A DNA stretch of 64,000 nt from the NCBI GenBank assembly GCA_021794275.1, contig JAJYRD010000060.1:1-64000 (forward strand), written 5' to 3'. Position numbers and translations under genes: made by a program. Source of the stretch: Pseudomonadota bacterium. Lineage in GTDB: Bacteria; Pseudomonadota; Gammaproteobacteria; Acidiferrobacterales; Acidiferrobacteraceae. Within the stretch, counting starts at the first letter, position 1. Each line of letters begins with the position of its first letter. The notes under the pieces are model-generated. The model worked only from the letters and a program-made list of their open reading frames with translations. It had not been told where the DNA came from and made no database searches. Below, piece after piece: positions 1 through 64,000 of this stretch.

Positions 1-304
1 ACGGCGTCTGGGGGCTCAAGCCATTATTGCTGTCGGAGCCCGTGGTCGAGACATAGTAGGTCTGACCGGTGCCGGCGCCTGGGGTGTTCAGGGCAAGCCC
101 CATGGGGATGGTGCTGCCGGTGATGGGCGTAGTGGTGCTGGTCGCCGTAGTATTGGGTGATGACTGCGTGCCAGGCGCCTGCGAACTGCCGGCGCCGGCG
201 CCGCCGCTTACACAGGCGGACAAGGAGGCGGCAATCGCCACGGGAAGCAGGAGTTTCTTCAGCGAGAGAGTCGTATTCAGGGAATGCTTGGTTTTACCAA
301 CCAT
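1..304 (-). CDS. Surface lipoprotein with the start of a right-handed beta-helix domain (3' end outside window)
   Basis: Reading the minus strand from ATG at 304-302 gives an open frame to the window edge (101 codons), so only the N-terminus is seen. It has a basic start, a hydrophobic stretch (LLLPVAIAASLSAC) and a lipobox LSAC near residue 31, so it should be a lipid-anchored exported protein. A low-complexity Ser/Thr/Gly/Pro linker follows, then YYVSTTGSDSNNGLSPQTP, which is the usual opening of parallel beta-helix (pectate-lyase-like, DUF1565-type) proteins. A GGAG ribosome site lies about 10 bases upstream. The substrate is unknown; a polysaccharide-binding or polysaccharide-cleaving surface protein is inferred. 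Confidence 0.75.
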   Translation of the reverse strand, partial: MVGKTKHSLNTTLSLKKLLLPVAIAASLSACVSGGAGAGSSQAPGTQSSPNTTATSTTTPITGSTIPMGLALNTPGAGTGQTYYVSTTGSDSNNGLSPQTP

Positions 305-763
305 TGTCGTTTTCTCCGAAAGGCATCATCCTGCGAACTGCATCCGTATCGAGGCAGGTAGATTTAAAATTGAATTCGCAATCCCTGGCGACGGAACGGA
401 TGTTGGCTTACCTCGCAAGCGCCCAGATAGTCGTTCCGGACAGAGGCACGAAGCTAAGGGATGTATGGAAGGGTGCGGTCGAACCAGGGGGACGGACGGT
501 CTTCCGAGGGGGCGTCCGTCACGACGCGCACCACCGCCGGAACGAGGGACAGCCCGCAGGAGGCGGCCTCGCGCGGCGCGTTTTGGGCGATAGGCGGCCC
601 GATCAGGGTTGCAGGAACGAGGAGTTGAGCGCGTGCCTGCGTTAACGTTCGCGCCTGCCCGACATCTATGGATGAGTTCGCCCGCCCCCGGTCGCTCCTT
701 TGGATACTGCCCACGCAAAACCAGCGCAGGTAGACTTGCCGTTAGCCGGTAACGAGGGTTCTC
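305..763. other. Intergenic stretch, no gene recognised
   Basis: This 459-base stretch separates the divergently read lipoprotein and the cis-prenyltransferase. Open frames here overlap the neighbouring genes and resemble nothing I know. It holds a perfect 8-bp inverted repeat (GACGGACG at 491-498, CGTCCGTC at 513-520) without a T tract, and an AT-rich patch at about 361-378 that may belong to the lipoprotein promoter. Confidence 0.6.
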
Positions 764-1375
764 ATGAAGGCGGCGCTTCCGCAACACATAGGCTTTATCC
801 CGGATGGCAACAGGCGGTGGGCAGAGGAAAAGGGCTTTCCTCGCGAGCAGGGCTATGCCTTTGGAGTGGAGCCTGGGATCCGCCTGTTCGAGCATTGTCG
901 GGATATGGGCATACCCGAGATCTCGATTTACGGGTTCACGCGCGATAACACCAAAAGGCCTGCGGCACAGAAGATCGCCTTCGCTAAGGCGTGTGTCCGG
1001 TTCGCGGAGGAACTGACCGGACGGGGGGCGGCGTTGCTTGTAGTGGGCGACGAGGATTCCCAGGTATTTCCTAGAGAGCTGCGTATCTATAGAGAACGTC
1101 GCGGGGCCGGGATGAAGGTGAATCTTCTCGTCAATTACGGGTGGGACTGGGATATAGAGGGTCTGCGCCACGGGAGGCTGCGCTCAAGCGACGTCTCGCG
1201 CATCGATCTTGTCGTCCGGTGGGGGGGAGGCCGCCGCTTGAGCGGTTTCTTGCCGATCCAGTCGGTTTATGCCGATTTCTTCATCGTGGACGACTACTGG
1301 CCAGACTTCCAGATGGCGCAGTTCGAGGCCGCTCTACGCTGGTTTCGCATCCAGGACCGTACTCTGGGAGGGTGA
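764..1375 (+). CDS. Short, divergent cis-prenyltransferase (UppS family)
   Basis: Family members build polyprenyl diphosphates from isopentenyl diphosphate. The N-terminus HIGFIPDGNRRWA (8-20) matches the UppS signature with its catalytic Asp (D14), and the C-terminal half keeps the RxxxxxRLSxFL and YWPDF pattern. At 203 residues it is about 50 shorter than normal UppS: the helical segment between NYG (about 124-126) and IDLVVR (147-152) is roughly 25-30 residues short. Other changes are GGE to GGG at 154-156, Trp to Thr in DNTKRP (61-66), and Glu to Asp in YAD (171). The ATG at 764 has a GAGGG site just upstream. It is probably an accessory enzyme rather than the housekeeping undecaprenyl synthase, which normally sits beside cdsA, dxr and frr. 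Confidence 0.72.
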   Translation: MKAALPQHIGFIPDGNRRWAEEKGFPREQGYAFGVEPGIRLFEHCRDMGIPEISIYGFTRDNTKRPAAQKIAFAKACVRFAEELTGRGAALLVVGDEDSQVFPRELRIYRERRGAGMKVNLLVNYGWDWDIEGLRHGRLRSSDVSRIDLVVRWGGGRRLSGFLPIQSVYADFFIVDDYWPDFQMAQFEAALRWFRIQDRTLGG

Positions 1376-1447
1376 CGGTGCCCCGGACCCCTATCCGAGT
1401 GGGCGCCGTGGTAGGATCGCGAAATCGCGGGTTTCGGAGGGGCGAGA

Positions 1448-2842
1448 GTGGATCGGGAAAGTGGCGGAGGGCGCGCAACGAATGCGGTCATGACCTGGGG
1501 CAGTTTGCTTACGTCGGTCCGTCTGGGCGCGCTGGCGCCACAGGCATCACCGGCCTTGGGGCGCAGCGAATTTCAGAGGGACTTTGATCGCGTCGTCTTC
1601 TCCTCGGCATTCCGGCGCCTCCAGGACAAGACTCAGGTATTTCCTCTAGCCGAGAGCGACTATGTCCGCACCCGGCTTACGCATAGCCTCGAAGCCTCGA
1701 GCGTCGGACGCTCGCTTGGGGCGCTGGTAGGGGCAGGTCTACGCGAGCGCTATCCTGAGATCGACCAACTCGGGGTATCGCCTTCCGACATCGGCGCGAT
1801 CGTCGCCGCGGCCTGCCTGGCCCACGATATCGGCAACCCGCCGTTTGGTCATTCCGGCGAGGACGCCATTCGGCTTTTCTTCGCGACCCACGCCGCAGGG
1901 CATGACCTCCTCGCGCCACTGTCCGAGGCGCAGTGCGCCGACTTTCTGCGCTTCGAGGGCAACGCGCAAGGCTTCCGGATCCTGACGCGCCTGCAAAGCC
2001 CTGACAACCGGGGCGGCCTGCAATTGACTTTGGCGACCCTCGGCGCCTTCACGAAATATCCGCGCGCCGCCCGGCACGGGACTATCCCGAAGGCCGTGAG
2101 CTTGCGCAAGCACGGTTTCATGGAGGCGGAGGAGGCGTATTTCGCCGAGGTCGCGCAGGGGCTTTCTCTCGGGGTGCGCGCCGATGGCATCTGGTTGCGT
2201 CACCCCTTGGCCTATCTTGTCGAGGCAGCCGATGACATCTGTTATCACGTAGTCGATGTGGAGGATGCTTATAGGCTCGGTATCTTGCGTTACGAGGATG
2301 TGGAAGGGGTGCTGGCCGGCATCATCAATGATGCCGGCCTCGCACGCCGCCTCGCCGCCATGGGCGACGACAAAGGGCGTATCGAGTATCTACGGGCCCG
2401 CAGCATCAATGCCCTGGTCGAGCAGGCAGCCCACCGGTTCCTGGCCATCGAGGGCGCGCTGCGCGAAGGTGATCACGATGTCCCGCTACTTGCCGAGGTG
2501 CCGGCCGCAAAGGGTATGCAGTCCTTGCGGGAACTTGGCGAGCAGCGGATCTACATGGCGCCCCCTGTGGTCGAAATCGAGGCTGCGGGTTTCGAGGTCC
2601 TGGCCGGGCTCCTCGCTGTGTTCGGGGGCGCGATCGAGGCGCAGGCCCGAAATCAGGTCAACGCGCGTGACCGGATGCGTCTCAAATTGATCCCTCCCCA
2701 GTTTCTGGGGCCAAACGGCGGAGTGCACCCAGACCCCTACCAGCGCCTCCTGCGTTTGACAGACTTTGTGTCTGGAATGACAGACACTTATGCCGTATCT
2801 CTCTACAAGAAGGTGACAGGGATTTCTCTGCCAGGCGGCTGA
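1448..2842 (+). CDS. dgt: Deoxyguanosinetriphosphate triphosphohydrolase (dGTPase-like)
   Basis: HD-domain enzyme that cleaves dNTP to deoxynucleoside and triphosphate, adjusting nucleotide pools in the cytoplasm. The HD metal motif is clear: H79 in RLTHSLEASS, H126-D127 in AHDIGNPPFGHSGE, and a downstream Asp in EAADDICYH. The N-terminal FQRDFDRVVFSSAFRRLQDKT pattern is characteristic of the family. At 464 residues it has the normal length of the dGTPase-like type. I chose GTG at 1448 because CGGAGGGG lies about 6 bases before it; ATG at 1490 lacks a well-placed ribosome site. It follows the cis-prenyltransferase after 72 bases and may be co-transcribed. Confidence 0.9.
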   Translation: MDRESGGGRATNAVMTWGSLLTSVRLGALAPQASPALGRSEFQRDFDRVVFSSAFRRLQDKTQVFPLAESDYVRTRLTHSLEASSVGRSLGALVGAGLRERYPEIDQLGVSPSDIGAIVAAACLAHDIGNPPFGHSGEDAIRLFFATHAAGHDLLAPLSEAQCADFLRFEGNAQGFRILTRLQSPDNRGGLQLTLATLGAFTKYPRAARHGTIPKAVSLRKHGFMEAEEAYFAEVAQGLSLGVRADGIWLRHPLAYLVEAADDICYHVVDVEDAYRLGILRYEDVEGVLAGIINDAGLARRLAAMGDDKGRIEYLRARSINALVEQAAHRFLAIEGALREGDHDVPLLAEVPAAKGMQSLRELGEQRIYMAPPVVEIEAAGFEVLAGLLAVFGGAIEAQARNQVNARDRMRLKLIPPQFLGPNGGVHPDPYQRLLRLTDFVSGMTDTYAVSLYKKVTGISLPGG

Positions 2843-2977
2843 GGATGTCGGCCCGATCTGCCTCATCCGTCTAACGGCGGACTGAACCGGCCCCGGCAAA
2901 TAGGCACAGTCTCGGACACGGAAGATCGTGCAGCCACAAGGCGTTTAGGCGCGGTCGTAATGCCAAGGAGGGCAGGT

Positions 2978-3847
2978 ATGGATATAACGGAGGGCGAAGG
3001 CGCCTTAAGTACAGAAATCCGGAATATTCTGATGTCTGGAGGCGTCGACGATCCGGTTGGCGAGAGCGAGCGGATACTGGCTGAGAGCCGGGACTTGGAA
3101 CTGACAGACATGCGCGAAAAGGCGGTGTCCATGGCGCGCTCGCGCGCAAGTGGCATTCCGCTCGGTTACGTCCTGGGGCGCCAGCGTTTCATGGGGGTCG
3201 AGATCGAGGTCAACCCAGGCGTCCTGATCCCCCGCAGCGAGACCGAACTTTTGGGTTGGGAGGCGGTGGCGAGGCTGCGCGAGGCACGGGGCGGTCACGG
3301 TCTAGGTGCGCGCGTCATCGACATGTGTTGCGGTTCGGGTAATCTCGCCTGCGGCATCGCGCACGCGGTTCCGGGCGCGGAGGTCTGGGCAAGCGACCTC
3401 ATGGAGGACTGTGCGGTACTTGCCATGCGCAACGCGAAGCGCCTGGGCTTGGGGGGCAGGATACACATAGCTTCCGGCGACCTCTTCAAGCCGCTCGCGG
3501 CCATGGGGGCGAGCGGCTGCGATGTGATCGTGTGCAACCCGCCGTATATCTCAAGCCATAGACTGACCCGCGACCGGCAGGACCTTCTGAACCACGAACC
3601 GAGGCAGGCCTTCGATGGCGGGCCCTACGGCCTTTCCATTTACCAGAGGCTCGTCCATGACGCAGCCTCTTTCCTTGTGACGGGTGGCTGGTTGCTCCTG
3701 GAGCTCGGAGTGGGACAGGCGAGCTCCCTCGAGCTTCTGTTGCAGCGATCCGGCTACTATGACCGGATAGAACTCGTGCCCGACCCCCAAGGGGAGCCTA
3801 GGGTGGCCGCGGCCCGACGTGGTCCCGCCATCACGGGCGGCCACTGA
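2978..3847 (+). CDS. HemK/PrmC-family N5-glutamine methyltransferase
   Basis: SAM-dependent methyltransferase of the family that methylates the Gln of the GGQ motif in peptide release factors. It has the PrmC N-terminal pattern ([15 protein letters not shown], then [10 protein letters not shown]), SAM loop I ([14 protein letters not shown]) and the catalytic NPPYI motif. At 289 residues the length is typical. ATG at 2978 has AAGGAGG 8 bases upstream; an in-frame ATG at 2960 lies before that site and is unlikely. It is not beside prfA, the usual place of prmC, so a paralogue acting on another protein glutamine is possible. Its 3' end overlaps the convergent DUF202 gene by 17 bases. Confidence 0.8.
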
Positions 3848-4217
3848 CCTGGGTCAGATAGATAAGCAAGGTAAATCCCATCAGTACGAGTGCTGCCACC
3901 ATGGCGACGTAAGGGGCCGGGTTTCCCGTGCCCCTTACGACAGCCTCAGCCATGATCGCGCGTCGGGTACGCACAAAACTGACCGACGCTGCCACCATCA
4001 TCAGAATACCCAAGGCGACAAGCCCGATCCCCAAGACTTCGGCCATCTGTAGCCCATGGTGCGCGCCCGTCTTTTTATGAAGGGCCTTGCCTATATAAAT
4101 AAGGAAGATGTCGAATTTTTCGACAAGGAACCCAAAGGCCATGACCGCAACACCAGTTCGCACCCAGGCCAAGTAGGTTCGCTCGTTTGCGGCTTGATCG
4201 CCGTAGCGTTCGATCAT
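3831..4217 (-). CDS. YidH-type DUF202 inner membrane protein
   Basis: A 128-residue membrane protein of unknown function. The family signature is near the N-terminus ([17 protein letters not shown], then FGFLVEKF) and three hydrophobic segments are visible at about 25-50, 70-95 and 105-125, the usual DUF202 layout. I start it at ATG 4217, which has GGGAGAAG about 8 bases upstream; an in-frame upstream ATG adds 12 residues with no better site. It is convergent with the methyltransferase and overlaps its stop. Confidence 0.82.
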
Positions 4218-4336
4218 CGTCTTTCTTCTCCCTCTGCTGGTCGTGGACTCCACGGCGAGCGACCTTAAGCGGTCCGCCGTTCGGCTGATTCAGGGTGCGG
4301 CCTTCCCATATACAGTCGAGTTGTTACGCAATCCTA

Positions 4337-5416
4337 ATGACATATGTTGAATCGTTCGAGCGCGCGATTCACCAGCGGCTCCGGGGGGCGCACGTGACGG
4401 ACACACTGCTCAAAACGCACGACGACCCACCCCCTTTGCGCGGCTGTAAAGGACGCATAGGCGTCTTCCGGGCGCTGAATCTCGGCGACATGTTATGCGC
4501 CATACCCGCGCTACGGGCCCTGCGCGCAGCCTCCCCGGAGGCCCACATCACGGTCATTGGTCTGCCATGGGCGTATGAGCTCATCGCACGCTATCGCCAT
4601 TACGTGGATGATTTTCTCCCGTTTCCTGGTCATCCGCAATTGCCGGAGACCCACGTGGGTCGCGCAGACTACGAGAGCTTTCGGAACAGTCTCCCGGACG
4701 ACTTTGATTGGTTGATACAGCTTCACGGCGACGGCCGACTCACCAACGGAATATTGTCGGAGTGGCCCACGAGGCACTTGGCCGGTTTCGTCCGGGCCGG
4801 TATCCGCAATGATGGCTATTTCCTGCCTTACCCCTCGGGCCACGAGATCGATCGCTTGTTGGGGCTCATCCGCTGGCTCGGCGGCGACGGATCCTCCGAC
4901 CTCGAGTTTCCGCTCCACCCGGAGGACTTCGCCCAATTGAAGGCGGTGCCTGAGTTCGAGCACCTGCTCGACGCACCCTATGTGGTCGTTCACCCGGGAT
5001 CGCGAGATGCACAACGTCGTCTAGCGCCCGCGCTCTTCGAGGAGGCAGTGGATGTCCTTTCGGAGCGCACCCGCGTCGTGTTGACCGGCAGTGCGCAGGA
5101 GTGGGATTTGAATGCCCGAATCGCAGAATCGTGCGCGGGCGTCGTTAATGCCGCTGGGGCCACCTCGCTTGGCGCCCTCGGGGCCTTGATCGCAGGCGCG
5201 CGCTGTCTCGTGACCAACGATACTGGTCCTTCGCATCTGGGCGCAGCTCTCCACACGCCGAGCCTCGTGGTCGTCACGGGATCAGACCCCACCCGCTGGG
5301 CGCCCAAGGAACAACGACGCCACCGCGTGCTCGACGCGCGAAGTGGGCTTTCAAGGGAGCGGTTCCTGGCCGCGGTATTGGACCTTTGGGAACACGCCGG
5401 GAGGACCATTTGCTAG
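4337..5416 (+). CDS. Glycosyltransferase family 9 (heptosyltransferase-like)
   Basis: GT9 enzymes transfer heptose or related sugars from nucleotide donors onto cell-surface glycans. The N-terminal Rossmann start RIGVFRALNLGDMLCAIPALR lies at about 40-60 with the Asp of the LGD motif in place, and the C-terminal donor-site motif VTNDTGPSHLGAA is present at about residue 290. At 359 residues it has normal length. The start is uncertain: ATG 4337 has no clear ribosome site, GTG 4295 would add 14 residues, and GTG 4394 has a G-rich region before it. It opens a run of seven genes that overlap or nearly touch, so it is probably the first gene of a glycan operon. Confidence 0.82.
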   Translation: MTYVESFERAIHQRLRGAHVTDTLLKTHDDPPPLRGCKGRIGVFRALNLGDMLCAIPALRALRAASPEAHITVIGLPWAYELIARYRHYVDDFLPFPGHPQLPETHVGRADYESFRNSLPDDFDWLIQLHGDGRLTNGILSEWPTRHLAGFVRAGIRNDGYFLPYPSGHEIDRLLGLIRWLGGDGSSDLEFPLHPEDFAQLKAVPEFEHLLDAPYVVVHPGSRDAQRRLAPALFEEAVDVLSERTRVVLTGSAQEWDLNARIAESCAGVVNAAGATSLGALGALIAGARCLVTNDTGPSHLGAALHTPSLVVVTGSDPTRWAPKEQRRHRVLDARSGLSRERFLAAVLDLWEHAGRTIC

Positions 5417-6447
5417 ACGCGGGCCGCAGGATAAACCAGCCGCTACGTATCCTGACGTGGCATGTACATGGAAGCTATCTCTATTACCTGAGTCAGCTCC
5501 CACATCAATTTTACGTGCCCGTGAAGCCTGGACGACCGGAAGGGTATGGTGGACGTTCGCCCGGGCGGGCGTGGCCCGCCAATCTGCATGAGGTTGACGC
5601 TGACCGGGTTCGGCATTTGACGCTGGACGCAGTCATATTTCAGTCGCCCGGCCCCTATGAGCGCGACCAGTATGATCTCTTGACCGAGGCCCAACGCGCA
5701 CTTCCGTACATCTACCTGGAGCACGACCCGCCGAGAGGGCAGCCGACGGACACGCATCATCTCATAGACGATCCATCCGTCCTCTTGGTGCATGTGACGC
5801 ACTTCAATGCCCTGATGTGGGATAACGGCCGCACCCCTGTGCAAGTAATCTGTCACGGCGTCGCGGTGCCGCCTGGTGTCAGCTTCACAGGCGAGATCCC
5901 GCGCGGTCTCGTGGTGGTGAATGACTTGCGCAGCCGCGGCCGCAGGCTTGGCTTGGACATCTTTGAACGGGTCCGCAGCCAAATTCCGCTCGATCTCGTC
6001 GGTATGGGCTCCAGGCCGCTTGGGGGATTGGGGGAGATACCGCCTGAGCGGCTTGCCGCCTTCATGGCTCGATATCGGTTCTTCTTTAATCCGATCCGTT
6101 ATACGAGCCTCGGGCTTGCGGTCTGCGAAGCCATGGCGGTGGGGGTTCCCATCATAGGACTTGCAACGACCGAGATGCCGAGCGTCATCCGCAATGGCGT
6201 GTCGGGTTACATCTACACGGACGTAGAACAAATGATCCGGAGAATGCGTGAACTTCTGGCGCGACCAGATCGGGCGAAGGCCCTGGGGGAGGGGGCGAGA
6301 CGTTATGCATCCGCGCACTTCTCGCTCGCGCGGTTCGCCCGCGACTGGGAGCTGGCATTGGCCGCGGCGGCGCAACTGCGACCGTCGCGCAACGAGACCG
6401 TAAGGGCAGGAGGCCTGAATGAGCAAGCGGATCGCGCTTATAAGTGA
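5410..6447 (+). CDS. Glycosyltransferase family 4-like protein
   Basis: GT-B fold protein with a weak N-terminal acceptor half and a recognisable C-terminal GT4 half: the donor-site run TSLGLAVCEAMAVGVPIIG carries the E-x7-E-like spacing, followed by TTEMPSVIRNGVSGYIY. The central YLEHDPPRG motif is seen in related capsule-type transferases. I chose TTG at 5410, with GGAGGA 4 bases before it and overlap with the upstream stop (translational coupling); a TTG at 5386 would add eight residues. Length 345. The acceptor and sugar are not deducible. Confidence 0.75.
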   Translation: MLDAGRRINQPLRILTWHVHGSYLYYLSQLPHQFYVPVKPGRPEGYGGRSPGRAWPANLHEVDADRVRHLTLDAVIFQSPGPYERDQYDLLTEAQRALPYIYLEHDPPRGQPTDTHHLIDDPSVLLVHVTHFNALMWDNGRTPVQVICHGVAVPPGVSFTGEIPRGLVVVNDLRSRGRRLGLDIFERVRSQIPLDLVGMGSRPLGGLGEIPPERLAAFMARYRFFFNPIRYTSLGLAVCEAMAVGVPIIGLATTEMPSVIRNGVSGYIYTDVEQMIRRMRELLARPDRAKALGEGARRYASAHFSLARFARDWELALAAAAQLRPSRNETVRAGGLNEQADRAYK

Positions 6448-7729
6448 ACATGCTTCGCCTCTCGCAGTCCTCGGCGGCTGCGACTGTGGTGGCCAGAACG
6501 TCTACGTGGGCCAAGTCGCGCTGGGGCTTACCCGTTTGGGTTATCGAGTGGATGTCTTCACGCGCCGCGACGACATCGCGTTACCGGAGGTCGTCCAGTG
6601 GGCGCCGGGGGCTCGCGTCATACACGTCCCCGCGGGACCGGCGCGATCGGTCCGCAAAGAAGAGCTATTGCCCTATATGGAGGATTTCGCGCGCTACATG
6701 GATTCGTGGCTCAGACAAGGCCGTGGACGCTACGATCTCGTGCATGCCAATTTTTTTATGTCTGGCATGGTCGCGCGTGAACTACGGGAACGATGGGGGT
6801 TGCCGTTCATCATAACCTTTCACGCGCTCGGTGCAGTGCGGCAGCTTCATCAGGGTGGAAGGGACGAGTTTCCCAGAGAACGTAACCTGATTGAATCGGA
6901 GATAGTGGCCGACGCTGACGCGATCTTGGCTGAGTGCCCGCAAGACGCCAAGGACCTGGGGTCCTTCTACGGCGCATCCCCACAGAAGTTGCGAATCGTC
7001 CCCTGCGGCTTCGATCCCGCCCAGTTTTCCCCGATGGATAAGGCCGTAGCGCGCCACGAAATAGGGGTGGCGGACAAGGACCCCTTGTTCGTGCATGTCG
7101 GTCGAATGGTGCCGCGCAAAGGGGTCGATACCATCATCGAGGCCATTGCGCGCCTAAGGGATCAGCATGGCCTGGATGCCCGGCTCTTGATCGTGGGAGG
7201 GGAGACGGATCGCCCAGACGCGCGATCGACTCCGGAGATTGGGCGCCTGAAGGAGATTGCGGTAAAGCTCGCGGTTGATGATCGGGTCATGTTTGCAGGC
7301 CGACGCAGGCCTGATCAATTGCGTCCCTATTACTGCGCCGCCGATCTCTTCATCACGACCCCATGGTACGAGCCGTTTGGCATCACGCCCCTCGAGGCCA
7401 TGGCGTGCGCGACCCCGGTCATAGGCTCGGCGGTCGGTGGCATCAAGTATACGGTGCGCCACAAAGAGACCGGATATCTCGTTCCGCCGCGCAACGCCGC
7501 CGCAGTCGCGCTCTACATGGCGCATGCCTTGCGCGAGCCCGAGGAGATCGAATCCCTGCGGCAGCGCGCGTTTGCCCGGGCCACTTCGTCGTTCACGTGG
7601 CAGAAGGTGTCCCGCATGGTAAGCGAGGTCTATCAGGAGGTTATGGCTCGCGTCGACACCTCGCGTAGCGGCGTGATCGCGGCATTGCGGGTCGAGGCAT
7701 CTGAATCGCCCCGTTCATTTCTAAATTAA
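6419..7729 (+). CDS. Glycosyltransferase family 4, sucrose-synthase-like type
   Basis: Retaining GT4 enzyme. The N-terminus ISEHASPLAVLGGCDCGGQNVYV matches the branch that includes sucrose-phosphate synthase and MshA-like enzymes (usual form GGxDxGGQNVYV). The C-terminal donor site reads EPFGITPLEAMACATPVIG, with both glutamates of the E-x7-E motif, and HVGRMVPRKGVDTIIEA marks the domain junction. The length of 436 is normal. ATG 6419 lies inside the end of the previous gene, so the two are probably coupled. It is followed after 13 bases, across a strong AAAGGAGGAG site, by an SDR. Confidence 0.85.
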   Translation: MSKRIALISEHASPLAVLGGCDCGGQNVYVGQVALGLTRLGYRVDVFTRRDDIALPEVVQWAPGARVIHVPAGPARSVRKEELLPYMEDFARYMDSWLRQGRGRYDLVHANFFMSGMVARELRERWGLPFIITFHALGAVRQLHQGGRDEFPRERNLIESEIVADADAILAECPQDAKDLGSFYGASPQKLRIVPCGFDPAQFSPMDKAVARHEIGVADKDPLFVHVGRMVPRKGVDTIIEAIARLRDQHGLDARLLIVGGETDRPDARSTPEIGRLKEIAVKLAVDDRVMFAGRRRPDQLRPYYCAADLFITTPWYEPFGITPLEAMACATPVIGSAVGGIKYTVRHKETGYLVPPRNAAAVALYMAHALREPEEIESLRQRAFARATSSFTWQKVSRMVSEVYQEVMARVDTSRSGVIAALRVEASESPRSFLN

Positions 7730-7742
7730 AGGAGGAGAGTTC

Positions 7743-8531
7743 ATGAGTGATGCTCTGGCCCGCGCCGAAAACATGGGAAGTGGAAAAAGAAAAGGCGACC
7801 AACGCCCGGGACCTCTAGCCGGGCAGATTGCGCTCGTCACAGGCGGCGCGCAGGGCCTGGGCGCGGCCATCTGCCGGAACTTAAGCCAAGCGGGCGCGAC
7901 CGTTATCGCTGGAGACCTCTTGGAAAGTAAGGCGCAATCCCTGGCGCAGGCCTTGTCCGCCGAGGGATGCGTGGTGGAGCCCAGGCGTCTCGATGTGGCC
8001 GACCAGAATTCGGTCGCGGATACGTTCCAAGACATCGTCGCCCGTCATGGCCGGTGCGACATCCTGGTGAACAATGCCGGAACGGACCTTACAGTGTCGG
8101 TGGAGGATATGCCCATCGAGCAATGGCGCCGCATCGTCGACGTCAACCTGACCGGGCCGTTCCTCGCTGCCCGGGCGGCTTTGCCTCACATGCGCAAACA
8201 AGGTGGTGGATCCATCGTGAACATCGTCTCGACCGCCGCCAAGCGCGCGTGGCCGAACGCGAGCGCCTATCACGCGAGCAAGTGGGGCCTTCTGGGCTTG
8301 AGCCATGCGCTCCACGTCGAGGGCCGTCCGCTTGGGATCAAGGTCACCGCGGTCATCTCCGGGGGCTTGCGCACACCTTTTCTTCTCGACCGGTTTCCGG
8401 ATATCGATCAATCGACCTTGCAGGATCCCGCCAATGTCGCGCAGACAGTGCGATTCGTGCTGACGCAGCCCGCGGAGACGGTCATCCCGGAGATCATGGT
8501 CCTTCCTATGCGGGAGACGTCATGGCCCTGA
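7743..8531 (+). CDS. SDR-family oxidoreductase of the heptose/glycan cluster
   Basis: Classical short-chain dehydrogenase of 262 residues. Visible motifs are the cofactor loop TGGAQGLGAA (about 33-42), NNAGTD, a catalytic Ser in VSTAAK, and the YHASK active site. Its place between two glycosyltransferases and a heptose bisphosphate phosphatase suggests that it oxidises or reduces a sugar nucleotide or glycan precursor, but the motifs alone do not give the substrate. About 30 polar residues precede the Rossmann fold. AAAGGAGGAG lies about 6 bases before the ATG. Confidence 0.85.
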   Translation: MSDALARAENMGSGKRKGDQRPGPLAGQIALVTGGAQGLGAAICRNLSQAGATVIAGDLLESKAQSLAQALSAEGCVVEPRRLDVADQNSVADTFQDIVARHGRCDILVNNAGTDLTVSVEDMPIEQWRRIVDVNLTGPFLAARAALPHMRKQGGGSIVNIVSTAAKRAWPNASAYHASKWGLLGLSHALHVEGRPLGIKVTAVISGGLRTPFLLDRFPDIDQSTLQDPANVAQTVRFVLTQPAETVIPEIMVLPMRETSWP

Positions 8532-9133
8532 TTCGCGACGCCGCCGTGTTTCTCGACAAGGACGGCACACTCATAGACGACGTGCCCTATAACGTGGACC
8601 CGGATCGTATACGCTTGGCCGCCGGGGTGCGGACCGGCCTGCGGCGGCTCCACGAAAGGGGTTTTCGTCTGGTCGTCGTGAGCAATCAAGGCGGCGTGGC
8701 GCGCGGCTACTTCACGGAAGAGGCGCTTACGAGCGTCGAAGATAGGCTGCGCGACCTGTTGCGCGCCTTCGGGGTCCCCTTGGCCGGCTTCTATTATTGC
8801 CCCCATGACCCCATGGGACGCGTGAAGAACTACGCCATCGCCTGCACCTGTCGCAAGCCGCGCCCCGGCCTCTTTCAGAGGGCTGCGCGCGACGGTCATT
8901 TCGACCTCACGCGATCCTGGTGTGTCGGGGATATCCTGGACGACGTGGAGGCCGGGCATGCCGCGGGCTGCCGCAGTGTCCTCATAGATAACGGCAACGA
9001 AACCAAGTGGCAGCTCTCGGACCGGCGCGTGCCCGACTACATAGCGCGTGACATCGACGAGGCGGCCGATTTCATCATCGATGCCTCCGGGCCAGGGCGC
9101 CCAGTACGTCCTCATTCGTTCGCGCGCTCATGA
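8522..9133 (+). CDS. gmhB: D-glycero-manno-heptose-1,7-bisphosphate 7-phosphatase (HAD family)
   Basis: GmhB removes the 7-phosphate of heptose bisphosphate during ADP- or GDP-heptose synthesis. HAD motif I is FLDKDGTL (D12 and D14), motif II VVSNQGGVARG, and the zinc loop characteristic of GmhB and HisB-N is seen as CPHDP, then CTCRKPRPG. Motif IV is VGDILDDVEAGHAAG. At 203 residues it is slightly longer than E. coli GmhB. The ATG at 8522 overlaps the SDR stop by 10 bases and its own stop overlaps the next GT9. No gmhA or hldE is in the window. Together with the GT9 genes it points to a heptose-containing glycan. Confidence 0.87.
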   Translation: MALIRDAAVFLDKDGTLIDDVPYNVDPDRIRLAAGVRTGLRRLHERGFRLVVVSNQGGVARGYFTEEALTSVEDRLRDLLRAFGVPLAGFYYCPHDPMGRVKNYAIACTCRKPRPGLFQRAARDGHFDLTRSWCVGDILDDVEAGHAAGCRSVLIDNGNETKWQLSDRRVPDYIARDIDEAADFIIDASGPGRPVRPHSFARS

Positions 9134-10206
9134 TGCGGCACGAATGGGAGGCTGCCCGCAGGGTGTTGGTGGTACGGCTCGACGGGATGGGCGATCTGCT
9201 CATGACCGGGCCCGCCATACGCGCCTTGAAGGGGGCCGCGCCTGGACGCGCCGTGACCGCGCTCGTGTCCCCGGCCGCTGCTGCGGCCGCGCGGCTCCTG
9301 CCCGGCGTGGACGACGTCATAGTCTACCGGGCACCGTGGATGAAAGGGGTCGAAGCCGACCCTGTCGCCGATCGCGCACTCATCGCGCAATTGCGGGCGC
9401 GGCAGTTCGACGCGGCGGTGATCTTCACGGTATTCAGTCAAAGCGCGTTGCCAGCGGCGCTACTCTGTCATCTGGCCGAGATCCCCCGCCGCGCGGCCCA
9501 TTGCCGCGAGAACCCCTATGCACTCTTGACGACATGGGTCAAGGAGAAGGAGCCAGAGCAAGGAATACGGCACGAAGTGGAGCGACAGTTAGGGCTCGTG
9601 GCAGAGCTTGGCGCAAGCGGCGGCGATAACAAGCTTGCGATCTCCCTGCCGGCGCCAGCGCGCGCATGGGGGGGCCAATACCGCACCGAGGGTCGGCCCT
9701 TGATCATAATCCACCCGGGGGCGTCAGCGCCCTCGCGGCGTTATCCGGAGGAATCCTATGCGACGGTGTTGCGGCTTCTTGAGCATGAGCTGGACGCCGC
9801 CTGCGTTTTGACCGGCACAGATAGCGAACGCGATCTCCTGTTGCGTATACGCAAGGCGGCCCGTAGCGGCGCCACCGTGGTCTGTGGAGCCTCCCTCGCG
9901 GAGCTTGCCGGTCTCCAGCAGTCCTCGGATGTCGTCGTCACCAATAATACGGGACCTGCGCATCTGGCGGCGGCGGTAGGTACGCCCGTAGTCGTGCTCT
10001 ACGCGCTCACAAACCCACAGCACGCGCCCTGGGCCGCGGCTTCGCGCGTGCTGTCGGCCGACGTTCCTTGTCGCAACTGCTTCAAGAGCGTCTGCCCGAC
10101 AGGACACCATCGCTGCCTGCGAGACGTGAGCCCCCGACAGGTCGTTGATGCCGCTACCGAACTCTTGCTGGACGGTTCGGGCCTCGCCCGCCGGGCCTTA
10201 TGCTGA
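9130..10206 (+). CDS. Glycosyltransferase family 9 (heptosyltransferase-like)
   Basis: Second GT9 of the cluster, 358 residues. The N-terminus VLVVRLDGMGDLLMTGPAIRAL carries the family GD motif, and the C-terminal half has HPGASAPSRRYP and VVTNNTGPAHLAAAVGTP, the donor-binding region. A Cys-rich patch near the C-terminus (CRNCFKSVCPTGHHRCL) is like that of several WaaF/WaaQ-type relatives. Its start overlaps the gmhB stop and its stop overlaps the carbamoyltransferase-like gene, so these three are translated in series. Confidence 0.85.
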   Translation: MMRHEWEAARRVLVVRLDGMGDLLMTGPAIRALKGAAPGRAVTALVSPAAAAAARLLPGVDDVIVYRAPWMKGVEADPVADRALIAQLRARQFDAAVIFTVFSQSALPAALLCHLAEIPRRAAHCRENPYALLTTWVKEKEPEQGIRHEVERQLGLVAELGASGGDNKLAISLPAPARAWGGQYRTEGRPLIIIHPGASAPSRRYPEESYATVLRLLEHELDAACVLTGTDSERDLLLRIRKAARSGATVVCGASLAELAGLQQSSDVVVTNNTGPAHLAAAVGTPVVVLYALTNPQHAPWAAASRVLSADVPCRNCFKSVCPTGHHRCLRDVSPRQVVDAATELLLDGSGLARRALC

Positions 10207-11888
10207 CACTTGGGATCTCGGGCGGTTTCCATGCGCCGGCCGCGACCTTGATCGAAGACGGGCGTATCGTCGCCGCGCTGGAGGCGGGGACTTGCGAATC
10301 CGATGCGATAGTAGGGTCGGCGCATAGGCCTGGGCGTGTGTGGCCGACCCAATGTGTCACGTGGTGCCTGGAACGGCGGGGCGCGAGCCTGTCCGATGTC
10401 GACCACATCGCCTTTGCGTGGGATCCTGCCTTGATCACCGATGCCCACAAAGGGCCACCTGCCTCAGCGCAGGAAGCTGCGGAGGACAGTGACGAGCGTG
10501 AGCCACTGTGGGCCACGCTGCCGCTCTGCGAGCTTGAATGGGTGCGTCGTGCCATCGGCAAGCGAGAGGCAGTAGCCGGCGTCCGTGCGGCGGGACAGCC
10601 GCAGTGGCATTATGTACCGCATCAGTTATCGCATATCGCTGCCGCTTTCCTGACTTCACCATTCGAAGAGTCGGCGATCCTTTGCATCAATGCCCGCGGC
10701 GAACGTTCGGGAACGAGCTACGCGATCGGTCAAGGAGCGACCATCGAAACCCTGGGCGAGGCCGAAGCAGCACAGTCCTTGGGGCTCCTGTTTGAACGGC
10801 TGACCACGCATCTCGGCTTTTCGCCCGGCACGGGAGAAGACAAGGTCGTAGCGCTCGCGGCGCGTGGCAAGCCGCGCTTGCGTGAGGCCTTTTCACGCAT
10901 CGTCACGCGCGGGCAGGGCCGTGATTATCAGGTGTCCAACGAGAGCCTGACCGATCTTCTGGGCCCAGCGCGGATACCAGGAACGATGATCGAGACGCGT
11001 CACGAAGACATCGCCTGCTCGTGGCAGGAATGCCTGGCGGAGACCGTGGTCGGCCTCGCCGACTGGCTTAAACGAGAAACGCGGGCCCGTCACCTGACGG
11101 CCGCCGGCGGCGTCTTTCGTAATGTCGTATTGAACAGCGCCCTGCGCGATTCGGGACTATTCGAGCAATCCTGGATCTCGCCCGTCGCTGGCGCCCCAGG
11201 CACGGCGCTTGGCGCCGCCTTATGGCTCGACCAGACCCTGCGCGCCCCGAGCAAGCGTGAATCCGTGCGGGATACCTGCTGGGGGCCGCGCTTTTCGGCC
11301 GAGGAGATAGAAACTGTGCTCGTGCGCGCGCGCCTTCCGTACGGGCGGCCGCCGGCCATGACCGTCGCCGTCGCCGCGCGCCTTGCAAGCGGCAAGACGG
11401 TGGGATGGTTTCAGGGAGCGATGGAGTTCGGATCCCAGGCTCTGGGCAGCCGACTCATCCTCGCCGCGCCCTCGGCGCCTAGCATGGCTGAAACCTTGAA
11501 CGACCTCGCGGGACGCGACCGCTTCGAACCCGTGGCGTGCGCCGTACCATCCGATGTCGCCACGGATTGGTTTGAAGACACGAGATCGGCGAGCTTCCGC
11601 GCCTTTCTGGCGCGGGTACGCAGTGATAAGCGCCCGCGTATCCCAGCCGCCGTCCACATAGACGGGACCGCCCGCGTGCAGACGGTGGAGCGCACCGTTC
11701 AACCGCTCTTCCATGATGCCCTGGAGGCCTTCGGGGCCCTGACTGGCATACCGGTCCTTTTGAGCGCGGACTTCACCACGCGCCTCGGTGCGCGTATCCG
11801 GACACCGGTGGACGCCATCGAGGCCTTCGCAAGCGGACCTCTGGACGCCCTGGCAATAGGCCCCTTCTTGCTCGAAAAGGGCCGCTGA
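10200..11888 (+). CDS. Carbamoyltransferase-like protein (NodU/TobZ family) with altered catalytic residues
   Basis: The 562 residues carry both halves of the family: an N-terminal Kae1-like domain (MLTLGISGGF start, HQLSH at 141-145, AAGGVFRNVVLNSAL at 301-315) and a C-terminal YrdC-like domain (GAMEFGSQALGSR at 406-418, HIDGTARVQTV at 486-496). Active members move a carbamoyl group from carbamoyl phosphate via carbamoyl-adenylate to a sugar or antibiotic. Here several conserved positions differ: usual DGxGE reads NARGE (164-168), usual GDxGxxxGAA reads GAPGTALGAA (331-340), usual FGPRALGxRS reads FGSQALGSRL, and usual NTSFN reads SADFT (522-526). The first two changes remove Asp residues that bind metal in the family. 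It ends the glycan operon. It may be a new-specificity or non-catalytic relative. Confidence 0.8.
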   Translation: MLTLGISGGFHAPAATLIEDGRIVAALEAGTCESDAIVGSAHRPGRVWPTQCVTWCLERRGASLSDVDHIAFAWDPALITDAHKGPPASAQEAAEDSDEREPLWATLPLCELEWVRRAIGKREAVAGVRAAGQPQWHYVPHQLSHIAAAFLTSPFEESAILCINARGERSGTSYAIGQGATIETLGEAEAAQSLGLLFERLTTHLGFSPGTGEDKVVALAARGKPRLREAFSRIVTRGQGRDYQVSNESLTDLLGPARIPGTMIETRHEDIACSWQECLAETVVGLADWLKRETRARHLTAAGGVFRNVVLNSALRDSGLFEQSWISPVAGAPGTALGAALWLDQTLRAPSKRESVRDTCWGPRFSAEEIETVLVRARLPYGRPPAMTVAVAARLASGKTVGWFQGAMEFGSQALGSRLILAAPSAPSMAETLNDLAGRDRFEPVACAVPSDVATDWFEDTRSASFRAFLARVRSDKRPRIPAAVHIDGTARVQTVERTVQPLFHDALEAFGALTGIPVLLSADFTTRLGARIRTPVDAIEAFASGPLDALAIGPFLLEKGR

Positions 11889-11920
11889 TCCGATTCGAGC
11901 GCAAGGGCCGCCTGCGCCAG

Positions 11921-13264
11921 TCAGGCAACCAGTTTGGGGTCCTGGCGCCGGCCGGTGAAAAAACTCACGAGACCTCGGCGTGGAACCTGCGCGACCACCC
12001 GCAGTTCCCGCAAGAGCGGGATGAAGGCAAGCGCCGTGTTCAGACGTGCAAGACCCGATACCAGGAACACCCAGAGCAGGCTGTTGCCGAGGGATAGCCC
12101 GAATACCTGAATGGTGGCGGGGATGTGGGTCTCAAGGAAACCCCCGAGGCCTGCGCCGGCGACTAAAGCAAAGGCAGTCAGGACATTGTGCAGGGCATTG
12201 TAGAGCGACCGGCGCTCGCGCGGCACGCTGTCATACACAAAGTTACCGGCGCTCAGATTGAAGCCGGCCCAGGCAAAGCCGTTTAAAAGCTGAATCAGGA
12301 GAATGGCGCCGAAATGGGTGGTGGTAAGCCACAAAACCGGGGCCACCGGTATCAATGAGCCTGTGACCGCCAATACGAAGCGGTTACCGAGCCGGTCGCC
12401 CAAGCGTCCCCAGAGCGCCAGCGTTCCCACCTGCGACATCACGACGACCGCCTGCGTGGCCATGAACTCCAGATAGGAGAAGTGCAGATTGCGAAGCATG
12501 TAGACCGCATAGAAGGGCCCCGCTATGCCCGCCGAGAAGCTCATGACGGCCGTAAAGATCGCAAAGCGGGAAAACTGTGTCCCGCGCACTTCCGCCCACA
12601 AAGCTCGGGGCTTTAGACTCAAGTGGCCCTTGGGCAAGGCCTGTTCCCGCACGACGCGGATCTTGTGGACGGAAAGAACACGGGCCAGCATGGCCACCAG
12701 AAAGATGGCGGCGAAGCCCGCCCCGGTGTGACCGTGATCTTTGGCGAAACGCAAGACCAAACCCGCGCACACGAGGGCGACGAAATTGGCGAGATTCATG
12801 AGCCGCGAGCGCTCCGCGAAATACCGGCCCCGCATGTCTTCCGGGACCAGGTCCCCCATGAGGCTGTGCCATAGGGGATTGGCGAAATGATTGGCGCCAT
12901 AGTAGAGAGTCAGCGCCACCAAAAGAATCGGCATGGCGTGTCCGGGCCATAGGAGCGGCAGGAGAATGACCGGCACCCACAGAAGCGCCTGCGCCGCGAG
13001 CCCTGCAACAATAAGAGGCAGGCGCTCACCCCGGCGCTCCGCCCACCATGCCGCCAACAGCTGTGCGAAAGAGCCGAGCAAGGCGGGAAGGGTCGCGAGC
13101 ATTCCCACTTGCGCCGCGGTGGCATTCAGAAAGAGGGCGTACGCCGATAAGTAGGACTCGCCGGCGCCGCGCATGGTCGAGGAAAGCACGCCTTCGGAGG
13201 TCACGCCTGAAAGCGATGTCTGGGTAGGTTCGTCGGTCACGGGAAAGTCGGTCTGGGTGGGCAC
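11921..13264 (-). CDS. Major facilitator superfamily permease
   Basis: A 447-residue protein with about twelve hydrophobic segments and the MFS loop between segments 2 and 3 (AWWAERRGERLPLI). A charged N-terminal tail of about 40 residues precedes the first membrane helix. A conserved stretch LWHSLMGDLVPEDMRGRYFAER links it to a family of bacterial MFS permeases without known substrate. The GTG start at 13264 is forced by an in-frame stop just upstream; the nearest AGGAGG is unusually far (about 16 bases). It is convergent with the glycan cluster and divergent from the DUF3311/symporter pair. Confidence 0.8.
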   Translation of the reverse strand: MPTQTDFPVTDEPTQTSLSGVTSEGVLSSTMRGAGESYLSAYALFLNATAAQVGMLATLPALLGSFAQLLAAWWAERRGERLPLIVAGLAAQALLWVPVILLPLLWPGHAMPILLVALTLYYGANHFANPLWHSLMGDLVPEDMRGRYFAERSRLMNLANFVALVCAGLVLRFAKDHGHTGAGFAAIFLVAMLARVLSVHKIRVVREQALPKGHLSLKPRALWAEVRGTQFSRFAIFTAVMSFSAGIAGPFYAVYMLRNLHFSYLEFMATQAVVVMSQVGTLALWGRLGDRLGNRFVLAVTGSLIPVAPVLWLTTTHFGAILLIQLLNGFAWAGFNLSAGNFVYDSVPRERRSLYNALHNVLTAFALVAGAGLGGFLETHIPATIQVFGLSLGNSLLWVFLVSGLARLNTALAFIPLLRELRVVAQVPRRGLVSFFTGRRQDPKLVA

Positions 13265-13432
13265 GGGCGGTATTTAAGGCCTCCTGTGGGCAATTCACAA
13301 CACAAGGGCACCCGTCTCTGGACGGGCGGCCGCGCGTAGCGGACCAAAAGCCCATAATTGACCGAAGGTCGACGGTTTAGTACGCTTAATCGGGCTAGAC
13401 AGTGGCTCATAAACAATACAGGGGAGGAGCGC

Positions 13433-13651
13433 ATGGGTCTGGCATCGCGGTGGATTTACCTGCTGTTGGCCATCCCTTTCTTTGGAACGTTGTGGGTTCC
13501 TCTGTACAACCATGTCCGGCCGACCTTTCTCGGGTTCCCGTTCTTCTATTGGTACCAGTTCGCCTGGGTCCCCGCGAGCGTGGTCCTGACGGCCATCGTC
13601 TATGTCGCTCGACGCCCAAGCGCACCAACTGATGTGACGAGGGATGCATGA
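13433..13651 (+). CDS. DUF3311 small membrane subunit of a sodium-solute symporter
   Basis: A 72-residue protein with two predicted membrane helices (about 6-25 and 36-58) and the pattern IPFFGTLWVPLYN, then FFYWYQFAWVP, typical of DUF3311. These proteins nearly always precede an SSS-family transporter, as here, where the two genes overlap by 4 bases. ATG at 13433 has GGGGAGGAG 4-5 bases upstream; an in-frame ATG 75 bases earlier gives an extension unlike the family. Probably an accessory subunit. Confidence 0.85.
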   Translation: MGLASRWIYLLLAIPFFGTLWVPLYNHVRPTFLGFPFFYWYQFAWVPASVVLTAIVYVARRPSAPTDVTRDA

Positions 13652-15186
13652 GTGCGGCCCTCGGGATCTTTCTCGCGCTTTTCCTGCTCGTCACCGGCCT
13701 CGGCTTTTGGGCAAACCGCTGGCGCCCGGGAGACCTGGGCCTTTTAAGCGAATGGGGTCTTGGCGGGCGGCGATTCGGCGCCCTCGTGACATGGTTCCTT
13801 TTGGGCGGCGACCTCTATACGGCCTACACCTTCATTGCGGTCCCAGCGCTGGTATTCGGGCAGGGGGCACTTGGATTTTTCGCGCTACCTTACACGATCG
13901 TCATGTACCCCATCATGTTCATGATCATGCCCAAGCTCTGGACGGTCGCAAGGGAGCGGGGTTACGTCACGGCTGCCGATTTCGTCGAACAGAGATTCGA
14001 CTGTCGGATGCTGGGACTCCTGGTCGCGGTGACCGGTATCCTTGCCACGATGCCCTACATCGCCCTGCAGCTCGTAGGCATCCAGGTCGTACTGGGGGCG
14101 CTCCATCTGGGCGGAACGGGGATCTGGGCCGAGGCACCGCTCATCATAGCCTTCGTGGTTCTGGCGGCCTACACCTACACGGGCGGTCTCCGTGCCCCGG
14201 CGCTTATCGCCATCGTCAAGGACATTCTTATCTACACGACGGTGCTGACCGCCGTGGTGGTGATACCAGCACATCTCGGCGGGTGGACTGCGATATTTGC
14301 CAAGGTGCCCGCCGCCAAGCTCACGTTTGCAAAGCCGCCACCGCATAGCACGGGCATACTCTCAGGCTATGCGACGCTCGCGCTTGGTTCGGCGCTCGCT
14401 TTGCTCATGTACCCGCACACGGTCACGGGGGTCCTGGGCGCGAAGAGCGCGGACGTGGTCCGCAAGAATGCAGTGTTTCTACCGGCCTATTCCTTTGTAT
14501 TGGGACTGCTCGCGCTACTGGGCTACATGGCCTATGCCGCACACGTCAATGCGCTCCCGCAATTCCGCGACGGTTTCGCGCACTTTGGGCCGAGCTATGC
14601 GGTGCCCGCGCTCTTCATGCGCTTTCTGCCATCGTGGTTCGTGGGATTCGCCTTTGCGGCCATCGCCATAGGCGCCCTCGTACCCGCCGCGATCATGTCG
14701 GTGGCGGCTGCGAACCTCTTTACGCGGAACATCTATAAGGCTTTTCTGCACCCGCGCGTGAGTGAGGCGGGGGAGGCGAGAACGGCGAAGCTCGCCTCGC
14801 TCTTCGTGAAATTCGGGGCCCTTGTCTTCGTGTTGGGGATCCCCGAAAAGTATGCCATCGTGCTCCAACTCCTGGGTGGGATCTGGATCATCCAGACCTT
14901 CCCGGCGATCGTGATCGGTCTCTACACCCGTTGGCCGCATCGCTACGCGCTCGTCACGGGCTGGCTTGCCGGCATGATCGCCGGGACCGCCATGGCGGCG
15001 AGCACATCCTTCAAGAGCGTGATCTACCCCCTGACCATGGCCGGCTACACCGTTCCGGCCTACGCGGCGGTCTACGCCGTGCTCGTCAATCTCATCGTGA
15101 CGGTCGTTGCGACCTGGGTATTGAAGACGCTGCGCATCGGTGCAGGACGCGATGGTACGCTCGACGTGCAGATGCGCGGCGCCTGA
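13648..15186 (+). CDS. Sodium:solute symporter, MctP-like monocarboxylate type
   Basis: SSS-family transporter of 512 residues with about 13 hydrophobic segments. The N-terminal LGGRRFGALVTWFLLGGD and ARERGYVTAADFVEQRF are characteristic of the branch that moves organic anions such as pyruvate, lactate or acetate together with a cation. Its start overlaps the DUF3311 stop (ATGA), so the two are made together. The substrate is inferred from similarity to MctP and not proven. A PhzF-type enzyme follows after 5 bases. Confidence 0.85.
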   Translation: MSAALGIFLALFLLVTGLGFWANRWRPGDLGLLSEWGLGGRRFGALVTWFLLGGDLYTAYTFIAVPALVFGQGALGFFALPYTIVMYPIMFMIMPKLWTVARERGYVTAADFVEQRFDCRMLGLLVAVTGILATMPYIALQLVGIQVVLGALHLGGTGIWAEAPLIIAFVVLAAYTYTGGLRAPALIAIVKDILIYTTVLTAVVVIPAHLGGWTAIFAKVPAAKLTFAKPPPHSTGILSGYATLALGSALALLMYPHTVTGVLGAKSADVVRKNAVFLPAYSFVLGLLALLGYMAYAAHVNALPQFRDGFAHFGPSYAVPALFMRFLPSWFVGFAFAAIAIGALVPAAIMSVAAANLFTRNIYKAFLHPRVSEAGEARTAKLASLFVKFGALVFVLGIPEKYAIVLQLLGGIWIIQTFPAIVIGLYTRWPHRYALVTGWLAGMIAGTAMAASTSFKSVIYPLTMAGYTVPAYAAVYAVLVNLIVTVVATWVLKTLRIGAGRDGTLDVQMRGA

Positions 15187-15191
15187 GAAAT

Positions 15192-16019
15192 GTGGACGCC
15201 ACCGTGAAGGCCGCACTCTTTCAGGTAGACGCCTTCACGGCCCGGCTTTTTTCGGGGAACCCGGCGGCGGTCGTGGCGCTCTCCTCATGGCCGGAAGACA
15301 GAATCTTGCAGGCGGTTGCCGCGGAGAACAACCTTTCGGAAACAGCGTTCTTCGTGCTGGCCGCCCATGGATTCGATCTCCGCTGGTTTACGCCCCTATG
15401 CGAGGTCGATCTCTGCGGACACGCTACCCTCGCGGCGGCCCATGTCCTTTTCCAACATCTTGCGTGGCCGAACCCCGTCATCGTGTTTCACACCCGGAGC
15501 GGCGAGATCACGACGTGGCGCGAAGGTGAGCGGATTGTCATGGATTTCCCGACCAAGAACCTGATCCCCTGCGCCATGCCACCCAAGCTCGTCGCGGGCC
15601 TTGGGGTCAAACCCCAGGAGATCTTGGCAACGGACCGGGATTATGTGGCGATCTACGACGACCCGCAGACCGTGCTTGCCATCCGACCCGATCATGAGGT
15701 CTTGCGCGTACTCGACCGGCCTGGCATCGCGGTCAGTGCGCTGGCGACCGGGGTCGGGGAGGGGGTCGATTTCGTGAGCCGTTTCTTTGCCCCGCGGCTC
15801 GGCGTGCCCGAAGACCCTGTCACAGGTTCCGCGCACTGCGCACTTGCCCCGTATTGGGCAAAACGGCTCGGCAAATCCCTACTAGCGGCCCGGCAAGTGT
15901 CGAGCCGAGGCGGTGACATCCTCTGCGGCGTGGGTGGTGATCGCGTGACCCTGTCGGGTCATGCCGTCACCTTCCTCACAGGAGAGATCGATTTAGGGGT
16001 GGGAGTTCCTGTGCCCTAA
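15192..16019 (+). CDS. PhzF-family isomerase/epimerase
   Basis: Two-lobed diaminopimelate-epimerase-like fold. Conserved elements are FQVDAFTARLFSGNPAAVV at the N-terminus, ENNLSETAFF with the catalytic Glu of PhzF, RWFTPLCEVDLCGHATLA, and EDPVTGSAHCAL near the C-terminus. At 275 residues the length is normal. PhzF itself isomerises a phenazine precursor, but there are no phenazine genes here, so the substrate is unknown. The start is taken as GTG 15192, five bases after the symporter stop; a second in-frame GTG at 15204 is possible. Confidence 0.83.
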   Translation: MDATVKAALFQVDAFTARLFSGNPAAVVALSSWPEDRILQAVAAENNLSETAFFVLAAHGFDLRWFTPLCEVDLCGHATLAAAHVLFQHLAWPNPVIVFHTRSGEITTWREGERIVMDFPTKNLIPCAMPPKLVAGLGVKPQEILATDRDYVAIYDDPQTVLAIRPDHEVLRVLDRPGIAVSALATGVGEGVDFVSRFFAPRLGVPEDPVTGSAHCALAPYWAKRLGKSLLAARQVSSRGGDILCGVGGDRVTLSGHAVTFLTGEIDLGVGVPVP

Positions 16020-16123
16020 CAGAAGCGATTCCCGGCCCCTGCACATGTTTGCTCGCGAGATCGGCGCAGGTGGCGTCCGCGCATGAGCCTGTCCCGCGCG
16101 TGATCAGAACTTCGCGTCAGGCC

Positions 16124-17761
16124 TCATCCGGCACAACACGACAATTGCTTTATGTCCTTCGTGAAGGTCTGAGCACAAAGCTTCAAGCCCTCGACCAGAG
16201 TGAGGTAGGGAAAGAATTGGTCCGCGAGGTCGCCTACGGTCATCCGCCGACTCATGGCGATCGCGGCCGACTGGATGATCTCCCCGGCGTCAGGGGCCAG
16301 GATCTGGGCGCCTATGAGCCGTCCCGAGGGGCGCTCCGCCACAAGCTTTATGAAGCCCCGTGTATCGAAATTCGCAAGCGCCCGCGGGACGTTTTCCAAG
16401 CCAAGCGTGCGTACATCCACGCCTAGGCCTTGGGCGCGTGCCGTCTCCTCCGTGAGGCCCACCGAGGCCACCTGGGGATCGGTAAACACGACGACAGGCA
16501 GGACATCGAGATCCAGACGTGCATCGGCGCCCGTCATGTTCATGGCCGCGCGCGTCCCGGCGGCGGCCGCGACATAGACAAAACGGGGGAGGGTGCTGCA
16601 ATCGCCGGCGGCGTAGACGTGAGGGACATTCGTGCGGAGATGGTCGTCAACCATGATCGCGCCCTCCGCATCCATGCCGACGCCTGCCGACGCGAGGCCC
16701 AGTTCATCGGTATTCGGTTTGACACCTGCGGCCACGAGCAGGCGATCCCCGGTGACGGGACCGCGAGAGGTCGTGAGCGTAAAACCCCCCGTTTCGTGGC
16801 GGACATTCGTCACGGCGGTGTCGGTGAAGACGCGTATACCCTCTTGCTCAAAAATCGGCTGAAGACCCACACCGAGGTCTGGGTCCTCCCGCGAAAGCAG
16901 GGATCCGCGCGCCACCACCGTCACTTCCGATCCCAGCCGGCGAAAGGCCTGCGCCAATTCCAGTGCGACTGCCGAAGCCCCTAGGACGAGGAGGTGTCGG
17001 GGCGTCTCGGTCGCCGTGAGGGCTATGCTCGATGTCCAAAAAGGGGTCTCCATCAAGCCGGGCACATCGGGGATTGCAGGCGATGCACCGACTGCAATCA
17101 AAAGGCGATCGGCCTCCAGCCGTTCTTCGTGCCCGGAGGCGTCCGTAAGGCTCAGGGTATGGCTGTCGACGAAACGGGCATGAGCCCGCTTCAGGGTCAT
17201 CGCGGAGTTATTGGTCACGATATCCAGGTATTTGGCCTGCCTGAGCCCTGTGACACGCGCCTGCTGCTGCGCGATCAAAGCCTCCCGATCGATGGTGGGG
17301 GCACTGGGGAGAATCCCCCGGAAACGCGGAGCGGCCTGGGTACGCGCCTCTTGCGCAGCCCGGATCAATATCTTGGAGGGTACGCAACCCACGTTGATGC
17401 AGGTCCCGCCGATGACTGCATGTCGTTCTATGATGGTCACGCGGGCGCCCCGTTCGGCCGCACGAATGGCGCATGCGAAGGCTGCCGACCCTCCGCCGAC
17501 GATGGCCACGTGGAGCGCTCGCGAGCGATTCTCTTCACGTCTCGCGCGCGCAGGAAGGGCCGCCCCGAAACCCGCGCCCTCGATTGCCGCGACAACCTGC
17601 GGCACCGCGGCACTCCCTAAACTTCCAATGAAAGCGGCCCCCTCCGGGTAGGAGACATGCGCCCGCGGACCGGGCAATACCTCCAAGGGGCGCTGGATGC
17701 GCGCGGCGCAATCATCGCAGACCATGCCTGTCACGGGGATTTCGATCGCGAGATCATTCAT
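16124..17761 (-). CDS. merA: Mercuric reductase
   Basis: Flavoprotein that reduces Hg(II) to volatile Hg(0) with NADPH in the cytoplasm. All diagnostic parts are present in 545 residues: an N-terminal heavy-metal-associated domain with TGMVCDDC (C15, C18), the FAD site AIVGGGSAAFACA, the redox disulfide GGTCINVGCVPSK (C122, C127), the NAD(P)H domain, and the C-terminal vicinal pair CC (542-543) that hands Hg to the active site. ATG at 17761 has a weak ribosome site. It is transcribed from a MerR-type promoter directly upstream. No merR, merT or merP gene is within the window, so the gene stands alone, with an MFS permease gene upstream on the same strand. Confidence 0.93.
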   Translation of the reverse strand: MNDLAIEIPVTGMVCDDCAARIQRPLEVLPGPRAHVSYPEGAAFIGSLGSAAVPQVVAAIEGAGFGAALPARARREENRSRALHVAIVGGGSAAFACAIRAAERGARVTIIERHAVIGGTCINVGCVPSKILIRAAQEARTQAAPRFRGILPSAPTIDREALIAQQQARVTGLRQAKYLDIVTNNSAMTLKRAHARFVDSHTLSLTDASGHEERLEADRLLIAVGASPAIPDVPGLMETPFWTSSIALTATETPRHLLVLGASAVALELAQAFRRLGSEVTVVARGSLLSREDPDLGVGLQPIFEQEGIRVFTDTAVTNVRHETGGFTLTTSRGPVTGDRLLVAAGVKPNTDELGLASAGVGMDAEGAIMVDDHLRTNVPHVYAAGDCSTLPRFVYVAAAAGTRAAMNMTGADARLDLDVLPVVVFTDPQVASVGLTEETARAQGLGVDVRTLGLENVPRALANFDTRGFIKLVAERPSGRLIGAQILAPDAGEIIQSAAIAMSRRMTVGDLADQFFPYLTLVEGLKLCAQTFTKDIKQLSCCAG

Positions 17762-17794
17762 GATGTTCGTACCGCCAGATCGTTGGACAGGGCG

Positions 17795-17826
17795 ACTCTA
17801 GGCGCCGTACCGCGGTACGGAGTCAA
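17795..17826 (-). promoter_or_regulatory. MerR-type operator/promoter of merA
   Basis: On the minus strand: -35 TTGACT (17826-17821), then the perfect 16-bp palindrome CCGTACCGCGGTACGG (17820-17805), then -10 TAGAGT (17800-17795) or CTAGAG one base earlier. The 19-20 bp spacer with a dyad inside it is the hallmark of MerR-activated promoters, and TTGACTCCGTAC..GTACGG matches the known mer operator. The expected transcript starts about 25-30 bases before the merA ATG. Confidence 0.85.
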
Positions 17827-17944
17827 TGGAGGAGGCGACGGCGCCTTGGGTTGAGGGTCTGGGAGGACAACAATTAAAGACGACTTCACAAACTGTTAGC
17901 AACGCATCTTCGCGTCATTTATTAACTTTAGGCGGTCCGACGAA

Positions 17945-19186
17945 CTACTCGGACGACGGCGTGAGCGGCGCTGATGTCGTATCCCGGAACAGATGGCGAT
18001 ACAGGATGAGATAGGCGGCTTGAAAGCTGCCTGCGATAAAGAAGGGGAGTGCCAGGAAGCCTGCGTGGTAAAGGAGGCCGGCAAATACCGGGCCGATGGC
18101 GCGCGGCGCCTGAATGGAGACACTATTGAGACTCGCGGCAAGGCCCCGGCGATGGCTGCGCACGAGCCCCAGGTTGAGGGCCTGGCGCGCCCCTGCGGTG
18201 CCGCGGTTCAAGGCCGAGCGGACGATATACAAGACTGCAGCGATCGAAAAGTTGGGCGCAAGCGGCAATACGAGGAGAACGGCAAGACCGAGGTAGCGCA
18301 TGCCCAATACAGATCTTACCACCCCATAGCGACGAGTCAGCCGACCCACCAGCAAGGAGGAGGCCGCCGTTATGATCAAGGCTAGGCTCATGAGAGGCCC
18401 GATACTCAAGGGGCCATGGTGAAAGCGGACAGCGAACCAGTAGGCCATCAAGGGCCCCATGAAACCGATGCCTAAACCGTTCAGTGCGTTTATGCCAAAG
18501 AGCTTGAGGAGCTTGCGGTTCTCGGCACGCGTCAAGGCGTCCGACGCAGCATCCGGGAGCGCCTCTTCAGGCGATGGTCGTCGACAGGGGACGCTGTCGG
18601 GCAAGGTTCGCAGCAGGATCAGAGCGAGGACGGCGCCCAAAAGGACCAAGAAGAAGAGGGGGCGATACGCGAGCGCTCCTGGCAGCAGCGTCCCAATCAG
18701 TGAAGGGAGCGTTGCGAGTAAGGCGCCGAGCGCCATCCCCAAAAAGCCCACGGCGGTATTCAGGCTGTAGACGGCCGGCCTGTCGCGCGCATCAACTAGC
18801 TCGGAAAGCCATGCAAGCTCCACGGGCGCAAAGGGTCCCGCGCCGCCGTTCAATCCGTGCCCGAAACCTCCGAGGATGGCGGCGATCACAAGCGCCGCCG
18901 GCTGCGCAGAGCCAAGCGCGACGAGGGCTGCCACTACCTGCACCCACTCATAGGCGCACAGGAACCCCTTGCGCCCCCGGACATCCGAGAGGGGCCCAAC
19001 GAATAGAGCCAAGGTGGCCGACACAAGCAGTGCCACCATAAAGAGTGCGCCGATCGCCGGCGCCGACCAGTGAAGAGTGTGGAGATAGAGCGCAAAATCC
19101 ACGACCAGCGCCCCTTGCCCTATGCTGCGTGCGGCCCGCATGACGATCAAAAGCCGCGCCTCGCGAGAGAGCCGGGCATATAACAT
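17945..19186 (-). CDS. Major facilitator superfamily permease
   Basis: A 413-residue protein with about twelve hydrophobic helices, the MFS loop motif GPLSDVRGRKGFL (about 64-76) and a second-half counterpart GRLTRRYGVVRSV. A conserved NRGTAGARQALNLGLV stretch lies in helix 9-10. The substrate is unknown. The gene lies upstream of merA on the same strand, but merA has its own promoter. The region upstream of its ATG is notably AT-rich (19187-19270), with an inverted repeat TTATCCT/AGGATAA at 19198-19204 and 19260-19266. Confidence 0.78.
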   Translation of the reverse strand: MLYARLSREARLLIVMRAARSIGQGALVVDFALYLHTLHWSAPAIGALFMVALLVSATLALFVGPLSDVRGRKGFLCAYEWVQVVAALVALGSAQPAALVIAAILGGFGHGLNGGAGPFAPVELAWLSELVDARDRPAVYSLNTAVGFLGMALGALLATLPSLIGTLLPGALAYRPLFFLVLLGAVLALILLRTLPDSVPCRRPSPEEALPDAASDALTRAENRKLLKLFGINALNGLGIGFMGPLMAYWFAVRFHHGPLSIGPLMSLALIITAASSLLVGRLTRRYGVVRSVLGMRYLGLAVLLVLPLAPNFSIAAVLYIVRSALNRGTAGARQALNLGLVRSHRRGLAASLNSVSIQAPRAIGPVFAGLLYHAGFLALPFFIAGSFQAAYLILYRHLFRDTTSAPLTPSSE

Positions 19187-19294
19187 ATGGAGATCTTTAT
19201 CCTAGATATTTATGAAGTGAATTCAGAACATTATGCGGCGTTAATAAGGTGATCCATTAAGGATAATGCGGCCCCTGCCAGCTCTTGCCGGTCC

Positions 19295-19540
19295 TCACCC
19301 AAGGCCTAGCATATCTCGAAGCCGCGGTATCTGCTCCTGAGCCCTCCCATACAACACTTGGCCGTCGCATACAGTGATAGGGGCGACTCGCACCCCAAGC
19401 TCCGCGCGGGCCTTGTCCGCCACCCCCGGCTGGCTCAGGTCATGTTCCGCGTACACGACGCCCTGGCTTATAAACCAGGCCTTGAGCGCGGCGCAGTCCG
19501 GGCACCCCGGGCTTGTGTAGAGGCTGACTGTTTTGGTCAC
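19295..19540 (-). CDS. Glutaredoxin-like thioltransferase
   Basis: An 81-residue thioredoxin-fold protein with redox site SPGCPDC (CxxC) right after the first strand (KTVSLYT) and the cis-Pro region VRVAPITVCDGQVLYG, as in NrdH/glutaredoxin-type proteins. The GTG at 19540 is chosen because GAGGAT lies about 7 bases upstream and the fold begins at once; longer in-frame extensions do not look like protein of this family. It is the last gene of a small minus-strand group with an unknown protein and DUF2892, suggesting thiol or sulfide handling (inference). Confidence 0.8.
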   Translation of the reverse strand: MTKTVSLYTSPGCPDCAALKAWFISQGVVYAEHDLSQPGVADKARAELGVRVAPITVCDGQVLYGRAQEQIPRLRDMLGLG

Positions 19541-19613
19541 TTCGGATCCTCGGTGGGCGATGACGCCCCAGGACGGCATTCTCCCATCCGTGGCGCGCCA
19601 TCGATACCGTCCT

Positions 19614-20063
19614 TTATGCGGGCTGCCTCTGAAAGAGTCCACGCCACCAGCGTTTGCGGCCTTCCGGCAAGGTCCGCGGGTCGGTGAGCGTTTCGGGCGG
19701 CATGCGCGTCAATAGCCACCCCGGAAGAGTCTTCGCGCCCGAAGAGCCGCATGAGCTTCCGAGATTGTGGGGATCGAAAATCTTAATGAAGCGCGGACTC
19801 ATCTTGTCATCGGCGTACACGATGCCGCAGTAGTCCTCGCGATGCTCTCGTCGTAGAAGCACGTCGATTTCCTCTGTGAATCGGGCCAGATCGTCGCGGC
19901 TCGCGGGCCCTGTAGGGACCGGCTCCCCGATCGCGTAGATGTACCAGCCGTCCGGAGAGGCGCGCACCACCGACCATAATTCGCTAAGTTGCGCCCAACT
20001 CACGATGCCACTGAAAGGGCCTGAAAGACAGGCCTGAAACGCGCTTCCCTGAGTCGTATTCAC
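19614..20063 (-). CDS. Conserved protein of unknown function
   Basis: A 149-residue soluble protein without signal peptide or membrane helix. Features that look conserved are SWAQLSELWSVVRASPDGWYIY near the N-terminus, FTEEIDVLLRREHREDYCGIVYAD in the middle, and FIKIFDPHNLGSSCGSS followed by PGWLLTRMPPE at the C-terminus. I do not recognise a named domain. GTG at 20063 has AAGGAGG about 10 bases upstream. Its neighbours (DUF2892 upstream, glutaredoxin downstream, all on the minus strand) suggest a link to sulfur or redox metabolism, which is inference only. Confidence 0.65.
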   Translation of the reverse strand: MNTTQGSAFQACLSGPFSGIVSWAQLSELWSVVRASPDGWYIYAIGEPVPTGPASRDDLARFTEEIDVLLRREHREDYCGIVYADDKMSPRFIKIFDPHNLGSSCGSSGAKTLPGWLLTRMPPETLTDPRTLPEGRKRWWRGLFQRQPA

Positions 20064-20146
20064 AAGCTCAAATCCTCCTTCCTGATCCTGATCTCGAGCC
20101 GAACACACCCTGTCCCCCTGACGGGGGCGGGCCACCGTTCCTGGCG

Positions 20147-20356
20147 TCACGCCTGTGGACGCCTCCCTGTCTGCGCCGGACAGGTCTTGATCCCGAGAAC
20201 TTGATAGAGTCCGCAATAGCCGATTAGACCCGTGGCGAGCGGCAATACGCCGATCCACCCCCAGGGCGCCCATCGACCTGTGATCGCGAGCCCGATCAAT
20301 ACAAGCCCCAGAATGATCCGAATACTCCGATCCAACAGCCCTTCGTTCGTACGCAT
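20147..20356 (-). CDS. DUF2892 (YgaP-like) small membrane protein
   Basis: A 69-residue protein with the family pattern: MRTNEGLLDRSIRIILG at the start, a hydrophobic hairpin, then GVLPLATGLIGYCGLYQVLGIKTC. DUF2892 domains often accompany rhodanese or other sulfur-transfer genes. ATG 20356 has CGGAGGA about 9 bases upstream. It heads the minus-strand group of three genes and has an unusual repeat-rich region upstream. Confidence 0.82.
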   Translation of the reverse strand: MRTNEGLLDRSIRIILGLVLIGLAITGRWAPWGWIGVLPLATGLIGYCGLYQVLGIKTCPAQTGRRPQA

Positions 20357-20465
20357 GACAATTGTTCCTCCGTGATAGGCCAAGCTGCGACATTATCCAC
20401 CGAAAACGGCGTTACGGTACAGAAAGGCTGAGGGCGGTGCGGAGAGTTGGCATTAACTTGCTTTA

Positions 20466-20521
20466 TGTCGCTACGCGATCTATTTGACATAATATACATT
20501 ATACGAACTGTCGCTAAGCGA
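20466..20521 (-). promoter_or_regulatory. AT-rich palindrome flanked by direct repeats upstream of the DUF2892 gene
   Basis: A near-palindrome ATAATATACATTAT (20489-20502) contains TATAAT on the minus strand, a good -10 for the DUF2892 gene 140 bases downstream. It is flanked by two copies of TGTCGCTAmGCGA (20466-20478 and 20509-20521, 12 of 13 identical), the second containing the perfect dyad TCGCT-A-AGCGA. The layout looks like a regulated promoter; the regulator is unknown. An ArsR-type repressor would fit an AT-rich dyad (inference). Confidence 0.45.
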
Positions 20522-21229
20522 GAGGACCGCCTCAGTCGGCCCTTATTCGGAGGCCCATGGCTGGGCTCGTGTCGGTACCAAGTTCCGGTTCTTCAGCAGA
20601 ATCCTTGGGGAGTATCCGGCTGGCAAAGATCCCCCACCATGTCGATGCGCTGCTTGATCTTCCCGCTCGGGCGTTCAATGGACTCAGTGGATTGGTGGCG
20701 GCCTTCGGTTTATGGATCCTTTACGCCGGTAAACCGATCCCCGCGCGACCCGAAAGAGCCTTGAGGCGAAGCGTCGTGGGCGCAGGCGCGGAGGAGCTTC
20801 CAGTCCGTAATCGCGCAATGCGTTCGTAGACCGCTCTGCGTATGCGCTGGAACGCGATAACTACCGACACATACCACCGCCTCGCCTAGCGGCCGGCCGG
20901 CACTCCACGTGAACGATTGCGTCGCCCGGCGGTCTCTCCGACTCCGGAGCTTCCCTTCAAACGCGTCGTCAAGAATGGTGCCACAAGGAGATTCTGGTTT
21001 AGCGTGAAAGAGACGGTATGCCGGGCGAGCAGGACCCTGACCCGCGAAGGCCATGGCGCGCGGGGATGTGATAGTCAGGGGCCGGCGGGTGCGATGAAGC
21101 CGCACCGAGTCAGGGCCTTGATCCAGCGCGGCGCATTGCGTTACTCAGCGGCCGCGTGCAGGCCCTTGGGTGGCTCCGCGGGTCACGCGCCCGCCGGATA
21201 GCGTGTTTTGGGCAAGCTGACCACGACAG
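20522..21229. other. Gene-poor stretch
   Basis: About 700 bases in which I can support no gene. A plus-strand frame at 20557-20829 (90 codons, with GGAGG only three bases before its ATG) and a minus-strand frame at 21105-20710 lack recognisable domains. It may be a decayed region. Confidence 0.5.
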
Positions 21230-21421
21230 TCAGTCATCACCCCGATCGTCCCTGTGGTCGCCGTGCCGCTCATAATGATAGTGGCCCTCGCCGCACTGGT
21301 AACACCGGTGGCCCTCGTACCCGCCAGGCGGCTCAAAGAAACAACCCGAGAGTACGCTTGCGGCGCTCAATAGAAGCAAACAGCGCGCTATGGTCTTCTT
21401 GAAGCTCGGTGATAACGGCAT
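21230..21421 (-). CDS. Small His-rich lipoprotein
   Basis: A 63-residue protein with a basic N-terminus, a hydrophobic stretch (CLLLLSAASVLSGC) and a lipobox LSGC near residue 27. The mature part is only about 37 residues, very polar, with CYQC and a His-rich tail (GEGHYHYERHGDHRDD) that could bind a transition metal. GGAGGATGCG lies right before the ATG at 21421, which supports a real gene. It stands alone in a gene-poor stretch. I recognise no family. Confidence 0.62.
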   Translation of the reverse strand: MPLSPSFKKTIARCLLLLSAASVLSGCFFEPPGGYEGHRCYQCGEGHYHYERHGDHRDDRGDD

Positions 21422-21968
21422 CGCATCCTCCTGCGTCCTGTGCGAGCTACCGCGGCCCCTAAGTAAGACCGCGCAGTCGGCTTTTTATGGTAGATGACTT
21501 GCGGCACTGATCCTATCACCCACGCATGGCCCTAAGAGGTCGCACGAGCGCCTCCGAGCTCGGCGCAGCCCATGATCTCCCCTCTCCGCTATGAGATGCC
21601 GCAGACGTCTTGCGGGCGAGCCGTCCGCTTTTCCTGCGCAAAAGAGGCTCGCCCAGAATACCAGGGTCATCTTAGAAAATGTGTTTGGTGGCACGCTTGG
21701 CGACGGCGCCTCAACGCAGTTCATAAGTCCCCAGGAAGAAATTGCCGCGGGCAAGATCCGCCTTCGCTGCACCTAAAGGAATCCTCCCCCCGCGGCTCGG
21801 CTCGCGATCGGATCGCTGGGACCCGATTTCGGCAAGCGATGGCCGATGGGCGGCTCTCGCTGCCCCGTGAGGCGCCCAGCTGTGGGCATGGCCACCCCCT
21901 TTGTACTATAGTCGGCCCCAGAGGGACCCCCGCCTCATGGGCAAACGTATCGAAGGAGAGCCTGTTGC
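21422..21968. other. Intergenic stretch upstream of the DoxD-like gene
   Basis: 547 bases with no supported gene. A 61-codon frame at 21591-21776 on the plus strand has no recognisable features. TATAGT at 21907-21912 may be a -10 element for the DoxD-like gene, but no good -35 precedes it. Confidence 0.45.
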
Positions 21969-22916
21969 ATGTTTGAAAATCGATCATCCCGGTACACTGG
22001 CGGTCAAGAGCTCGCCTTTGCGGCGCTGCGCATCTTCTTTGGCGTGATCTGGGTGATCAACACCATCCTTGAAGCCAACAAGTACTACGTGGACCACTTC
22101 CTCGCATCCATCGTCGCCCGCGTGAAAGGGCAACCCTACCCGGTACAGGCCTTCCTCCATGAGGTCATACACATCGTCACGATGTTGGGCCCGCGTCACG
22201 TGGCCATCGGCACGGTCGTCTTGGATGGCCTTCTTGCGGCCTCCCTTCTGACGGGCTTCGCCCTGCGGCCCATGGCGCGCCTTGGGATCATTTACAGTCT
22301 TTTTCTATGGGCCACGGTGGGCGGGCTCGGTGGGCCTTATACGCCGGGCGCCACGGACCCCGGCACTGCAATCGTCTACGCGCTCGTATTCTTTGCGGTG
22401 CTCTCGGTCCCTTCAGAGCGCAGGCTCGCGATAGGGCCGGATTCGGAGCCTTCGGTCACCACCGGGCGCATCGAGGCAGTCCGTATCCTATTCGGCCTCT
22501 TGTGGGCCTTCGACGCCTTCTGGAAATGGCAGCCGGCCTTCTTTGAGCACAGCCTGACCTATTTGCAGCAGTCCCAGGTCGGTCAGCCGGCGTGGATCGT
22601 GGCTTATATCGGACTTGTGATTTCCGCCATCCATCTCACTGGGGCTTTGACCTTCGGAATCTTCGCGGCCGTCATAGAGACGATCCTGGCGATCAGCCTC
22701 CTTCTCAAACGCTGGCAGCAGTGGTTCCTGCCAATCGGATTTTTTTATTCTTTCGGGGTGTGGACGACGGCCGAGGGCTGGGGTGGCCCCTATCACATCG
22801 GCAGCACCGGCAACCGGGGCGACATGCTCGGTACCGCCAATATTTACATGGTGGTCTATCTCTACTTGATAGCGGCCTATCTTTTTGAGCGCCGACTTCA
22901 AAAACGCATGCAGTAA
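21969..22916 (+). CDS. DoxD/DoxX-like membrane protein made of two homologous halves
   Basis: A 315-residue membrane protein with about eight hydrophobic segments. The two halves resemble each other: LRIFFGVIWVINTILEANKY (about 18-37) against VRILFGLLWAFDAFWKW (about 168-184), and VGGLGGPYTPGATDPGTA against EGWGGPYHIGSTGNRGDM. The GGPY..G.T pattern with a four-helix unit is typical of the DoxD subunit of archaeal thiosulfate:quinone oxidoreductase and of DoxX-like proteins. A role in thiosulfate or other quinone-linked oxidation is therefore possible but unproven; no doxA partner is adjacent. AAGGAGAG lies about 9 bases before the ATG. Confidence 0.75.
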   Translation: MFENRSSRYTGGQELAFAALRIFFGVIWVINTILEANKYYVDHFLASIVARVKGQPYPVQAFLHEVIHIVTMLGPRHVAIGTVVLDGLLAASLLTGFALRPMARLGIIYSLFLWATVGGLGGPYTPGATDPGTAIVYALVFFAVLSVPSERRLAIGPDSEPSVTTGRIEAVRILFGLLWAFDAFWKWQPAFFEHSLTYLQQSQVGQPAWIVAYIGLVISAIHLTGALTFGIFAAVIETILAISLLLKRWQQWFLPIGFFYSFGVWTTAEGWGGPYHIGSTGNRGDMLGTANIYMVVYLYLIAAYLFERRLQKRMQ

Positions 22917-23039
22917 CACGGGCTTGCGCATCCACCTTCATGCTCGCTGAGAATCGCGAGCATGATTTCGCGGCAACGCATTAATTCGTAAAGGATAGGA
23001 GCTAAGCTTTCGGGGTCTCCACGGGTCCAGGGCCCAGGT

Positions 23040-23813
23040 TCAGGCGGCGTCCCGAAAGAGCGTGAAGAAGTTGCGCTCGGTGGTCTCCGCCACCCTTTCC
23101 CAGGAAACCCCACGGACATCGCCCAGGCAGTGGGCCACGTGTGCAACGTAGGACGGTTCATTGGGCTTGCCACGGTGCGGGACGGGTGCCAAGTAGGGCG
23201 CGTCGGTCTCGATCAGCAGCCGGTCCTCCGGCACGAGGCGCGCGACCTCACGCAAGGCCTGCGCATTTCTGAAGGTCACGATGCCGGAAAATGAAATGTA
23301 GAAATTCAGGTCCAGTACTTGTCTCGCGAACTCCTGGGTCTCGGTGAAGCAATGCAGGACTCCGCCCACTTCCGATGCCCCTTCCTCGCGCAAGATCCTC
23401 AGAGTATCGGCAGCCGCCTCTCGGGTGTGGATGATCAATGGCTTGTGGACCTGCCGGGCAGCTGCGATGTGCTGCCGAAATTGCTCCTGTTGAAAACTCA
23501 CATTCGGGTCTTTAAGCCGATAATAATCGAGCCCGGTCTCGCCGATCGCCACGATCCGATCATTTCCGCTCAGACGCACGAGGTCATCGAAGACTGGGGC
23601 GCCCGCTCCGGTCTCATTGGGATGGACACCCACGGACCCAAAGACATGTGGATCGCGCCGCATGACCTCCTGGATGGGATCGAGATCCGCGAGCCCGACG
23701 CTCACGCACAGCATATGTGACACGCCCCCTTGATGGGCGCGTGTCAGGACCGCCTCGATATCATCACGCAGGGGATCAAAATGGAGATGGCAGTGCGAAT
23801 CGACCAAGGACAT
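23040..23813 (-). CDS. tatD: TatD-family metal-dependent nuclease
   Basis: TIM-barrel metallohydrolase (DNase/deacylase type), 257 residues. The N-terminus VDSHCHLHF holds the HxH metal motif; VGVHPNE, AIGETGLDYYR with the bridging Glu, and ETDAPYLAPVPHRGKPNEP near the C-terminus are all family signatures. It is the last gene of the holB-pilZ-tatD run, the usual position. The ATG at 23813 lies two bases after the pilZ stop; upstream in-frame codons encode nothing family-like. Confidence 0.9.
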   Translation of the reverse strand: MSLVDSHCHLHFDPLRDDIEAVLTRAHQGGVSHMLCVSVGLADLDPIQEVMRRDPHVFGSVGVHPNETGAGAPVFDDLVRLSGNDRIVAIGETGLDYYRLKDPNVSFQQEQFRQHIAAARQVHKPLIIHTREAAADTLRILREEGASEVGGVLHCFTETQEFARQVLDLNFYISFSGIVTFRNAQALREVARLVPEDRLLIETDAPYLAPVPHRGKPNEPSYVAHVAHCLGDVRGVSWERVAETTERNFFTLFRDAA

Positions 23814-23815
23814 CG

Positions 23816-24205
23816 CTACATGGTATGGGTCGGCCGATCCGATTGCAATTGGCCTATGAGCAGGGTCTCGATCTTCGTGCGCGCCACTTCGGAGTCCTTG
23901 GCGCTGAACTGGATACCGATGCCCGAGGCGTGGCCGCCCGGGGCATTCGGAGGAGTAATCCACACCACATGGCCCGCCACCGGGATCTTCTCCTTGCTAT
24001 CGATGAGGGTCAGCAACATAAACACCTCGTCGCCGAGCTTATAGGGCTTGTTGCTCGGTATGAAGAGGCCGCCTCCTTTCAGGAATGGCATGTAAGCCGT
24101 ATATAAGGCGTTACGATCCTTGATCACGAGCGAAAGGACGCCCGGACGCTCGGGCGCCTTTGAGCCCCCACGCATACCCGTTTCCATTGCCGATATAGTG
24201 GTCAT
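23816..24205 (-). CDS. pilZ: PilZ-domain protein of the type IV pilus assembly type
   Basis: A 129-residue single PilZ domain. The sequence GVLSLVIKDRNALYTAYMPF and FKGGGLFIP-type turn (LKGGGLFIPSNKPYKLGD) match the PilZ protein that sits between holB and tatD in gammaproteobacteria and helps assemble type IV pili. The N-terminal RxxxR c-di-GMP motif is not evident, as in pseudomonad PilZ, which does not bind c-di-GMP well. The start overlaps the holB stop by four bases. Confidence 0.88.
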   Translation of the reverse strand: MTTISAMETGMRGGSKAPERPGVLSLVIKDRNALYTAYMPFLKGGGLFIPSNKPYKLGDEVFMLLTLIDSKEKIPVAGHVVWITPPNAPGGHASGIGIQFSAKDSEVARTKIETLLIGQLQSDRPTHTM

Positions 24206-25140
24206 AGCCGTGCCTCGACAAGCATAAACAGCCGATCCCAGACGAGACGGCGATCCAGAGGGGCGGTCGCAAGGCCTCGCGCCTCAAGCGCCTCGTCCCA
24301 GAGGCGAAAAACTTGCCCTAAGTCTAGCCGACTGGCCAAGGCGCGCAAGCGGGCCGTCCATTCCGCCGGTATGGCAGGCCCGGGCGTGTCCGCGAGCGCC
24401 AATAGCGCGAGGCCTGCAGCGATACCGACTAAAAGGGTGAGGCCGATGTCCAGGTCCACGGTATGCCAGGCCTCGCTCGCATCCAATGGCGACTGAGCGC
24501 CCGATGCGACCGCTTCGAGACTCGCCATGAGTCGCGCGCCCATGGCCGGCGTATCCCGGGGCCACGCCTCGGCCTGAAGCGCGGCTCCGTGCGTCAACGC
24601 AAGAATTACGTCCGCATCCGGAACCTCGCGCTCCTTCAAATAAGCCTCCCCCTCCTCCTTCGTCGGTCGCGGCAAAACGAGCCGCTGACATCGCGAACGA
24701 ATCGTGGGCAAGAGCCGCGCGGGACTATCGCTCACCAAAAGCAGGTAACTGCCGGCGGGCGGCTCTTCAAGCGTCTTCAGGAGCGCGTTCGAGGCCGAAC
24801 GATTGAGGTGATCGGCGTCTGCGATCAGGGCCACGCGCCGGGGTGCAAGATGAGGTGTCAGTACCAGAAACTCATTGAGGCCGCGCGCCTCGTCCACCGT
24901 AATCTCGGTCTTACCTTCCTCTCGCCGCAGAATCAGGATGTCGGGATGATTGCCGCCCGTCGCAAGACGGCACGCCCGGCAGGCACCGCAGGCGATTTCG
25001 CGCTCGCAGACGAGCCGGATCGATAGGCGGTCGGCAAACTGCCGTTTCCCTATGCCTGGGGGACCACACAACAAGAGGGCATGCGGGAGCCGGCTTGCAT
25101 CGGCAAGTCCACTCCAGATCGCGCGCTGCCAGGAAAGCAT
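24202..25140 (-). CDS. holB: DNA polymerase III subunit delta prime
   Basis: Clamp-loader subunit, 312 residues. Seen: a P-loop-like GPPGIGKRQFA near residue 30, a zinc module (C...CGACRAC), SNALLKTLEEPP, and the conserved SRC arginine-finger region (IRSRCQRLVL). It sits directly after tmk (2-base gap) and overlaps pilZ, the canonical order. Confidence 0.92.
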   Translation of the reverse strand: MLSWQRAIWSGLADASRLPHALLLCGPPGIGKRQFADRLSIRLVCEREIACGACRACRLATGGNHPDILILRREEGKTEITVDEARGLNEFLVLTPHLAPRRVALIADADHLNRSASNALLKTLEEPPAGSYLLLVSDSPARLLPTIRSRCQRLVLPRPTKEEGEAYLKEREVPDADVILALTHGAALQAEAWPRDTPAMGARLMASLEAVASGAQSPLDASEAWHTVDLDIGLTLLVGIAAGLALLALADTPGPAIPAEWTARLRALASRLDLGQVFRLWDEALEARGLATAPLDRRLVWDRLFMLVEARL

Positions 25141-25142
25141 GG

Positions 25143-25769
25143 CTAAAGACGGGCCGCAAGCGCCGCATCCACGGCAAGCGCAACCTCGGCCAAGGACTTG
25201 GCGGCCGAGATGACCACGAAGCGTTCGGGCTGTGCACGCACCCGCGTCTGATACCCTTCTCGCACGCGCTCGAAAAAGGCCTCCCCTTCGGCCTCGATGC
25301 GATCGGCCGACCGGCCCGCACGGCGCCCGAGAGCTACACTCACCGGGACATCAAAAAAAAGCGTGAGATCGGGTGGCGGGACCGCCAGTAACTCCGACAA
25401 CCCGTCGATCAACGGAGCCCCGAGGCCGCGACCATGACCCTGGTAGGCATAGGTGGCATCCAGATATCGATCGCAGACCACGGTCTTGCCAAGCGCAAGT
25501 GCCGGCGCGACCACGGCCTTGATGTGCTGAACGCGCGCCGCGAACAACAACAGAAGCTCGGTTTGTGGGTGTAGCGAGCCATGCTCCAACAGAATGTGGC
25601 GAATGCGCTCCCCCACCTCGGTACCGCCAGGCTCCCGCGTCACGACCACGCCCCGCGGATTACGTTGCTCGCAGAAATCCACGATCCGGTCGATCTGCGT
25701 AGTCTTGCCAGATCCATCAAGACCCTCGAGACTAATGAACCTGGGGCCGTCGGGTGGTGTCGATTTCAT
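25143..25769 (-). CDS. tmk: Thymidylate kinase
   Basis: Phosphorylates dTMP to dTDP. The P-loop LEGLDGSGKTTQ is at about 17-28, the DR(Y/H) motif appears as VCDRYLDATYAYQGHGRG, and LTLFFDVPVSVALGR precedes the LID. At 208 residues it has normal size. ATG 25769 is inside the end of mltG (38-base overlap), so the genes are probably coupled. Confidence 0.92.
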   Translation of the reverse strand: MKSTPPDGPRFISLEGLDGSGKTTQIDRIVDFCEQRNPRGVVVTREPGGTEVGERIRHILLEHGSLHPQTELLLLFAARVQHIKAVVAPALALGKTVVCDRYLDATYAYQGHGRGLGAPLIDGLSELLAVPPPDLTLFFDVPVSVALGRRAGRSADRIEAEGEAFFERVREGYQTRVRAQPERFVVISAAKSLAEVALAVDAALAARL

Positions 25770-26736
25770 ATTTGCGGATTTCCTGATCTTGCGCTTGTAG
25801 AGTATCAGAGAATACATGACCGCCGCGTCCCGTCGCCACAAAATAGAGGGCGCGAGTCTTGTCCGGATGGAGCGCCGCGTGCAAGGCGCGGGCGCTACAG
25901 AGGCCGATCGGCGTAGGCGGGAGGCCATAATGAAGGTAGGTGTTATAGGGGCTCCGAAATGCGAGGTCGGCGCTGGTGAGGACCCCGCGATAACGCTTGC
26001 CGAGACTAAAGATCACAGTGGGGTCGGTCTCGAGCCTCATACCAAGGCGCAGACGGTTTACAAACACCCCGGCGATCTTGCGCCGCTCTCCGGCCTTCGC
26101 CGTCTCCTTCTCGACCAACGATGCAAGGATCAGGGCTTGTTCTGGCGTGTGTATCGGCAGGTGAGGGGCGCGCCGTCTCCAGTCCTTGCGTAGAAGCGCC
26201 TGGAGCCGTTTTCTTGCCCGCGCCAGAATGGACGTCGCAGGCGCATCGTACGTGTAGTAATAGGTGTCAGGGAAAAACGCGCCCTCGAGGCTTCCCTGCA
26301 TATGAAGCGCGGCGCGCACCGCCGTATGCGAGAGCCCCTTGATGTTGTCCTGCAAATGCGGGGCCTGCACCAAGGCCTGCCGCACCTGACGAAACGTCCA
26401 GCCGGGTACGAGTGTGAGCGGGTATTCGACCACCTGCCCCGACGCCACCATGTGCAGGATACGAACAGGGGTAGCTGGATCCGGGAAGCGGTATACCCCG
26501 CTTTTCAGGGCTTGTCCCTCGCCCATGAGTTCGGCAAGCGCTACAAAGGAGTCAGCGGAATCGATCACGTGATGCTGTTTCAGCATCACGGCGAATGCCC
26601 TCATGGTGGTCCCGGCCGGCAGGTGAAAAGTCCGGGACCCAGGATGCAGGGGGCGATCTGCGAGAAAGAACCACCCGCCCACGCAAATACCGCCGAGCAC
26701 TAGGATGCCAAGGATGCCCCTAAAGAACGACCGCAT
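25732..26736 (-). CDS. mltG: Endolytic murein transglycosylase MltG
   Basis: Inner-membrane lytic transglycosylase (YceG/MltG) that terminates glycan strand growth. It has one N-terminal membrane helix (about 5-24), a LysM-like region, and the catalytic Glu motif ILASLVEKETAKAGERRKIA, followed by RLRLGMRLETDPTVIF and SPYNTYLHYGLPPTPI. ATG 26736 has AGGGGGCAGGG upstream and overlaps pabC by 17 bases; an in-frame ATG nine codons earlier is less likely. 334 residues. Confidence 0.92.
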   Translation of the reverse strand: MRSFFRGILGILVLGGICVGGWFFLADRPLHPGSRTFHLPAGTTMRAFAVMLKQHHVIDSADSFVALAELMGEGQALKSGVYRFPDPATPVRILHMVASGQVVEYPLTLVPGWTFRQVRQALVQAPHLQDNIKGLSHTAVRAALHMQGSLEGAFFPDTYYYTYDAPATSILARARKRLQALLRKDWRRRAPHLPIHTPEQALILASLVEKETAKAGERRKIAGVFVNRLRLGMRLETDPTVIFSLGKRYRGVLTSADLAFRSPYNTYLHYGLPPTPIGLCSARALHAALHPDKTRALYFVATGRGGHVFSDTLQAQDQEIRKYEIDTTRRPQVH

Positions 26737-27541
26737 CCCTGCCCCCTCGCAACGCCTCTTCAATCATGGTCGTGATGGGGCCGCGCCGACGAGAGCCATT
26801 CCCGAGATCGAGGACCGGCCTCGCGCCGATCACGGAGTTGCACAAAAACACCTCGTCGGCTTCCATGACCCTGCTCTTCGTGAGCCGATCGAAATGCACG
26901 CCTATCCCCAACTCCCGCGCGCGCACCACGACACGTTCGCGCATCACCCCTGCCACCCCCGCCTGATCCAGGATCGGTGTCGCAAGGGCGCCCTGCTCGA
27001 CCACGAAAAGGTTGGTCATGGTCCCCTCTATGACCCAGTCTTGCGTATCCTGCATCACGCCTTCCCAATAGGGGTCCGCGAACTCCCGTTGCGCAAGGAC
27101 CTGCTCCAGTCTGTTCAGGTGCTTTATGCCTGCGAGCAACGGTTGCCTGGCGAGCCGCGTCTTGCACCAGAAGACCGGCGCCCCTTCCTCGAACCGCTGC
27201 CCGGATGGCCACGGCCAGGTCGTCAGGATACGATCGGTCGGCGCGGCGCCCGGCCGGTAACCGCGTCCAGCAGCGCCACGAACCAAGACGACTTTTAGGA
27301 TAGCGAGCCCGAGGCCGGCCGCCAAGTCTTCCGCCTCCGCTTTGAGCGATATGGGTTCGACCGGCTCCAGGCCGAGGCGCTCTGCGCCCGTGGCGAGCCT
27401 CCGGCCGTGCTCGGACCAGAGAAGCAGCCGGCCATCCTGAACGGCCACGGTTTCGAAAACGCCGTCACCGTATTGCAGGCGGCTTGTGACAGACAGGCCG
27501 GCCTCGGCGCGTCCATTGACCAAACTGCGCAGGGGCTTCAC
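26720..27541 (-). CDS. pabC: Aminodeoxychorismate lyase
   Basis: PLP fold-type IV enzyme that splits aminodeoxychorismate to p-aminobenzoate and pyruvate for folate synthesis. The PLP Lys is in LLAGIKHLNRLEQV; RLQYGDGVFETV at the start and EGTMTNLFVV and FLCNSVIGARPV further on are typical. 273 residues. The GTG at 27541 follows an AAGGG site. It is in the usual place between the fab genes and mltG, and beside pabB. Confidence 0.88.
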   Translation of the reverse strand: MKPLRSLVNGRAEAGLSVTSRLQYGDGVFETVAVQDGRLLLWSEHGRRLATGAERLGLEPVEPISLKAEAEDLAAGLGLAILKVVLVRGAAGRGYRPGAAPTDRILTTWPWPSGQRFEEGAPVFWCKTRLARQPLLAGIKHLNRLEQVLAQREFADPYWEGVMQDTQDWVIEGTMTNLFVVEQGALATPILDQAGVAGVMRERVVVRARELGIGVHFDRLTKSRVMEADEVFLCNSVIGARPVLDLGNGSRRRGPITTMIEEALRGGRDAVVL

Positions 27542-27706
27542 GGCGCCCTTAACGGCCGTGCGGGGCCACGCCCTGTCGACGACCGAAAAGGATTGCCTAG
27601 GGGCTCTGCGCGCAGGCTATCTGGGCTTGCGTTCTTACCAAGGCCCACGGATGTCCACAGAAAGAAAGACCGCGATTTCATAAGACGCGCCCCCCGCGCA
27701 AAGACG

Positions 27707-29044
27707 TCAAGTCCCACACCCCAAGGCGCGCAATAGGCCGGCCGCCTTGGCCTCGGTCTCGCGCAGCTCCCGCATCGGATCCGAATCCGCCACGATTCCC
27801 GCCCCTACCCGGAACCCAATCTCGCGTCCGCGCACGACGAGGGTGCGGATCAGGATATTGAGGTCCGTATCTCCGCGTTCATTGATGTAGCCGAGGCTTC
27901 CCGTATAAGCGCCGCGACTCCCATGCTCGCTCAAACCCAGGATCTCCACACACCGTATTTTGGGGCATCCGGTGATCGAGCCGCCGGGAAACAAGGCTTT
28001 AATGACATCCGATAGCGTGACCTCCGCCCGCAGCGTCCCCTCGACATCCGAAACGAGATGGTGGACGGTCGCGTAGCTTTCGATGCGCATGAGATGAGAT
28101 ACGCGGATACTTCCCGCCACACAGACCCGACCCAGGTCGTTGCGCTCAAGATCGACAAGCATGAGGTGTTCCGCGCGTTCCTTGGGGTCTGCACGCAGAT
28201 CGCGCTGCGCGCCTTCATCTTCGACCATATCACTCAGCCGCGCCCTCGTGCCGGCAATCGGCTGGGTCATGATCACGCGCCCGCGGCATCTCAAAAGCCT
28301 CTCGGGGGACGCGCTTGCGATGAGGGTCTCGCCGAGTCGGGCAATGGCCGAAAACGGCGCCGGGTTATGTCGGCGCAGGCTATCGAAAAGCGCCGCCGCG
28401 CGTGTCTTGGACGCCAAGCGGCCGCGATAGGATCGGGATAGATTGGCCTGAAAGATGTCCCCGGCCAGGATATAGTCATGAATGTCGCGCACGCCGTCCC
28501 GATACGCCTCAGGGGGGTCGTGCTCAACGTGCTCCACGGTTACGCTGGGCCAAGGCCGCGGATCAGGCATCCTGCGGAGATCCTCCTCGATCCCTTCCAC
28601 CACCGTGGTATCCCTTCCCGTGACGGTGACCGCCCCCGACCGCCAATCCTTGATGATTGCGCCGTCGAAACCCTGAAGCCACGCGAGCGGCACGTCGGCG
28701 GGCCCAGTGAGGGTCACACGGCTCTCAAAGGCGCCTACCAGCTCATAACTCAGATAGAGGAAGTGGCCGAAAAGAAACGGCAATGCTGTGTCAGGCGCCT
28801 CACTCGCGCGGGCCACGCCCGAGCAGGCGTCGAGCGCCGAAAAAAATCGCGCACACTGCGATCGGCTTGCGCCTGCATGGAGCACCAGCGGGTCCCGCGG
28901 GCTTGCAAACAGGATGTCAAAGCCCCAGCCGGCGTCCTTGCCGCTCACCAGAAGATGCGGGTAGCGCTCGGGGAACGCATCGTGCACACGCAGAAGGTCC
29001 TCGACGCCTGGAGGCGCGGGGCGGATCGCCGCCGGACCCTTCAT
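27707..29044 (-). CDS. pabB: Aminodeoxychorismate synthase component I
   Basis: Chorismate-binding enzyme of 445 residues. N-terminal TrpE/PabB domain (FLFGHFLYLSYELVGAFE), then the chorismate core with SASPERLLR, GSITGCPKIRCVEIL and ADSDPMRELRETEAKA. It has PIAGT at 262-266, where E. coli PabB has PIKGT with the catalytic Lys; Ala is the anthranilate-synthase form and also occurs in Lys-independent PabB. The neighbour pabC favours PabB. The glutaminase partner (pabA) is not in the window. It starts 6 bases after the fabF stop. Confidence 0.85.
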   Translation of the reverse strand: MKGPAAIRPAPPGVEDLLRVHDAFPERYPHLLVSGKDAGWGFDILFASPRDPLVLHAGASRSQCARFFSALDACSGVARASEAPDTALPFLFGHFLYLSYELVGAFESRVTLTGPADVPLAWLQGFDGAIIKDWRSGAVTVTGRDTTVVEGIEEDLRRMPDPRPWPSVTVEHVEHDPPEAYRDGVRDIHDYILAGDIFQANLSRSYRGRLASKTRAAALFDSLRRHNPAPFSAIARLGETLIASASPERLLRCRGRVIMTQPIAGTRARLSDMVEDEGAQRDLRADPKERAEHLMLVDLERNDLGRVCVAGSIRVSHLMRIESYATVHHLVSDVEGTLRAEVTLSDVIKALFPGGSITGCPKIRCVEILGLSEHGSRGAYTGSLGYINERGDTDLNILIRTLVVRGREIGFRVGAGIVADSDPMRELRETEAKAAGLLRALGCGT

Positions 29045-29049
29045 CGGAA

Positions 29050-30291
29050 TTAACGAAAGCGACCGAGTACGAGCGTCCCGTTCGTGCCCCCGAATCCGAA
29101 GGAATTCGACAGGGCATGCGCGATGGGCATTTCCCGCGCCGTGTGCGGGATGTAGTCCAGGTCACAGTCTTCGCTCGGCGAGTCGAGATTGATCGTGGGG
29201 GGAGCGACCTGCTCATGGATGGCGAGCACCGTATAGATCGCCTCAATGGCACCTGCTGCCCCCAGGAGATGGCCCGTCATCGATTTCGTCGAACTCACCG
29301 CAAGGCGCTTCGCGTGGTCTGCAAACACGTGCTTGATCGCCATGGTCTCGGCACGGTCGCCAAGTGGCGTGGATGTTCCATGCGCGTTGATGTAAGAAAT
29401 ATCGGACATGTCGAGACCTGCGTTGCGCAATGCGTAGCGCATGCATCGGGCCGCCCCATCACCATCTTCCGGCGGGCTCGTCATGTGGTAGGCGTCGCCG
29501 CTCATACCGAAACCGAGGAGCTCCGCATAGATGCGCGCGCCGCGCGCCTTGGCGTGCTCGAGCTCCTCAAGCACCACCACCGCCCCGCCTTCACTCAAAA
29601 CGAAGCCGTCACGGTCACGATCCCAAGGCCTGCTTGCCCGGCTTGGATCCGCATTGCGCGAGCTTAGCGCGCGGGCGTTCCCAAACCCTGCCATCGAGGT
29701 CGGCGTCACCGCAGCCTCCGCGCCACCTGCGACCATGATGTCGGCGTCCCCGTATTCCACTATCCGCCCAGCTTCGCCGATCGCATGAGTCGATGTGGTG
29801 CAGGCCGTCACCACCGAAAGGTTGGGGCCCTTGAAACCAAACAGTATCGATAGGTTCCCAGAGATCATATTGATGATACTCATGGGTATATAAAACGGGG
29901 ATATCCGCCGCGCACCCTTCTCCAGGTATTGCCGCGTCGTCTCCTCAATCGTATGCACGCCACCGATGCCGGACCCGATATAGCACCCTATACGTTCCGC
30001 ATTCGCCTCGGTGACGGTTATGCCCGAGTCCTTGATCGCCTCAGCACCAGCTGCCATCCCAAGCTGGATGAACCGGTCCATCTTGCGGGCCTCTTTCTCC
30101 GACACGACCGAGGTCGGATCGAAGCCGCGCACCTCGCCTGCGATAGTCGAGGGAAAACCCGTCGCGTCGAATTGCGTAACAGGACCGATCCCGCTCTCGC
30201 CGGCTTTGATGCGCCGCCAATTTTCGGCGACATTGAGGCCAAGAGGCGTGACGGCCCCGAGTCCGGTGATGACGACGCGCCTCTTGTTCAC
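29050..30291 (-). CDS. fabF: Beta-ketoacyl-ACP synthase II
   Basis: Elongating condensing enzyme of fatty-acid synthesis, 413 residues. Catalytic triad: Cys in SVVTACTTSTHAIGE, His in INAHGTSTPLGD and His in MTGHLLGAAGAIE. It ends with NSFGFGGTNGTLV. It follows acpP by 50 bases, the usual acpP-fabF order. Confidence 0.96.
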   Translation of the reverse strand: MNKRRVVITGLGAVTPLGLNVAENWRRIKAGESGIGPVTQFDATGFPSTIAGEVRGFDPTSVVSEKEARKMDRFIQLGMAAGAEAIKDSGITVTEANAERIGCYIGSGIGGVHTIEETTRQYLEKGARRISPFYIPMSIINMISGNLSILFGFKGPNLSVVTACTTSTHAIGEAGRIVEYGDADIMVAGGAEAAVTPTSMAGFGNARALSSRNADPSRASRPWDRDRDGFVLSEGGAVVVLEELEHAKARGARIYAELLGFGMSGDAYHMTSPPEDGDGAARCMRYALRNAGLDMSDISYINAHGTSTPLGDRAETMAIKHVFADHAKRLAVSSTKSMTGHLLGAAGAIEAIYTVLAIHEQVAPPTINLDSPSEDCDLDYIPHTAREMPIAHALSNSFGFGGTNGTLVLGRFR

Positions 30292-30341
30292 TGTACCTCC
30301 CCGGATATGGCCGTGCTATGGCGTACGGATGGCCGCCCGGA

Positions 30342-30581
30342 TCAATTCGCGGCGTGCGAGGTGATGTAGTCGACCGCCTGCTTCACGGTCGTGATCTTCT
30401 CCGCCTCGTCATCCGAAATCTCACAATCAAACTCCTCCTCAAGCGCCATGACAAGCTCCACGGTATCGAGCGAATCGGCACCGAGGTCGTCCACAAACGA
30501 CGCGTCGGTCGAGACTTCGCTCTCGTTGACACCGAGTTGCTCGACCACGATCTTCTTTACCCGTTCTTCGATGCTGCTCAT
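30342..30581 (-). CDS. acpP: Acyl carrier protein
   Basis: A 79-residue acidic protein. The phosphopantetheine attachment Ser is S37 in [19 protein letters not shown]. The N-terminus [18 protein letters not shown] is nearly standard. It lies between fabG and fabF on the minus strand and carries acyl chains for both. Confidence 0.97.
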
Positions 30582-30671
30582 TTCTCATTCCTCCAAAAAA
30601 TCGTTACAAAGCCGTGCGGCCGCATAGTTACCACATCCCCGCCGTCGAAGTCTACTTTAGGCGCCGATCGG

Positions 30672-31415
30672 CTAATTCATATACATTCCACCATTTATGT
30701 GCAAGGTCGTTCCGGTAATATAGGAGGCCTCTGGAGATGCCAGGAACCCCACGGCATGGGCGATGTCTTCCGGCGCGCCCAGTCGCCCGAGCGGAATCTG
30801 CGCAAGCAGCGCGTCTCTCTGGCCCTGGGCGAGCGCCCGCGTCATGTCCGTGTCGATGAATCCGGGCGCGATGGCGTTCACCGTGATGTTCCGACTCCCC
30901 ACCTCGCGCGCCAAGGCCCTCCCAAAGCCGATCAGACCGGCCTTGGCCGCCGCATAATTCGTCTGGCCCGCATTTCCGGTCACGCCAACCACTGAGCTTA
31001 TATTGATGATCCGCCCCTTACGCGCCTTGCTCATGACCCTAAGACATCCGCGCGTCAGACGAAATACACCGCTCAAGTTGGTGGCGAGGACAATATCCCA
31101 ATCCTCGTCACGCATCCGCATGGCCAGATTGTCCCGCGTGATCGCGCCGTTGTTGACAATGATGCCAGGCCACTGCTCACGCTTATCGAACTCCGCCAGA
31201 AGACCATCGATCGATGAGGTGCTGGAAAGATCAAGCACGGCAGGCCAGCCCTGAATCCCGTGGGCGGCAAAGTATTCCTCGATGGCCTCCAGACTCTTTT
31301 TGGACGTAGCGGTCGCTATGATCCGCGCCCCGAGCGCCGCAAGCCGTACGGCGCATGCCTTACCTATCCCCCGGCTCGCCCCGGTCACCAAGGCGATTTC
31401 GCCATCGAGAATCAT
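30672..31415 (-). CDS. fabG: 3-oxoacyl-ACP reductase
   Basis: NADPH-dependent SDR that reduces beta-ketoacyl-ACP. TGASRGIGKA at 11-20, NNGAITRDNLAMRM (NNAG region), SSVVGVTGNAGQTNYAAAKAG active site and the C-terminus YITGTTLHINGGMYMN are typical FabG. ATG 31415 has a purine-rich AAGGGGGGAAG site; upstream in-frame codons are not family-like. 247 residues. Confidence 0.95.
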   Translation of the reverse strand: MILDGEIALVTGASRGIGKACAVRLAALGARIIATATSKKSLEAIEEYFAAHGIQGWPAVLDLSSTSSIDGLLAEFDKREQWPGIIVNNGAITRDNLAMRMRDEDWDIVLATNLSGVFRLTRGCLRVMSKARKGRIINISSVVGVTGNAGQTNYAAAKAGLIGFGRALAREVGSRNITVNAIAPGFIDTDMTRALAQGQRDALLAQIPLGRLGAPEDIAHAVGFLASPEASYITGTTLHINGGMYMN

Positions 31416-31446
31416 GACTTCCCCCCTTTTCTTATATCGCGCGTAC

Positions 31447-32394
31447 CTAGTTTCCGCCACTCCCCATGACCGCGCCGAAATCGGCGGGCTCTCCGATGGC
31501 CATGCAGGGGACATCGACGATGCGCTTATTCAAGCCCGTGAGCACTTTGCCGGGCCCACACTCCACGACCCGGGAAGCCCCCCAGTCGGCCATGCGGCGT
31601 ATTGTCTCAACCCAGCGCACCGGAGAAAACAGTTGATTCACCAGGGCCTCGCGAATGAGCTCGGGATCCAACCGCCGGGCCGCATCGACGTTATGGAGTA
31701 CGGGTACGGCAGGGCTCTTCAGGGGAATTGCCGCAAGAGTCTCGGCAAATTGCCCGGCGGCCTCACGCATGAGTGCGCAATGCGAGGGGGCGCTCACGGC
31801 AAGGACGACCGCACGCCTGGCGCCCGCAGCTCGTGCGGCGCTAATCGCGCGTTCAACCGCGGCCTTGGTCCCGGCGATCACGATTTGACCGGGGGCGTTA
31901 TAGTTGGCGGCCGCAAGGATCTCCCCTTGGGCGGTGTCGCGACATACGCCTTCGACCACTTCGTCCCCAAGCCCCAGAATGGCCGCCATGGCCCCCTCAC
32001 CTTCCGGCACAGCCGCTTGCATGAGTTCCCCGCGACGCGCCACGAGCCGCACTGCATCTTTGTAATCCAAGGCCTCGGCGCACACCAGGGCCGCGAATTC
32101 CCCCAGACTATGCCCGGCCAACAATACCGGCTGCGCTCCACCACTTGCGCCCCACGCCCGGTAACACCCGACATCCGCGGCGAGCAAGGCCGGCTGCGTC
32201 ACCGCGGTGCGATTCAGCGCCTCCTCAGGCCCGGATTGCGTAAGCTCCCAAAGGTCATAGCCAAGCACCTCGGACGCCTCGCGAAAGGTGTCCGGGATCT
32301 GCGCGTGGCTCGCAGCCAATGCCTTCAGCATCCCCACTGACTGCGAACCCTGCCCGGGAAAGACGAAGGCGGTACCATTGCTTACATCGTTCAT
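31447..32394 (-). CDS. fabD: Malonyl-CoA:ACP transacylase
   Basis: Loads malonyl groups onto ACP. FVFPGQGSQSVGM at about 10-22, nucleophile S96 in AGHSLGEFAAL, and the catalytic His in SAPSHCALM. 315 residues, normal for FabD. It lies between fabH (20-base gap) and fabG. Confidence 0.95.
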   Translation of the reverse strand: MNDVSNGTAFVFPGQGSQSVGMLKALAASHAQIPDTFREASEVLGYDLWELTQSGPEEALNRTAVTQPALLAADVGCYRAWGASGGAQPVLLAGHSLGEFAALVCAEALDYKDAVRLVARRGELMQAAVPEGEGAMAAILGLGDEVVEGVCRDTAQGEILAAANYNAPGQIVIAGTKAAVERAISAARAAGARRAVVLAVSAPSHCALMREAAGQFAETLAAIPLKSPAVPVLHNVDAARRLDPELIREALVNQLFSPVRWVETIRRMADWGASRVVECGPGKVLTGLNKRIVDVPCMAIGEPADFGAVMGSGGN

Positions 32395-32413
32395 GACTAC
32401 TTCGATCCCTTCA

Positions 32414-33382
32414 TTAATACCTGAGAAGCACAGAACCCCAAGTAAAACCGCCGCCGAACGCTTCCATTAGAACCACGTCGCCCCGCTGGATGCGGCCATC
32501 CCGAACCCCTGCATCGAACGCCAGCGGGATCGATGCCGCAGACGTATTGCCATGCCGATCGACGGTCACTATGACTTGATCCATGGCCATGCCCAAGCGT
32601 TTGGCGGTGGCGGCGATGATGCGGATGTTGGCCTGGTGAGGAACAAGCCATCGGATGTCCGATTGCTTCAGGTCGTTGGCGGCCAGGGTTTCGCCGACCA
32701 AGGCGTCAAGCGTGGTCACCGCCATCCGGAACACTTCGTTGCCACGCATCGTGATAAGGCCTTCCCCGCCATGCAGTCCTGTGCCGCGACTCGATACGCC
32801 ACCTGTCGCCGTCAAGAGCTCCTTATACGCGCCGTCTGCGTGCAGATGGGACGAGAGGATGCCTGCCTCGTCGCTCATACCGACTACGACCGCGCCGGCC
32901 CCGTCCCCGAAAAGAACACAGGTCGAGCGATCCTTCCAGTCGACGATACGCGACATCGTTTCCGCGCCAACCACGAGCGCCCGCCTAGCGCTGCCGGTAC
33001 GAATGAATTTTTCCGCGATCCCAAGGGCGTAAACGAAACCCGTGCAGACCGCCTGAACATCGAAGGCGGCGGGACCGTGGATCCCGAGCCGCTCCTGGAG
33101 CAAACACGCCGTTCCGGGAAATACGCGGTCCGGGGTGGTGGTCGCCACAATGACGAGATCGATATCGGATGCAAGGCAGCCGGCCGCGTCAAGCGCCTGC
33201 CGGGCGGCCCGCTCGGCCAGATCGCATGTGGTCTCGCCCGCAGCGACGATGCGTCGCTCGCGTATGCCGGTGCGCGACACGATCCACTCATCGGATGTGT
33301 CCACCGTCAGGGCGAGTTCCGCATTGCTTACCACGCGCTCGGGCAGAAAACTGCCGGTACCGAGGATACGGGCGCTCGTCAC
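32414..33382 (-). CDS. fabH: Beta-ketoacyl-ACP synthase III
   Basis: Starts fatty-acid synthesis by condensing acetyl-CoA with malonyl-ACP. Catalytic C113 in [13 protein letters not shown], His in [10 protein letters not shown] and Asn in [11 protein letters not shown]. 322 residues. Its start overlaps the plsX stop by four bases. Confidence 0.95.
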
Positions 33383-34398
33383 GCGAGTCCTCGCTGGGGC
33401 GGTGGCTCCATTTCTTGGCGGATGCGGTCGGGGATGTTGTGGCGCACCTCGCGTAAGGCCACCTCAAGAGCGTTGCGCAGCGCTACCGCATCGGCGCTTC
33501 CGTGACTCTTTACGACGACACCGTTTAAGCCCACCAAGGTGGCACCATTGTACCTTTTCGGATCGACGCGGCGGGCGAAGGCCTTCAAGACGGGGCGCGC
33601 AACAAGCCCTGCGAGGCGCGTCAAGGCACCGCGTCCGAACTCCTCCTTCAGGAAAGCACGGATCATGCGCGCCAATCCCTCGCTGGTCTTCAAGGCGATG
33701 TTACCGACAAAACCGTCACAGACGATGACATCCGCACCACCGGCATAGATGCCGTCCCCCTCCACGTATCCGATGTAGTTCAATTCGCTGCGTGCGAGAA
33801 GTTGGGCCGCCGCCTTTACCACCTCGTTGCCTTTGATGTCTTCCACGCCCACATTCAGGAGGCCCACGCTAGGCCTTTCCCTGCCATCCACGGCGGTAGC
33901 GACAATCGCCCCCATGACCGCAAACTGCCGAAGGTGCTCGGCGGTGCACTCGACGTTCGCCCCAAGGTCGAGCAGGTGGACATGTCCTTTCAGGGTCGGG
34001 AGCGCGGTTACGATCGCAGGACGGTCAATCCCCGGCAGAGTCTTCAATACGAAGTGGGCGACCGCCATGAGCGCGCCGGTGTTGCCCGCGCTGACGCAGG
34101 CATCCGCGCGCCCATCGCGCAACAGCGTAAGCGCGACCCGCATCGACGAGTCGCGCTTCGTGCGCAACGCCTGAGCCGGGGGTTCATCCATGCGCACGAC
34201 CTCGGTCGCGGGCACGACCTCTAGCCGCTCATCCGGCCTGACCCCCAATCGCCGCAGCTCGTCTTCGATAATGCCGGGCTGCCCCACGAGCGCGATGCGC
34301 GCTTCCTGCTGCGCGGCCAGGAAACTGAGCGCCGCGGAAACCGTCACGCGCGGGCCATGATCACCCCCCATGGCATCGAGGGCGATAGTGATAGTCAC
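33379..34398 (-). CDS. plsX: Phosphate acyltransferase PlsX
   Basis: Makes acyl phosphate from acyl-ACP for phospholipid synthesis. The N-terminal [12 protein letters not shown] and [25 protein letters not shown] and [17 protein letters not shown] are PlsX signatures. 339 residues. It lies 19 bases after rpmF and overlaps fabH. Confidence 0.95.
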
Positions 34399-34417
34399 TT
34401 ATGGCTCCGGGACAGAC

Positions 34418-34597
34418 CTAATCGGGCTTGGTGTCGACGACCTTGCGGCCACGATAATAACCGTCTGCGCTCACGTGGTGGCGACGATGCGTTTCGCCGC
34501 TCGTCGAGTCAACGGACAAAGTCGGGCGGGACAGGGCGTCATGGGAGCGGCGCATGCCGCGCTTGGAGGGGGTTTTGCGACTCTTCTGTACCGCCAT
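34418..34597 (-). CDS. rpmF: Large ribosomal subunit protein bL32
   Basis: A 59-residue basic protein beginning [20 protein letters not shown] and continuing with [19 protein letters not shown], the standard bL32 sequence of gammaproteobacteria without zinc cysteines. ATG at 34597 follows an AGGAA site. Lies between yceD and plsX as in most relatives. Confidence 0.96.
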
Positions 34598-34608
34598 TTG
34601 TACTTTCC

Positions 34609-35118
34609 TCAGTTCCTATTATCGCGCGTTTCGCGCTTCAATAATTCCGCCAACCCGGCAAAGGGGTGGGCCCCGGCCGCTGGCCGCTCGACGGGCTCAC
34701 ATCCTTCGGGGTGTCTCGGCGCCATCGGCAGAGCCAATATCAGCTCCTCTTCGATAAGCTCCGCGACATCAAGTGGGCCGCTATGATAGCAGACATCCAG
34801 CCCTTTTTCCGCAAGCTCCCGCTCGTCGGCCTCTGACCGCGCGAATACACGCTGCCAATCAGCCCGCACCTCTAACAAAAACGGGTCCGCGCAACGCTGG
34901 CATATTAGGGGAAGCGACGCCTCGGCGAAACCCACCATCATCGCCCGCCCCTCGTCGTCCCGTCGAAACACGAAACCGCCGCTGATCGGCCCGGCATGTT
35001 CCACCGCAAGCTCCCGCAAGCGGCCCAAGGGCGCCGGGTCGAGGCCGCCCGCGAACTCCAGACCTTGATCCGCGGCCCGCTCCGGGTCTACGGACTTTGG
35101 CAAAAAACCCGATTCCAT
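34609..35118 (-). CDS. yceD: YceD/DUF177 protein
   Basis: A 169-residue protein of the family that precedes rpmF and has been linked to rRNA processing in plants and bacteria. The signature is [12 protein letters not shown] (CxxC) with [14 protein letters not shown] near the C-terminus; the N-terminus [13 protein letters not shown] aligns with E. coli YceD, supporting ATG 35118. A strong promoter lies so close to this ATG that the mRNA may be leaderless. It is the first gene of the long minus-strand rpmF-fab operon. Confidence 0.9.
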
Positions 35119-35123
35119 GCGCC

Positions 35124-35153
35124 ATGATATAGAAGGGGGACTTGGGCTGTCAA
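35124..35153 (-). promoter_or_regulatory. Sigma-70-like promoter of the yceD-rpmF-plsX-fab operon
   Basis: Minus strand: perfect -35 TTGACA (35153-35148), then -10 TATCAT (35129-35124) with an 18-bp spacer, or TATATC (35131-35126) with a 16-bp spacer. The -10 ends only 5-7 bases before the yceD ATG (35118), which places the transcript start on or next to the ATG. Confidence 0.65.
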
Positions 35154-35230
35154 AAACGCGTGATGAATACTGGCGACCAAAGCTTTACAATACTGCCCCG
35201 CCTTAACGTGCACGCTATCGGGAGTATGGG

Positions 35231-36649
35231 GTGATCAAGAAGCTATTGGTGGCAAACCGCGGGGAGATCGCGGTACGGATAGTCCGGGCCTGCGCCGAGA
35301 TGGGCATAGAATCCGTCGCGGTATACACCGATGCCGACCGGCACGCTCTACACGTCAAAAAGGCGAGCGAGGCCTACAACCTAGGCCCCGATCCGGTCGG
35401 CGGTTACTTGAACGCCCACCGCATCGCGAGTGTCGCCTTGAGTGCGGGTTGTGACGCCGTGCATCCTGGCTACGGATTTTTGTCTGAAAACCCGGAATTG
35501 GCGGAGATATGCATACGACGCGGACTCATTTTCGTAGGCCCGTCTCCGAGCGTCATCCGGCAAATGGGAGACAAAACGCTTGCTCGCAGGGCAGCGATCG
35601 CAGCCGGCCTCCCGGTCGTCCCTGGCAGTGACGGCAACGTCGCAAGCCTCGACTTGGCCATCGAGGCGGCCAAGACCATAGGCTACCCGGTGATGCTCAA
35701 GGCGACCTCAGGTGGAGGTGGACGCGGCATTCGACGCTGTGACTCGGAAAGCGAACTTCGTCGCCAATATGACCGGGTGGTCTCGGAAACGACCAAGGCC
35801 TTCGGCGCGGCAGAGGTTTTTCTGGAGAAGTGTGTCGTCAATCCACGCCATATCGAGGTCCAAATTCTCGGCGACCGCTTCGGCAATGTTGTGCATCTCT
35901 TCGAGCGCGATTGCTCCATCCAGCGACGCCACCAGAAATTGCTCGAGGTCGCGCCCTCGCCGCAGCTCAGTGAGGAAGAACGCGCAGAGGTCTGCGACCT
36001 GGCCGTACGGGCCGCCAAGGCCGTCGGCTATGAAAACGCGGGGACGGTAGAATTCCTGTTCGATCAACAGAAGCGCTTTTATTTCATGGAGATGAATACG
36101 CGTCTCCAGGTCGAGCACACAGTGACCGAGCAGATCACGGGCGTGGACATCGTGCAGGAACAGATCCTGATCGCCGCCGGGAACGCGCTATCCTACGCGC
36201 AGGACGATATCCAGAGGCGCGGGTACGCACTGCAGTTCCGCATCAACGCCGAGGATCCAAAGAACGACTTCCTGCCGAATTTTGGCCGCATCACGCGCTA
36301 CTATTCACCTGGCGGCCCGGGCGTGCGGACCGACGCTGCCATCTACACGGGCTACGAATTTCCGCCCTACTACGACTCGATGTGCGCCAAGCTGACCATA
36401 TGGGCGTTGACCTGGGACAAGGCGCTGGCCCGCGCCCGACGCGCACTCCTGGACATGGGTGTCTCCGGCGTGAAGACGACCATACCCTACCATCTCGAGA
36501 TCCTGCGCACAGCGGAATTTCGCAGTGGACGCTTCAACACCGCCTTCGTCGAGGAGCACCCCGAGCTTAGCAATTACTCGGTTCGACGCCCGACATCGCA
36601 TCTTGCGGCGGCCATCGCCGCCGCGATCGCCGCCCATCATGGGTTATGA
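35231..36649 (+). CDS. pycA: Pyruvate carboxylase subunit A (biotin carboxylase)
   Basis: ATP-grasp enzyme that carboxylates biotin with bicarbonate. Seen: LVANRGEIAVRIVRAC at the start, ATP loop SGGGGRGIR, HIEVQILGD, CSIQRRHQKLLE and EMNTRLQVEHTVTE. At 472 residues it matches the PycA/AccC size. GTG 35231 follows GGGAG by about 7 bases. The next gene encodes the carboxyltransferase plus biotin carrier, so this is the A subunit of a two-subunit anaplerotic pyruvate carboxylase and not the acetyl-CoA carboxylase AccC. Confidence 0.9.
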   Translation: MIKKLLVANRGEIAVRIVRACAEMGIESVAVYTDADRHALHVKKASEAYNLGPDPVGGYLNAHRIASVALSAGCDAVHPGYGFLSENPELAEICIRRGLIFVGPSPSVIRQMGDKTLARRAAIAAGLPVVPGSDGNVASLDLAIEAAKTIGYPVMLKATSGGGGRGIRRCDSESELRRQYDRVVSETTKAFGAAEVFLEKCVVNPRHIEVQILGDRFGNVVHLFERDCSIQRRHQKLLEVAPSPQLSEEERAEVCDLAVRAAKAVGYENAGTVEFLFDQQKRFYFMEMNTRLQVEHTVTEQITGVDIVQEQILIAAGNALSYAQDDIQRRGYALQFRINAEDPKNDFLPNFGRITRYYSPGGPGVRTDAAIYTGYEFPPYYDSMCAKLTIWALTWDKALARARRALLDMGVSGVKTTIPYHLEILRTAEFRSGRFNTAFVEEHPELSNYSVRRPTSHLAAAIAAAIAAHHGL

Positions 36650-36736
36650 GCGCAGGTCCCGCCACATCCACGGCGGTCGAGACGCAACACCGGGCGCCGG
36701 GTATAATCCAGCGTTCATAAAGACAGGTAGATAATC

Positions 36737-38590
36737 GTGCCAAAAACACGCGTACAAATCACGGATGTGGTCCTGCGGGACGCCCATCAATCCCTGATCG
36801 CCACCCGCTTGCGCACGGAGGACATGTTACCAGCGTGTCCGGACCTCGATGCCATCGGCTATTGGTCGCTCGAGGCCTGGGGAGGCGCCACCTTTGACGC
36901 CTGTCTGCGTTATTTGAAAGAGGACCCCTGGGAACGTCTGCGGCTCTTGAAAGCCGCCTTGCCCCGCACCCGCATCCAGATGCTGTTGCGCGGCCAGAAT
37001 CTTCTTGGTTATCGGCACTATTCGGATGATGTCGTTCGCGCCTTCGTGGCCAAGGCCGCGCAAAACGGCGTCGATGTCTTTCGCGTATTCGATGCGATGA
37101 ACGACACCCGCAACCTGCGCGTGGCGATAGAGGCGGTCCTTGAAAGCGGCAAGCATGCTGAAGGCACGCTTTGCTACACGACGAGCCCAGTCCACAACGT
37201 ACCGACCTTCGTAGCCATGGCCCGCGAACTCGAGGCAATGGGCTGCCAGACGATCGCGATCAAGGACATGGCGGGGCTTTTGACACCGACCAAGACCGCG
37301 ACACTCGTCAAGGCCTTGGTGAAGGCCGTAAAAATCCCGTTACATCTGCACTCCCATTCGACCTCGGGTCTTGCTGCCATTTGTCAGTGGAAGGCGATCG
37401 AAAGCGGTTGCTACCTGATCGACACGGCGCTCTCTGCTTTCGGCGAGGGGACGAGCCATCCCCCGACCGAGAGCCTGGTCGCCGCGCTGCGTGGCACCCC
37501 CTACGACACGGGCCTCGATCTCGAGCGCCTCGAGCGGATCAACGCCTATTTCCGCGATGTACGCAAGCGCTACCACCAATTCGAGAGCGATCATACGGGC
37601 GTGGACAGCCGCGTCCACGTCAATCAGGTGCCAGGCGGGATGATCTCGAATCTCGCCAACCAACTAAAGGAGCAAGGCGCCCTGGACCGCATCGACGAGG
37701 TCCTGCTCGAAATTCCTCGCGTGCGCGCCGACCTCGGTTATCCGCCGCTTGTCACGCCAACGTCCCAGATCGTGGGCACGCAGGCTGTTTTGAACGTCCT
37801 TACGGGACAGCGATACAAGAGCATCACAAATGAGGTGAAGCTCTACCTCCAGGGCCGCTATGGCGCGCCCCCTGGAACCGTCGACAGCCGGGTCCGGAGG
37901 ATGGCCATCGGCGGCCAGCCCGTTATCACCCATCGGCCCGCTGACGACATCCCGCCCGAAATGGAGAGATTACGCGCCGAGATCGGTGATCTTGCGAAGA
38001 GCGAAGAGGATGTCTTGACCTACGCGATGTTCCCCGAGGTCGGCCGCCAGTTTCTCGAGGAGCGTGCTGCGGGTACCCTGCAACCCGAAGAGCTCTTGCC
38101 GCCCCCCGAGGCGCAGTCGGCCCCCTGCTACCTCGCACCCACCGACTTCAATGTCACCATGCACGGCGAAACCTATAACATCAAGATCCGTGGGGCCGGT
38201 CACAAAAGCGAGGACCGCAGGCCCTTTTACGTCTATGTCGACGGCATGCCAGAGGAAATCATGGTCGAGACCATGGGCATCGTGCCGATCGACGGCGCGG
38301 CTGGCGATTTTCGCGAACCAATGGCGGCGACGGAGACATCGGCCGGAACATCGCGCGGGCGCCCGAAGGCCCGCAAGGCCGGAGATGTCACGAGCGCCAT
38401 GCCAGGGACCGTGGTCGATGTCCTGGTCACCGTAGGCCAGGTCTTGAAGGCCGGCGATCCCGTGCTCGTCATCGAGGCCATGAAAATGGAAAACGAGGTG
38501 CCAGCGCCAGTGCAGGGCACGGTGAAGGCGATCCATGTCAAGAAGGGTGATAGCGTGAACCCCAATGAAGCGCTGGTCGAGATCGGCTAG
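36737..38590 (+). CDS. pycB: Pyruvate carboxylase subunit B (carboxyltransferase and biotin carrier)
   Basis: A 617-residue protein with an HMGL-like carboxyltransferase domain (DVVLRDAHQSLIATRLRTED start, KDMAGLLTP, HLHSHSTSGLA with metal-binding His residues), a conserved PYC/OadA linker domain, and a C-terminal biotinyl domain with K583 in EAMKMENEV. Oxaloacetate decarboxylase alpha has the same architecture, but no oadB or oadG is near and a biotin carboxylase precedes it, so two-subunit pyruvate carboxylase is the better call. Confidence 0.88.
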   Translation: MPKTRVQITDVVLRDAHQSLIATRLRTEDMLPACPDLDAIGYWSLEAWGGATFDACLRYLKEDPWERLRLLKAALPRTRIQMLLRGQNLLGYRHYSDDVVRAFVAKAAQNGVDVFRVFDAMNDTRNLRVAIEAVLESGKHAEGTLCYTTSPVHNVPTFVAMARELEAMGCQTIAIKDMAGLLTPTKTATLVKALVKAVKIPLHLHSHSTSGLAAICQWKAIESGCYLIDTALSAFGEGTSHPPTESLVAALRGTPYDTGLDLERLERINAYFRDVRKRYHQFESDHTGVDSRVHVNQVPGGMISNLANQLKEQGALDRIDEVLLEIPRVRADLGYPPLVTPTSQIVGTQAVLNVLTGQRYKSITNEVKLYLQGRYGAPPGTVDSRVRRMAIGGQPVITHRPADDIPPEMERLRAEIGDLAKSEEDVLTYAMFPEVGRQFLEERAAGTLQPEELLPPPEAQSAPCYLAPTDFNVTMHGETYNIKIRGAGHKSEDRRPFYVYVDGMPEEIMVETMGIVPIDGAAGDFREPMAATETSAGTSRGRPKARKAGDVTSAMPGTVVDVLVTVGQVLKAGDPVLVIEAMKMENEVPAPVQGTVKAIHVKKGDSVNPNEALVEIG

Positions 38591-38593
38591 ACC

Positions 38594-39181
38594 GTGGCCC
38601 CCCAGCAGCGTCTGATCCTGGCCTCCGGTTCACGCTACCGCCACGACCTTTTGGCGCGCCTCAAGATCCCTTTCGAGGTGATGGTTTCGGATACCGATGA
38701 AACCGGCAAGCGCGGCGAAGGCGCACGCGAATTGACCGAACGGCTCGCAATCGCCAAGGCCCAGGCGGTGCGTCCCAAGGTACCGGATGCCCTCATCATA
38801 GGCTCGGACCAGGTCGCCGAATATGACGGCGAGATCGTGGGTAAGCCGGGGGGGTTCGATGAAGCGATGCGCCAACTGCGGCGTATCTCCGGCAAAACCG
38901 CGCGCCTGTACACGGGCCTTGCGCTACTGAACGCGAGGACCGGCCGGATTCAATCCGAAGTGGCGCTGTTCGAGGTCGCTTTTAGGAAGCTTGGCGACGA
39001 GCAGATCGCACGCTACCTTCAAAAGGAGCGTCCCTACGATTGCGCCGGTAGCGTAAAATCCGAGGGGCTTGGCGTGGCCTTGCTTGAACGTTTCCAGGGT
39101 GATGATCCGAACACCCTGATTGGCTTGCCGCTCATCCGCCTCGTGCGCATGCTCGAGGCTGAGGGGCTCGATGTCCTCTAG
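38594..39181 (+). CDS. Maf-family nucleoside triphosphate pyrophosphatase
   Basis: A 195-residue house-cleaning enzyme that hydrolyses non-canonical or modified nucleotides. N-terminal LILASGSRYRHDLL, central GSDQVAEYDGEIVGKP with the catalytic Asp, and YDCAGSVKSEGLGVALLE resemble the YceF branch (acting on m7GTP) more than the dTTP/UTP branch. The GTG at 38594 is three bases after the pycB stop. Confidence 0.87.
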   Translation: MAPQQRLILASGSRYRHDLLARLKIPFEVMVSDTDETGKRGEGARELTERLAIAKAQAVRPKVPDALIIGSDQVAEYDGEIVGKPGGFDEAMRQLRRISGKTARLYTGLALLNARTGRIQSEVALFEVAFRKLGDEQIARYLQKERPYDCAGSVKSEGLGVALLERFQGDDPNTLIGLPLIRLVRMLEAEGLDVL

Positions 39182-39244
39182 ATCCGCGTCAACGTGCCTC
39201 CCGAGGCCCGCAAAGACCGCCGCAGTCATCGTTCCTCCGCCAAC

Positions 39245-40396
39245 TCAACCGGGTGGCTTGTGTATCGACAGGGCCTGGTGCATGCGCCCCAAGGCCTCCT
39301 CAAGCAGCGCACGCCTGCACCCGAAATTCAATCGCACGAAACCTGGCGCCCCGAAGTCCGCGCCATCCGATAGTCCGACCCCCGCCCCCTCGAAAAATCT
39401 CTGCGGATTCTCCACACCGAGACCACGGGCATCTATCCATGCAAGATAGGTCGCCTCGACGGACGCGACCCCGAGGCCCGGCATTGCGCGGACCGCGGCG
39501 ACCAGGGTCTCAGCATTACGCCGCAGGTAATCTATCAAGGCCCGACGCCACGGCTCTCCTTCGCGGTAGGCGGCAAGCGCGGCGGCGAAGCCAAGCACGT
39601 TGATGTCCGGGACTATGCCTTTCATATGCCCTCGAAAGCGCGCGCGCAGGGCCGGGTCCGGGATCACCGCAAATGAAAAGCCAAGCCCAGGCATGTTGAA
39701 AGCCTTGCTCGGGGCCATGAGCGTTATGGTCCGCTGCGCGAGCTCGGGGCCCAAACTACCAATGGAGCGGTGGCGCCGGGATTTGTCGAGCACGAGTCCC
39801 GCATGGATCTCGTCGGCACATATGGTGAGGTCGTGGCGCTCGCAAAAACGCGCCAAGCGTTCCAACTCCTCGGTCTCATACACACGCCCAACCGGATTGT
39901 GCGGGTTGCACAATAAGAAAAGACTGGTGTCCGCCGTGACAGATTCCTCGAGACCGTCCCAGTCGATCGTGTAGCGATCACGGGCAAGCCGTAGAGGCGC
40001 CGTCGCGAGCTTCCGCCCGGCCAGGTTCGGCGCACTAAGGAACGGGGGATAAACCGGTGTGAGGGTGAGCACGACATCACCTGGCGAGCCTGTCGCCCGG
40101 CATGCGAGATTCAGTCCCGTCACGAGACCCGGCAACCAGACAATCCACTCCGGGTGCAGGCCCCAGCCGTTGTGATCCGCGACATAGGCAAGAATCGCAT
40201 CGAGAAGCCCGCGCGGGGCATTGCCGTAACCAAACACGCCATGCGCAACTCGCTCCTGCAAGGCCTGGATGATTGCGGGGGGCGACGCAAAGTCCATGTC
40301 GGCCACCCACAGCGGCAGGATGTCCCGATCCCTATAGCGATCCCATTTGACGCTATCGGTGTTGCGCCGCTCGATTACGGTATCGAAATCGATCAC
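39245..40396 (-). CDS. PatB/MalY-type cystathionine beta-lyase or aminotransferase
   Basis: PLP fold-type I enzyme, 383 residues. The N-terminus FDTVIERRNTDSVKWDRY and LPLWVADMDFASPP, the PLP Lys in MAPSKAFNMPGLG, and FVRLNFGCRRALLEEAL at the end are typical of MalY/PatB C-S lyases. GTG 40396 has GGAGG 7 bases upstream; longer in-frame starts upstream of that site are not family-like. It may release thiol from cystathionine or cysteine conjugates. It stands alone, convergent with the Maf gene. Confidence 0.87.
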   Translation of the reverse strand: MIDFDTVIERRNTDSVKWDRYRDRDILPLWVADMDFASPPAIIQALQERVAHGVFGYGNAPRGLLDAILAYVADHNGWGLHPEWIVWLPGLVTGLNLACRATGSPGDVVLTLTPVYPPFLSAPNLAGRKLATAPLRLARDRYTIDWDGLEESVTADTSLFLLCNPHNPVGRVYETEELERLARFCERHDLTICADEIHAGLVLDKSRRHRSIGSLGPELAQRTITLMAPSKAFNMPGLGFSFAVIPDPALRARFRGHMKGIVPDINVLGFAAALAAYREGEPWRRALIDYLRRNAETLVAAVRAMPGLGVASVEATYLAWIDARGLGVENPQRFFEGAGVGLSDGADFGAPGFVRLNFGCRRALLEEALGRMHQALSIHKPPG

Positions 40397-40803
40397 ACCC
40401 ACTCCTCCGCCCGCATCGGGGCCAGTCACAGAAAACGAAGATCGAGTGCCATTCTGACACAAACGCCCCGTCCGATGTCCGACGTCCGCAACACGCACGC
40501 AGTCCTGATATTCCGCTCCCCGAGGCCGAGCTGAGGACGCCATCCGGTAGCCATTGACCACTCGAGCGGCTCCGTCCGCCTGGTTCCGTCCCAAATTCGT
40601 TCGCCGCGGCCTTGTGCTGTATTGCCGTACTTCGGATTAGGGAAGGAGACGCGGCGTCGCCCTGCTTGCGGACTTGATTCCGGAAACTCCAGTACCTGGC
40701 GCGAACCGTGTCCGACAATCGATACCCATTCCTTAAGGCGGATCATGTGGGCCCCGCCTCAGAGTACGATTCGTCCACCACTGTACACGCAACGAGGCGC
40801 CCT
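40397..40803. other. Divergent intergenic region
   Basis: 407 bases between patB-like (minus) and the transducer-like gene (plus). It must hold both promoters. I see no convincing -35/-10 pair, RNA gene or protein-like frame. Confidence 0.5.
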
Positions 40804-41181
40804 ATGGCGGGTCAGACTATCGGACGAAAAATATGGGCGATTTCCGACGGGCACATCCCTTCCTGGAGTCACGGCCCTGAGCCTGAAATGACAAGCCATG
40901 AGTCGCTCAGCATCCTGAACGCAAGCCCGGTCGTGGCCCACGTTGAGTTGAATGTCTATTTCTCTGATCGCGACCCTGCGGGCCCCTATCGCATAACTGT
41001 GGACCCCTATCGTACGCTCCATGTCCGCTGCAACGACCTGAGCGATCCCGAACCTATCCCCAAGGGCGTTGACTATTCTGTTGTCCTCCAGTCGAACACG
41101 CCGGTTGTCGTGCAACATACGCGCCTCGACTCCCGGCAATCTCAAAACGCCCTGATCAGCACCATAGCGTTCAGTGATTAA
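40804..41181 (+). CDS. Homologue of the Anabaena sensory rhodopsin transducer (ASRT family)
   Basis: A 125-residue soluble protein, the same length as ASRT. The match is long: IGRKIWAISDGHIPSW, GPEPEMTSHESLSILNA, AHVELNVYFSDRDPAGPYR, HVRCNDLSDPEPIPKGVDY, and VVVQHTRLDSRQSQNAL follow the Anabaena protein closely. ASRT forms a beta-sandwich tetramer; family members without rhodopsins have been proposed to bind small molecules such as sugars. ATG 40804 is preceded by GAGG at 7 bases; the longer frame from GTG 40708 has no ribosome site. It is 43 bases upstream of a ThDP enzyme and probably co-transcribed with it. No rhodopsin gene is in the window. Confidence 0.88.
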   Translation: MAGQTIGRKIWAISDGHIPSWSHGPEPEMTSHESLSILNASPVVAHVELNVYFSDRDPAGPYRITVDPYRTLHVRCNDLSDPEPIPKGVDYSVVLQSNTPVVVQHTRLDSRQSQNALISTIAFSD

Positions 41182-41224
41182 TGCAATCCACTTTTCTTTA
41201 TAAATAAGGACAAAAGGAGAAAAC

Positions 41225-43018
41225 ATGGCAGACACAGTGGCTGACTTCATGCTCGCGAGGCTGCGCGAGTGGGGCATATGGCGCTTCTACGGCTATCCCG
41301 GTGATGGAATAAACGGCCTCATAGGTGCCATGGGGCGTGCGGGGAAGGGCCTGGATTTCATACAAACCCGACACGAGGAGCTTGCCGCCTTCATGGCCTG
41401 TGCGCACGCCAAATACACCGGCGAAGTGGGATGTTGCGTGGCGACATCCGGCCCGGGCGCCATCCATCTCCTAAACGGTCTCTACGACGCCAAGCTGGAC
41501 CACCAACCCGTGGTCGCGATCGTAGGTCAGGCGGCAAGCACCGTGATGGGCGGACATTACCAGCAGGAGGTGAACCTCCCTGTGCTATTCGAAGATGTGG
41601 CGAGCGAGTATGTACAGACACTCATGAATCCGGTCCAGGCCCGGCACATCGTCGATCGCGCCGTACGCATCGCGCTCACGGAACGCACCGTCACCTGTAT
41701 CATCGTGCCAAACGATGTTCAGGAGATGCGCGCGGTGAAGAAGCCGCCCCACGCGCACAACACGATACATTCCTCGGTGGGCTTCACGCGCCCCTACGTC
41801 GTTCCAAATGAGCGCGATCTTCGTCATGCTGCCGACATACTGAACCAGGGCGAGCGCGTTGCCATGCTGGTCGGGGCCGGGTGTCTTGCGGCCACCGATG
41901 AGGTCATAGCGGTCGCCGAACGGTTGGGCGCCGGCGTGGCGAAGGCCTTGCTCGGCAAGGCCGCAGTTCCGGACGACTTGCCGTTCGTGACGGGGTCCAT
42001 AGGGCTGCTCGGGACCAAGCCGAGCTTCGAGATGATGGAGGAGTGTGACACGCTCCTCATGGTCGGCTCGAGCTTTCCATATAGCGAATTCCTGCCGCCC
42101 GAGGGCCGGGCCCGCGGCATACAGATTGACATAGATGGCCGCATGCTCGGGATCCGTTATCCCATGGAACTGAACCTCATAGGTGACTCCGCCTCGACCC
42201 TCAAGGCGCTCCTCCCGCTTCTGAAGCCCAAGGGTGACCGCACATGGCGCGACAGGATCGAGCGCAACGTGGCGCAGTGGTGGAAAGTCCTGGAGGGCCG
42301 GGCCTTCAATGAGGCCAATCCCATCAATCCGCAACGCGTTTTCTGGGAACTGTCGCAGCGGCTTCCGAGCAACGCCATCCTAGCCTGTGATTCCGGGTCG
42401 GCGGCAAACTGGTATGCGCGCGACATCAAAATAAAGCGCGGCATGAAGGCCTCGCTGTCCGGGACACTCGCGACCATGGGGCCTGCCATGCCTTACGCGT
42501 TCGCGGCGAAGACCGCGTATCCCGACAGGCCGGTGATCGCCATGGTCGGGGATGGCGCGATGCAGATGAGCGGCAACAACGACCTCATAACGCTTGCGCG
42601 GCACTGGCGGGAATGGTCGGATCCGCGGCTCATCGTCCTCGTCTTGAACAATAGGGACTTGAATCAGGTGACATGGGAGATGCGAGTCTTGACGGGAAAC
42701 CCCAAATACGAGGCCTCGCAGAACCTACCGGTTTTCCCTTACGCCGCGTATGCGGAAATGTTGGGGTTGCGCGGCATCGTGGTCGATCGGACGAGCGCGA
42801 TTGGGCCCGCCTGGGACGAGGCCCTTGCGGCGGATAGGCCGGTCGTCATCGACGCCCACACGGATCCGAACGTTCCGCCTCTGCCCCCCCACATCACATT
42901 CAAACAGGCCAAGAACTTCACCTCGGCGCTGGTCAAGGGGGACGTGGATGCGCTCGGCATCGTGCGTGCCTCGCTCAGCGAGGAATGGGAGGAGCTCGTA
43001 CCCCATGGCCATGACTAG
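41225..43018 (+). CDS. Thiamine diphosphate-dependent enzyme (pyruvate oxidase/acetolactate synthase-like)
   Basis: A 597-residue three-domain ThDP enzyme. The catalytic Glu is in QTRHEELAAFMA (E51 or E52), the middle domain has LVGAGCLAATDEVIAVAERLGAG, and the ThDP site runs from GDGAMQMSGNNDL to LVLNNRDLNQ. It is most like PoxB-type pyruvate:quinone oxidases, but the substrate cannot be fixed from sequence. AAAGGAG lies 6 bases before the ATG. It overlaps the enolase-superfamily gene by 14 bases, so the two probably serve one pathway. Confidence 0.85.
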   Translation: MADTVADFMLARLREWGIWRFYGYPGDGINGLIGAMGRAGKGLDFIQTRHEELAAFMACAHAKYTGEVGCCVATSGPGAIHLLNGLYDAKLDHQPVVAIVGQAASTVMGGHYQQEVNLPVLFEDVASEYVQTLMNPVQARHIVDRAVRIALTERTVTCIIVPNDVQEMRAVKKPPHAHNTIHSSVGFTRPYVVPNERDLRHAADILNQGERVAMLVGAGCLAATDEVIAVAERLGAGVAKALLGKAAVPDDLPFVTGSIGLLGTKPSFEMMEECDTLLMVGSSFPYSEFLPPEGRARGIQIDIDGRMLGIRYPMELNLIGDSASTLKALLPLLKPKGDRTWRDRIERNVAQWWKVLEGRAFNEANPINPQRVFWELSQRLPSNAILACDSGSAANWYARDIKIKRGMKASLSGTLATMGPAMPYAFAAKTAYPDRPVIAMVGDGAMQMSGNNDLITLARHWREWSDPRLIVLVLNNRDLNQVTWEMRVLTGNPKYEASQNLPVFPYAAYAEMLGLRGIVVDRTSAIGPAWDEALAADRPVVIDAHTDPNVPPLPPHITFKQAKNFTSALVKGDVDALGIVRASLSEEWEELVPHGHD

Positions 43019-44123
43019 CATACGCTTGGGCGCCGAAGCCCTCATCAAAAAAACCGAGGCGCGCGTCTACCGCGTGCCGACCGAGACGCCGGAGTCCGAC
43101 GGCACGCTTTCCTGGGATGCGACTGTCTTGGTTCTGGCGCGTGTGCAGGCCGGCGGCCACACCGGGATCGGCTATACCTACAGCGCGAAGGCCGCGGCCG
43201 ACGTCATGGTTGAGCACCTATTTCCCCTGCTTCACGGGCGCGACGCCTTCGACATCCCCGCCGCGTGGCTTGCCATGGCGCAAGCCCTGCGCAACATCGG
43301 CCGCCGCGGTATCGGGGGCGCCGCGCTGTCGGCCGTGGACTGCGCCCTCTGGGACCTCAAAGCACGCATGCTGAACCTGCCGCTTGCCCACCTTCTCGGG
43401 CGCAAGCGCGACTGCGTGCCGGTCTACGGAAGCGGCGGCTTCACGTCCTATTCGCGCGATCAGCTGACCGCCCAGCTCCGGGGATGGGTGGACCAAGGCC
43501 TTCCGGCTGTCAAAATGAAAGTCGGGCGTGCGCCGCGCGAGGATGAGGCGCGCGTAGCCGCAGTACGGGCGGCGATCGGGCCAAGTGCGGGGCTCTTTGT
43601 GGACGCGAACGGTGCCTACGACCGCAAACAGGCCCTGCATTTCGCCTCCGCGTTCGCCACGCAGGGCGTATCCTGGTTCGAGGAACCCGTGTCGAGCGAT
43701 GACCTCGCCGGCCTAAGGCTCGTAGGCGATGAAGGCCCGCCGGGTATGGACATAAGCGCCGGCGAATACATTTACGATCTCTTCGAGGCGCGACGCCTGA
43801 TCGAAGACGCGCGGATCGACACGCTGCAGGCCGATGTCACGCGCTGCGGGGGCATAAGTGAATTTCTCCGTATTGATGCTCTCTGTCAAGCCCATTGCCT
43901 GCCATTGTCATCGCACACGGCGCCCTCCCTCCACCTCCCGGCCTGCGCCTCCTGTGAGCAGATACGCCATATGGAATATTTCCACGATCATGTCCTCATA
44001 GAGCACAGGCTATTCGATGGGGCCGCCAGCCCGCAAGACGGGATGCTCGCTCCAGACATGAGTCGGCCCGGCTTAGGACTGGATCTAAAAGAGGCGGACG
44101 CCCGGGCTTACCTTCTGTCCTGA
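43005..44123 (+). CDS. Enolase-superfamily enzyme, mandelate racemase subgroup
   Basis: A 372-residue TIM-barrel enzyme. The subgroup residues are visible: KMK (K170, K172), metal ligands D200 (VDANGAY), E226 (WFEEP) and E254 (SAGEY), D277, and H304 in SSHTAPSLHL. These are typical of acid-sugar dehydratases and mandelate racemase. The start is taken as ATG 43005, inside the ThDP gene, with GGAGGAG about 10 bases upstream; ATG 43011 is possible. Its coupling with a ThDP enzyme and a putative small-molecule-binding ASRT homologue suggests a sugar-acid or hydroxy-acid catabolic pathway (inference). Confidence 0.85.
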   Translation: MAMTSIRLGAEALIKKTEARVYRVPTETPESDGTLSWDATVLVLARVQAGGHTGIGYTYSAKAAADVMVEHLFPLLHGRDAFDIPAAWLAMAQALRNIGRRGIGGAALSAVDCALWDLKARMLNLPLAHLLGRKRDCVPVYGSGGFTSYSRDQLTAQLRGWVDQGLPAVKMKVGRAPREDEARVAAVRAAIGPSAGLFVDANGAYDRKQALHFASAFATQGVSWFEEPVSSDDLAGLRLVGDEGPPGMDISAGEYIYDLFEARRLIEDARIDTLQADVTRCGGISEFLRIDALCQAHCLPLSSHTAPSLHLPACASCEQIRHMEYFHDHVLIEHRLFDGAASPQDGMLAPDMSRPGLGLDLKEADARAYLLS

Positions 44124-44376
44124 TACCCGTTGGTCACTCCTATCACGCACTCCGGAACACCGTTCCGAGAACGCAGCCAAAGGCCCAGACCGCTCGACCA
44201 GAGGTGAGGGGTCGGTCTGACATGCCACCGCGACCTCGCCCAGGCCTGTCGCGCGTCATGTATGATGCTAACGAAACGCCACTGGCACGGCTCTAGTCCC
44301 ATGACCCGCACTCACCGGTCGGCTACACTCGCCGCGAAGAGGCTCTTGCGCGATTCACCAAAGGAGACGGAATCCG

Positions 44377-45222
44377 ATGCCTGCCAAGCCAGACAATCAG
44401 CCGAACACCGTGAAACTCGACCGCGCCGACCTTAAAAAGACCCGGGAACGCGTCGCCATATCGGCGGGGGTGGTTCATGAAGTCATCCGCGAAGAGGGTG
44501 AGCAGGAGTTGCAGCGATCGACCAAGGGCTTGGCCTGGTCAGGCCTTGCCGCAGGCCTATCCATGGGATTCTCCATGCTCGTGCAAGGCATAATTCACCA
44601 CGGTCTTCCACCGAGTCCGTGGCGCAAGCTCATTGCAGGCTTTGGCTACACCCTCGGATTCGTCATCGTGGTCCTTGGCCGCCAGCAGCTTTTCACGGAA
44701 AACACCTTGACCCCGATACTCCCGCTCATGCAGGAAATGACATGGCGCAAGTTCGCCCGTGTCATGAAGCTCTGGGCGACGGTACTTATCACCAACCTGA
44801 TAGGAACCCTGCTGTTTGCCTGGGCCATCGCCGACACCTCGCTTTTCGGTGTCGGCATGCAACACACGCTCACTGATCTCGGACGCCACGCCCTCCGGCC
44901 ATTTGCGCCCATGGTGCTCGGCGCGGTGTTCGCCGGCTGGCTCGTCGCCCTGATGGTATGGTTGTTGCCGGCCGCCGAGACCGCGCGCGTCATCATCATC
45001 ATGCTCCTCACGTACGTCATTAGTATCGCGGGCTTCCCGCATCTTATTGCCGGGTCCGTGGAGGCGTTTTACTTGGTCCTACGCGGGGTACTCTCCTGGC
45101 AGGAGTATTTCACGCGCTTCATGATCCCGACCTTCATTGGGAATGTGAGCGGAGGCGTCATCCTCGTTGCAGCCTTGAATCACGCGCAAGCGACCGCTGG
45201 CGCGGCCCCTTCCGACGATTGA
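44377..45222 (+). CDS. Formate/nitrite-type (FNT) channel, YfdC-like
   Basis: A 281-residue membrane protein with six hydrophobic segments after a polar N-terminal tail of about 55 residues. WSGLAAGLSMGFSMLVQG, FGYTLGFVIVVLGRQQLFTENTLTP and TFIGNVSGGVILVAALNHAQ are characteristic of the YfdC branch of FNT channels. The transported anion is unknown. AAAGGAGACGG is 8-12 bases before the ATG. No formate or nitrite enzyme gene is adjacent. Confidence 0.85.
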   Translation: MPAKPDNQPNTVKLDRADLKKTRERVAISAGVVHEVIREEGEQELQRSTKGLAWSGLAAGLSMGFSMLVQGIIHHGLPPSPWRKLIAGFGYTLGFVIVVLGRQQLFTENTLTPILPLMQEMTWRKFARVMKLWATVLITNLIGTLLFAWAIADTSLFGVGMQHTLTDLGRHALRPFAPMVLGAVFAGWLVALMVWLLPAAETARVIIIMLLTYVISIAGFPHLIAGSVEAFYLVLRGVLSWQEYFTRFMIPTFIGNVSGGVILVAALNHAQATAGAAPSDD

Positions 45223-45551
45223 GTCCGGGCACAATTGCCAAAGACAGTCACACATTCCAAGCCTTCCATCCCTAAGCCGGATCAAGCCGGCGGACAGGAT
45301 TGGTACGATACGCGCGGGTAGCAGAATGGGGCCCAACCCGCCCACAGGCATCTTCAGCATGGGACGCAGGGCATCAATGACATAGCGGCCCGCCCCTGCC
45401 CGATCCGTCAAGGCTTGCGCACCTTTGGTGAAGCGCGGCCAGGGACTGCGACGTTCTTCGCTGCGTACGACCAAGGCGTCCAGGCGTTGCCATCCGAGAT
45501 CGAGCCGGACGGGCGTCACAAACATCCATCTCCCTCAAAGCAGGAGGACAT
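45223..45551. other. Intergenic region between FNT channel and SDR
   Basis: 329 bases. A minus-strand frame from 45525 to 45079 (148 codons) has a purine-rich GAGGGAG before its ATG but runs 144 bases into the FNT gene and has no recognisable domain, so I do not call it. Confidence 0.5.
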
Positions 45552-46637
45552 ATGCCAAATACTCAGGAAGTGGTCGTCATAACGGGTGCGAGCGCCGGAC
45601 ATGGCCGGGCCGTCGCCCGCAATTTCGCTCGCCGCGGTGCCAAAATCGGCTTGCTCGCGCGGGGGCGGGATGGGTTGGAGGCCGCCAAGCGCGAAGTGGA
45701 ATCCTTGGGCGGTCAGGCCCTCGTCGTCCCCACCGATGTATCCGACGCCGAGCAGGTCGAGGCTGCTGCGCAAGCGGTTGAGGCAGAGCTTGGGCCAATC
45801 ACGGTGTGGGTGAATAACGCCATGGTCTCGGTCTTCTCGCCGGTCAAGAAATTGCGCCCCGAGGAGGTGGCGCGGGTCACGGAGGTGACCTATCTCGGTT
45901 ACGTCTATGGGACGATGGCGGCCCTGCGCCGCATGTTGCCTCGCGACCGGGGTGTCATCATTCAAGTCGGCTCGGCACTTGCCTATCGGGGTATTCCGCT
46001 CCAATCCGCCTACTGTGGCGCCAAACATGCCATCCAGGGGTTTACCGAATCTCTGCGCACCGAGCTCCTCCACGACGAGAGCCGTGTGCGGGTCACCATG
46101 GTTCAGATGCCGGCCATGAATACGACGCAATTCTCATGGTCCAAGAACAACATGGGGCATAATCCTCAACCAGTTCCCCCCATTTATGAACCAGAAGTCG
46201 CGGCACGCGCCGTGGTGTGGGCGGCAAGCCACGATCGGCGCGAGATAGACGTCGGGGCCTCCACCGTCGGCGCAATCGTCGCCAACAAGATCGCCCCCGG
46301 GGTCCTTGACCATTATCTCGCTCGCCGCGGTTATAGTTCCCAACAGTCGCCGGAACCCGCCGACCGCTCGCGTCCTGACAACCTCTGGAAGCCAGTCCCG
46401 GGTGACCACGGCGTACATGGACCGTTTTCCGACCGCTCCGCGCGCCATAGCCCACAGGTGTGGACCACATTGCATCGCGGCACGATTGCCGCGATCGCAG
46501 GCGCGGCACTTGCGGTGGCGGGTGTCTCGGCGGGGCTATGGGGCGGGCGGCGCGCAGCAAAAGCCGCTCCCCCTGCAGGCCCTGCCCTCACTAGCGCCGA
46601 CGGGGGCCGCCACTTGCACGAACTGCCTGCTGTGTGA
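45552..46637 (+). CDS. SDR-family oxidoreductase with C-terminal membrane helix
   Basis: A 361-residue protein. The first 250 residues are a classical SDR: VVITGASAGHGRAVARNFA, VNNAMVSVF, catalytic Ser in QVGSALAYRG, and YCGAKHA active site. The remainder is a family-specific tail with NLWKPVPGDHGVHGPF, then a hydrophobic segment (about 315-333, TIAAIAGAALAVAGVSAGL) that probably anchors the enzyme in the membrane. AGGAGG is 4-5 bases before the ATG. The substrate is unknown. Confidence 0.82.
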   Translation: MPNTQEVVVITGASAGHGRAVARNFARRGAKIGLLARGRDGLEAAKREVESLGGQALVVPTDVSDAEQVEAAAQAVEAELGPITVWVNNAMVSVFSPVKKLRPEEVARVTEVTYLGYVYGTMAALRRMLPRDRGVIIQVGSALAYRGIPLQSAYCGAKHAIQGFTESLRTELLHDESRVRVTMVQMPAMNTTQFSWSKNNMGHNPQPVPPIYEPEVAARAVVWAASHDRREIDVGASTVGAIVANKIAPGVLDHYLARRGYSSQQSPEPADRSRPDNLWKPVPGDHGVHGPFSDRSARHSPQVWTTLHRGTIAAIAGAALAVAGVSAGLWGGRRAAKAAPPAGPALTSADGGRHLHELPAV

Positions 46638-46716
46638 ACGGACGCAGGAAAAATCGCGCCTGGAGTCCTTATGCTGGCAAAGCGTAAGGATTCAGTTAAA
46701 ATAGCGCGCGCGATGC

Positions 46717-46750
46717 CTGTCATACGGTTGTCATGAATCCCCCTTAGGCT
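46717..46750 (+). promoter_or_regulatory. Pho box and promoter of pstS
   Basis: Two 7-base direct repeats CTGTCAT (46717-46723) and TTGTCAT (46728-46734) separated by 4 bases form a PhoB-binding Pho box. A weak -10 (TAGGCT, 46745-46750) lies 10-11 bases downstream, the standard PhoB-dependent spacing. It is 32 bases upstream of the pstS ATG. Expression should rise under phosphate starvation. Confidence 0.75.
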
Positions 46751-46781
46751 TCATGGCGATCACACAAACCCAGAGGCAGCT

Positions 46782-47867
46782 ATGTTGAAAAAATCGAGCA
46801 GGAACCCCGTCAAAGCCGCAATAGGGGGAACGGTACTTGCCCTCACCCTGGCCGGGGTCATGGGCTCTCCGACGGCGTCCGCGCGCACGCTCAACATAAC
46901 GGAGACCGGCTCCACTCTCCTTTATCCGCTGTTTAACCTCTGGGTGCCCGCTTACACCCACAGCCATCCCGGTGTGCGCATCAACACGCAGGGAACCGGG
47001 AGCGGCACCGGCATCTCGGAGGCCGTTTCGGGCGTGGCTCAGATTGGGGCGTCTGATGCCTACATGAGCAACATGCAGATGAAACAGAATCCGGCGATTC
47101 TGAACATCCCTCTTGCCATCTCCGCGCAGACCGTCAACTACAATATCCCGGGCTTGAACGGCATTCATCTCAAGCTGAGCGGGCCCGTGCTGGCTGGGAT
47201 CTACGATGGGCACATCCGCTATTGGAACGCGTCCGCCATCGCGCATCTGAACCCCGGCGTGCATCTGCCGCACCATCTCATCACGCCGGTTCATAGAACG
47301 GACGGCAGCGGCGACACCTTCATATTCAGCCAGTACCTATCCTTCTCGACGCCTTACTGGAATTCGCATGTAGGGTATGGCACTACGATCAGCTGGCCCG
47401 CGGTACCGGGTGGGCTGGGTGCACTCGGCAACCCAGGCATGGTGCAGGCCGCGGCCCAGACGCCCTACTCCATCGCCTACATCGGTGTGAGCTTCACGAA
47501 GGAAGTGAAGCGCGCGCATCTCGGTACGGCGATGCTGAAGAACCGCGCGGGACGCTTCCTGCTTCCCACAAAGATGACCGTGGGGGCCGCCGCCGCGCAG
47601 CTCGTCAAGAAGACGCCGGTCGACGAGCGCATAAGCCTCGTATTTGCGCCGGGTGCAGAGTCTTACCCGATCATCAATTATGAGTACGCGATCGTGAACG
47701 ACCATCAAGCGAGCGGCGCCATGGCCCAAGCCCTGCGTACCTTCCTGTCGTGGGCAGTCGATACTCATGAAGGAAACGCGCACCGCTTCCTTCGCCAGGT
47801 GCGATTCATTGCATTGCCTGCGCGTATCTCCGCGCTCAGCCGCAAGCAGATCGCGAAGATCCATTAA
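46782..47867 (+). CDS. pstS: Phosphate ABC transporter substrate-binding protein
   Basis: Periplasmic phosphate-binding protein, 361 residues. A signal peptide is visible (KAAIGGTVLALTLAGVMG, with cleavage near PTASA-R at about 35). Phosphate-site motifs are ITETGSTLLYPLF, TGSGTGISEAVSGVAQIGASDAYM and HRTDGSGDTFIFSQYLS. It is followed by a terminator-like hairpin before pstC, which would allow more PstS than permease. Confidence 0.93.
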   Translation: MLKKSSRNPVKAAIGGTVLALTLAGVMGSPTASARTLNITETGSTLLYPLFNLWVPAYTHSHPGVRINTQGTGSGTGISEAVSGVAQIGASDAYMSNMQMKQNPAILNIPLAISAQTVNYNIPGLNGIHLKLSGPVLAGIYDGHIRYWNASAIAHLNPGVHLPHHLITPVHRTDGSGDTFIFSQYLSFSTPYWNSHVGYGTTISWPAVPGGLGALGNPGMVQAAAQTPYSIAYIGVSFTKEVKRAHLGTAMLKNRAGRFLLPTKMTVGAAAAQLVKKTPVDERISLVFAPGAESYPIINYEYAIVNDHQASGAMAQALRTFLSWAVDTHEGNAHRFLRQVRFIALPARISALSRKQIAKIH

Positions 47868-47880
47868 CGAGAACAAAAGA

Positions 47881-47910
47881 CCGGGGCCTCGAAAAGGCCC
47901 CGGCCGTTTT
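47881..47910 (+). terminator. Intrinsic terminator/attenuator between pstS and pstC
   Basis: Nine-bp perfect stem CCGGGGCCT (47881-47889) and AGGCCCCGG (47895-47903) with loop CGAAA, followed by CCGTTTT. The T tract is short, so partial read-through into pstC is expected. Confidence 0.8.
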
Positions 47911-47921
47911 CTGAGAGTGTC

Positions 47922-48887
47922 ATGAAGCTTCGACCATTCCGGATCGTCCTCATACTCTTTACAAGCCTCATACCGCTCGCTCTTCTTGCTGTTCTCATCT
48001 TCCTGGGCCGCTATTCCTGGCCCGCCGTGACATTCAATGGTTGGCATTTTCTCGCCGGCCACACCTGGAATCTTGGCAATCTGTACGCCGACCCCGTGAA
48101 ACAGCGCGGCGTCCTTGCGCCCATAGGCGCGAATTACGGCATCCTCGTATTCGTTGCAGGCACCCTGTTGACGTCGACCATCGCGCTTATCATCGCCGTC
48201 CCTATAAGTCTTGGGGTGGCGGTCTTTCTGGCCGAAGGTCTGCGCAGCCGTCTCAGGACCCCCTTGTCGTTCGTGGTCGAATTGCTCGCCGCGGTACCGA
48301 GCGTGGTCTACGGCCTGTGGGGCTATGCCGTGCTCACCCCACTTGTGGCGCACACCATAGGTCCGGGCCTGCGCTCGGTGCTGGGTTTCATCCCTTTCTT
48401 CTCCGGGGCGATTGGGAGCGGCTACGGCCTGCTCGCCGCCTCCATCGTGCTCGCGCTCATGGTGGTGCCGATCATTGCGGCAACTGTGCGCGATGCCTTG
48501 GCGCAGGTCCCCTCGGAGACCAAGGAGGCGGCCTACGCCCTGGGCGCCACCCACTTCGAGGTGGTGCGACGCGCCATGTTGCCAGCCGTGCGTGGCAACA
48601 TCATCGGGGCTTGCATCCTGGGCCTCGGCCGCGCCTTGGGCGAAACCATGGCGGTGCTCATGGTGAGCGGTGGGGCCTTGAATTACTTCCCAGGCAACAT
48701 TTATAGCCCGGTTACGACCATGGCCTCGTTCATCGTGTCGCAACTCGATAGCGCGATGCAGGATCCGACCGGAATGGCGGTGCGGTCTCTCGCCGAGATC
48801 GCGCTCATACTTTTCATCATCTCGGTCCTCACCAACGTCATAGCGCGCCTGCTCACTGGAACCTCTCGCAATGCCTCACCCGCTTAA
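47922..48887 (+). CDS. pstC: Phosphate ABC transporter permease PstC
   Basis: A 321-residue membrane protein with about six helices. The EAA loop region AYALGATHFEVVRRAMLPAVRGNIIGA and GRALGETMAVLMVSG are standard PstC. The first Met at 47922 is 12 bases after the hairpin. It overlaps pstA by 17 bases. Confidence 0.94.
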   Translation: MKLRPFRIVLILFTSLIPLALLAVLIFLGRYSWPAVTFNGWHFLAGHTWNLGNLYADPVKQRGVLAPIGANYGILVFVAGTLLTSTIALIIAVPISLGVAVFLAEGLRSRLRTPLSFVVELLAAVPSVVYGLWGYAVLTPLVAHTIGPGLRSVLGFIPFFSGAIGSGYGLLAASIVLALMVVPIIAATVRDALAQVPSETKEAAYALGATHFEVVRRAMLPAVRGNIIGACILGLGRALGETMAVLMVSGGALNYFPGNIYSPVTTMASFIVSQLDSAMQDPTGMAVRSLAEIALILFIISVLTNVIARLLTGTSRNASPA

Positions 48888-49743
48888 GATCTCGCGTATC
48901 ACTCGCCGTAAGTGGCTCTCGGGATTGGGGTGGGGCCTGGCCGCCGCTTCGTTCGTGCTGGTTGCGACCCCACTGCTCGACATTCTCTTTACGGTTGTTC
49001 GCAAGGGCATGTCCGCCTTGTCGCTCGCGCTCTTCACGCAGGTCACAAACGGCATTTCCGGCGGACTGCTAAACGCCATCACAGGGACCCTCGTGCTGGT
49101 CTCAGGGGCCCTCATAATCGCGGCCCCGGTGGGGGTTCTTGCGGGCATCTATCTCTCGGAGTTCGGGCGCGGTCGATTCGGGCGCACGGTCCGCTTCCTG
49201 GACGACGTCCTGGCCGGCGTGCCGTCCATCGTCCTTGGATACTTTAGTTACGTGACGCTCGTGATAGGCCTCGGCTGGCAGTTCTCGGTGCTTGCCGGGT
49301 CTTTGACCCTCGCGATCATGGTCGTCCCCTATATCGCACGCTTCACCGAGATCTCTTTCATGCAGGTCCCAGGCGGCCTGCGCGAGGCAGGCTACGCCTT
49401 GGGCTTGCGCGAGTTTACCGTGATCATGCGGCTCGCCCTGCCGCTCGCCTTGCCCGGCATATTGACGGGCGTCTTGTTCGCCATCGCCATAGCCCTCGGC
49501 GAGACCGCGCCCTTGATCTACACGGCCGGCTGGTCGAATTTTCTCTGGAATGGAAGGCTCATCCACGAGCCGATTGGCTATCTCACCTACGTCATCTGGA
49601 GCTTCATCAATCAGCCGTATCGGTCGGCGCATGCCCTGGCCTTCGCCGCCGCCTTTCTCGTGATCCTTATGGTGCTTGTCATCAACGTGGGGCTGAACGC
49701 GGCTCTGCGGCGCGCCCGTCCTGCACGCGCCGGCCAACGCTGA
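48871..49743 (+). CDS. pstA: Phosphate ABC transporter permease PstA
   Basis: A 290-residue membrane protein; EAA loop EAGYALGLREFTVIMRLALPLALPGILTGV and AIALGETAPLIYTAG are diagnostic. The cluster stops here: no pstB ATPase or phoU follows, so the ATPase must be encoded elsewhere. The next 400 bases hold only a decayed gene on the other strand. Confidence 0.94.
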   Translation: MPHPLKISRITRRKWLSGLGWGLAAASFVLVATPLLDILFTVVRKGMSALSLALFTQVTNGISGGLLNAITGTLVLVSGALIIAAPVGVLAGIYLSEFGRGRFGRTVRFLDDVLAGVPSIVLGYFSYVTLVIGLGWQFSVLAGSLTLAIMVVPYIARFTEISFMQVPGGLREAGYALGLREFTVIMRLALPLALPGILTGVLFAIAIALGETAPLIYTAGWSNFLWNGRLIHEPIGYLTYVIWSFINQPYRSAHALAFAAAFLVILMVLVINVGLNAALRRARPARAGQR

Positions 49744-49760
49744 CACGAAATGGTGCACTC

Positions 49761-50085
49761 TTAGTCGACCGCGTGGTTCATGGCGGCCTTGCAGATGCGC
49801 TCCGTCAGGCTTACGCAAACCGCCCGAACCGCCTCGAGGCTCGCTTCCTGCTTCACCGCGGCCTTCATGTCGCCCCAGAGTGCGACGAGAGCGCCCTCCT
49901 CTCAACAGGCTGGTGCGGCAGAATCCGGCATCCGAGCCCCGCGATTCCCGGTCGCGTTCAGGTCCCGGTCGCGGACCGCGCCATACACGGAGCGCACCGG
50001 CTCGTGCGCGGCACCTATCGCGCCTTCGGCGCCCCGCCCACGCCAGGTGGTCGCACTGCTTGGTAGGTCTTGGAGTAGTTTTTTA
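49761..50085 (-). pseudogene. Remnant of a TnpB-like (IS200/IS605-type) transposon protein, C-terminal end
   Basis: Read from about 50085 down to the TAA at 49763-49761, one frame gives PSSATTWRGRG, then VYGAVRDRDLNATGN, then AC, an in-frame TGA, then EEGA and MKAAVKQEAS. This parallels the TnpB zinc-ribbon and tail (PSSKTCSxCG, CGxxHDRDxNAAxN, ACGExG, VKQE). The ribbon cysteines are gone and the TGA sits where a Gly codon is expected, so the gene is dead. No start or N-terminal half is left. The identification rests on these short matches. Confidence 0.5.
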
Positions 50086-50179
50086 ACCTCGAAAACTGTC
50101 AGATGGGCCGCACGATGCGCTGTGCCGCGATGGACCTCGAGGTGGTCAGAAATTGCGACGACCGGATGGCGAAAGGCCG

Positions 50180-51796
50180 TTACGCGATCTTTTCAGAAAC
50201 ACCGACACACCCGCCCAATTCAAGCACGGGGCGCCCGAAATAGAACCCCTGCCCCCAATCCACGCCATGATCGCGCGCGATGTGGGCCAACTCCTCGTCC
50301 TCTATACCCTCAGCTATGGTAAGGATATTAAGGTCTTGGGCGATGGCCTTGATCCCTTTCAGGATGGAGCGTGCGCGCTCGCTCGTGCGCGCCGTCTTCA
50401 AGAGCTCCATCTCGATCTTCAGGAAAGACACCGGAAGCGCGGTCAGATACAAGAACGAGGAATAACCGCTGCCGAAATCGTCGATGGCAAGCCGCGCACC
50501 GATGTCGAGCAGAGGCTGCAGGGCTCGCAAGGCCGCCGCCGGGTCGCGCAGGAGTTCGCGCTCGGTAATTTCGACCACCAGCGGATTACGACTTCCCGTG
50601 AGATCCCCCAGGACATCGCAACCTGTAAAAGCGAAGGCAACCTGCTCGAGCAAGCGCCGTTCCTGCAGGAGTGCCGTCGAGACGTTGATGAACCGCAGAC
50701 GTCTGTCCCCTTGACGACTCTGTTCGCGGCACCGGTCCAGTGCCTGCTCGATGAGGCACTCGTCGATCCGGTTTGCGAGCCTGAGATCAGTGGCGGCATT
50801 CATGAACTCATCGGCGCCCAAGATCTGCCCATTGGACAGAACAATGCGCGCCAAACCCTCTTCCGCGACTGCATGGCCCGTGCGCAAGTTGATGATGGGT
50901 TGGTAGGCGGGACGCACGCGCCGCTCACTCAAGGCCGACTCCACCTCGGCGCCCAAGCGACAAACCCCGACCTTGTTGTGCCGCGCGGCAGCGACCGTTC
51001 CCCGCCCCCCACTCTTGGCCTCCTGGAGGGCCGAAGTCATCTGGCTCATAGCGTCCCGCAGGCTATGCGCACTCTCCGGGAAGGACGCGAGCCCCGCGCT
51101 CAACGTTGTGCGCAACGTCCCGGTACCCACATCAAAACGGTGCCCGGCAACGGACTCCAAGACCCGGCGTGTCAGAGAGATGGCCTCGTCCGCGGTAAGC
51201 AGCGGCACGAATGCCAGGAACTCGTCGCTCCCAAACCGTGCCAGACGCGTGTTTTCCGGCAAGGTTGCCACGAGCTGCCGCTTGACGCACAACAAGAGGT
51301 CATCGCACACCTCGGCTCCATGTCGGTCATTCAAAACCCGAAAACCGTCGATATCAAAAAGGATGAGGCTGTAGGGAAGATCGCCGTGGGTGGCCACGAT
51401 GTGTTCCAGTGTTCGCAGGAAGGTAGCACGCGGGCCCTGGAGCGTAAGTGGGGCCCGAGCGCTTGCCAGCGACTTGTCACGCCGCTTCGCGCGCCAACGC
51501 CAGGTGGCGATCGAGGCCCCCACGAGGACCACGCCGCCCTGGATCGCGGCCATGCGCCAGAACGCGATCTTGGCGCCAAACCATCCCAGAAGAAAGGGGG
51601 CCAAAAGGCCGCCTGGGCCCTGAATATCCGATAGGGTCACCCCCAGTCGCCCAAGCAGTGCAAACCCAAGCCCTGCGAGTGCGCATGCCGCCCCGACCCG
51701 CGCAGGCGTCGTGGCATGAAGGACCTTGGCCGCGGACTGTGTCTTTCGCGTCACCTCGGCGCCGTTCCCTCCTGCCTGCTCTCCACCATGCCTCAT
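50180..51796 (-). CDS. GGDEF-EAL cyclic-di-GMP protein with degenerate GGDEF site
   Basis: 538 residues: two N-terminal membrane helices (about 35-55 and 65-90), a GGDEF domain and an EAL domain. The GGDEF signature reads RFGSDEF and the I-site RxxD is absent, so cyclase activity is doubtful. The EAL domain keeps most catalytic positions: EGL in place of EAL, INVS, VEITERE, DDFGSGYSS, LKIE, AEGIE and GQGFYFGRP. A phosphodiesterase or c-di-GMP sensor is likely. ATG 51796 has AGGAGG about 10 bases upstream; an ATG eight codons earlier is possible. It sits alone beside radA. Confidence 0.88.
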   Translation of the reverse strand: MRHGGEQAGGNGAEVTRKTQSAAKVLHATTPARVGAACALAGLGFALLGRLGVTLSDIQGPGGLLAPFLLGWFGAKIAFWRMAAIQGGVVLVGASIATWRWRAKRRDKSLASARAPLTLQGPRATFLRTLEHIVATHGDLPYSLILFDIDGFRVLNDRHGAEVCDDLLLCVKRQLVATLPENTRLARFGSDEFLAFVPLLTADEAISLTRRVLESVAGHRFDVGTGTLRTTLSAGLASFPESAHSLRDAMSQMTSALQEAKSGGRGTVAAARHNKVGVCRLGAEVESALSERRVRPAYQPIINLRTGHAVAEEGLARIVLSNGQILGADEFMNAATDLRLANRIDECLIEQALDRCREQSRQGDRRLRFINVSTALLQERRLLEQVAFAFTGCDVLGDLTGSRNPLVVEITERELLRDPAAALRALQPLLDIGARLAIDDFGSGYSSFLYLTALPVSFLKIEMELLKTARTSERARSILKGIKAIAQDLNILTIAEGIEDEELAHIARDHGVDWGQGFYFGRPVLELGGCVGVSEKIA

Positions 51797-51867
51797 GAGC
51801 CTTTGCCTCCTGCGGCCCACCCTGCCCGGTGTCTTCGCCCGGTTATGAGCGCGCCGTCGAAATTCGT

Positions 51868-53220
51868 TTATGGTAGCAAAAAATGCGCCAGAGCCTCGCC
51901 CAGCTGCCTTGCGCCGAAAACGACAATATCACCCTCGGCGCGCCGTTTGGGGACATTTGCGGCGGGCACGATGGCACGCTTGAAGCCGAGCTTTGCGGCC
52001 TCGCGCAGCCGCTCCTGGCCGCGCGGCACAGGCCGCATCTCGCCGGCAAGTCCGACCTCCCCGAAAACCACGAGATCCCGCGGCACGGGGCGATCCAAGA
52101 GGCTGGAGGTGCATGCCATCAAGACCGCCAGATCGGAGGCGGTCTCCGTCACCCGAACACCACCAGCCACGTTGACGAAAACATCGTGACGCGACGTGGC
52201 GTGCCCCCCGTGGCGATGCAAAAGCGCGAGCAACATGCCAAGACGCTGGCTGTCCAAACCCAGTGCGACCCGACGTGGATTGGCGCCCGGACTTTCATCG
52301 ATCAAGGCCTGAACCTCGACCAGCAGAGGTCGGGTGCCCTCTTGCGTCACTAGGATGACGCTTCCCGGTGCATTGCGCGCATCCTGCCGTAGAAACAGGG
52401 CCGAAGGATTGGTCACCTCGCGCAGCCCCCCCTCCGTCATGACGAACACGCCGATCTCGTTGACCGCTCCGAAGCGGTTTTTGATGGCGCGGATCAGGCG
52501 GTAACGGCTCCCGCTATCGCCCTCGAAATAGAGAACAGCGTCGACCATGTGCTCGAGCACCCGAGGGCCGGCGAGCTGACCCTCCTTGGTCACATGCCCG
52601 ACCAGAAAGAGCGCCGTATCGGTCTCCTTGGCGAACCGGACCAAGGCGGCGGCCGCCTCCCGCACCTGGGCCACGCTACCTGGCGCCTGGGAGAGTTGCG
52701 GAAGGAAGACCGTCTGGATCGAATCGATGACAAGCGCGCGCGGGTTCTCAAGGCGCGCCTGGGCTATGATCACATCGACATTCGTCTCGGCCAAGAGCTT
52801 CATGCGTGGGGCCTTCAGGCCAAGTCGCCGCCCGCGCAATGCCACTTGTGCCGCCGACTCCTCGCCGGTCACATAAAGGGCGCTCAGGCTTGCGCTCATG
52901 GAGGCCAGGGTCTGAATCAGGATCGTGGATTTGCCGATACCGGGATCCCCGCCGAGCAACACCACCGAGCCTGGTACGAGACCGCCTCCAAGGACCCGAT
53001 CGAGCTCACTTAAGCCCGATGACCATCGCTCCACGGTCTCGCATCGTACCTCCGCAAGCGGCACGGCACGCTTGGCGGTGGCGCCGGGGGGCGCGGCCGT
53101 GGCGCCTCCCACTTCGACGAGCGTGTTCCAGGCCGCGCAGGCATCGCAACGTCCAGCCCACTGGGCGGCGCGGGCGCCGCATTCGCGACATTGGTAATAA
53201 TTACGCCCTTTCACGGGCAT
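51868..53220 (-). CDS. radA: DNA repair protein RadA
   Basis: RecA-like branch-migration ATPase, 450 residues. Zinc finger C11-C14-C25-C28, Walker A GGDPGIGKST (90-99), the RadA-specific KNRFGAVNEIGVF motif and a Lon-protease-like C-terminal domain. Start overlaps the alr stop by 10 bases. Confidence 0.95.
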   Translation of the reverse strand: MPVKGRNYYQCRECGARAAQWAGRCDACAAWNTLVEVGGATAAPPGATAKRAVPLAEVRCETVERWSSGLSELDRVLGGGLVPGSVVLLGGDPGIGKSTILIQTLASMSASLSALYVTGEESAAQVALRGRRLGLKAPRMKLLAETNVDVIIAQARLENPRALVIDSIQTVFLPQLSQAPGSVAQVREAAAALVRFAKETDTALFLVGHVTKEGQLAGPRVLEHMVDAVLYFEGDSGSRYRLIRAIKNRFGAVNEIGVFVMTEGGLREVTNPSALFLRQDARNAPGSVILVTQEGTRPLLVEVQALIDESPGANPRRVALGLDSQRLGMLLALLHRHGGHATSRHDVFVNVAGGVRVTETASDLAVLMACTSSLLDRPVPRDLVVFGEVGLAGEMRPVPRGQERLREAAKLGFKRAIVPAANVPKRRAEGDIVVFGARQLGEALAHFLLP

Positions 53221-54278
53221 TCACGCCGCGGGAGCCTCTGCGTAAGCCCGCAGAGGAGTCTATACGGGATCGTGCCCGCGGCCTCCGCGACCTCCTCGAC
53301 CGGCAGACCCTCTCCCCACAAAATCACCTCGTCGCCGACCTGCGCCTGTGGCATGTCGCGCAGATCCACCGTCAACATATCCATGGAGACTCGCCCGATA
53401 ACGGGCGCCCGCCGGCCTTGCACCAAGACCGATACCGCACTCCGGAACTCGCGCGGGTAACCATCGCCGTAACCGACCCCCACAACGCCCACCGGCATGT
53501 TCTCCCTGCAACGATAATCCCCCCCGTACCCTATCGCATCGCCTTCCTTGCGGCGTCGTACGCTGATCAGGCGACTGCGCAGGGTCATCACAGGCTTCAG
53601 GACCGTCGGCGCGGGCACCGTGCGCCCAAGCGGCGAGACTCCGTAAAGCATGAGCCCGGGTCGCACCCAGTCGGCATGCGCGGCGGGCCAACCCATGACG
53701 CCAGCTGAATTGGCGAGGCTACGCCGGAGGCCCGGAAACGGGAGCCGCCCCAGCGCCTCGATCTGGAGTATCGTGACAGGCGAGGCGAAGTCCTCTGCGC
53801 AGGCCAGATGCGACAGGAGCCCCAAGCGATCCACGAAGCGCAGCGCCGCAAGATCAGCGGCCACTGCCGGGACCTCGGCGGGATCGAAACCCAGGCGATG
53901 CATGCCCGTATCGACCTTGATCCAGGCGTCGCAGCGGCGGTCGCTTCGGACGTGCCTCAAGGCCTCGAGCTGGTGATGATCGTGAATGACGGGCGTGAGC
54001 CGCTCACGCAGAATAATGGGGATCTCCGCAGCCTCAAAGAACCCCTCCAGCAGGCAGATCTCCTGCTGTATCCCGGCTGCCCGCAACTCCAGACCCTCCT
54101 CGAGGCTCGCCACCCCGAAGGCGTCAGCGCCCGTCAGCGCCTTCGCCACCCACACCAGGCCATGGCCATAACCGTTGGCCTTGACGATGGCCATAACGCG
54201 CGCGCCGGTGAGTTCCCGGACTTGGGCAAGGTTATGACGTAGCGCCCGCGCGTCGAGCGAGGCGTACGCCGGTCTCAT
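53211..54278 (-). CDS. alr: Alanine racemase
   Basis: PLP enzyme giving D-alanine for peptidoglycan, 355 residues. PLP Lys in VKANGYGHG (about 33-41), catalytic Tyr in AIGYGGDY, and GRVSMDMLTVDL near the C-terminus. Overlaps dnaB (ATGA) and radA, so the three are co-translated. Confidence 0.95.
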   Translation of the reverse strand: MRPAYASLDARALRHNLAQVRELTGARVMAIVKANGYGHGLVWVAKALTGADAFGVASLEEGLELRAAGIQQEICLLEGFFEAAEIPIILRERLTPVIHDHHQLEALRHVRSDRRCDAWIKVDTGMHRLGFDPAEVPAVAADLAALRFVDRLGLLSHLACAEDFASPVTILQIEALGRLPFPGLRRSLANSAGVMGWPAAHADWVRPGLMLYGVSPLGRTVPAPTVLKPVMTLRSRLISVRRRKEGDAIGYGGDYRCRENMPVGVVGVGYGDGYPREFRSAVSVLVQGRRAPVIGRVSMDMLTVDLRDMPQAQVGDEVILWGEGLPVEEVAEAAGTIPYRLLCGLTQRLPRRECP

Positions 54279-55669
54279 GCATAGGACCCGTCGTAGGCGT
54301 GAACGTCCGCGTGGTTTTCGAAACGCGTATATTCGCCGAGATAGGTGAGTCGGGCCTTTCCGATGGGACCGTTGCGCTGCTTGCCTATGATGATCTCGGC
54401 CGTGCCCTTGTCCTCGCTGTCCTCGTTATAAACCTCGTCGCGATAAATGAAAAAAATCACATCCGCGTCCTGTTCGATGGCCCCGGATTCACGCAGATCG
54501 GACATCACGGGACGTTTGTTGGGGCGCTGCTCAAGTGAGCGATTCAGCTGTGAGAGAGCGATGAGCGGAACATTAAGTTCCTTTGCCAAGCTCTTGAGGG
54601 CGCGCGTAATACCGGAGATTTCAGTGGCCCGATTCTCAGTGCTTTCAGGACCCTGCATGAGCTGCAGATAGTCGACAACGATGAGGCCCAAGCCATGTTC
54701 GCGCATGAGCCGCCGGCTACGAGCCCGCAGTTCCAGGGGGGTGAGTGCCGGGGTATCGTCGATATAGACGGGGGCATCGGCCAACATACCGACCGCCGAC
54801 GTGAGCCGCGGCCAATCCTCGTCTTCCAGCTTCCCGGTCCGCAGCCTATGGGCATTGATCCGCCCGAGAGACGACATGAGGCGCATGGCGAGTTGCTCGC
54901 CTGGCATTTCAAGACTGAAGATCGCAACCGGCAGCTTCAATCCCACTGCTGCGTTTTCGGCGACGTTCAAGGCAAACGCAGTCTTACCCATGGACGGCCG
55001 CCCAGCCACGATCACAAGATCGCCCGGCTGCAATCCTGAGGTCATGTTGTCGAGATCGGCGAAGCCTGTGGCGACCCCTGTGATGGTGGTGTTGGAGCGA
55101 AACAGCGTGTCGATACGATCAACCGCAGCCGTCAAAAGAGACTTCAGCGGCCTAAACCCCCCACGCCGCGTGCCGCTTTCGGTGATCGCGAACACGCCAC
55201 GCTCGGCGTAGTCCAAAAGCTCGACCGCACTGCGCCCTTCCGGCTGATAGGCCTTCTCGCCGATGTCGTTTACGACCTCGATCAGGCGCCGCACCAGTGC
55301 CCGCTCGCGGACGATGTCCGCGTAGGCCTGGATATTGTTCGCGCTTGGGGTGTTCTCGGCGAGCGAACCGAGATAACCGAGTCCGCCGATCGCGTCCAAC
55401 GCCTCAACCCCAAGGCGTTCGCTCACCGTCACTATATCGACCGGCCGCCCCTCTGCGTTCAGGCCCGCCACCACCGCAAAGATCACCTGATGCTCGCGAC
55501 GGTAGAAGTCGATTTCGGAGAGACGGTCGGCGATACGATCCCAAGCACGGGCATCCAAGAGCAGGCCGCCCAGAACCGCCTGTTCGGCCTCCACCGATTG
55601 CGGCGCGACACGCATATGCGCGCCCAAGCCCCCGCGGGCGCGCGAGGCGCCGGCGGTCTTATCGGTCAT
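54275..55669 (-). CDS. dnaB: Replicative DNA helicase
   Basis: Hexameric replication-fork helicase, 464 residues. N-terminal domain PQSVEAEQAVLGGLLLD, linker, RecA core with Walker A GRPSMGKT (223-230), the DYLQLM motif of Walker B, and SQLNRSLEQRPNKRP. Sits 33 bases after rplI, as usual in gammaproteobacteria. Confidence 0.96.
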   Translation of the reverse strand: MTDKTAGASRARGGLGAHMRVAPQSVEAEQAVLGGLLLDARAWDRIADRLSEIDFYRREHQVIFAVVAGLNAEGRPVDIVTVSERLGVEALDAIGGLGYLGSLAENTPSANNIQAYADIVRERALVRRLIEVVNDIGEKAYQPEGRSAVELLDYAERGVFAITESGTRRGGFRPLKSLLTAAVDRIDTLFRSNTTITGVATGFADLDNMTSGLQPGDLVIVAGRPSMGKTAFALNVAENAAVGLKLPVAIFSLEMPGEQLAMRLMSSLGRINAHRLRTGKLEDEDWPRLTSAVGMLADAPVYIDDTPALTPLELRARSRRLMREHGLGLIVVDYLQLMQGPESTENRATEISGITRALKSLAKELNVPLIALSQLNRSLEQRPNKRPVMSDLRESGAIEQDADVIFFIYRDEVYNEDSEDKGTAEIIIGKQRNGPIGKARLTYLGEYTRFENHADVHAYDGSYA

Positions 55670-55702
55670 GGAACGGCCCTTGCGCGTGCGTAGGAGGAGC
55701 CC

Positions 55703-56152
55703 TTAGGATTCAGCGACGACCGAGACGATGACGGTTACGGTGACCTCGGGGTGCAGGCTTACGTGGAGCTCGTGATCGCCCACGGTCTTCAAGGGGCCGT
55801 CTGGCAACTCGATCTCGGCCTTGGCCACATCAAAACCGGCCGCCACCAAGGCATCGGCAATGTCGGCGGTCCCCACCGAGCCGAAAATCCGGCCCTCCTC
55901 CCCCGCCCTGCGCACAAGCTGCACAGTCGCCCCGCTCAGCCGCTCGCCGCGTGCGCGAGCCGAGGCGACCTGCTCCTGCTGGCGCCGCTCACGCTCAGCG
56001 CGTTCAGCCTCGAAGCGTGCCTTGTTTTCAGGGGTCGCGCGGACCGCCTTGCCGGTGGGGATCAAGAAGTTACGGCCGAAGCCCGGCTTTACCGTCACTT
56101 GGTCGCCTAAGTCGCCCAGATTACGGACTTTCTCAAGGAGAATGATCTGCAT
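55703..56152 (-). CDS. rplI: Large ribosomal subunit protein bL9
   Basis: 149 residues beginning MQIILLEKVRNLGDLGDQV and GFGRNFLIPTGKA, the bL9 signature, with the long connecting helix and the C-terminal rRNA-binding domain. Part of rpsF-rpsR-rplI; 11 bases after rpsR. Confidence 0.97.
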   Translation of the reverse strand: MQIILLEKVRNLGDLGDQVTVKPGFGRNFLIPTGKAVRATPENKARFEAERAERERRQQEQVASARARGERLSGATVQLVRRAGEEGRIFGSVGTADIADALVAAGFDVAKAEIELPDGPLKTVGDHELHVSLHPEVTVTVIVSVVAES

Positions 56153-56163
56153 GGGGCGGTTCC

Positions 56164-56391
56164 TTAGTTATGCGCGTCGCTGTAGGGCAAGAGCGCCAGG
56201 TGCCGGGCGAGCTTGACGGCGCGCGCCAGCTGACGCTGGTAGCGGGCTTTGGTGCCAGTATTACGGCTCGGAATAATCTTGCCGGTCTCGGTGACGTAGG
56301 CCTTCAGAGTGGCGAGATCCTTGTAATCGATCTCGACCGTGCCTTCGGCAGTAAAACGGCAGAACTTCTTACGGCGAAAAAAACGCGACAT
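56164..56391 (-). CDS. rpsR: Small ribosomal subunit protein bS18
   Basis: 75 residues with [29 protein letters not shown] and [19 protein letters not shown], standard bS18. Lies 12 bases after rpsF. Confidence 0.97.
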
Positions 56392-56403
56392 GATCCCCTC
56401 TCC

Positions 56404-56802
56404 TTATACAGCGGTCTCGGCGGCATCCCGCTCGAGCCCGTCTTCGTCGGCCCGCGCGCGCGCGGGCTTGGCCGCGGCGTCCTGGTTTTCCTTGGCAAGC
56501 GGCGACGGCGCGGTCACCGCCTCATCGCGCGCCAACGTCAGCGTGCGGATCACGGCGTCGTTGAATTTGAACGAGGTCTCGAGCTCCTGGAGCACGGTCG
56601 GCGCGCACTCGATATTCATGAGTACGTAGTGCGCCTTGTGGACCTTGTTGATGGGATAGGCGAGCTGCCGACGGCCCCAGTCCTCGAGCCGGTGAATGCG
56701 GCCGTCCCCACCCTCTATAAGCGAGCGATAACGCTCGATCATGGCGGGCACCTGCTCGCTCTGGTCCGGATGGACCAGGAATACTATTTCGTAATGACGC
56801 AT
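56404..56802 (-). CDS. rpsF: Small ribosomal subunit protein bS6
   Basis: 132 residues: [19 protein letters not shown] start, [14 protein letters not shown] and [11 protein letters not shown]. The C-terminal tail after residue 95 is low-complexity and charged. ATG 56802 is chosen from the alignment with bS6; an in-frame ATG 16 codons earlier lies inside the leader hairpin. First gene of rpsF-rpsR-rplI, with its own promoter. Confidence 0.95.
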
Positions 56803-56825
56803 GAATGGCCCCTTATGGCTGTAAA

Positions 56826-56848
56826 GCCTGTGACCCATTGCCACAGGC
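56826..56848 (-). promoter_or_regulatory. Leader hairpin upstream of rpsF (possible S6:S18 autoregulatory site)
   Basis: On the minus strand GCCTGTG and CACAGGC (56848-56842 and 56832-56826) form a 7-bp stem with a 9-base loop, 24 bases before the rpsF ATG. Many bacteria carry an rpsF leader hairpin bound by S6:S18; the position fits, but I cannot confirm the conserved bulge. Confidence 0.4.
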
Positions 56849-56862
56849 AAGGTGCGGGCGCC

Positions 56863-56891
56863 ATTCTAGAGATTTATGGGGATCAACGCAA
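56863..56891 (-). promoter_or_regulatory. Promoter of rpsF-rpsR-rplI
   Basis: Minus strand: -35 TTGCGT (56891-56886), 17-bp spacer, -10 TAGAAT (56868-56863). It lies between the rlmB stop and rpsF and would give a leader of about 55 bases that includes the hairpin. Confidence 0.6.
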
Positions 56892-56898
56892 TTTCCGG

Positions 56899-57660
56899 TT
56901 AGCCTGGCGCACCCGTTGCTCGTGCGCGCACGCTCTCGTAAAGGCAAAGGCTCGTCGCCACCGACACATTGAGGCTTTCCGCCTGCCCGCACATAGGGAT
57001 ACGGACCAGGAGATCGCAGGCCTCCCGAGTAAGTCGCCGCAAGCCCGACCCCTCACCACCCAAGACCCAAGCAATCGGCGAAGGCAGGCTGCACTCGTGC
57101 AGCGACAGGTCCGCGTCGGCGGTGGCGCCAATCAACCAGAGCCCCGCGTCTTTCAGTGCCCGCAGCGCACGTGACAGATTTGCCACCTCATAAAGGGGTA
57201 CACGCTCAGCGGCGCCGCAGGCCGCGCGCGACGCCACCGCCGACAACGGGGCGCGCGCGTGCCGCGGAACGATCACAAGGTCGGCCCCGGCCGCCTCGGC
57301 GCTCCGCAGGCAGGCGCCGAGGTTGTGCGGATCCTGAACACCGTCCAAGACCAATACCAGGGGCTGCTCGATACCCTGGAGGTGCGCGGCCAGATCCTCT
57401 TCCCGCGGCCGCTCCACGGGGCGCCGCCGGGCCAGCACGCCTTGGTGCGCGAGACCCGGCGCCAATCGATCGAGGGCTGCGCGGGGACTGCGATGCACCA
57501 CCACATGGGCGCTGCGCGCAAGGGCCAGAATGCCGTGCACGCGGTCGTCCGCGCGCTCCCTCGCGACCCACACGCAGTCTATGGTCCCAGCATGGGCCTT
57601 CAGGGCCGCCGAGACGGCATGCGGCCCGGCGATCAGGTCCTCGAGCGCGGCGTCATTCAC
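56899..57660 (-). CDS. rlmB: 23S rRNA (guanosine-2'-O)-methyltransferase
   Basis: SPOUT methyltransferase, 253 residues. N-terminal substrate domain, then motif 1 DPHNLGACLRSAEAAG, motif 2 AWVLGGEGSGLRR and motif 3 SLNVSVATSLCLYE. Modifies G2251 in E. coli. Overlaps the rnr stop by 8 bases, the usual rnr-rlmB arrangement. Confidence 0.93.
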   Translation of the reverse strand: MNDAALEDLIAGPHAVSAALKAHAGTIDCVWVARERADDRVHGILALARSAHVVVHRSPRAALDRLAPGLAHQGVLARRRPVERPREEDLAAHLQGIEQPLVLVLDGVQDPHNLGACLRSAEAAGADLVIVPRHARAPLSAVASRAACGAAERVPLYEVANLSRALRALKDAGLWLIGATADADLSLHECSLPSPIAWVLGGEGSGLRRLTREACDLLVRIPMCGQAESLNVSVATSLCLYESVRARATGAPG

Positions 57661-59902
57661 GGCGCGACCTACGGCGCCGCTTGCTGCGCGCCGGGCCCTT
57701 GGGGCGCGGCTTCTCGCTTGCGGCCACAGCCACGGCTACAAGCTCGAAATCGATCTTGCCCTCATCCACGTCGACCCGTAGGAGACGCACGCGGACCGGG
57801 TCCCCGAGCCGGTAATGCTGCCCGGTCCGTTCGCCAACCATGCGGTGATGCGCCGGATCGAAGTGGTAGTAATCATGGCCAAGTGATGAGACGTGCACGA
57901 GGCCATCCACATAAATATCCGCCAGCTCGACAAAAAGCCCGAAGGCCATGACGCCGCTTACGATCGCATCAAACTCCTGCCCGACCTTGTCAGCCATATA
58001 CTCGGTCTTCAGGGAGCGGATCACATCGCGCGTGGCATCGTCCGCGCGCCGCTCGGTAAACGAGCAATGCTCGCCTGCGGCCTTCATCGACCCTTCCAGC
58101 CGCGACACGGGCCCTTTCCCGAGCGCCCCCTTGATGGCCCTATGGACGATGAGATCCGGATAGCGCCGTATGGGTGACGTGAAGTGCGTGTAGTGCTCGT
58201 AACCCAAAGCGAAGTGACCAATGTCCTCGGGGCCGTACACGGCCTGGCTCAGGCTTCGCAAAAGGAGCGTCTGCAAGAGTCGGCCCTCCGGCCCCGGTGG
58301 CGCCTTGGCGAGCAGCGCCGCGTAATCCTTGGCAGCCGGCTTGTCGCCGCCCTTCAGTTCAAGCCCCATCTCAAACAGCATGACCCGCAGGTCCTTCAGT
58401 TTCTGGGCCGAGGGTCCCGCGTGCACGCGAAAGAGCGCCGGCGCCTCTCGGTCGATCAGGAATTGCGCCGCACAGACGTTGGCGGCAAGCATGCACTCCT
58501 CGATGAGCTTATGAGCATCGTTGCGAATGAGCGGCTCTATGCGCTCAATCTTGCGATTGGCATCGAAGACTATGCGCGTTTCGGGAAGCTCAAAATCGAC
58601 GGAGCCGCGTTTCGCGCGGGCCGCGTGCAACACTTCATAAAGCCGGTGCAGAGCCTTGATGGCCGGCACGAGCGGCGCGCGCCGCTCGCTGGCCTCTTCA
58701 TCCCCGGCGATGATGGCGGCCACTTCCGTGTAGGTGAGTCGGGCACGGGAACGCATGACCGCCTCAAAAAAGCGATAGCCCTTAAACGCCCCGTTCTTGT
58801 CCATCTCGATCTCGCAGGCCATGCACAACCTGTCCACATCGGGGTTCAAGGAACAGAGGCCGTTCGACAGGACCTCGGGCAGCATGGGGATCACGGCCTT
58901 GGGGAAATAAACGGAATTCCCCCGCGCCTGAGCCTCTTCATCGAGCTTGGTGCCCGGCCGCACGTAATAGGAGACATCCGCGATCGCCACCACAAGCCGC
59001 CAGCCGCCGCGCGTCTTTTCACAATACACCGCGTCATCGAAATCGCGGGCATCCTCGCCATCTATGGTGACAAGGGGCAGATCCCGCAAGTCTTCACGGC
59101 GCGCTGCCTCTTGCGCGTCTATGGTCGGTGCAAGCCCGCCCACTTCGTCCTGGACCGCCTGCGAAAATTCGTGCGGGAGGTCGTATTTGCGCAAGGCGAT
59201 GGCGATCTCCATGCCCGGCGCACTGCGGTCGCCGAGCACCTCGACGACACGCCCCATGGGCGGCGTCTTCGCGGTCGGCTGTTCAAGGATCTCGCAGACC
59301 ACGATCTGGCCTGGTTCGGCGGCCACTGAATCCGCGTCGTCGGCGATCATGATGTCCCGCCCGATCCGCCGGTCGTCGGCGTTAACGAACGCGACACCCC
59401 GTTCCTTGCAGTAGCGACCAACCACCTGCCGCTGGCCGCGCTCGAGAACCTCCACGATGAGGCATTCGCCGCGGCCCCGAGCATCAAGGCTCGCGACATG
59501 CGCCACCACGCGGTCGCCGTGCAGGACCTTGCGCATCTCGCGCGCCGGAATAAACAGATCGTCGTTGCCGTCCTCGCGCGCCAGGAAACCAAAGCCATCG
59601 GGATGACCGATGACCCGCCCCTGGATCAAGTCCATGCGCTGCACAAGCCCGTAGCGCCCGCGACGATTCTTCAGAAGCTGGCCATCGCGCTCCATCGCGC
59701 GTAGCCGACGCCCGAACGACTCGACGTCGCGCTCGCCGCTCACACCCATATCCTCAAGCAGCTGGCGTAGTGGCACGGGCTCGTCCTGCGATGCAAGATA
59801 GGCCATGACGGCCTCGCGGCTCGGCACCGGAAATTCGTAGGTTTGGGCCTCGCGCTCGGCCATGGGATCGCGGAATGATGGGGGGTCGTTTTGCGTTGAC
59901 AT
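57653..59902 (-). CDS. rnr: Ribonuclease R
   Basis: 3'-5' exoribonuclease, 749 residues. A winged-helix N-terminus, two cold-shock domains (GFGFLAREDGNDDLFIP), the RNB catalytic core (TIDGEDARDFDDAVYCE with the metal Asp residues, then VSYYVRPGTKLDEEA), S1 domain (VSGVMAFGLFVELADIYVDG) and a basic tail KPRPKGPARSKRRRRSRRE. The ATG at 59902 overlaps the -35 of the divergent tRNA promoter. Confidence 0.95.
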   Translation of the reverse strand: MSTQNDPPSFRDPMAEREAQTYEFPVPSREAVMAYLASQDEPVPLRQLLEDMGVSGERDVESFGRRLRAMERDGQLLKNRRGRYGLVQRMDLIQGRVIGHPDGFGFLAREDGNDDLFIPAREMRKVLHGDRVVAHVASLDARGRGECLIVEVLERGQRQVVGRYCKERGVAFVNADDRRIGRDIMIADDADSVAAEPGQIVVCEILEQPTAKTPPMGRVVEVLGDRSAPGMEIAIALRKYDLPHEFSQAVQDEVGGLAPTIDAQEAARREDLRDLPLVTIDGEDARDFDDAVYCEKTRGGWRLVVAIADVSYYVRPGTKLDEEAQARGNSVYFPKAVIPMLPEVLSNGLCSLNPDVDRLCMACEIEMDKNGAFKGYRFFEAVMRSRARLTYTEVAAIIAGDEEASERRAPLVPAIKALHRLYEVLHAARAKRGSVDFELPETRIVFDANRKIERIEPLIRNDAHKLIEECMLAANVCAAQFLIDREAPALFRVHAGPSAQKLKDLRVMLFEMGLELKGGDKPAAKDYAALLAKAPPGPEGRLLQTLLLRSLSQAVYGPEDIGHFALGYEHYTHFTSPIRRYPDLIVHRAIKGALGKGPVSRLEGSMKAAGEHCSFTERRADDATRDVIRSLKTEYMADKVGQEFDAIVSGVMAFGLFVELADIYVDGLVHVSSLGHDYYHFDPAHHRMVGERTGQHYRLGDPVRVRLLRVDVDEGKIDFELVAVAVAASEKPRPKGPARSKRRRRSRRE

Positions 59903-59924
59903 CGTGTCCTGTTCTCGGTAGAGT
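59896..59924 (+). promoter_or_regulatory. Promoter of tRNA-Leu
   Basis: Consensus -35 TTGACA (59896-59901), exact 17-bp spacer, -10 TAGAGT (59919-59924), then a GC-rich discriminator CGCCGGCC as in stringently controlled stable-RNA promoters. The -35 covers the start codon of rnr on the other strand. Confidence 0.75.
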
Positions 59925-59947
59925 CGCCGGCCTTAAAGGCATGCCGG

Positions 59948-60034
59948 GCCGGGGTGGCGGAATTGGTAGACGCGCTAGCTTCAGGTGCTAGTGGGGGTAA
60001 CCCCGTGGAGGTTCAAGTCCTCTCCTCGGTACCA
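59948..60034 (+). tRNA. tRNA-Leu (anticodon CAG)
   Basis: 87 bases with encoded CCA. The acceptor GCCGGGG pairs with CCTCGGT; anticodon stem CTAGC/GCTAG encloses loop TTCAGGT with anticodon CAG; a long variable arm (GGGGGTAACCCC) marks a class II tRNA; T-arm GAGG-TTCAAGT-CCTC. It reads CTG codons. Sits between rnr and purA. Confidence 0.96.
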
Positions 60035-60057
60035 AGTCCGGTGTGCTTTTAGACCAT

Positions 60058-62542
<2,485 letters not shown>

Positions 62543-62573
62543 GTCCGCGCCTCCGCAGGTATTCCAAAGGGTT

Positions 62574-63443
62574 TCATTTGCGATACTGTCCTTGATTTTT
62601 CAGAAAACGTAGGAACCCGCTATCGGGCCCGATGACGAGCGTTGTCTGAGGATCGGCAAAGCTGCGCACATAGGCACGCAGGCTCTTGTAAAATACGAAG
62701 AAGTGCGGATCACGCCCATAGGCCGTCGCGTACAGGGCGCCGGCACGGGCCTGCGCCCGCCCGCGGATGATGCCTGCCTTTTCGTAAGCCGCAGCCAGAA
62801 TCCTGGCGCGTTGGCGGTCAGCCTTCCCGCGTAGCTTGGCTGCCTGCGCCATGCCGCGCGCCTCCAGCTGCGCGGCCCGCGCAAGCTGATCGGCCGCCAT
62901 TCGTTTATCAATCGCATCGATGACCCGATCGTCGAGCCCTAGGCGCTGAATTCGCATATCGGCAATCGAGACCCCGTAACGCGCCACCTGCGTCCCCACT
63001 CTAGCCTGCAAAGATTTCACATCGTGGCCCGCGAGGACCTGCCCAAGCGTGCGCGCGCCAAAGAATCGCCTGAATCCCGTCACGGTTGCCTCGTGAATGC
63101 GCTCCTCGGCCTTGTGCCGAGAGCCACCGGTGGTGGCGAGATAACGCCGAAAGCTCGTGATCCTATATTCCACGAACGCATCGACGAGCACCCGTTTGCG
63201 CCCCTTCGTGAGCAAGGCCTGCGGCTCTACACGCAGATTGACGAGGCGTGCATCAAAGATATGGGCGTCCTGAATGAACGGGATCTTTGCATGCAGTCCC
63301 GGTCCCACCCGACTTTGCACAATACGGCCAAAGGAGGTCACCACCGCGCTTTGCCCTGCGTCGACTTGGTAGAGCGTCGCATCCAGAAGCACGACCAATA
63401 GGGCAAGCCCCAGGGCAAAGGGCCACAGCGCCCGTATCTTCAC
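62574..63443 (-). CDS. hflC: HflC, SPFH-domain modulator of FtsH
   Basis: 289 residues: one N-terminal membrane helix (about 7-26), then the SPFH domain (YQVDAGQSAVVTSFGRIVQ, VGPGLHAKIPFIQ) and a long charged helix with ARAAQLEARGMAQAAKLRGKADRQ. Forms a complex with HflK that limits FtsH protease. Start overlaps the hflK stop by four bases. Confidence 0.94.
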   Translation of the reverse strand: MKIRALWPFALGLALLVVLLDATLYQVDAGQSAVVTSFGRIVQSRVGPGLHAKIPFIQDAHIFDARLVNLRVEPQALLTKGRKRVLVDAFVEYRITSFRRYLATTGGSRHKAEERIHEATVTGFRRFFGARTLGQVLAGHDVKSLQARVGTQVARYGVSIADMRIQRLGLDDRVIDAIDKRMAADQLARAAQLEARGMAQAAKLRGKADRQRARILAAAYEKAGIIRGRAQARAGALYATAYGRDPHFFVFYKSLRAYVRSFADPQTTLVIGPDSGFLRFLKNQGQYRK

Positions 63444-64000
63444 TGGCGCCCCCCGGCCTTTGGCGCTGGCTGCTTGGGAGCGACGATCTCCGGCGCGGGC
63501 GGTGCCATCGGTACATGGATGACCGCGCGGCTCGTGCCCGACAAGACGACCTTATGTGCCTTGCGGTAGACCCGCGCCATGGCATCGATCAAAAGCCGCT
63601 CACGGGTCACGAACGGGGCGCGCGCATAGATCTTAGCCAGGGCTAAAAAGCGGGCGGAACGCGCCTTGGCCTTGGCGATCACGCGCGCGCGATAGACGTA
63701 GGCGCGGTCGACCAGCGCCGCCCCGCTGGCGCTCGCCTTCGGGAGTATGGAGTCGCTGTAGGCCTGCGCCTCGCTCACGTATCTCTTCGCGTCCTCGCGC
63801 GCCCGCACGACCTTCTCGATGGCCGCGAGCACGGTCTTCGGGGGCGTCGCCTTCTGAATCTTGATCGCGACGATATGGACGCCCGCGCGGTAGCGGTCCA
63901 GCAGTCGCTGCAGGCTGGCCTTGGCCGACACCTCCAGCGGGCGCTGCTCGCTCCCGCGGATCTCGCTCGCAGGACTGTGGGCCACCACTTGGCGCATCAC
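63440..64000 (-). CDS. hflK: HflK, C-terminal part (5' end outside window)
   Basis: The 186 codons seen start inside the SPFH domain (RQVVAHSPASEI, LLDRYRAGVHIVAIKIQKATPP) and continue through the coiled-coil region (AREDAKRYVSEAQAYSDSILPKASA) to a Pro-rich tail. Partner of HflC, directly upstream of it and overlapping. Confidence 0.93.
   Translation of the reverse strand: MMRQVVAHSPASEIRGSEQRPLEVSAKASLQRLLDRYRAGVHIVAIKIQKATPPKTVLAAIEKVVRAREDAKRYVSEAQAYSDSILPKASASGAALVDRAYVYRARVIAKAKARSARFLALAKIYARAPFVTRERLLIDAMARVYRKAHKVVLSGTSRAVIHVPMAPPAPEIVAPKQPAPKAGGRQ

Follow-up and report, generated by a model that had tools for sequence, protein, structure and literature searches.

O-Carbamoyltransferases of the TobZ, NodU, and CmcH group (PF02543 plus PF16861) share a full-length two-domain fold that is represented in the PDB by 3ven-3vf4, GdmN (7vzn), and others. 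The active-site positions of TobZ have been probed, as indicated by PDB entry titles for its crystallized K443A, S530A, and H14N variants. We take TobZ residues D338, R418, and R449 to serve the metal, ATP, and carbamoyl phosphate. The H27N variant of GdmN, which is equivalent to TobZ H14N, is inactive (PMC9633730). In Pseudomonas aeruginosa, the putative carbamoyltransferase WapO adds a 7-O-carbamoyl group to the heptose of the LPS core, and the WapO (PA5005) core region resembles the locus described here in combining heptosyltransferases with a NodU-type carbamoyltransferase, the carbamoyl group being carried on a heptose (PMC8005017). The LPS inner-core locus (gmhA/hldE/gmhB/hldD/waaC/waaF) likewise shares with it a GmhB-type phosphatase and enzymes of glycosyltransferase family 9 (GT9).

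The locus lies in a window of 64,000 nucleotides, which is the whole stretch of DNA analyzed, from a 2.68-Mb draft genome that is 92.7% complete. An ORF check of the window yielded seven complete ORFs on the plus strand at positions 4337 to 11888, with junction distances of -7, -29, +13, -10, -4, and -7 bases in gene order, i.e., five overlaps and one 13-base gap. These genes and a further gene of the window, a short uppS-like gene considered below, are as follows:

764 to 1375, plus strand: short UppS-like cis-prenyltransferase of 203 aa, a second copy (PF01255, 125 bits)
4337 to 5416, plus strand: GT9a, a heptosyltransferase-like GT9 glycosyltransferase (PF01075, 71 bits; motifs GDML and NDTGPSH)
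5410 to 6447, plus strand: GT4a, a family 4 glycosyltransferase of a distinctive subgroup (LTWHVHGxYLYYLSQ; PF13692/PF00534; TTG start with GGAGG ahead)
6419 to 7729, plus strand: GT4b, a family 4 glycosyltransferase, relative of the MshA/sucrose-phosphate-synthase type (PF00534, 134 bits)
7743 to 8531, plus strand: SDR oxidoreductase (PF00106, 180 bits; GGAQGLG and S...YHASK)
8522 to 9133, plus strand: GmhB-like HAD phosphatase, a heptose-bisphosphatase paralogue (NF006506, 143.6 bits; HAD-IIIA type, with GmhB models as the best matches)
9130 to 10206, plus strand: GT9b, a GT9 glycosyltransferase (PF01075, 106 bits; TIGR02195, 126.9 bits versus a cutoff of 134.6)
10200 to 11888, plus strand: carb, a carbamoyltransferase-like protein without catalytic residues (PF02543, 142.7 bits, and PF16861, 152.6 bits, for the N and C domains)

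The initial annotation of the window had described the same seven genes, nearly touching or overlapping, as members of the GT9, GT4, SDR, GmhB, and carbamoyltransferase-like families. The Pfam and equivalog profile matches agree with these assignments. It had also remarked on the lack of gmhA and hldE in the span, as we find, and a dedicated-looking HldE paralogue is located elsewhere in the genome. The GmhB-like protein possesses the HAD and CxH...CxC zinc-site motifs (DKDGT, SNQ, CPH...CTCRKP, and GDxxxD), and its score falls below the equivalog cutoff of 178 bits; GT4b matches TIGR03449 with 287 bits, under the cutoff of 462. Since the GmhB-like, both GT9, and the GT4 proteins are all under the curated equivalog cutoffs, they represent paralogous types rather than textbook LPS enzymes. 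Judged by these sequence assignments, of which those of the GT9 and GmhB proteins are under the equivalog cutoffs, heptose is likely, though not certain, to be the sugar of the locus. Residues that are invariant in outgroup orthologues are largely kept in GT9a (71/82), GT4b (88%), the SDR protein (88/90), and GT9b (97/102), and GT9a is without the C-terminal CxxC segment found in its Burkholderiales/Variovorax orthologues. The GmhB-like gene is the most conserved of the locus, with 93 to 94% identity and a dN/dS of about 0.06.

The gene set, and mostly its order too, recurs in other species at 35 to 94% identity with conserved flanks, so the cluster is not a chance assembly; a comparison of gene neighborhoods had been suggested as a check. 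In G028, which belongs to another family of the same order, the whole locus is found in one place with its own HldE: GT9, GT9, GT2, GT2, and HldE are divergent from GT4b, SDR, GmhB, GT9b, carb, GT2, radical SAM, GT9a, and GT4a. The Variovorax locus consists of HldC, GmhB, carb, GT2, GT4a, HldA, GmhA, GT9a, GT9b, and GT4b. The same set plus GT2 is present in Alcaligenaceae, Burkholderia multivorans, Paraburkholderia, and Cupriavidus. In most of these, genes for a UDP-glucuronate decarboxylase and a PIG-L deacetylase lie close to the locus. A Streptomyces plasmid and Nonomuraea carry the set with a SIS (GmhA-like) protein, HldE, and an epimerase. The Arthrobacter version lacks carb, and a recognizable version occurs in Nitrospira. 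The window co-locates GT4a, GT4b, the GmhB-like gene, GT9b, GT9a, and the carbamoyltransferase-like gene as the Burkholderiales and Actinomycetota loci do. Across the loci of Burkholderiales, Nitrospira, and Actinomycetota (L005, L007, L008, L117, L118, L119, L154, and L155), the shared neighbors are GT4b, SDR or epimerase, GmhB, GT9b, carb, GT9a, and GT4a at 35 to 60% identity, but these loci differ from the window in an intact carbamoyltransferase active site, mostly in an extra GT2, and in some cases in their own GmhA and HldE or HldA/HldC. Orthologues of GT4a are 48 to 56% identical in Burkholderiales and 39% in Streptomyces, and in a profile search with GT4a, only 4/398 Pseudomonadota genomes had close orthologues (E ≤ 1e-60), indicating that the locus is uncommon. 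A description of the combined gene set was not found in the open-licence literature. The Burkholderia versions are located among stress genes. Given that setting, kinship to the low-oxygen (lxa) locus of Burkholderia was entertained and then dropped. Strain H111 is reported to lack lxa.

Within the genus, the locus occupies a site bounded by uppS'-dgt-prmC-DUF202 on one side and an MFS gene and mctP on the other. The locus includes heptose-precursor genes of its own in G028 (HldE) and in Variovorax, Streptomyces, and Nonomuraea, and complete precursor genes accompany it even in the latter two, which are Gram positive; in the window genome, the HldE paralogue is on another contig (C57), 3′ of ribosomal genes and beside a GT9 gene (42% to GT9b) and a GT2 gene, a group that corresponds to the HldE-GT2 part of the locus in G028. 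By this comparison, the window locus is a cut-down form of a larger heptose-glycan locus like that of G028, and a self-contained seven-gene system finds no support. The HldE paralogue is patchy across the genus: G006 and G010 have it without the cluster, and G003 has the cluster without it. The short UppS, which is distinct from the canonical UppS on contig C2, shows 81 to 91% conservation in genomes with an intact cluster; in G004 and G011, it is broken. It seems to travel with the locus and is possibly its lipid-carrier gene; its presence intact alongside intact clusters suggests a polyprenyl-linked product. In-frame losses affect the SDR gene in G003 and GT9a and GT9b in G007, which are draft genomes, such that assembly error is possible in single cases, and in the sister genus g2 (G014 and G016) only gt9a and gmhB remain at the site. 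With such decay in relatives, the locus may be disappearing.

The terminal gene, carb, encodes a protein with the two domains of the superfamily, N-terminal Kae1-like and C-terminal YrdC-like, according to its PF02543 and PF16861 matches and its predicted fold. The AF2 model (pTM 0.78, with low-confidence loops at residues 30 to 46 and 77 to 131) has TobZ as its best PDB match (TM 0.81). With TobZ as the reference, carb retains H11, H141, H145, and R492 (TobZ H14, H114, H118, and R498), among them the HxxxH motif and the catalytic-base histidines, and these residues are kept in its clade. It differs from TobZ, NodU, and CmcH in the metal-ligand Asp, in the Arg and Lys residues for ATP and carbamoyl phosphate, and in the NTSFN loop: A332 replaces D338, Q413 replaces R418, A437 replaces K443, E443 replaces R449, and around S530 the sequence S-A-D-F-T takes the place of N-T-S-F-N (N522S/T523A/S524D); D164N also differs. 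These losses recur in five species (the window genome, G003, G005, G007, and G009). In all five, the Asp of the H114-H118-D338 metal site is Ala while both His are kept, and the ATP and carbamoyl phosphate positions read Q/E for R418, A/T for K443, E for R449, and D for S530. The equivalents of D338, R418, K443, R449, and S530 are kept in 30+ homologues, nearly all of those compared outside the genus. Misalignment was excluded as the cause, as the motif neighbors are conserved and the offset from TobZ numbering is uniform. The carb proteins of the genus form one clade in a FastTree phylogeny (support of 1.0, long stem), other members of which (L004/G011 and G008) show different losses. A working carbamoyltransferase at the end of the cluster finds no support, the active-site residues being gone.

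Despite these losses, carb is not simply a pseudogene: the ORF is without internal stops in 5/5 species, the dN/dS is 0.15 to 0.20, and new residues have become fixed. The dN/dS values, well below 1, come from a simple pairwise method in which dS reaches 1.45 and is near saturation for some pairs (>1 for the window versus G005). By domain, the dN/dS is 0.10 to 0.135 for the YrdC-like versus 0.17 to 0.23 for the Kae1-like part, and the lower value thus belongs to the ATP-binding domain that is without the ATP and carbamoyl phosphate residues. At 33 positions that are invariant in seven outgroup orthologues, all five species share one new residue, and only 62% of outgroup-invariant positions are kept in carb versus 85 to 98% in the other six window proteins. 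We conclude that carb probably represents a pseudo-carbamoyltransferase whose heptose-glycan pathway is undergoing reduction in the genus.

The GmhB and GT9 annotations could be read to mean that the organism makes its ordinary LPS inner core with this locus, a view that has almost no chance of being correct. GmhA and HldC are encoded on contig C80, HldA on C18 (394 bits, over the cutoff), a second GmhB on C33, WaaA and several GT9 genes on C67, and further GT9 genes on C35, C26, and C34; a second copy of GmhA was not found in the host genome. The C33 protein, which occurs throughout the genus and is distinct from the window GmhB, rules out the latter as the sole LPS GmhB. Several same-genus genomes (90 to 99% complete) have neither a match to carb nor a GmhB of the window type, yet they keep the other GmhB, which makes the cluster accessory within the genus. 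It differs in this respect, and in the complete-looking second set elsewhere in the host genome, from an LPS inner-core locus. The initial annotation had set this heptose-type glycan locus apart from the LPS core and had proposed looking for LPS core genes elsewhere; the separate set bears it out, and the window genes are not the organism's only genes for heptose precursors and heptosyltransferases. We also consider it rather unlikely that the locus is an accessory LPS modification, in which GT9a and GT9b would act on the LPS core to add extra heptose or outer-core residues. Most GT9 proteins are LPS heptosyltransferases, the host makes LPS (WaaA and HldA are present), and WapO provides a precedent for carbamoylation of a core heptose. 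However, in the window genome the waa genes are distant from the locus, and no ligase or lipid A genes lie near it. Moreover, the same gene set is found in Streptomyces and Nonomuraea, Actinomycetota that are not known to have LPS, and so does not need LPS. The WapO region differs from the window locus in being part of an LPS core cluster, as the LPS genes of the window genome are separate; the GT4 and SDR genes also differ, and the window carbamoyltransferase is stripped.

Other explanations concern the fate of carb. If the operon were decaying, with carb a functionless pseudogene in progress and the other genes following, the in-frame deletions in SDR, GT9a, and GT9b, the broken HldE and UppS paralogues in sister genomes, and the two-gene remnant of the sister genus would be accounted for. 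Against this stand the full-length carb ORF in five species, with its low dN/dS and fixed new residues, and the six other window genes, which are full length with near-full conservation at invariant sites; wholesale decay is thus distinctly unlikely. That carb is still an enzyme of altered chemistry, e.g., a hydrolase or a transferase with another acyl or carbamoyl donor, would fit the histidines and the arginine kept in its clade and the stronger constraint on the YrdC-like domain. The replacement of D338, R418, K443, R449, and the NTSFN loop leaves no evident donor-activation site, however, and we regard this alternative as very doubtful.

Gene content, synteny, the separate LPS genes, the residue losses, and purifying selection lead us to favor, on balance and with some reserve, a reading in which the operon is a reduced, genus-specific secondary heptose-glycan locus, apart from the LPS core, that ends in a selected, noncatalytic carb. 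A candidate pathway can be outlined for its substrate, product, and carrier and for the role of carb. ADP-heptose would be supplied by the GmhB paralogue with the C57 HldE paralogue and/or the general GmhA, HldA, and HldC. Both GT9 and both GT4 enzymes would assemble a short glycan with heptose in it, for which the short UppS-like protein may provide a polyprenyl carrier; the SDR protein would oxidize or reduce a sugar. A storage oligosaccharide, once suggested as the product, finds no support. The ancestral NodU/TobZ-type enzyme would have carbamoylated the glycan; in the genus, it would have lost its metal, ATP, and carbamoyl phosphate sites to become a noncatalytic protein under continued selection, most likely with a scaffolding or regulatory role in the pathway through binding of a glycan or an enzyme.

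More tentatively, carb could be a conserved noncatalytic subunit or regulator, possibly the first pseudo-carbamoyltransferase of its superfamily, in a so far undescribed, LPS-independent ADP-heptose glycan system of Gram-negative and Gram-positive bacteria. If so, very different bacteria would make an undescribed heptose glycan outside LPS, and carb would show cleanly that an ATP-using enzyme can lose its catalytic site and still be selected in the same pathway. With loci that range from complete to remnant, the genus would offer a natural series in which the order of loss and the roles of the genes are testable.

The short UppS-like gene at 764-1375 of the window encodes a second cis-prenyltransferase of 203 aa, from which approximately 40 residues of the family profile are absent. 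Throughout the genus, the condition of this gene parallels that of the glycan cluster. On another contig of the same genome, C57 (L092 7437-10781), rpoA-rplQ is followed immediately downstream by genes for a GT9 glycosyltransferase, an HldE paralogue, and a GT2 glycosyltransferase; the corresponding HldE gene contains stops or is fragmented in several sister genomes.

The neighbors of related loci were also recorded. The heptose-glycan loci of Burkholderia and Paraburkholderia (L117 and L118) lie in a stress-type gene neighborhood that encodes BON-domain, DUF892, and DUF4142 proteins, a manganese catalase, and a phasin, and the Streptomyces locus lies near GAF/ANTAR, STAS, and CsbD genes.

In the same-genus genome G005, a transposase-like open reading frame separates the MFS gene from the carbamoyltransferase gene (L121 2124-3482). 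Three large deletions affect the cluster in sister genomes, one in the SDR gene (L127 6159-6542) and one each in the two GT9 genes, GT9a and GT9b (L128 1814-2482 and 6199-6897), and all three are in frame, a pattern that looks as if downstream translation or shortened proteins were being retained.
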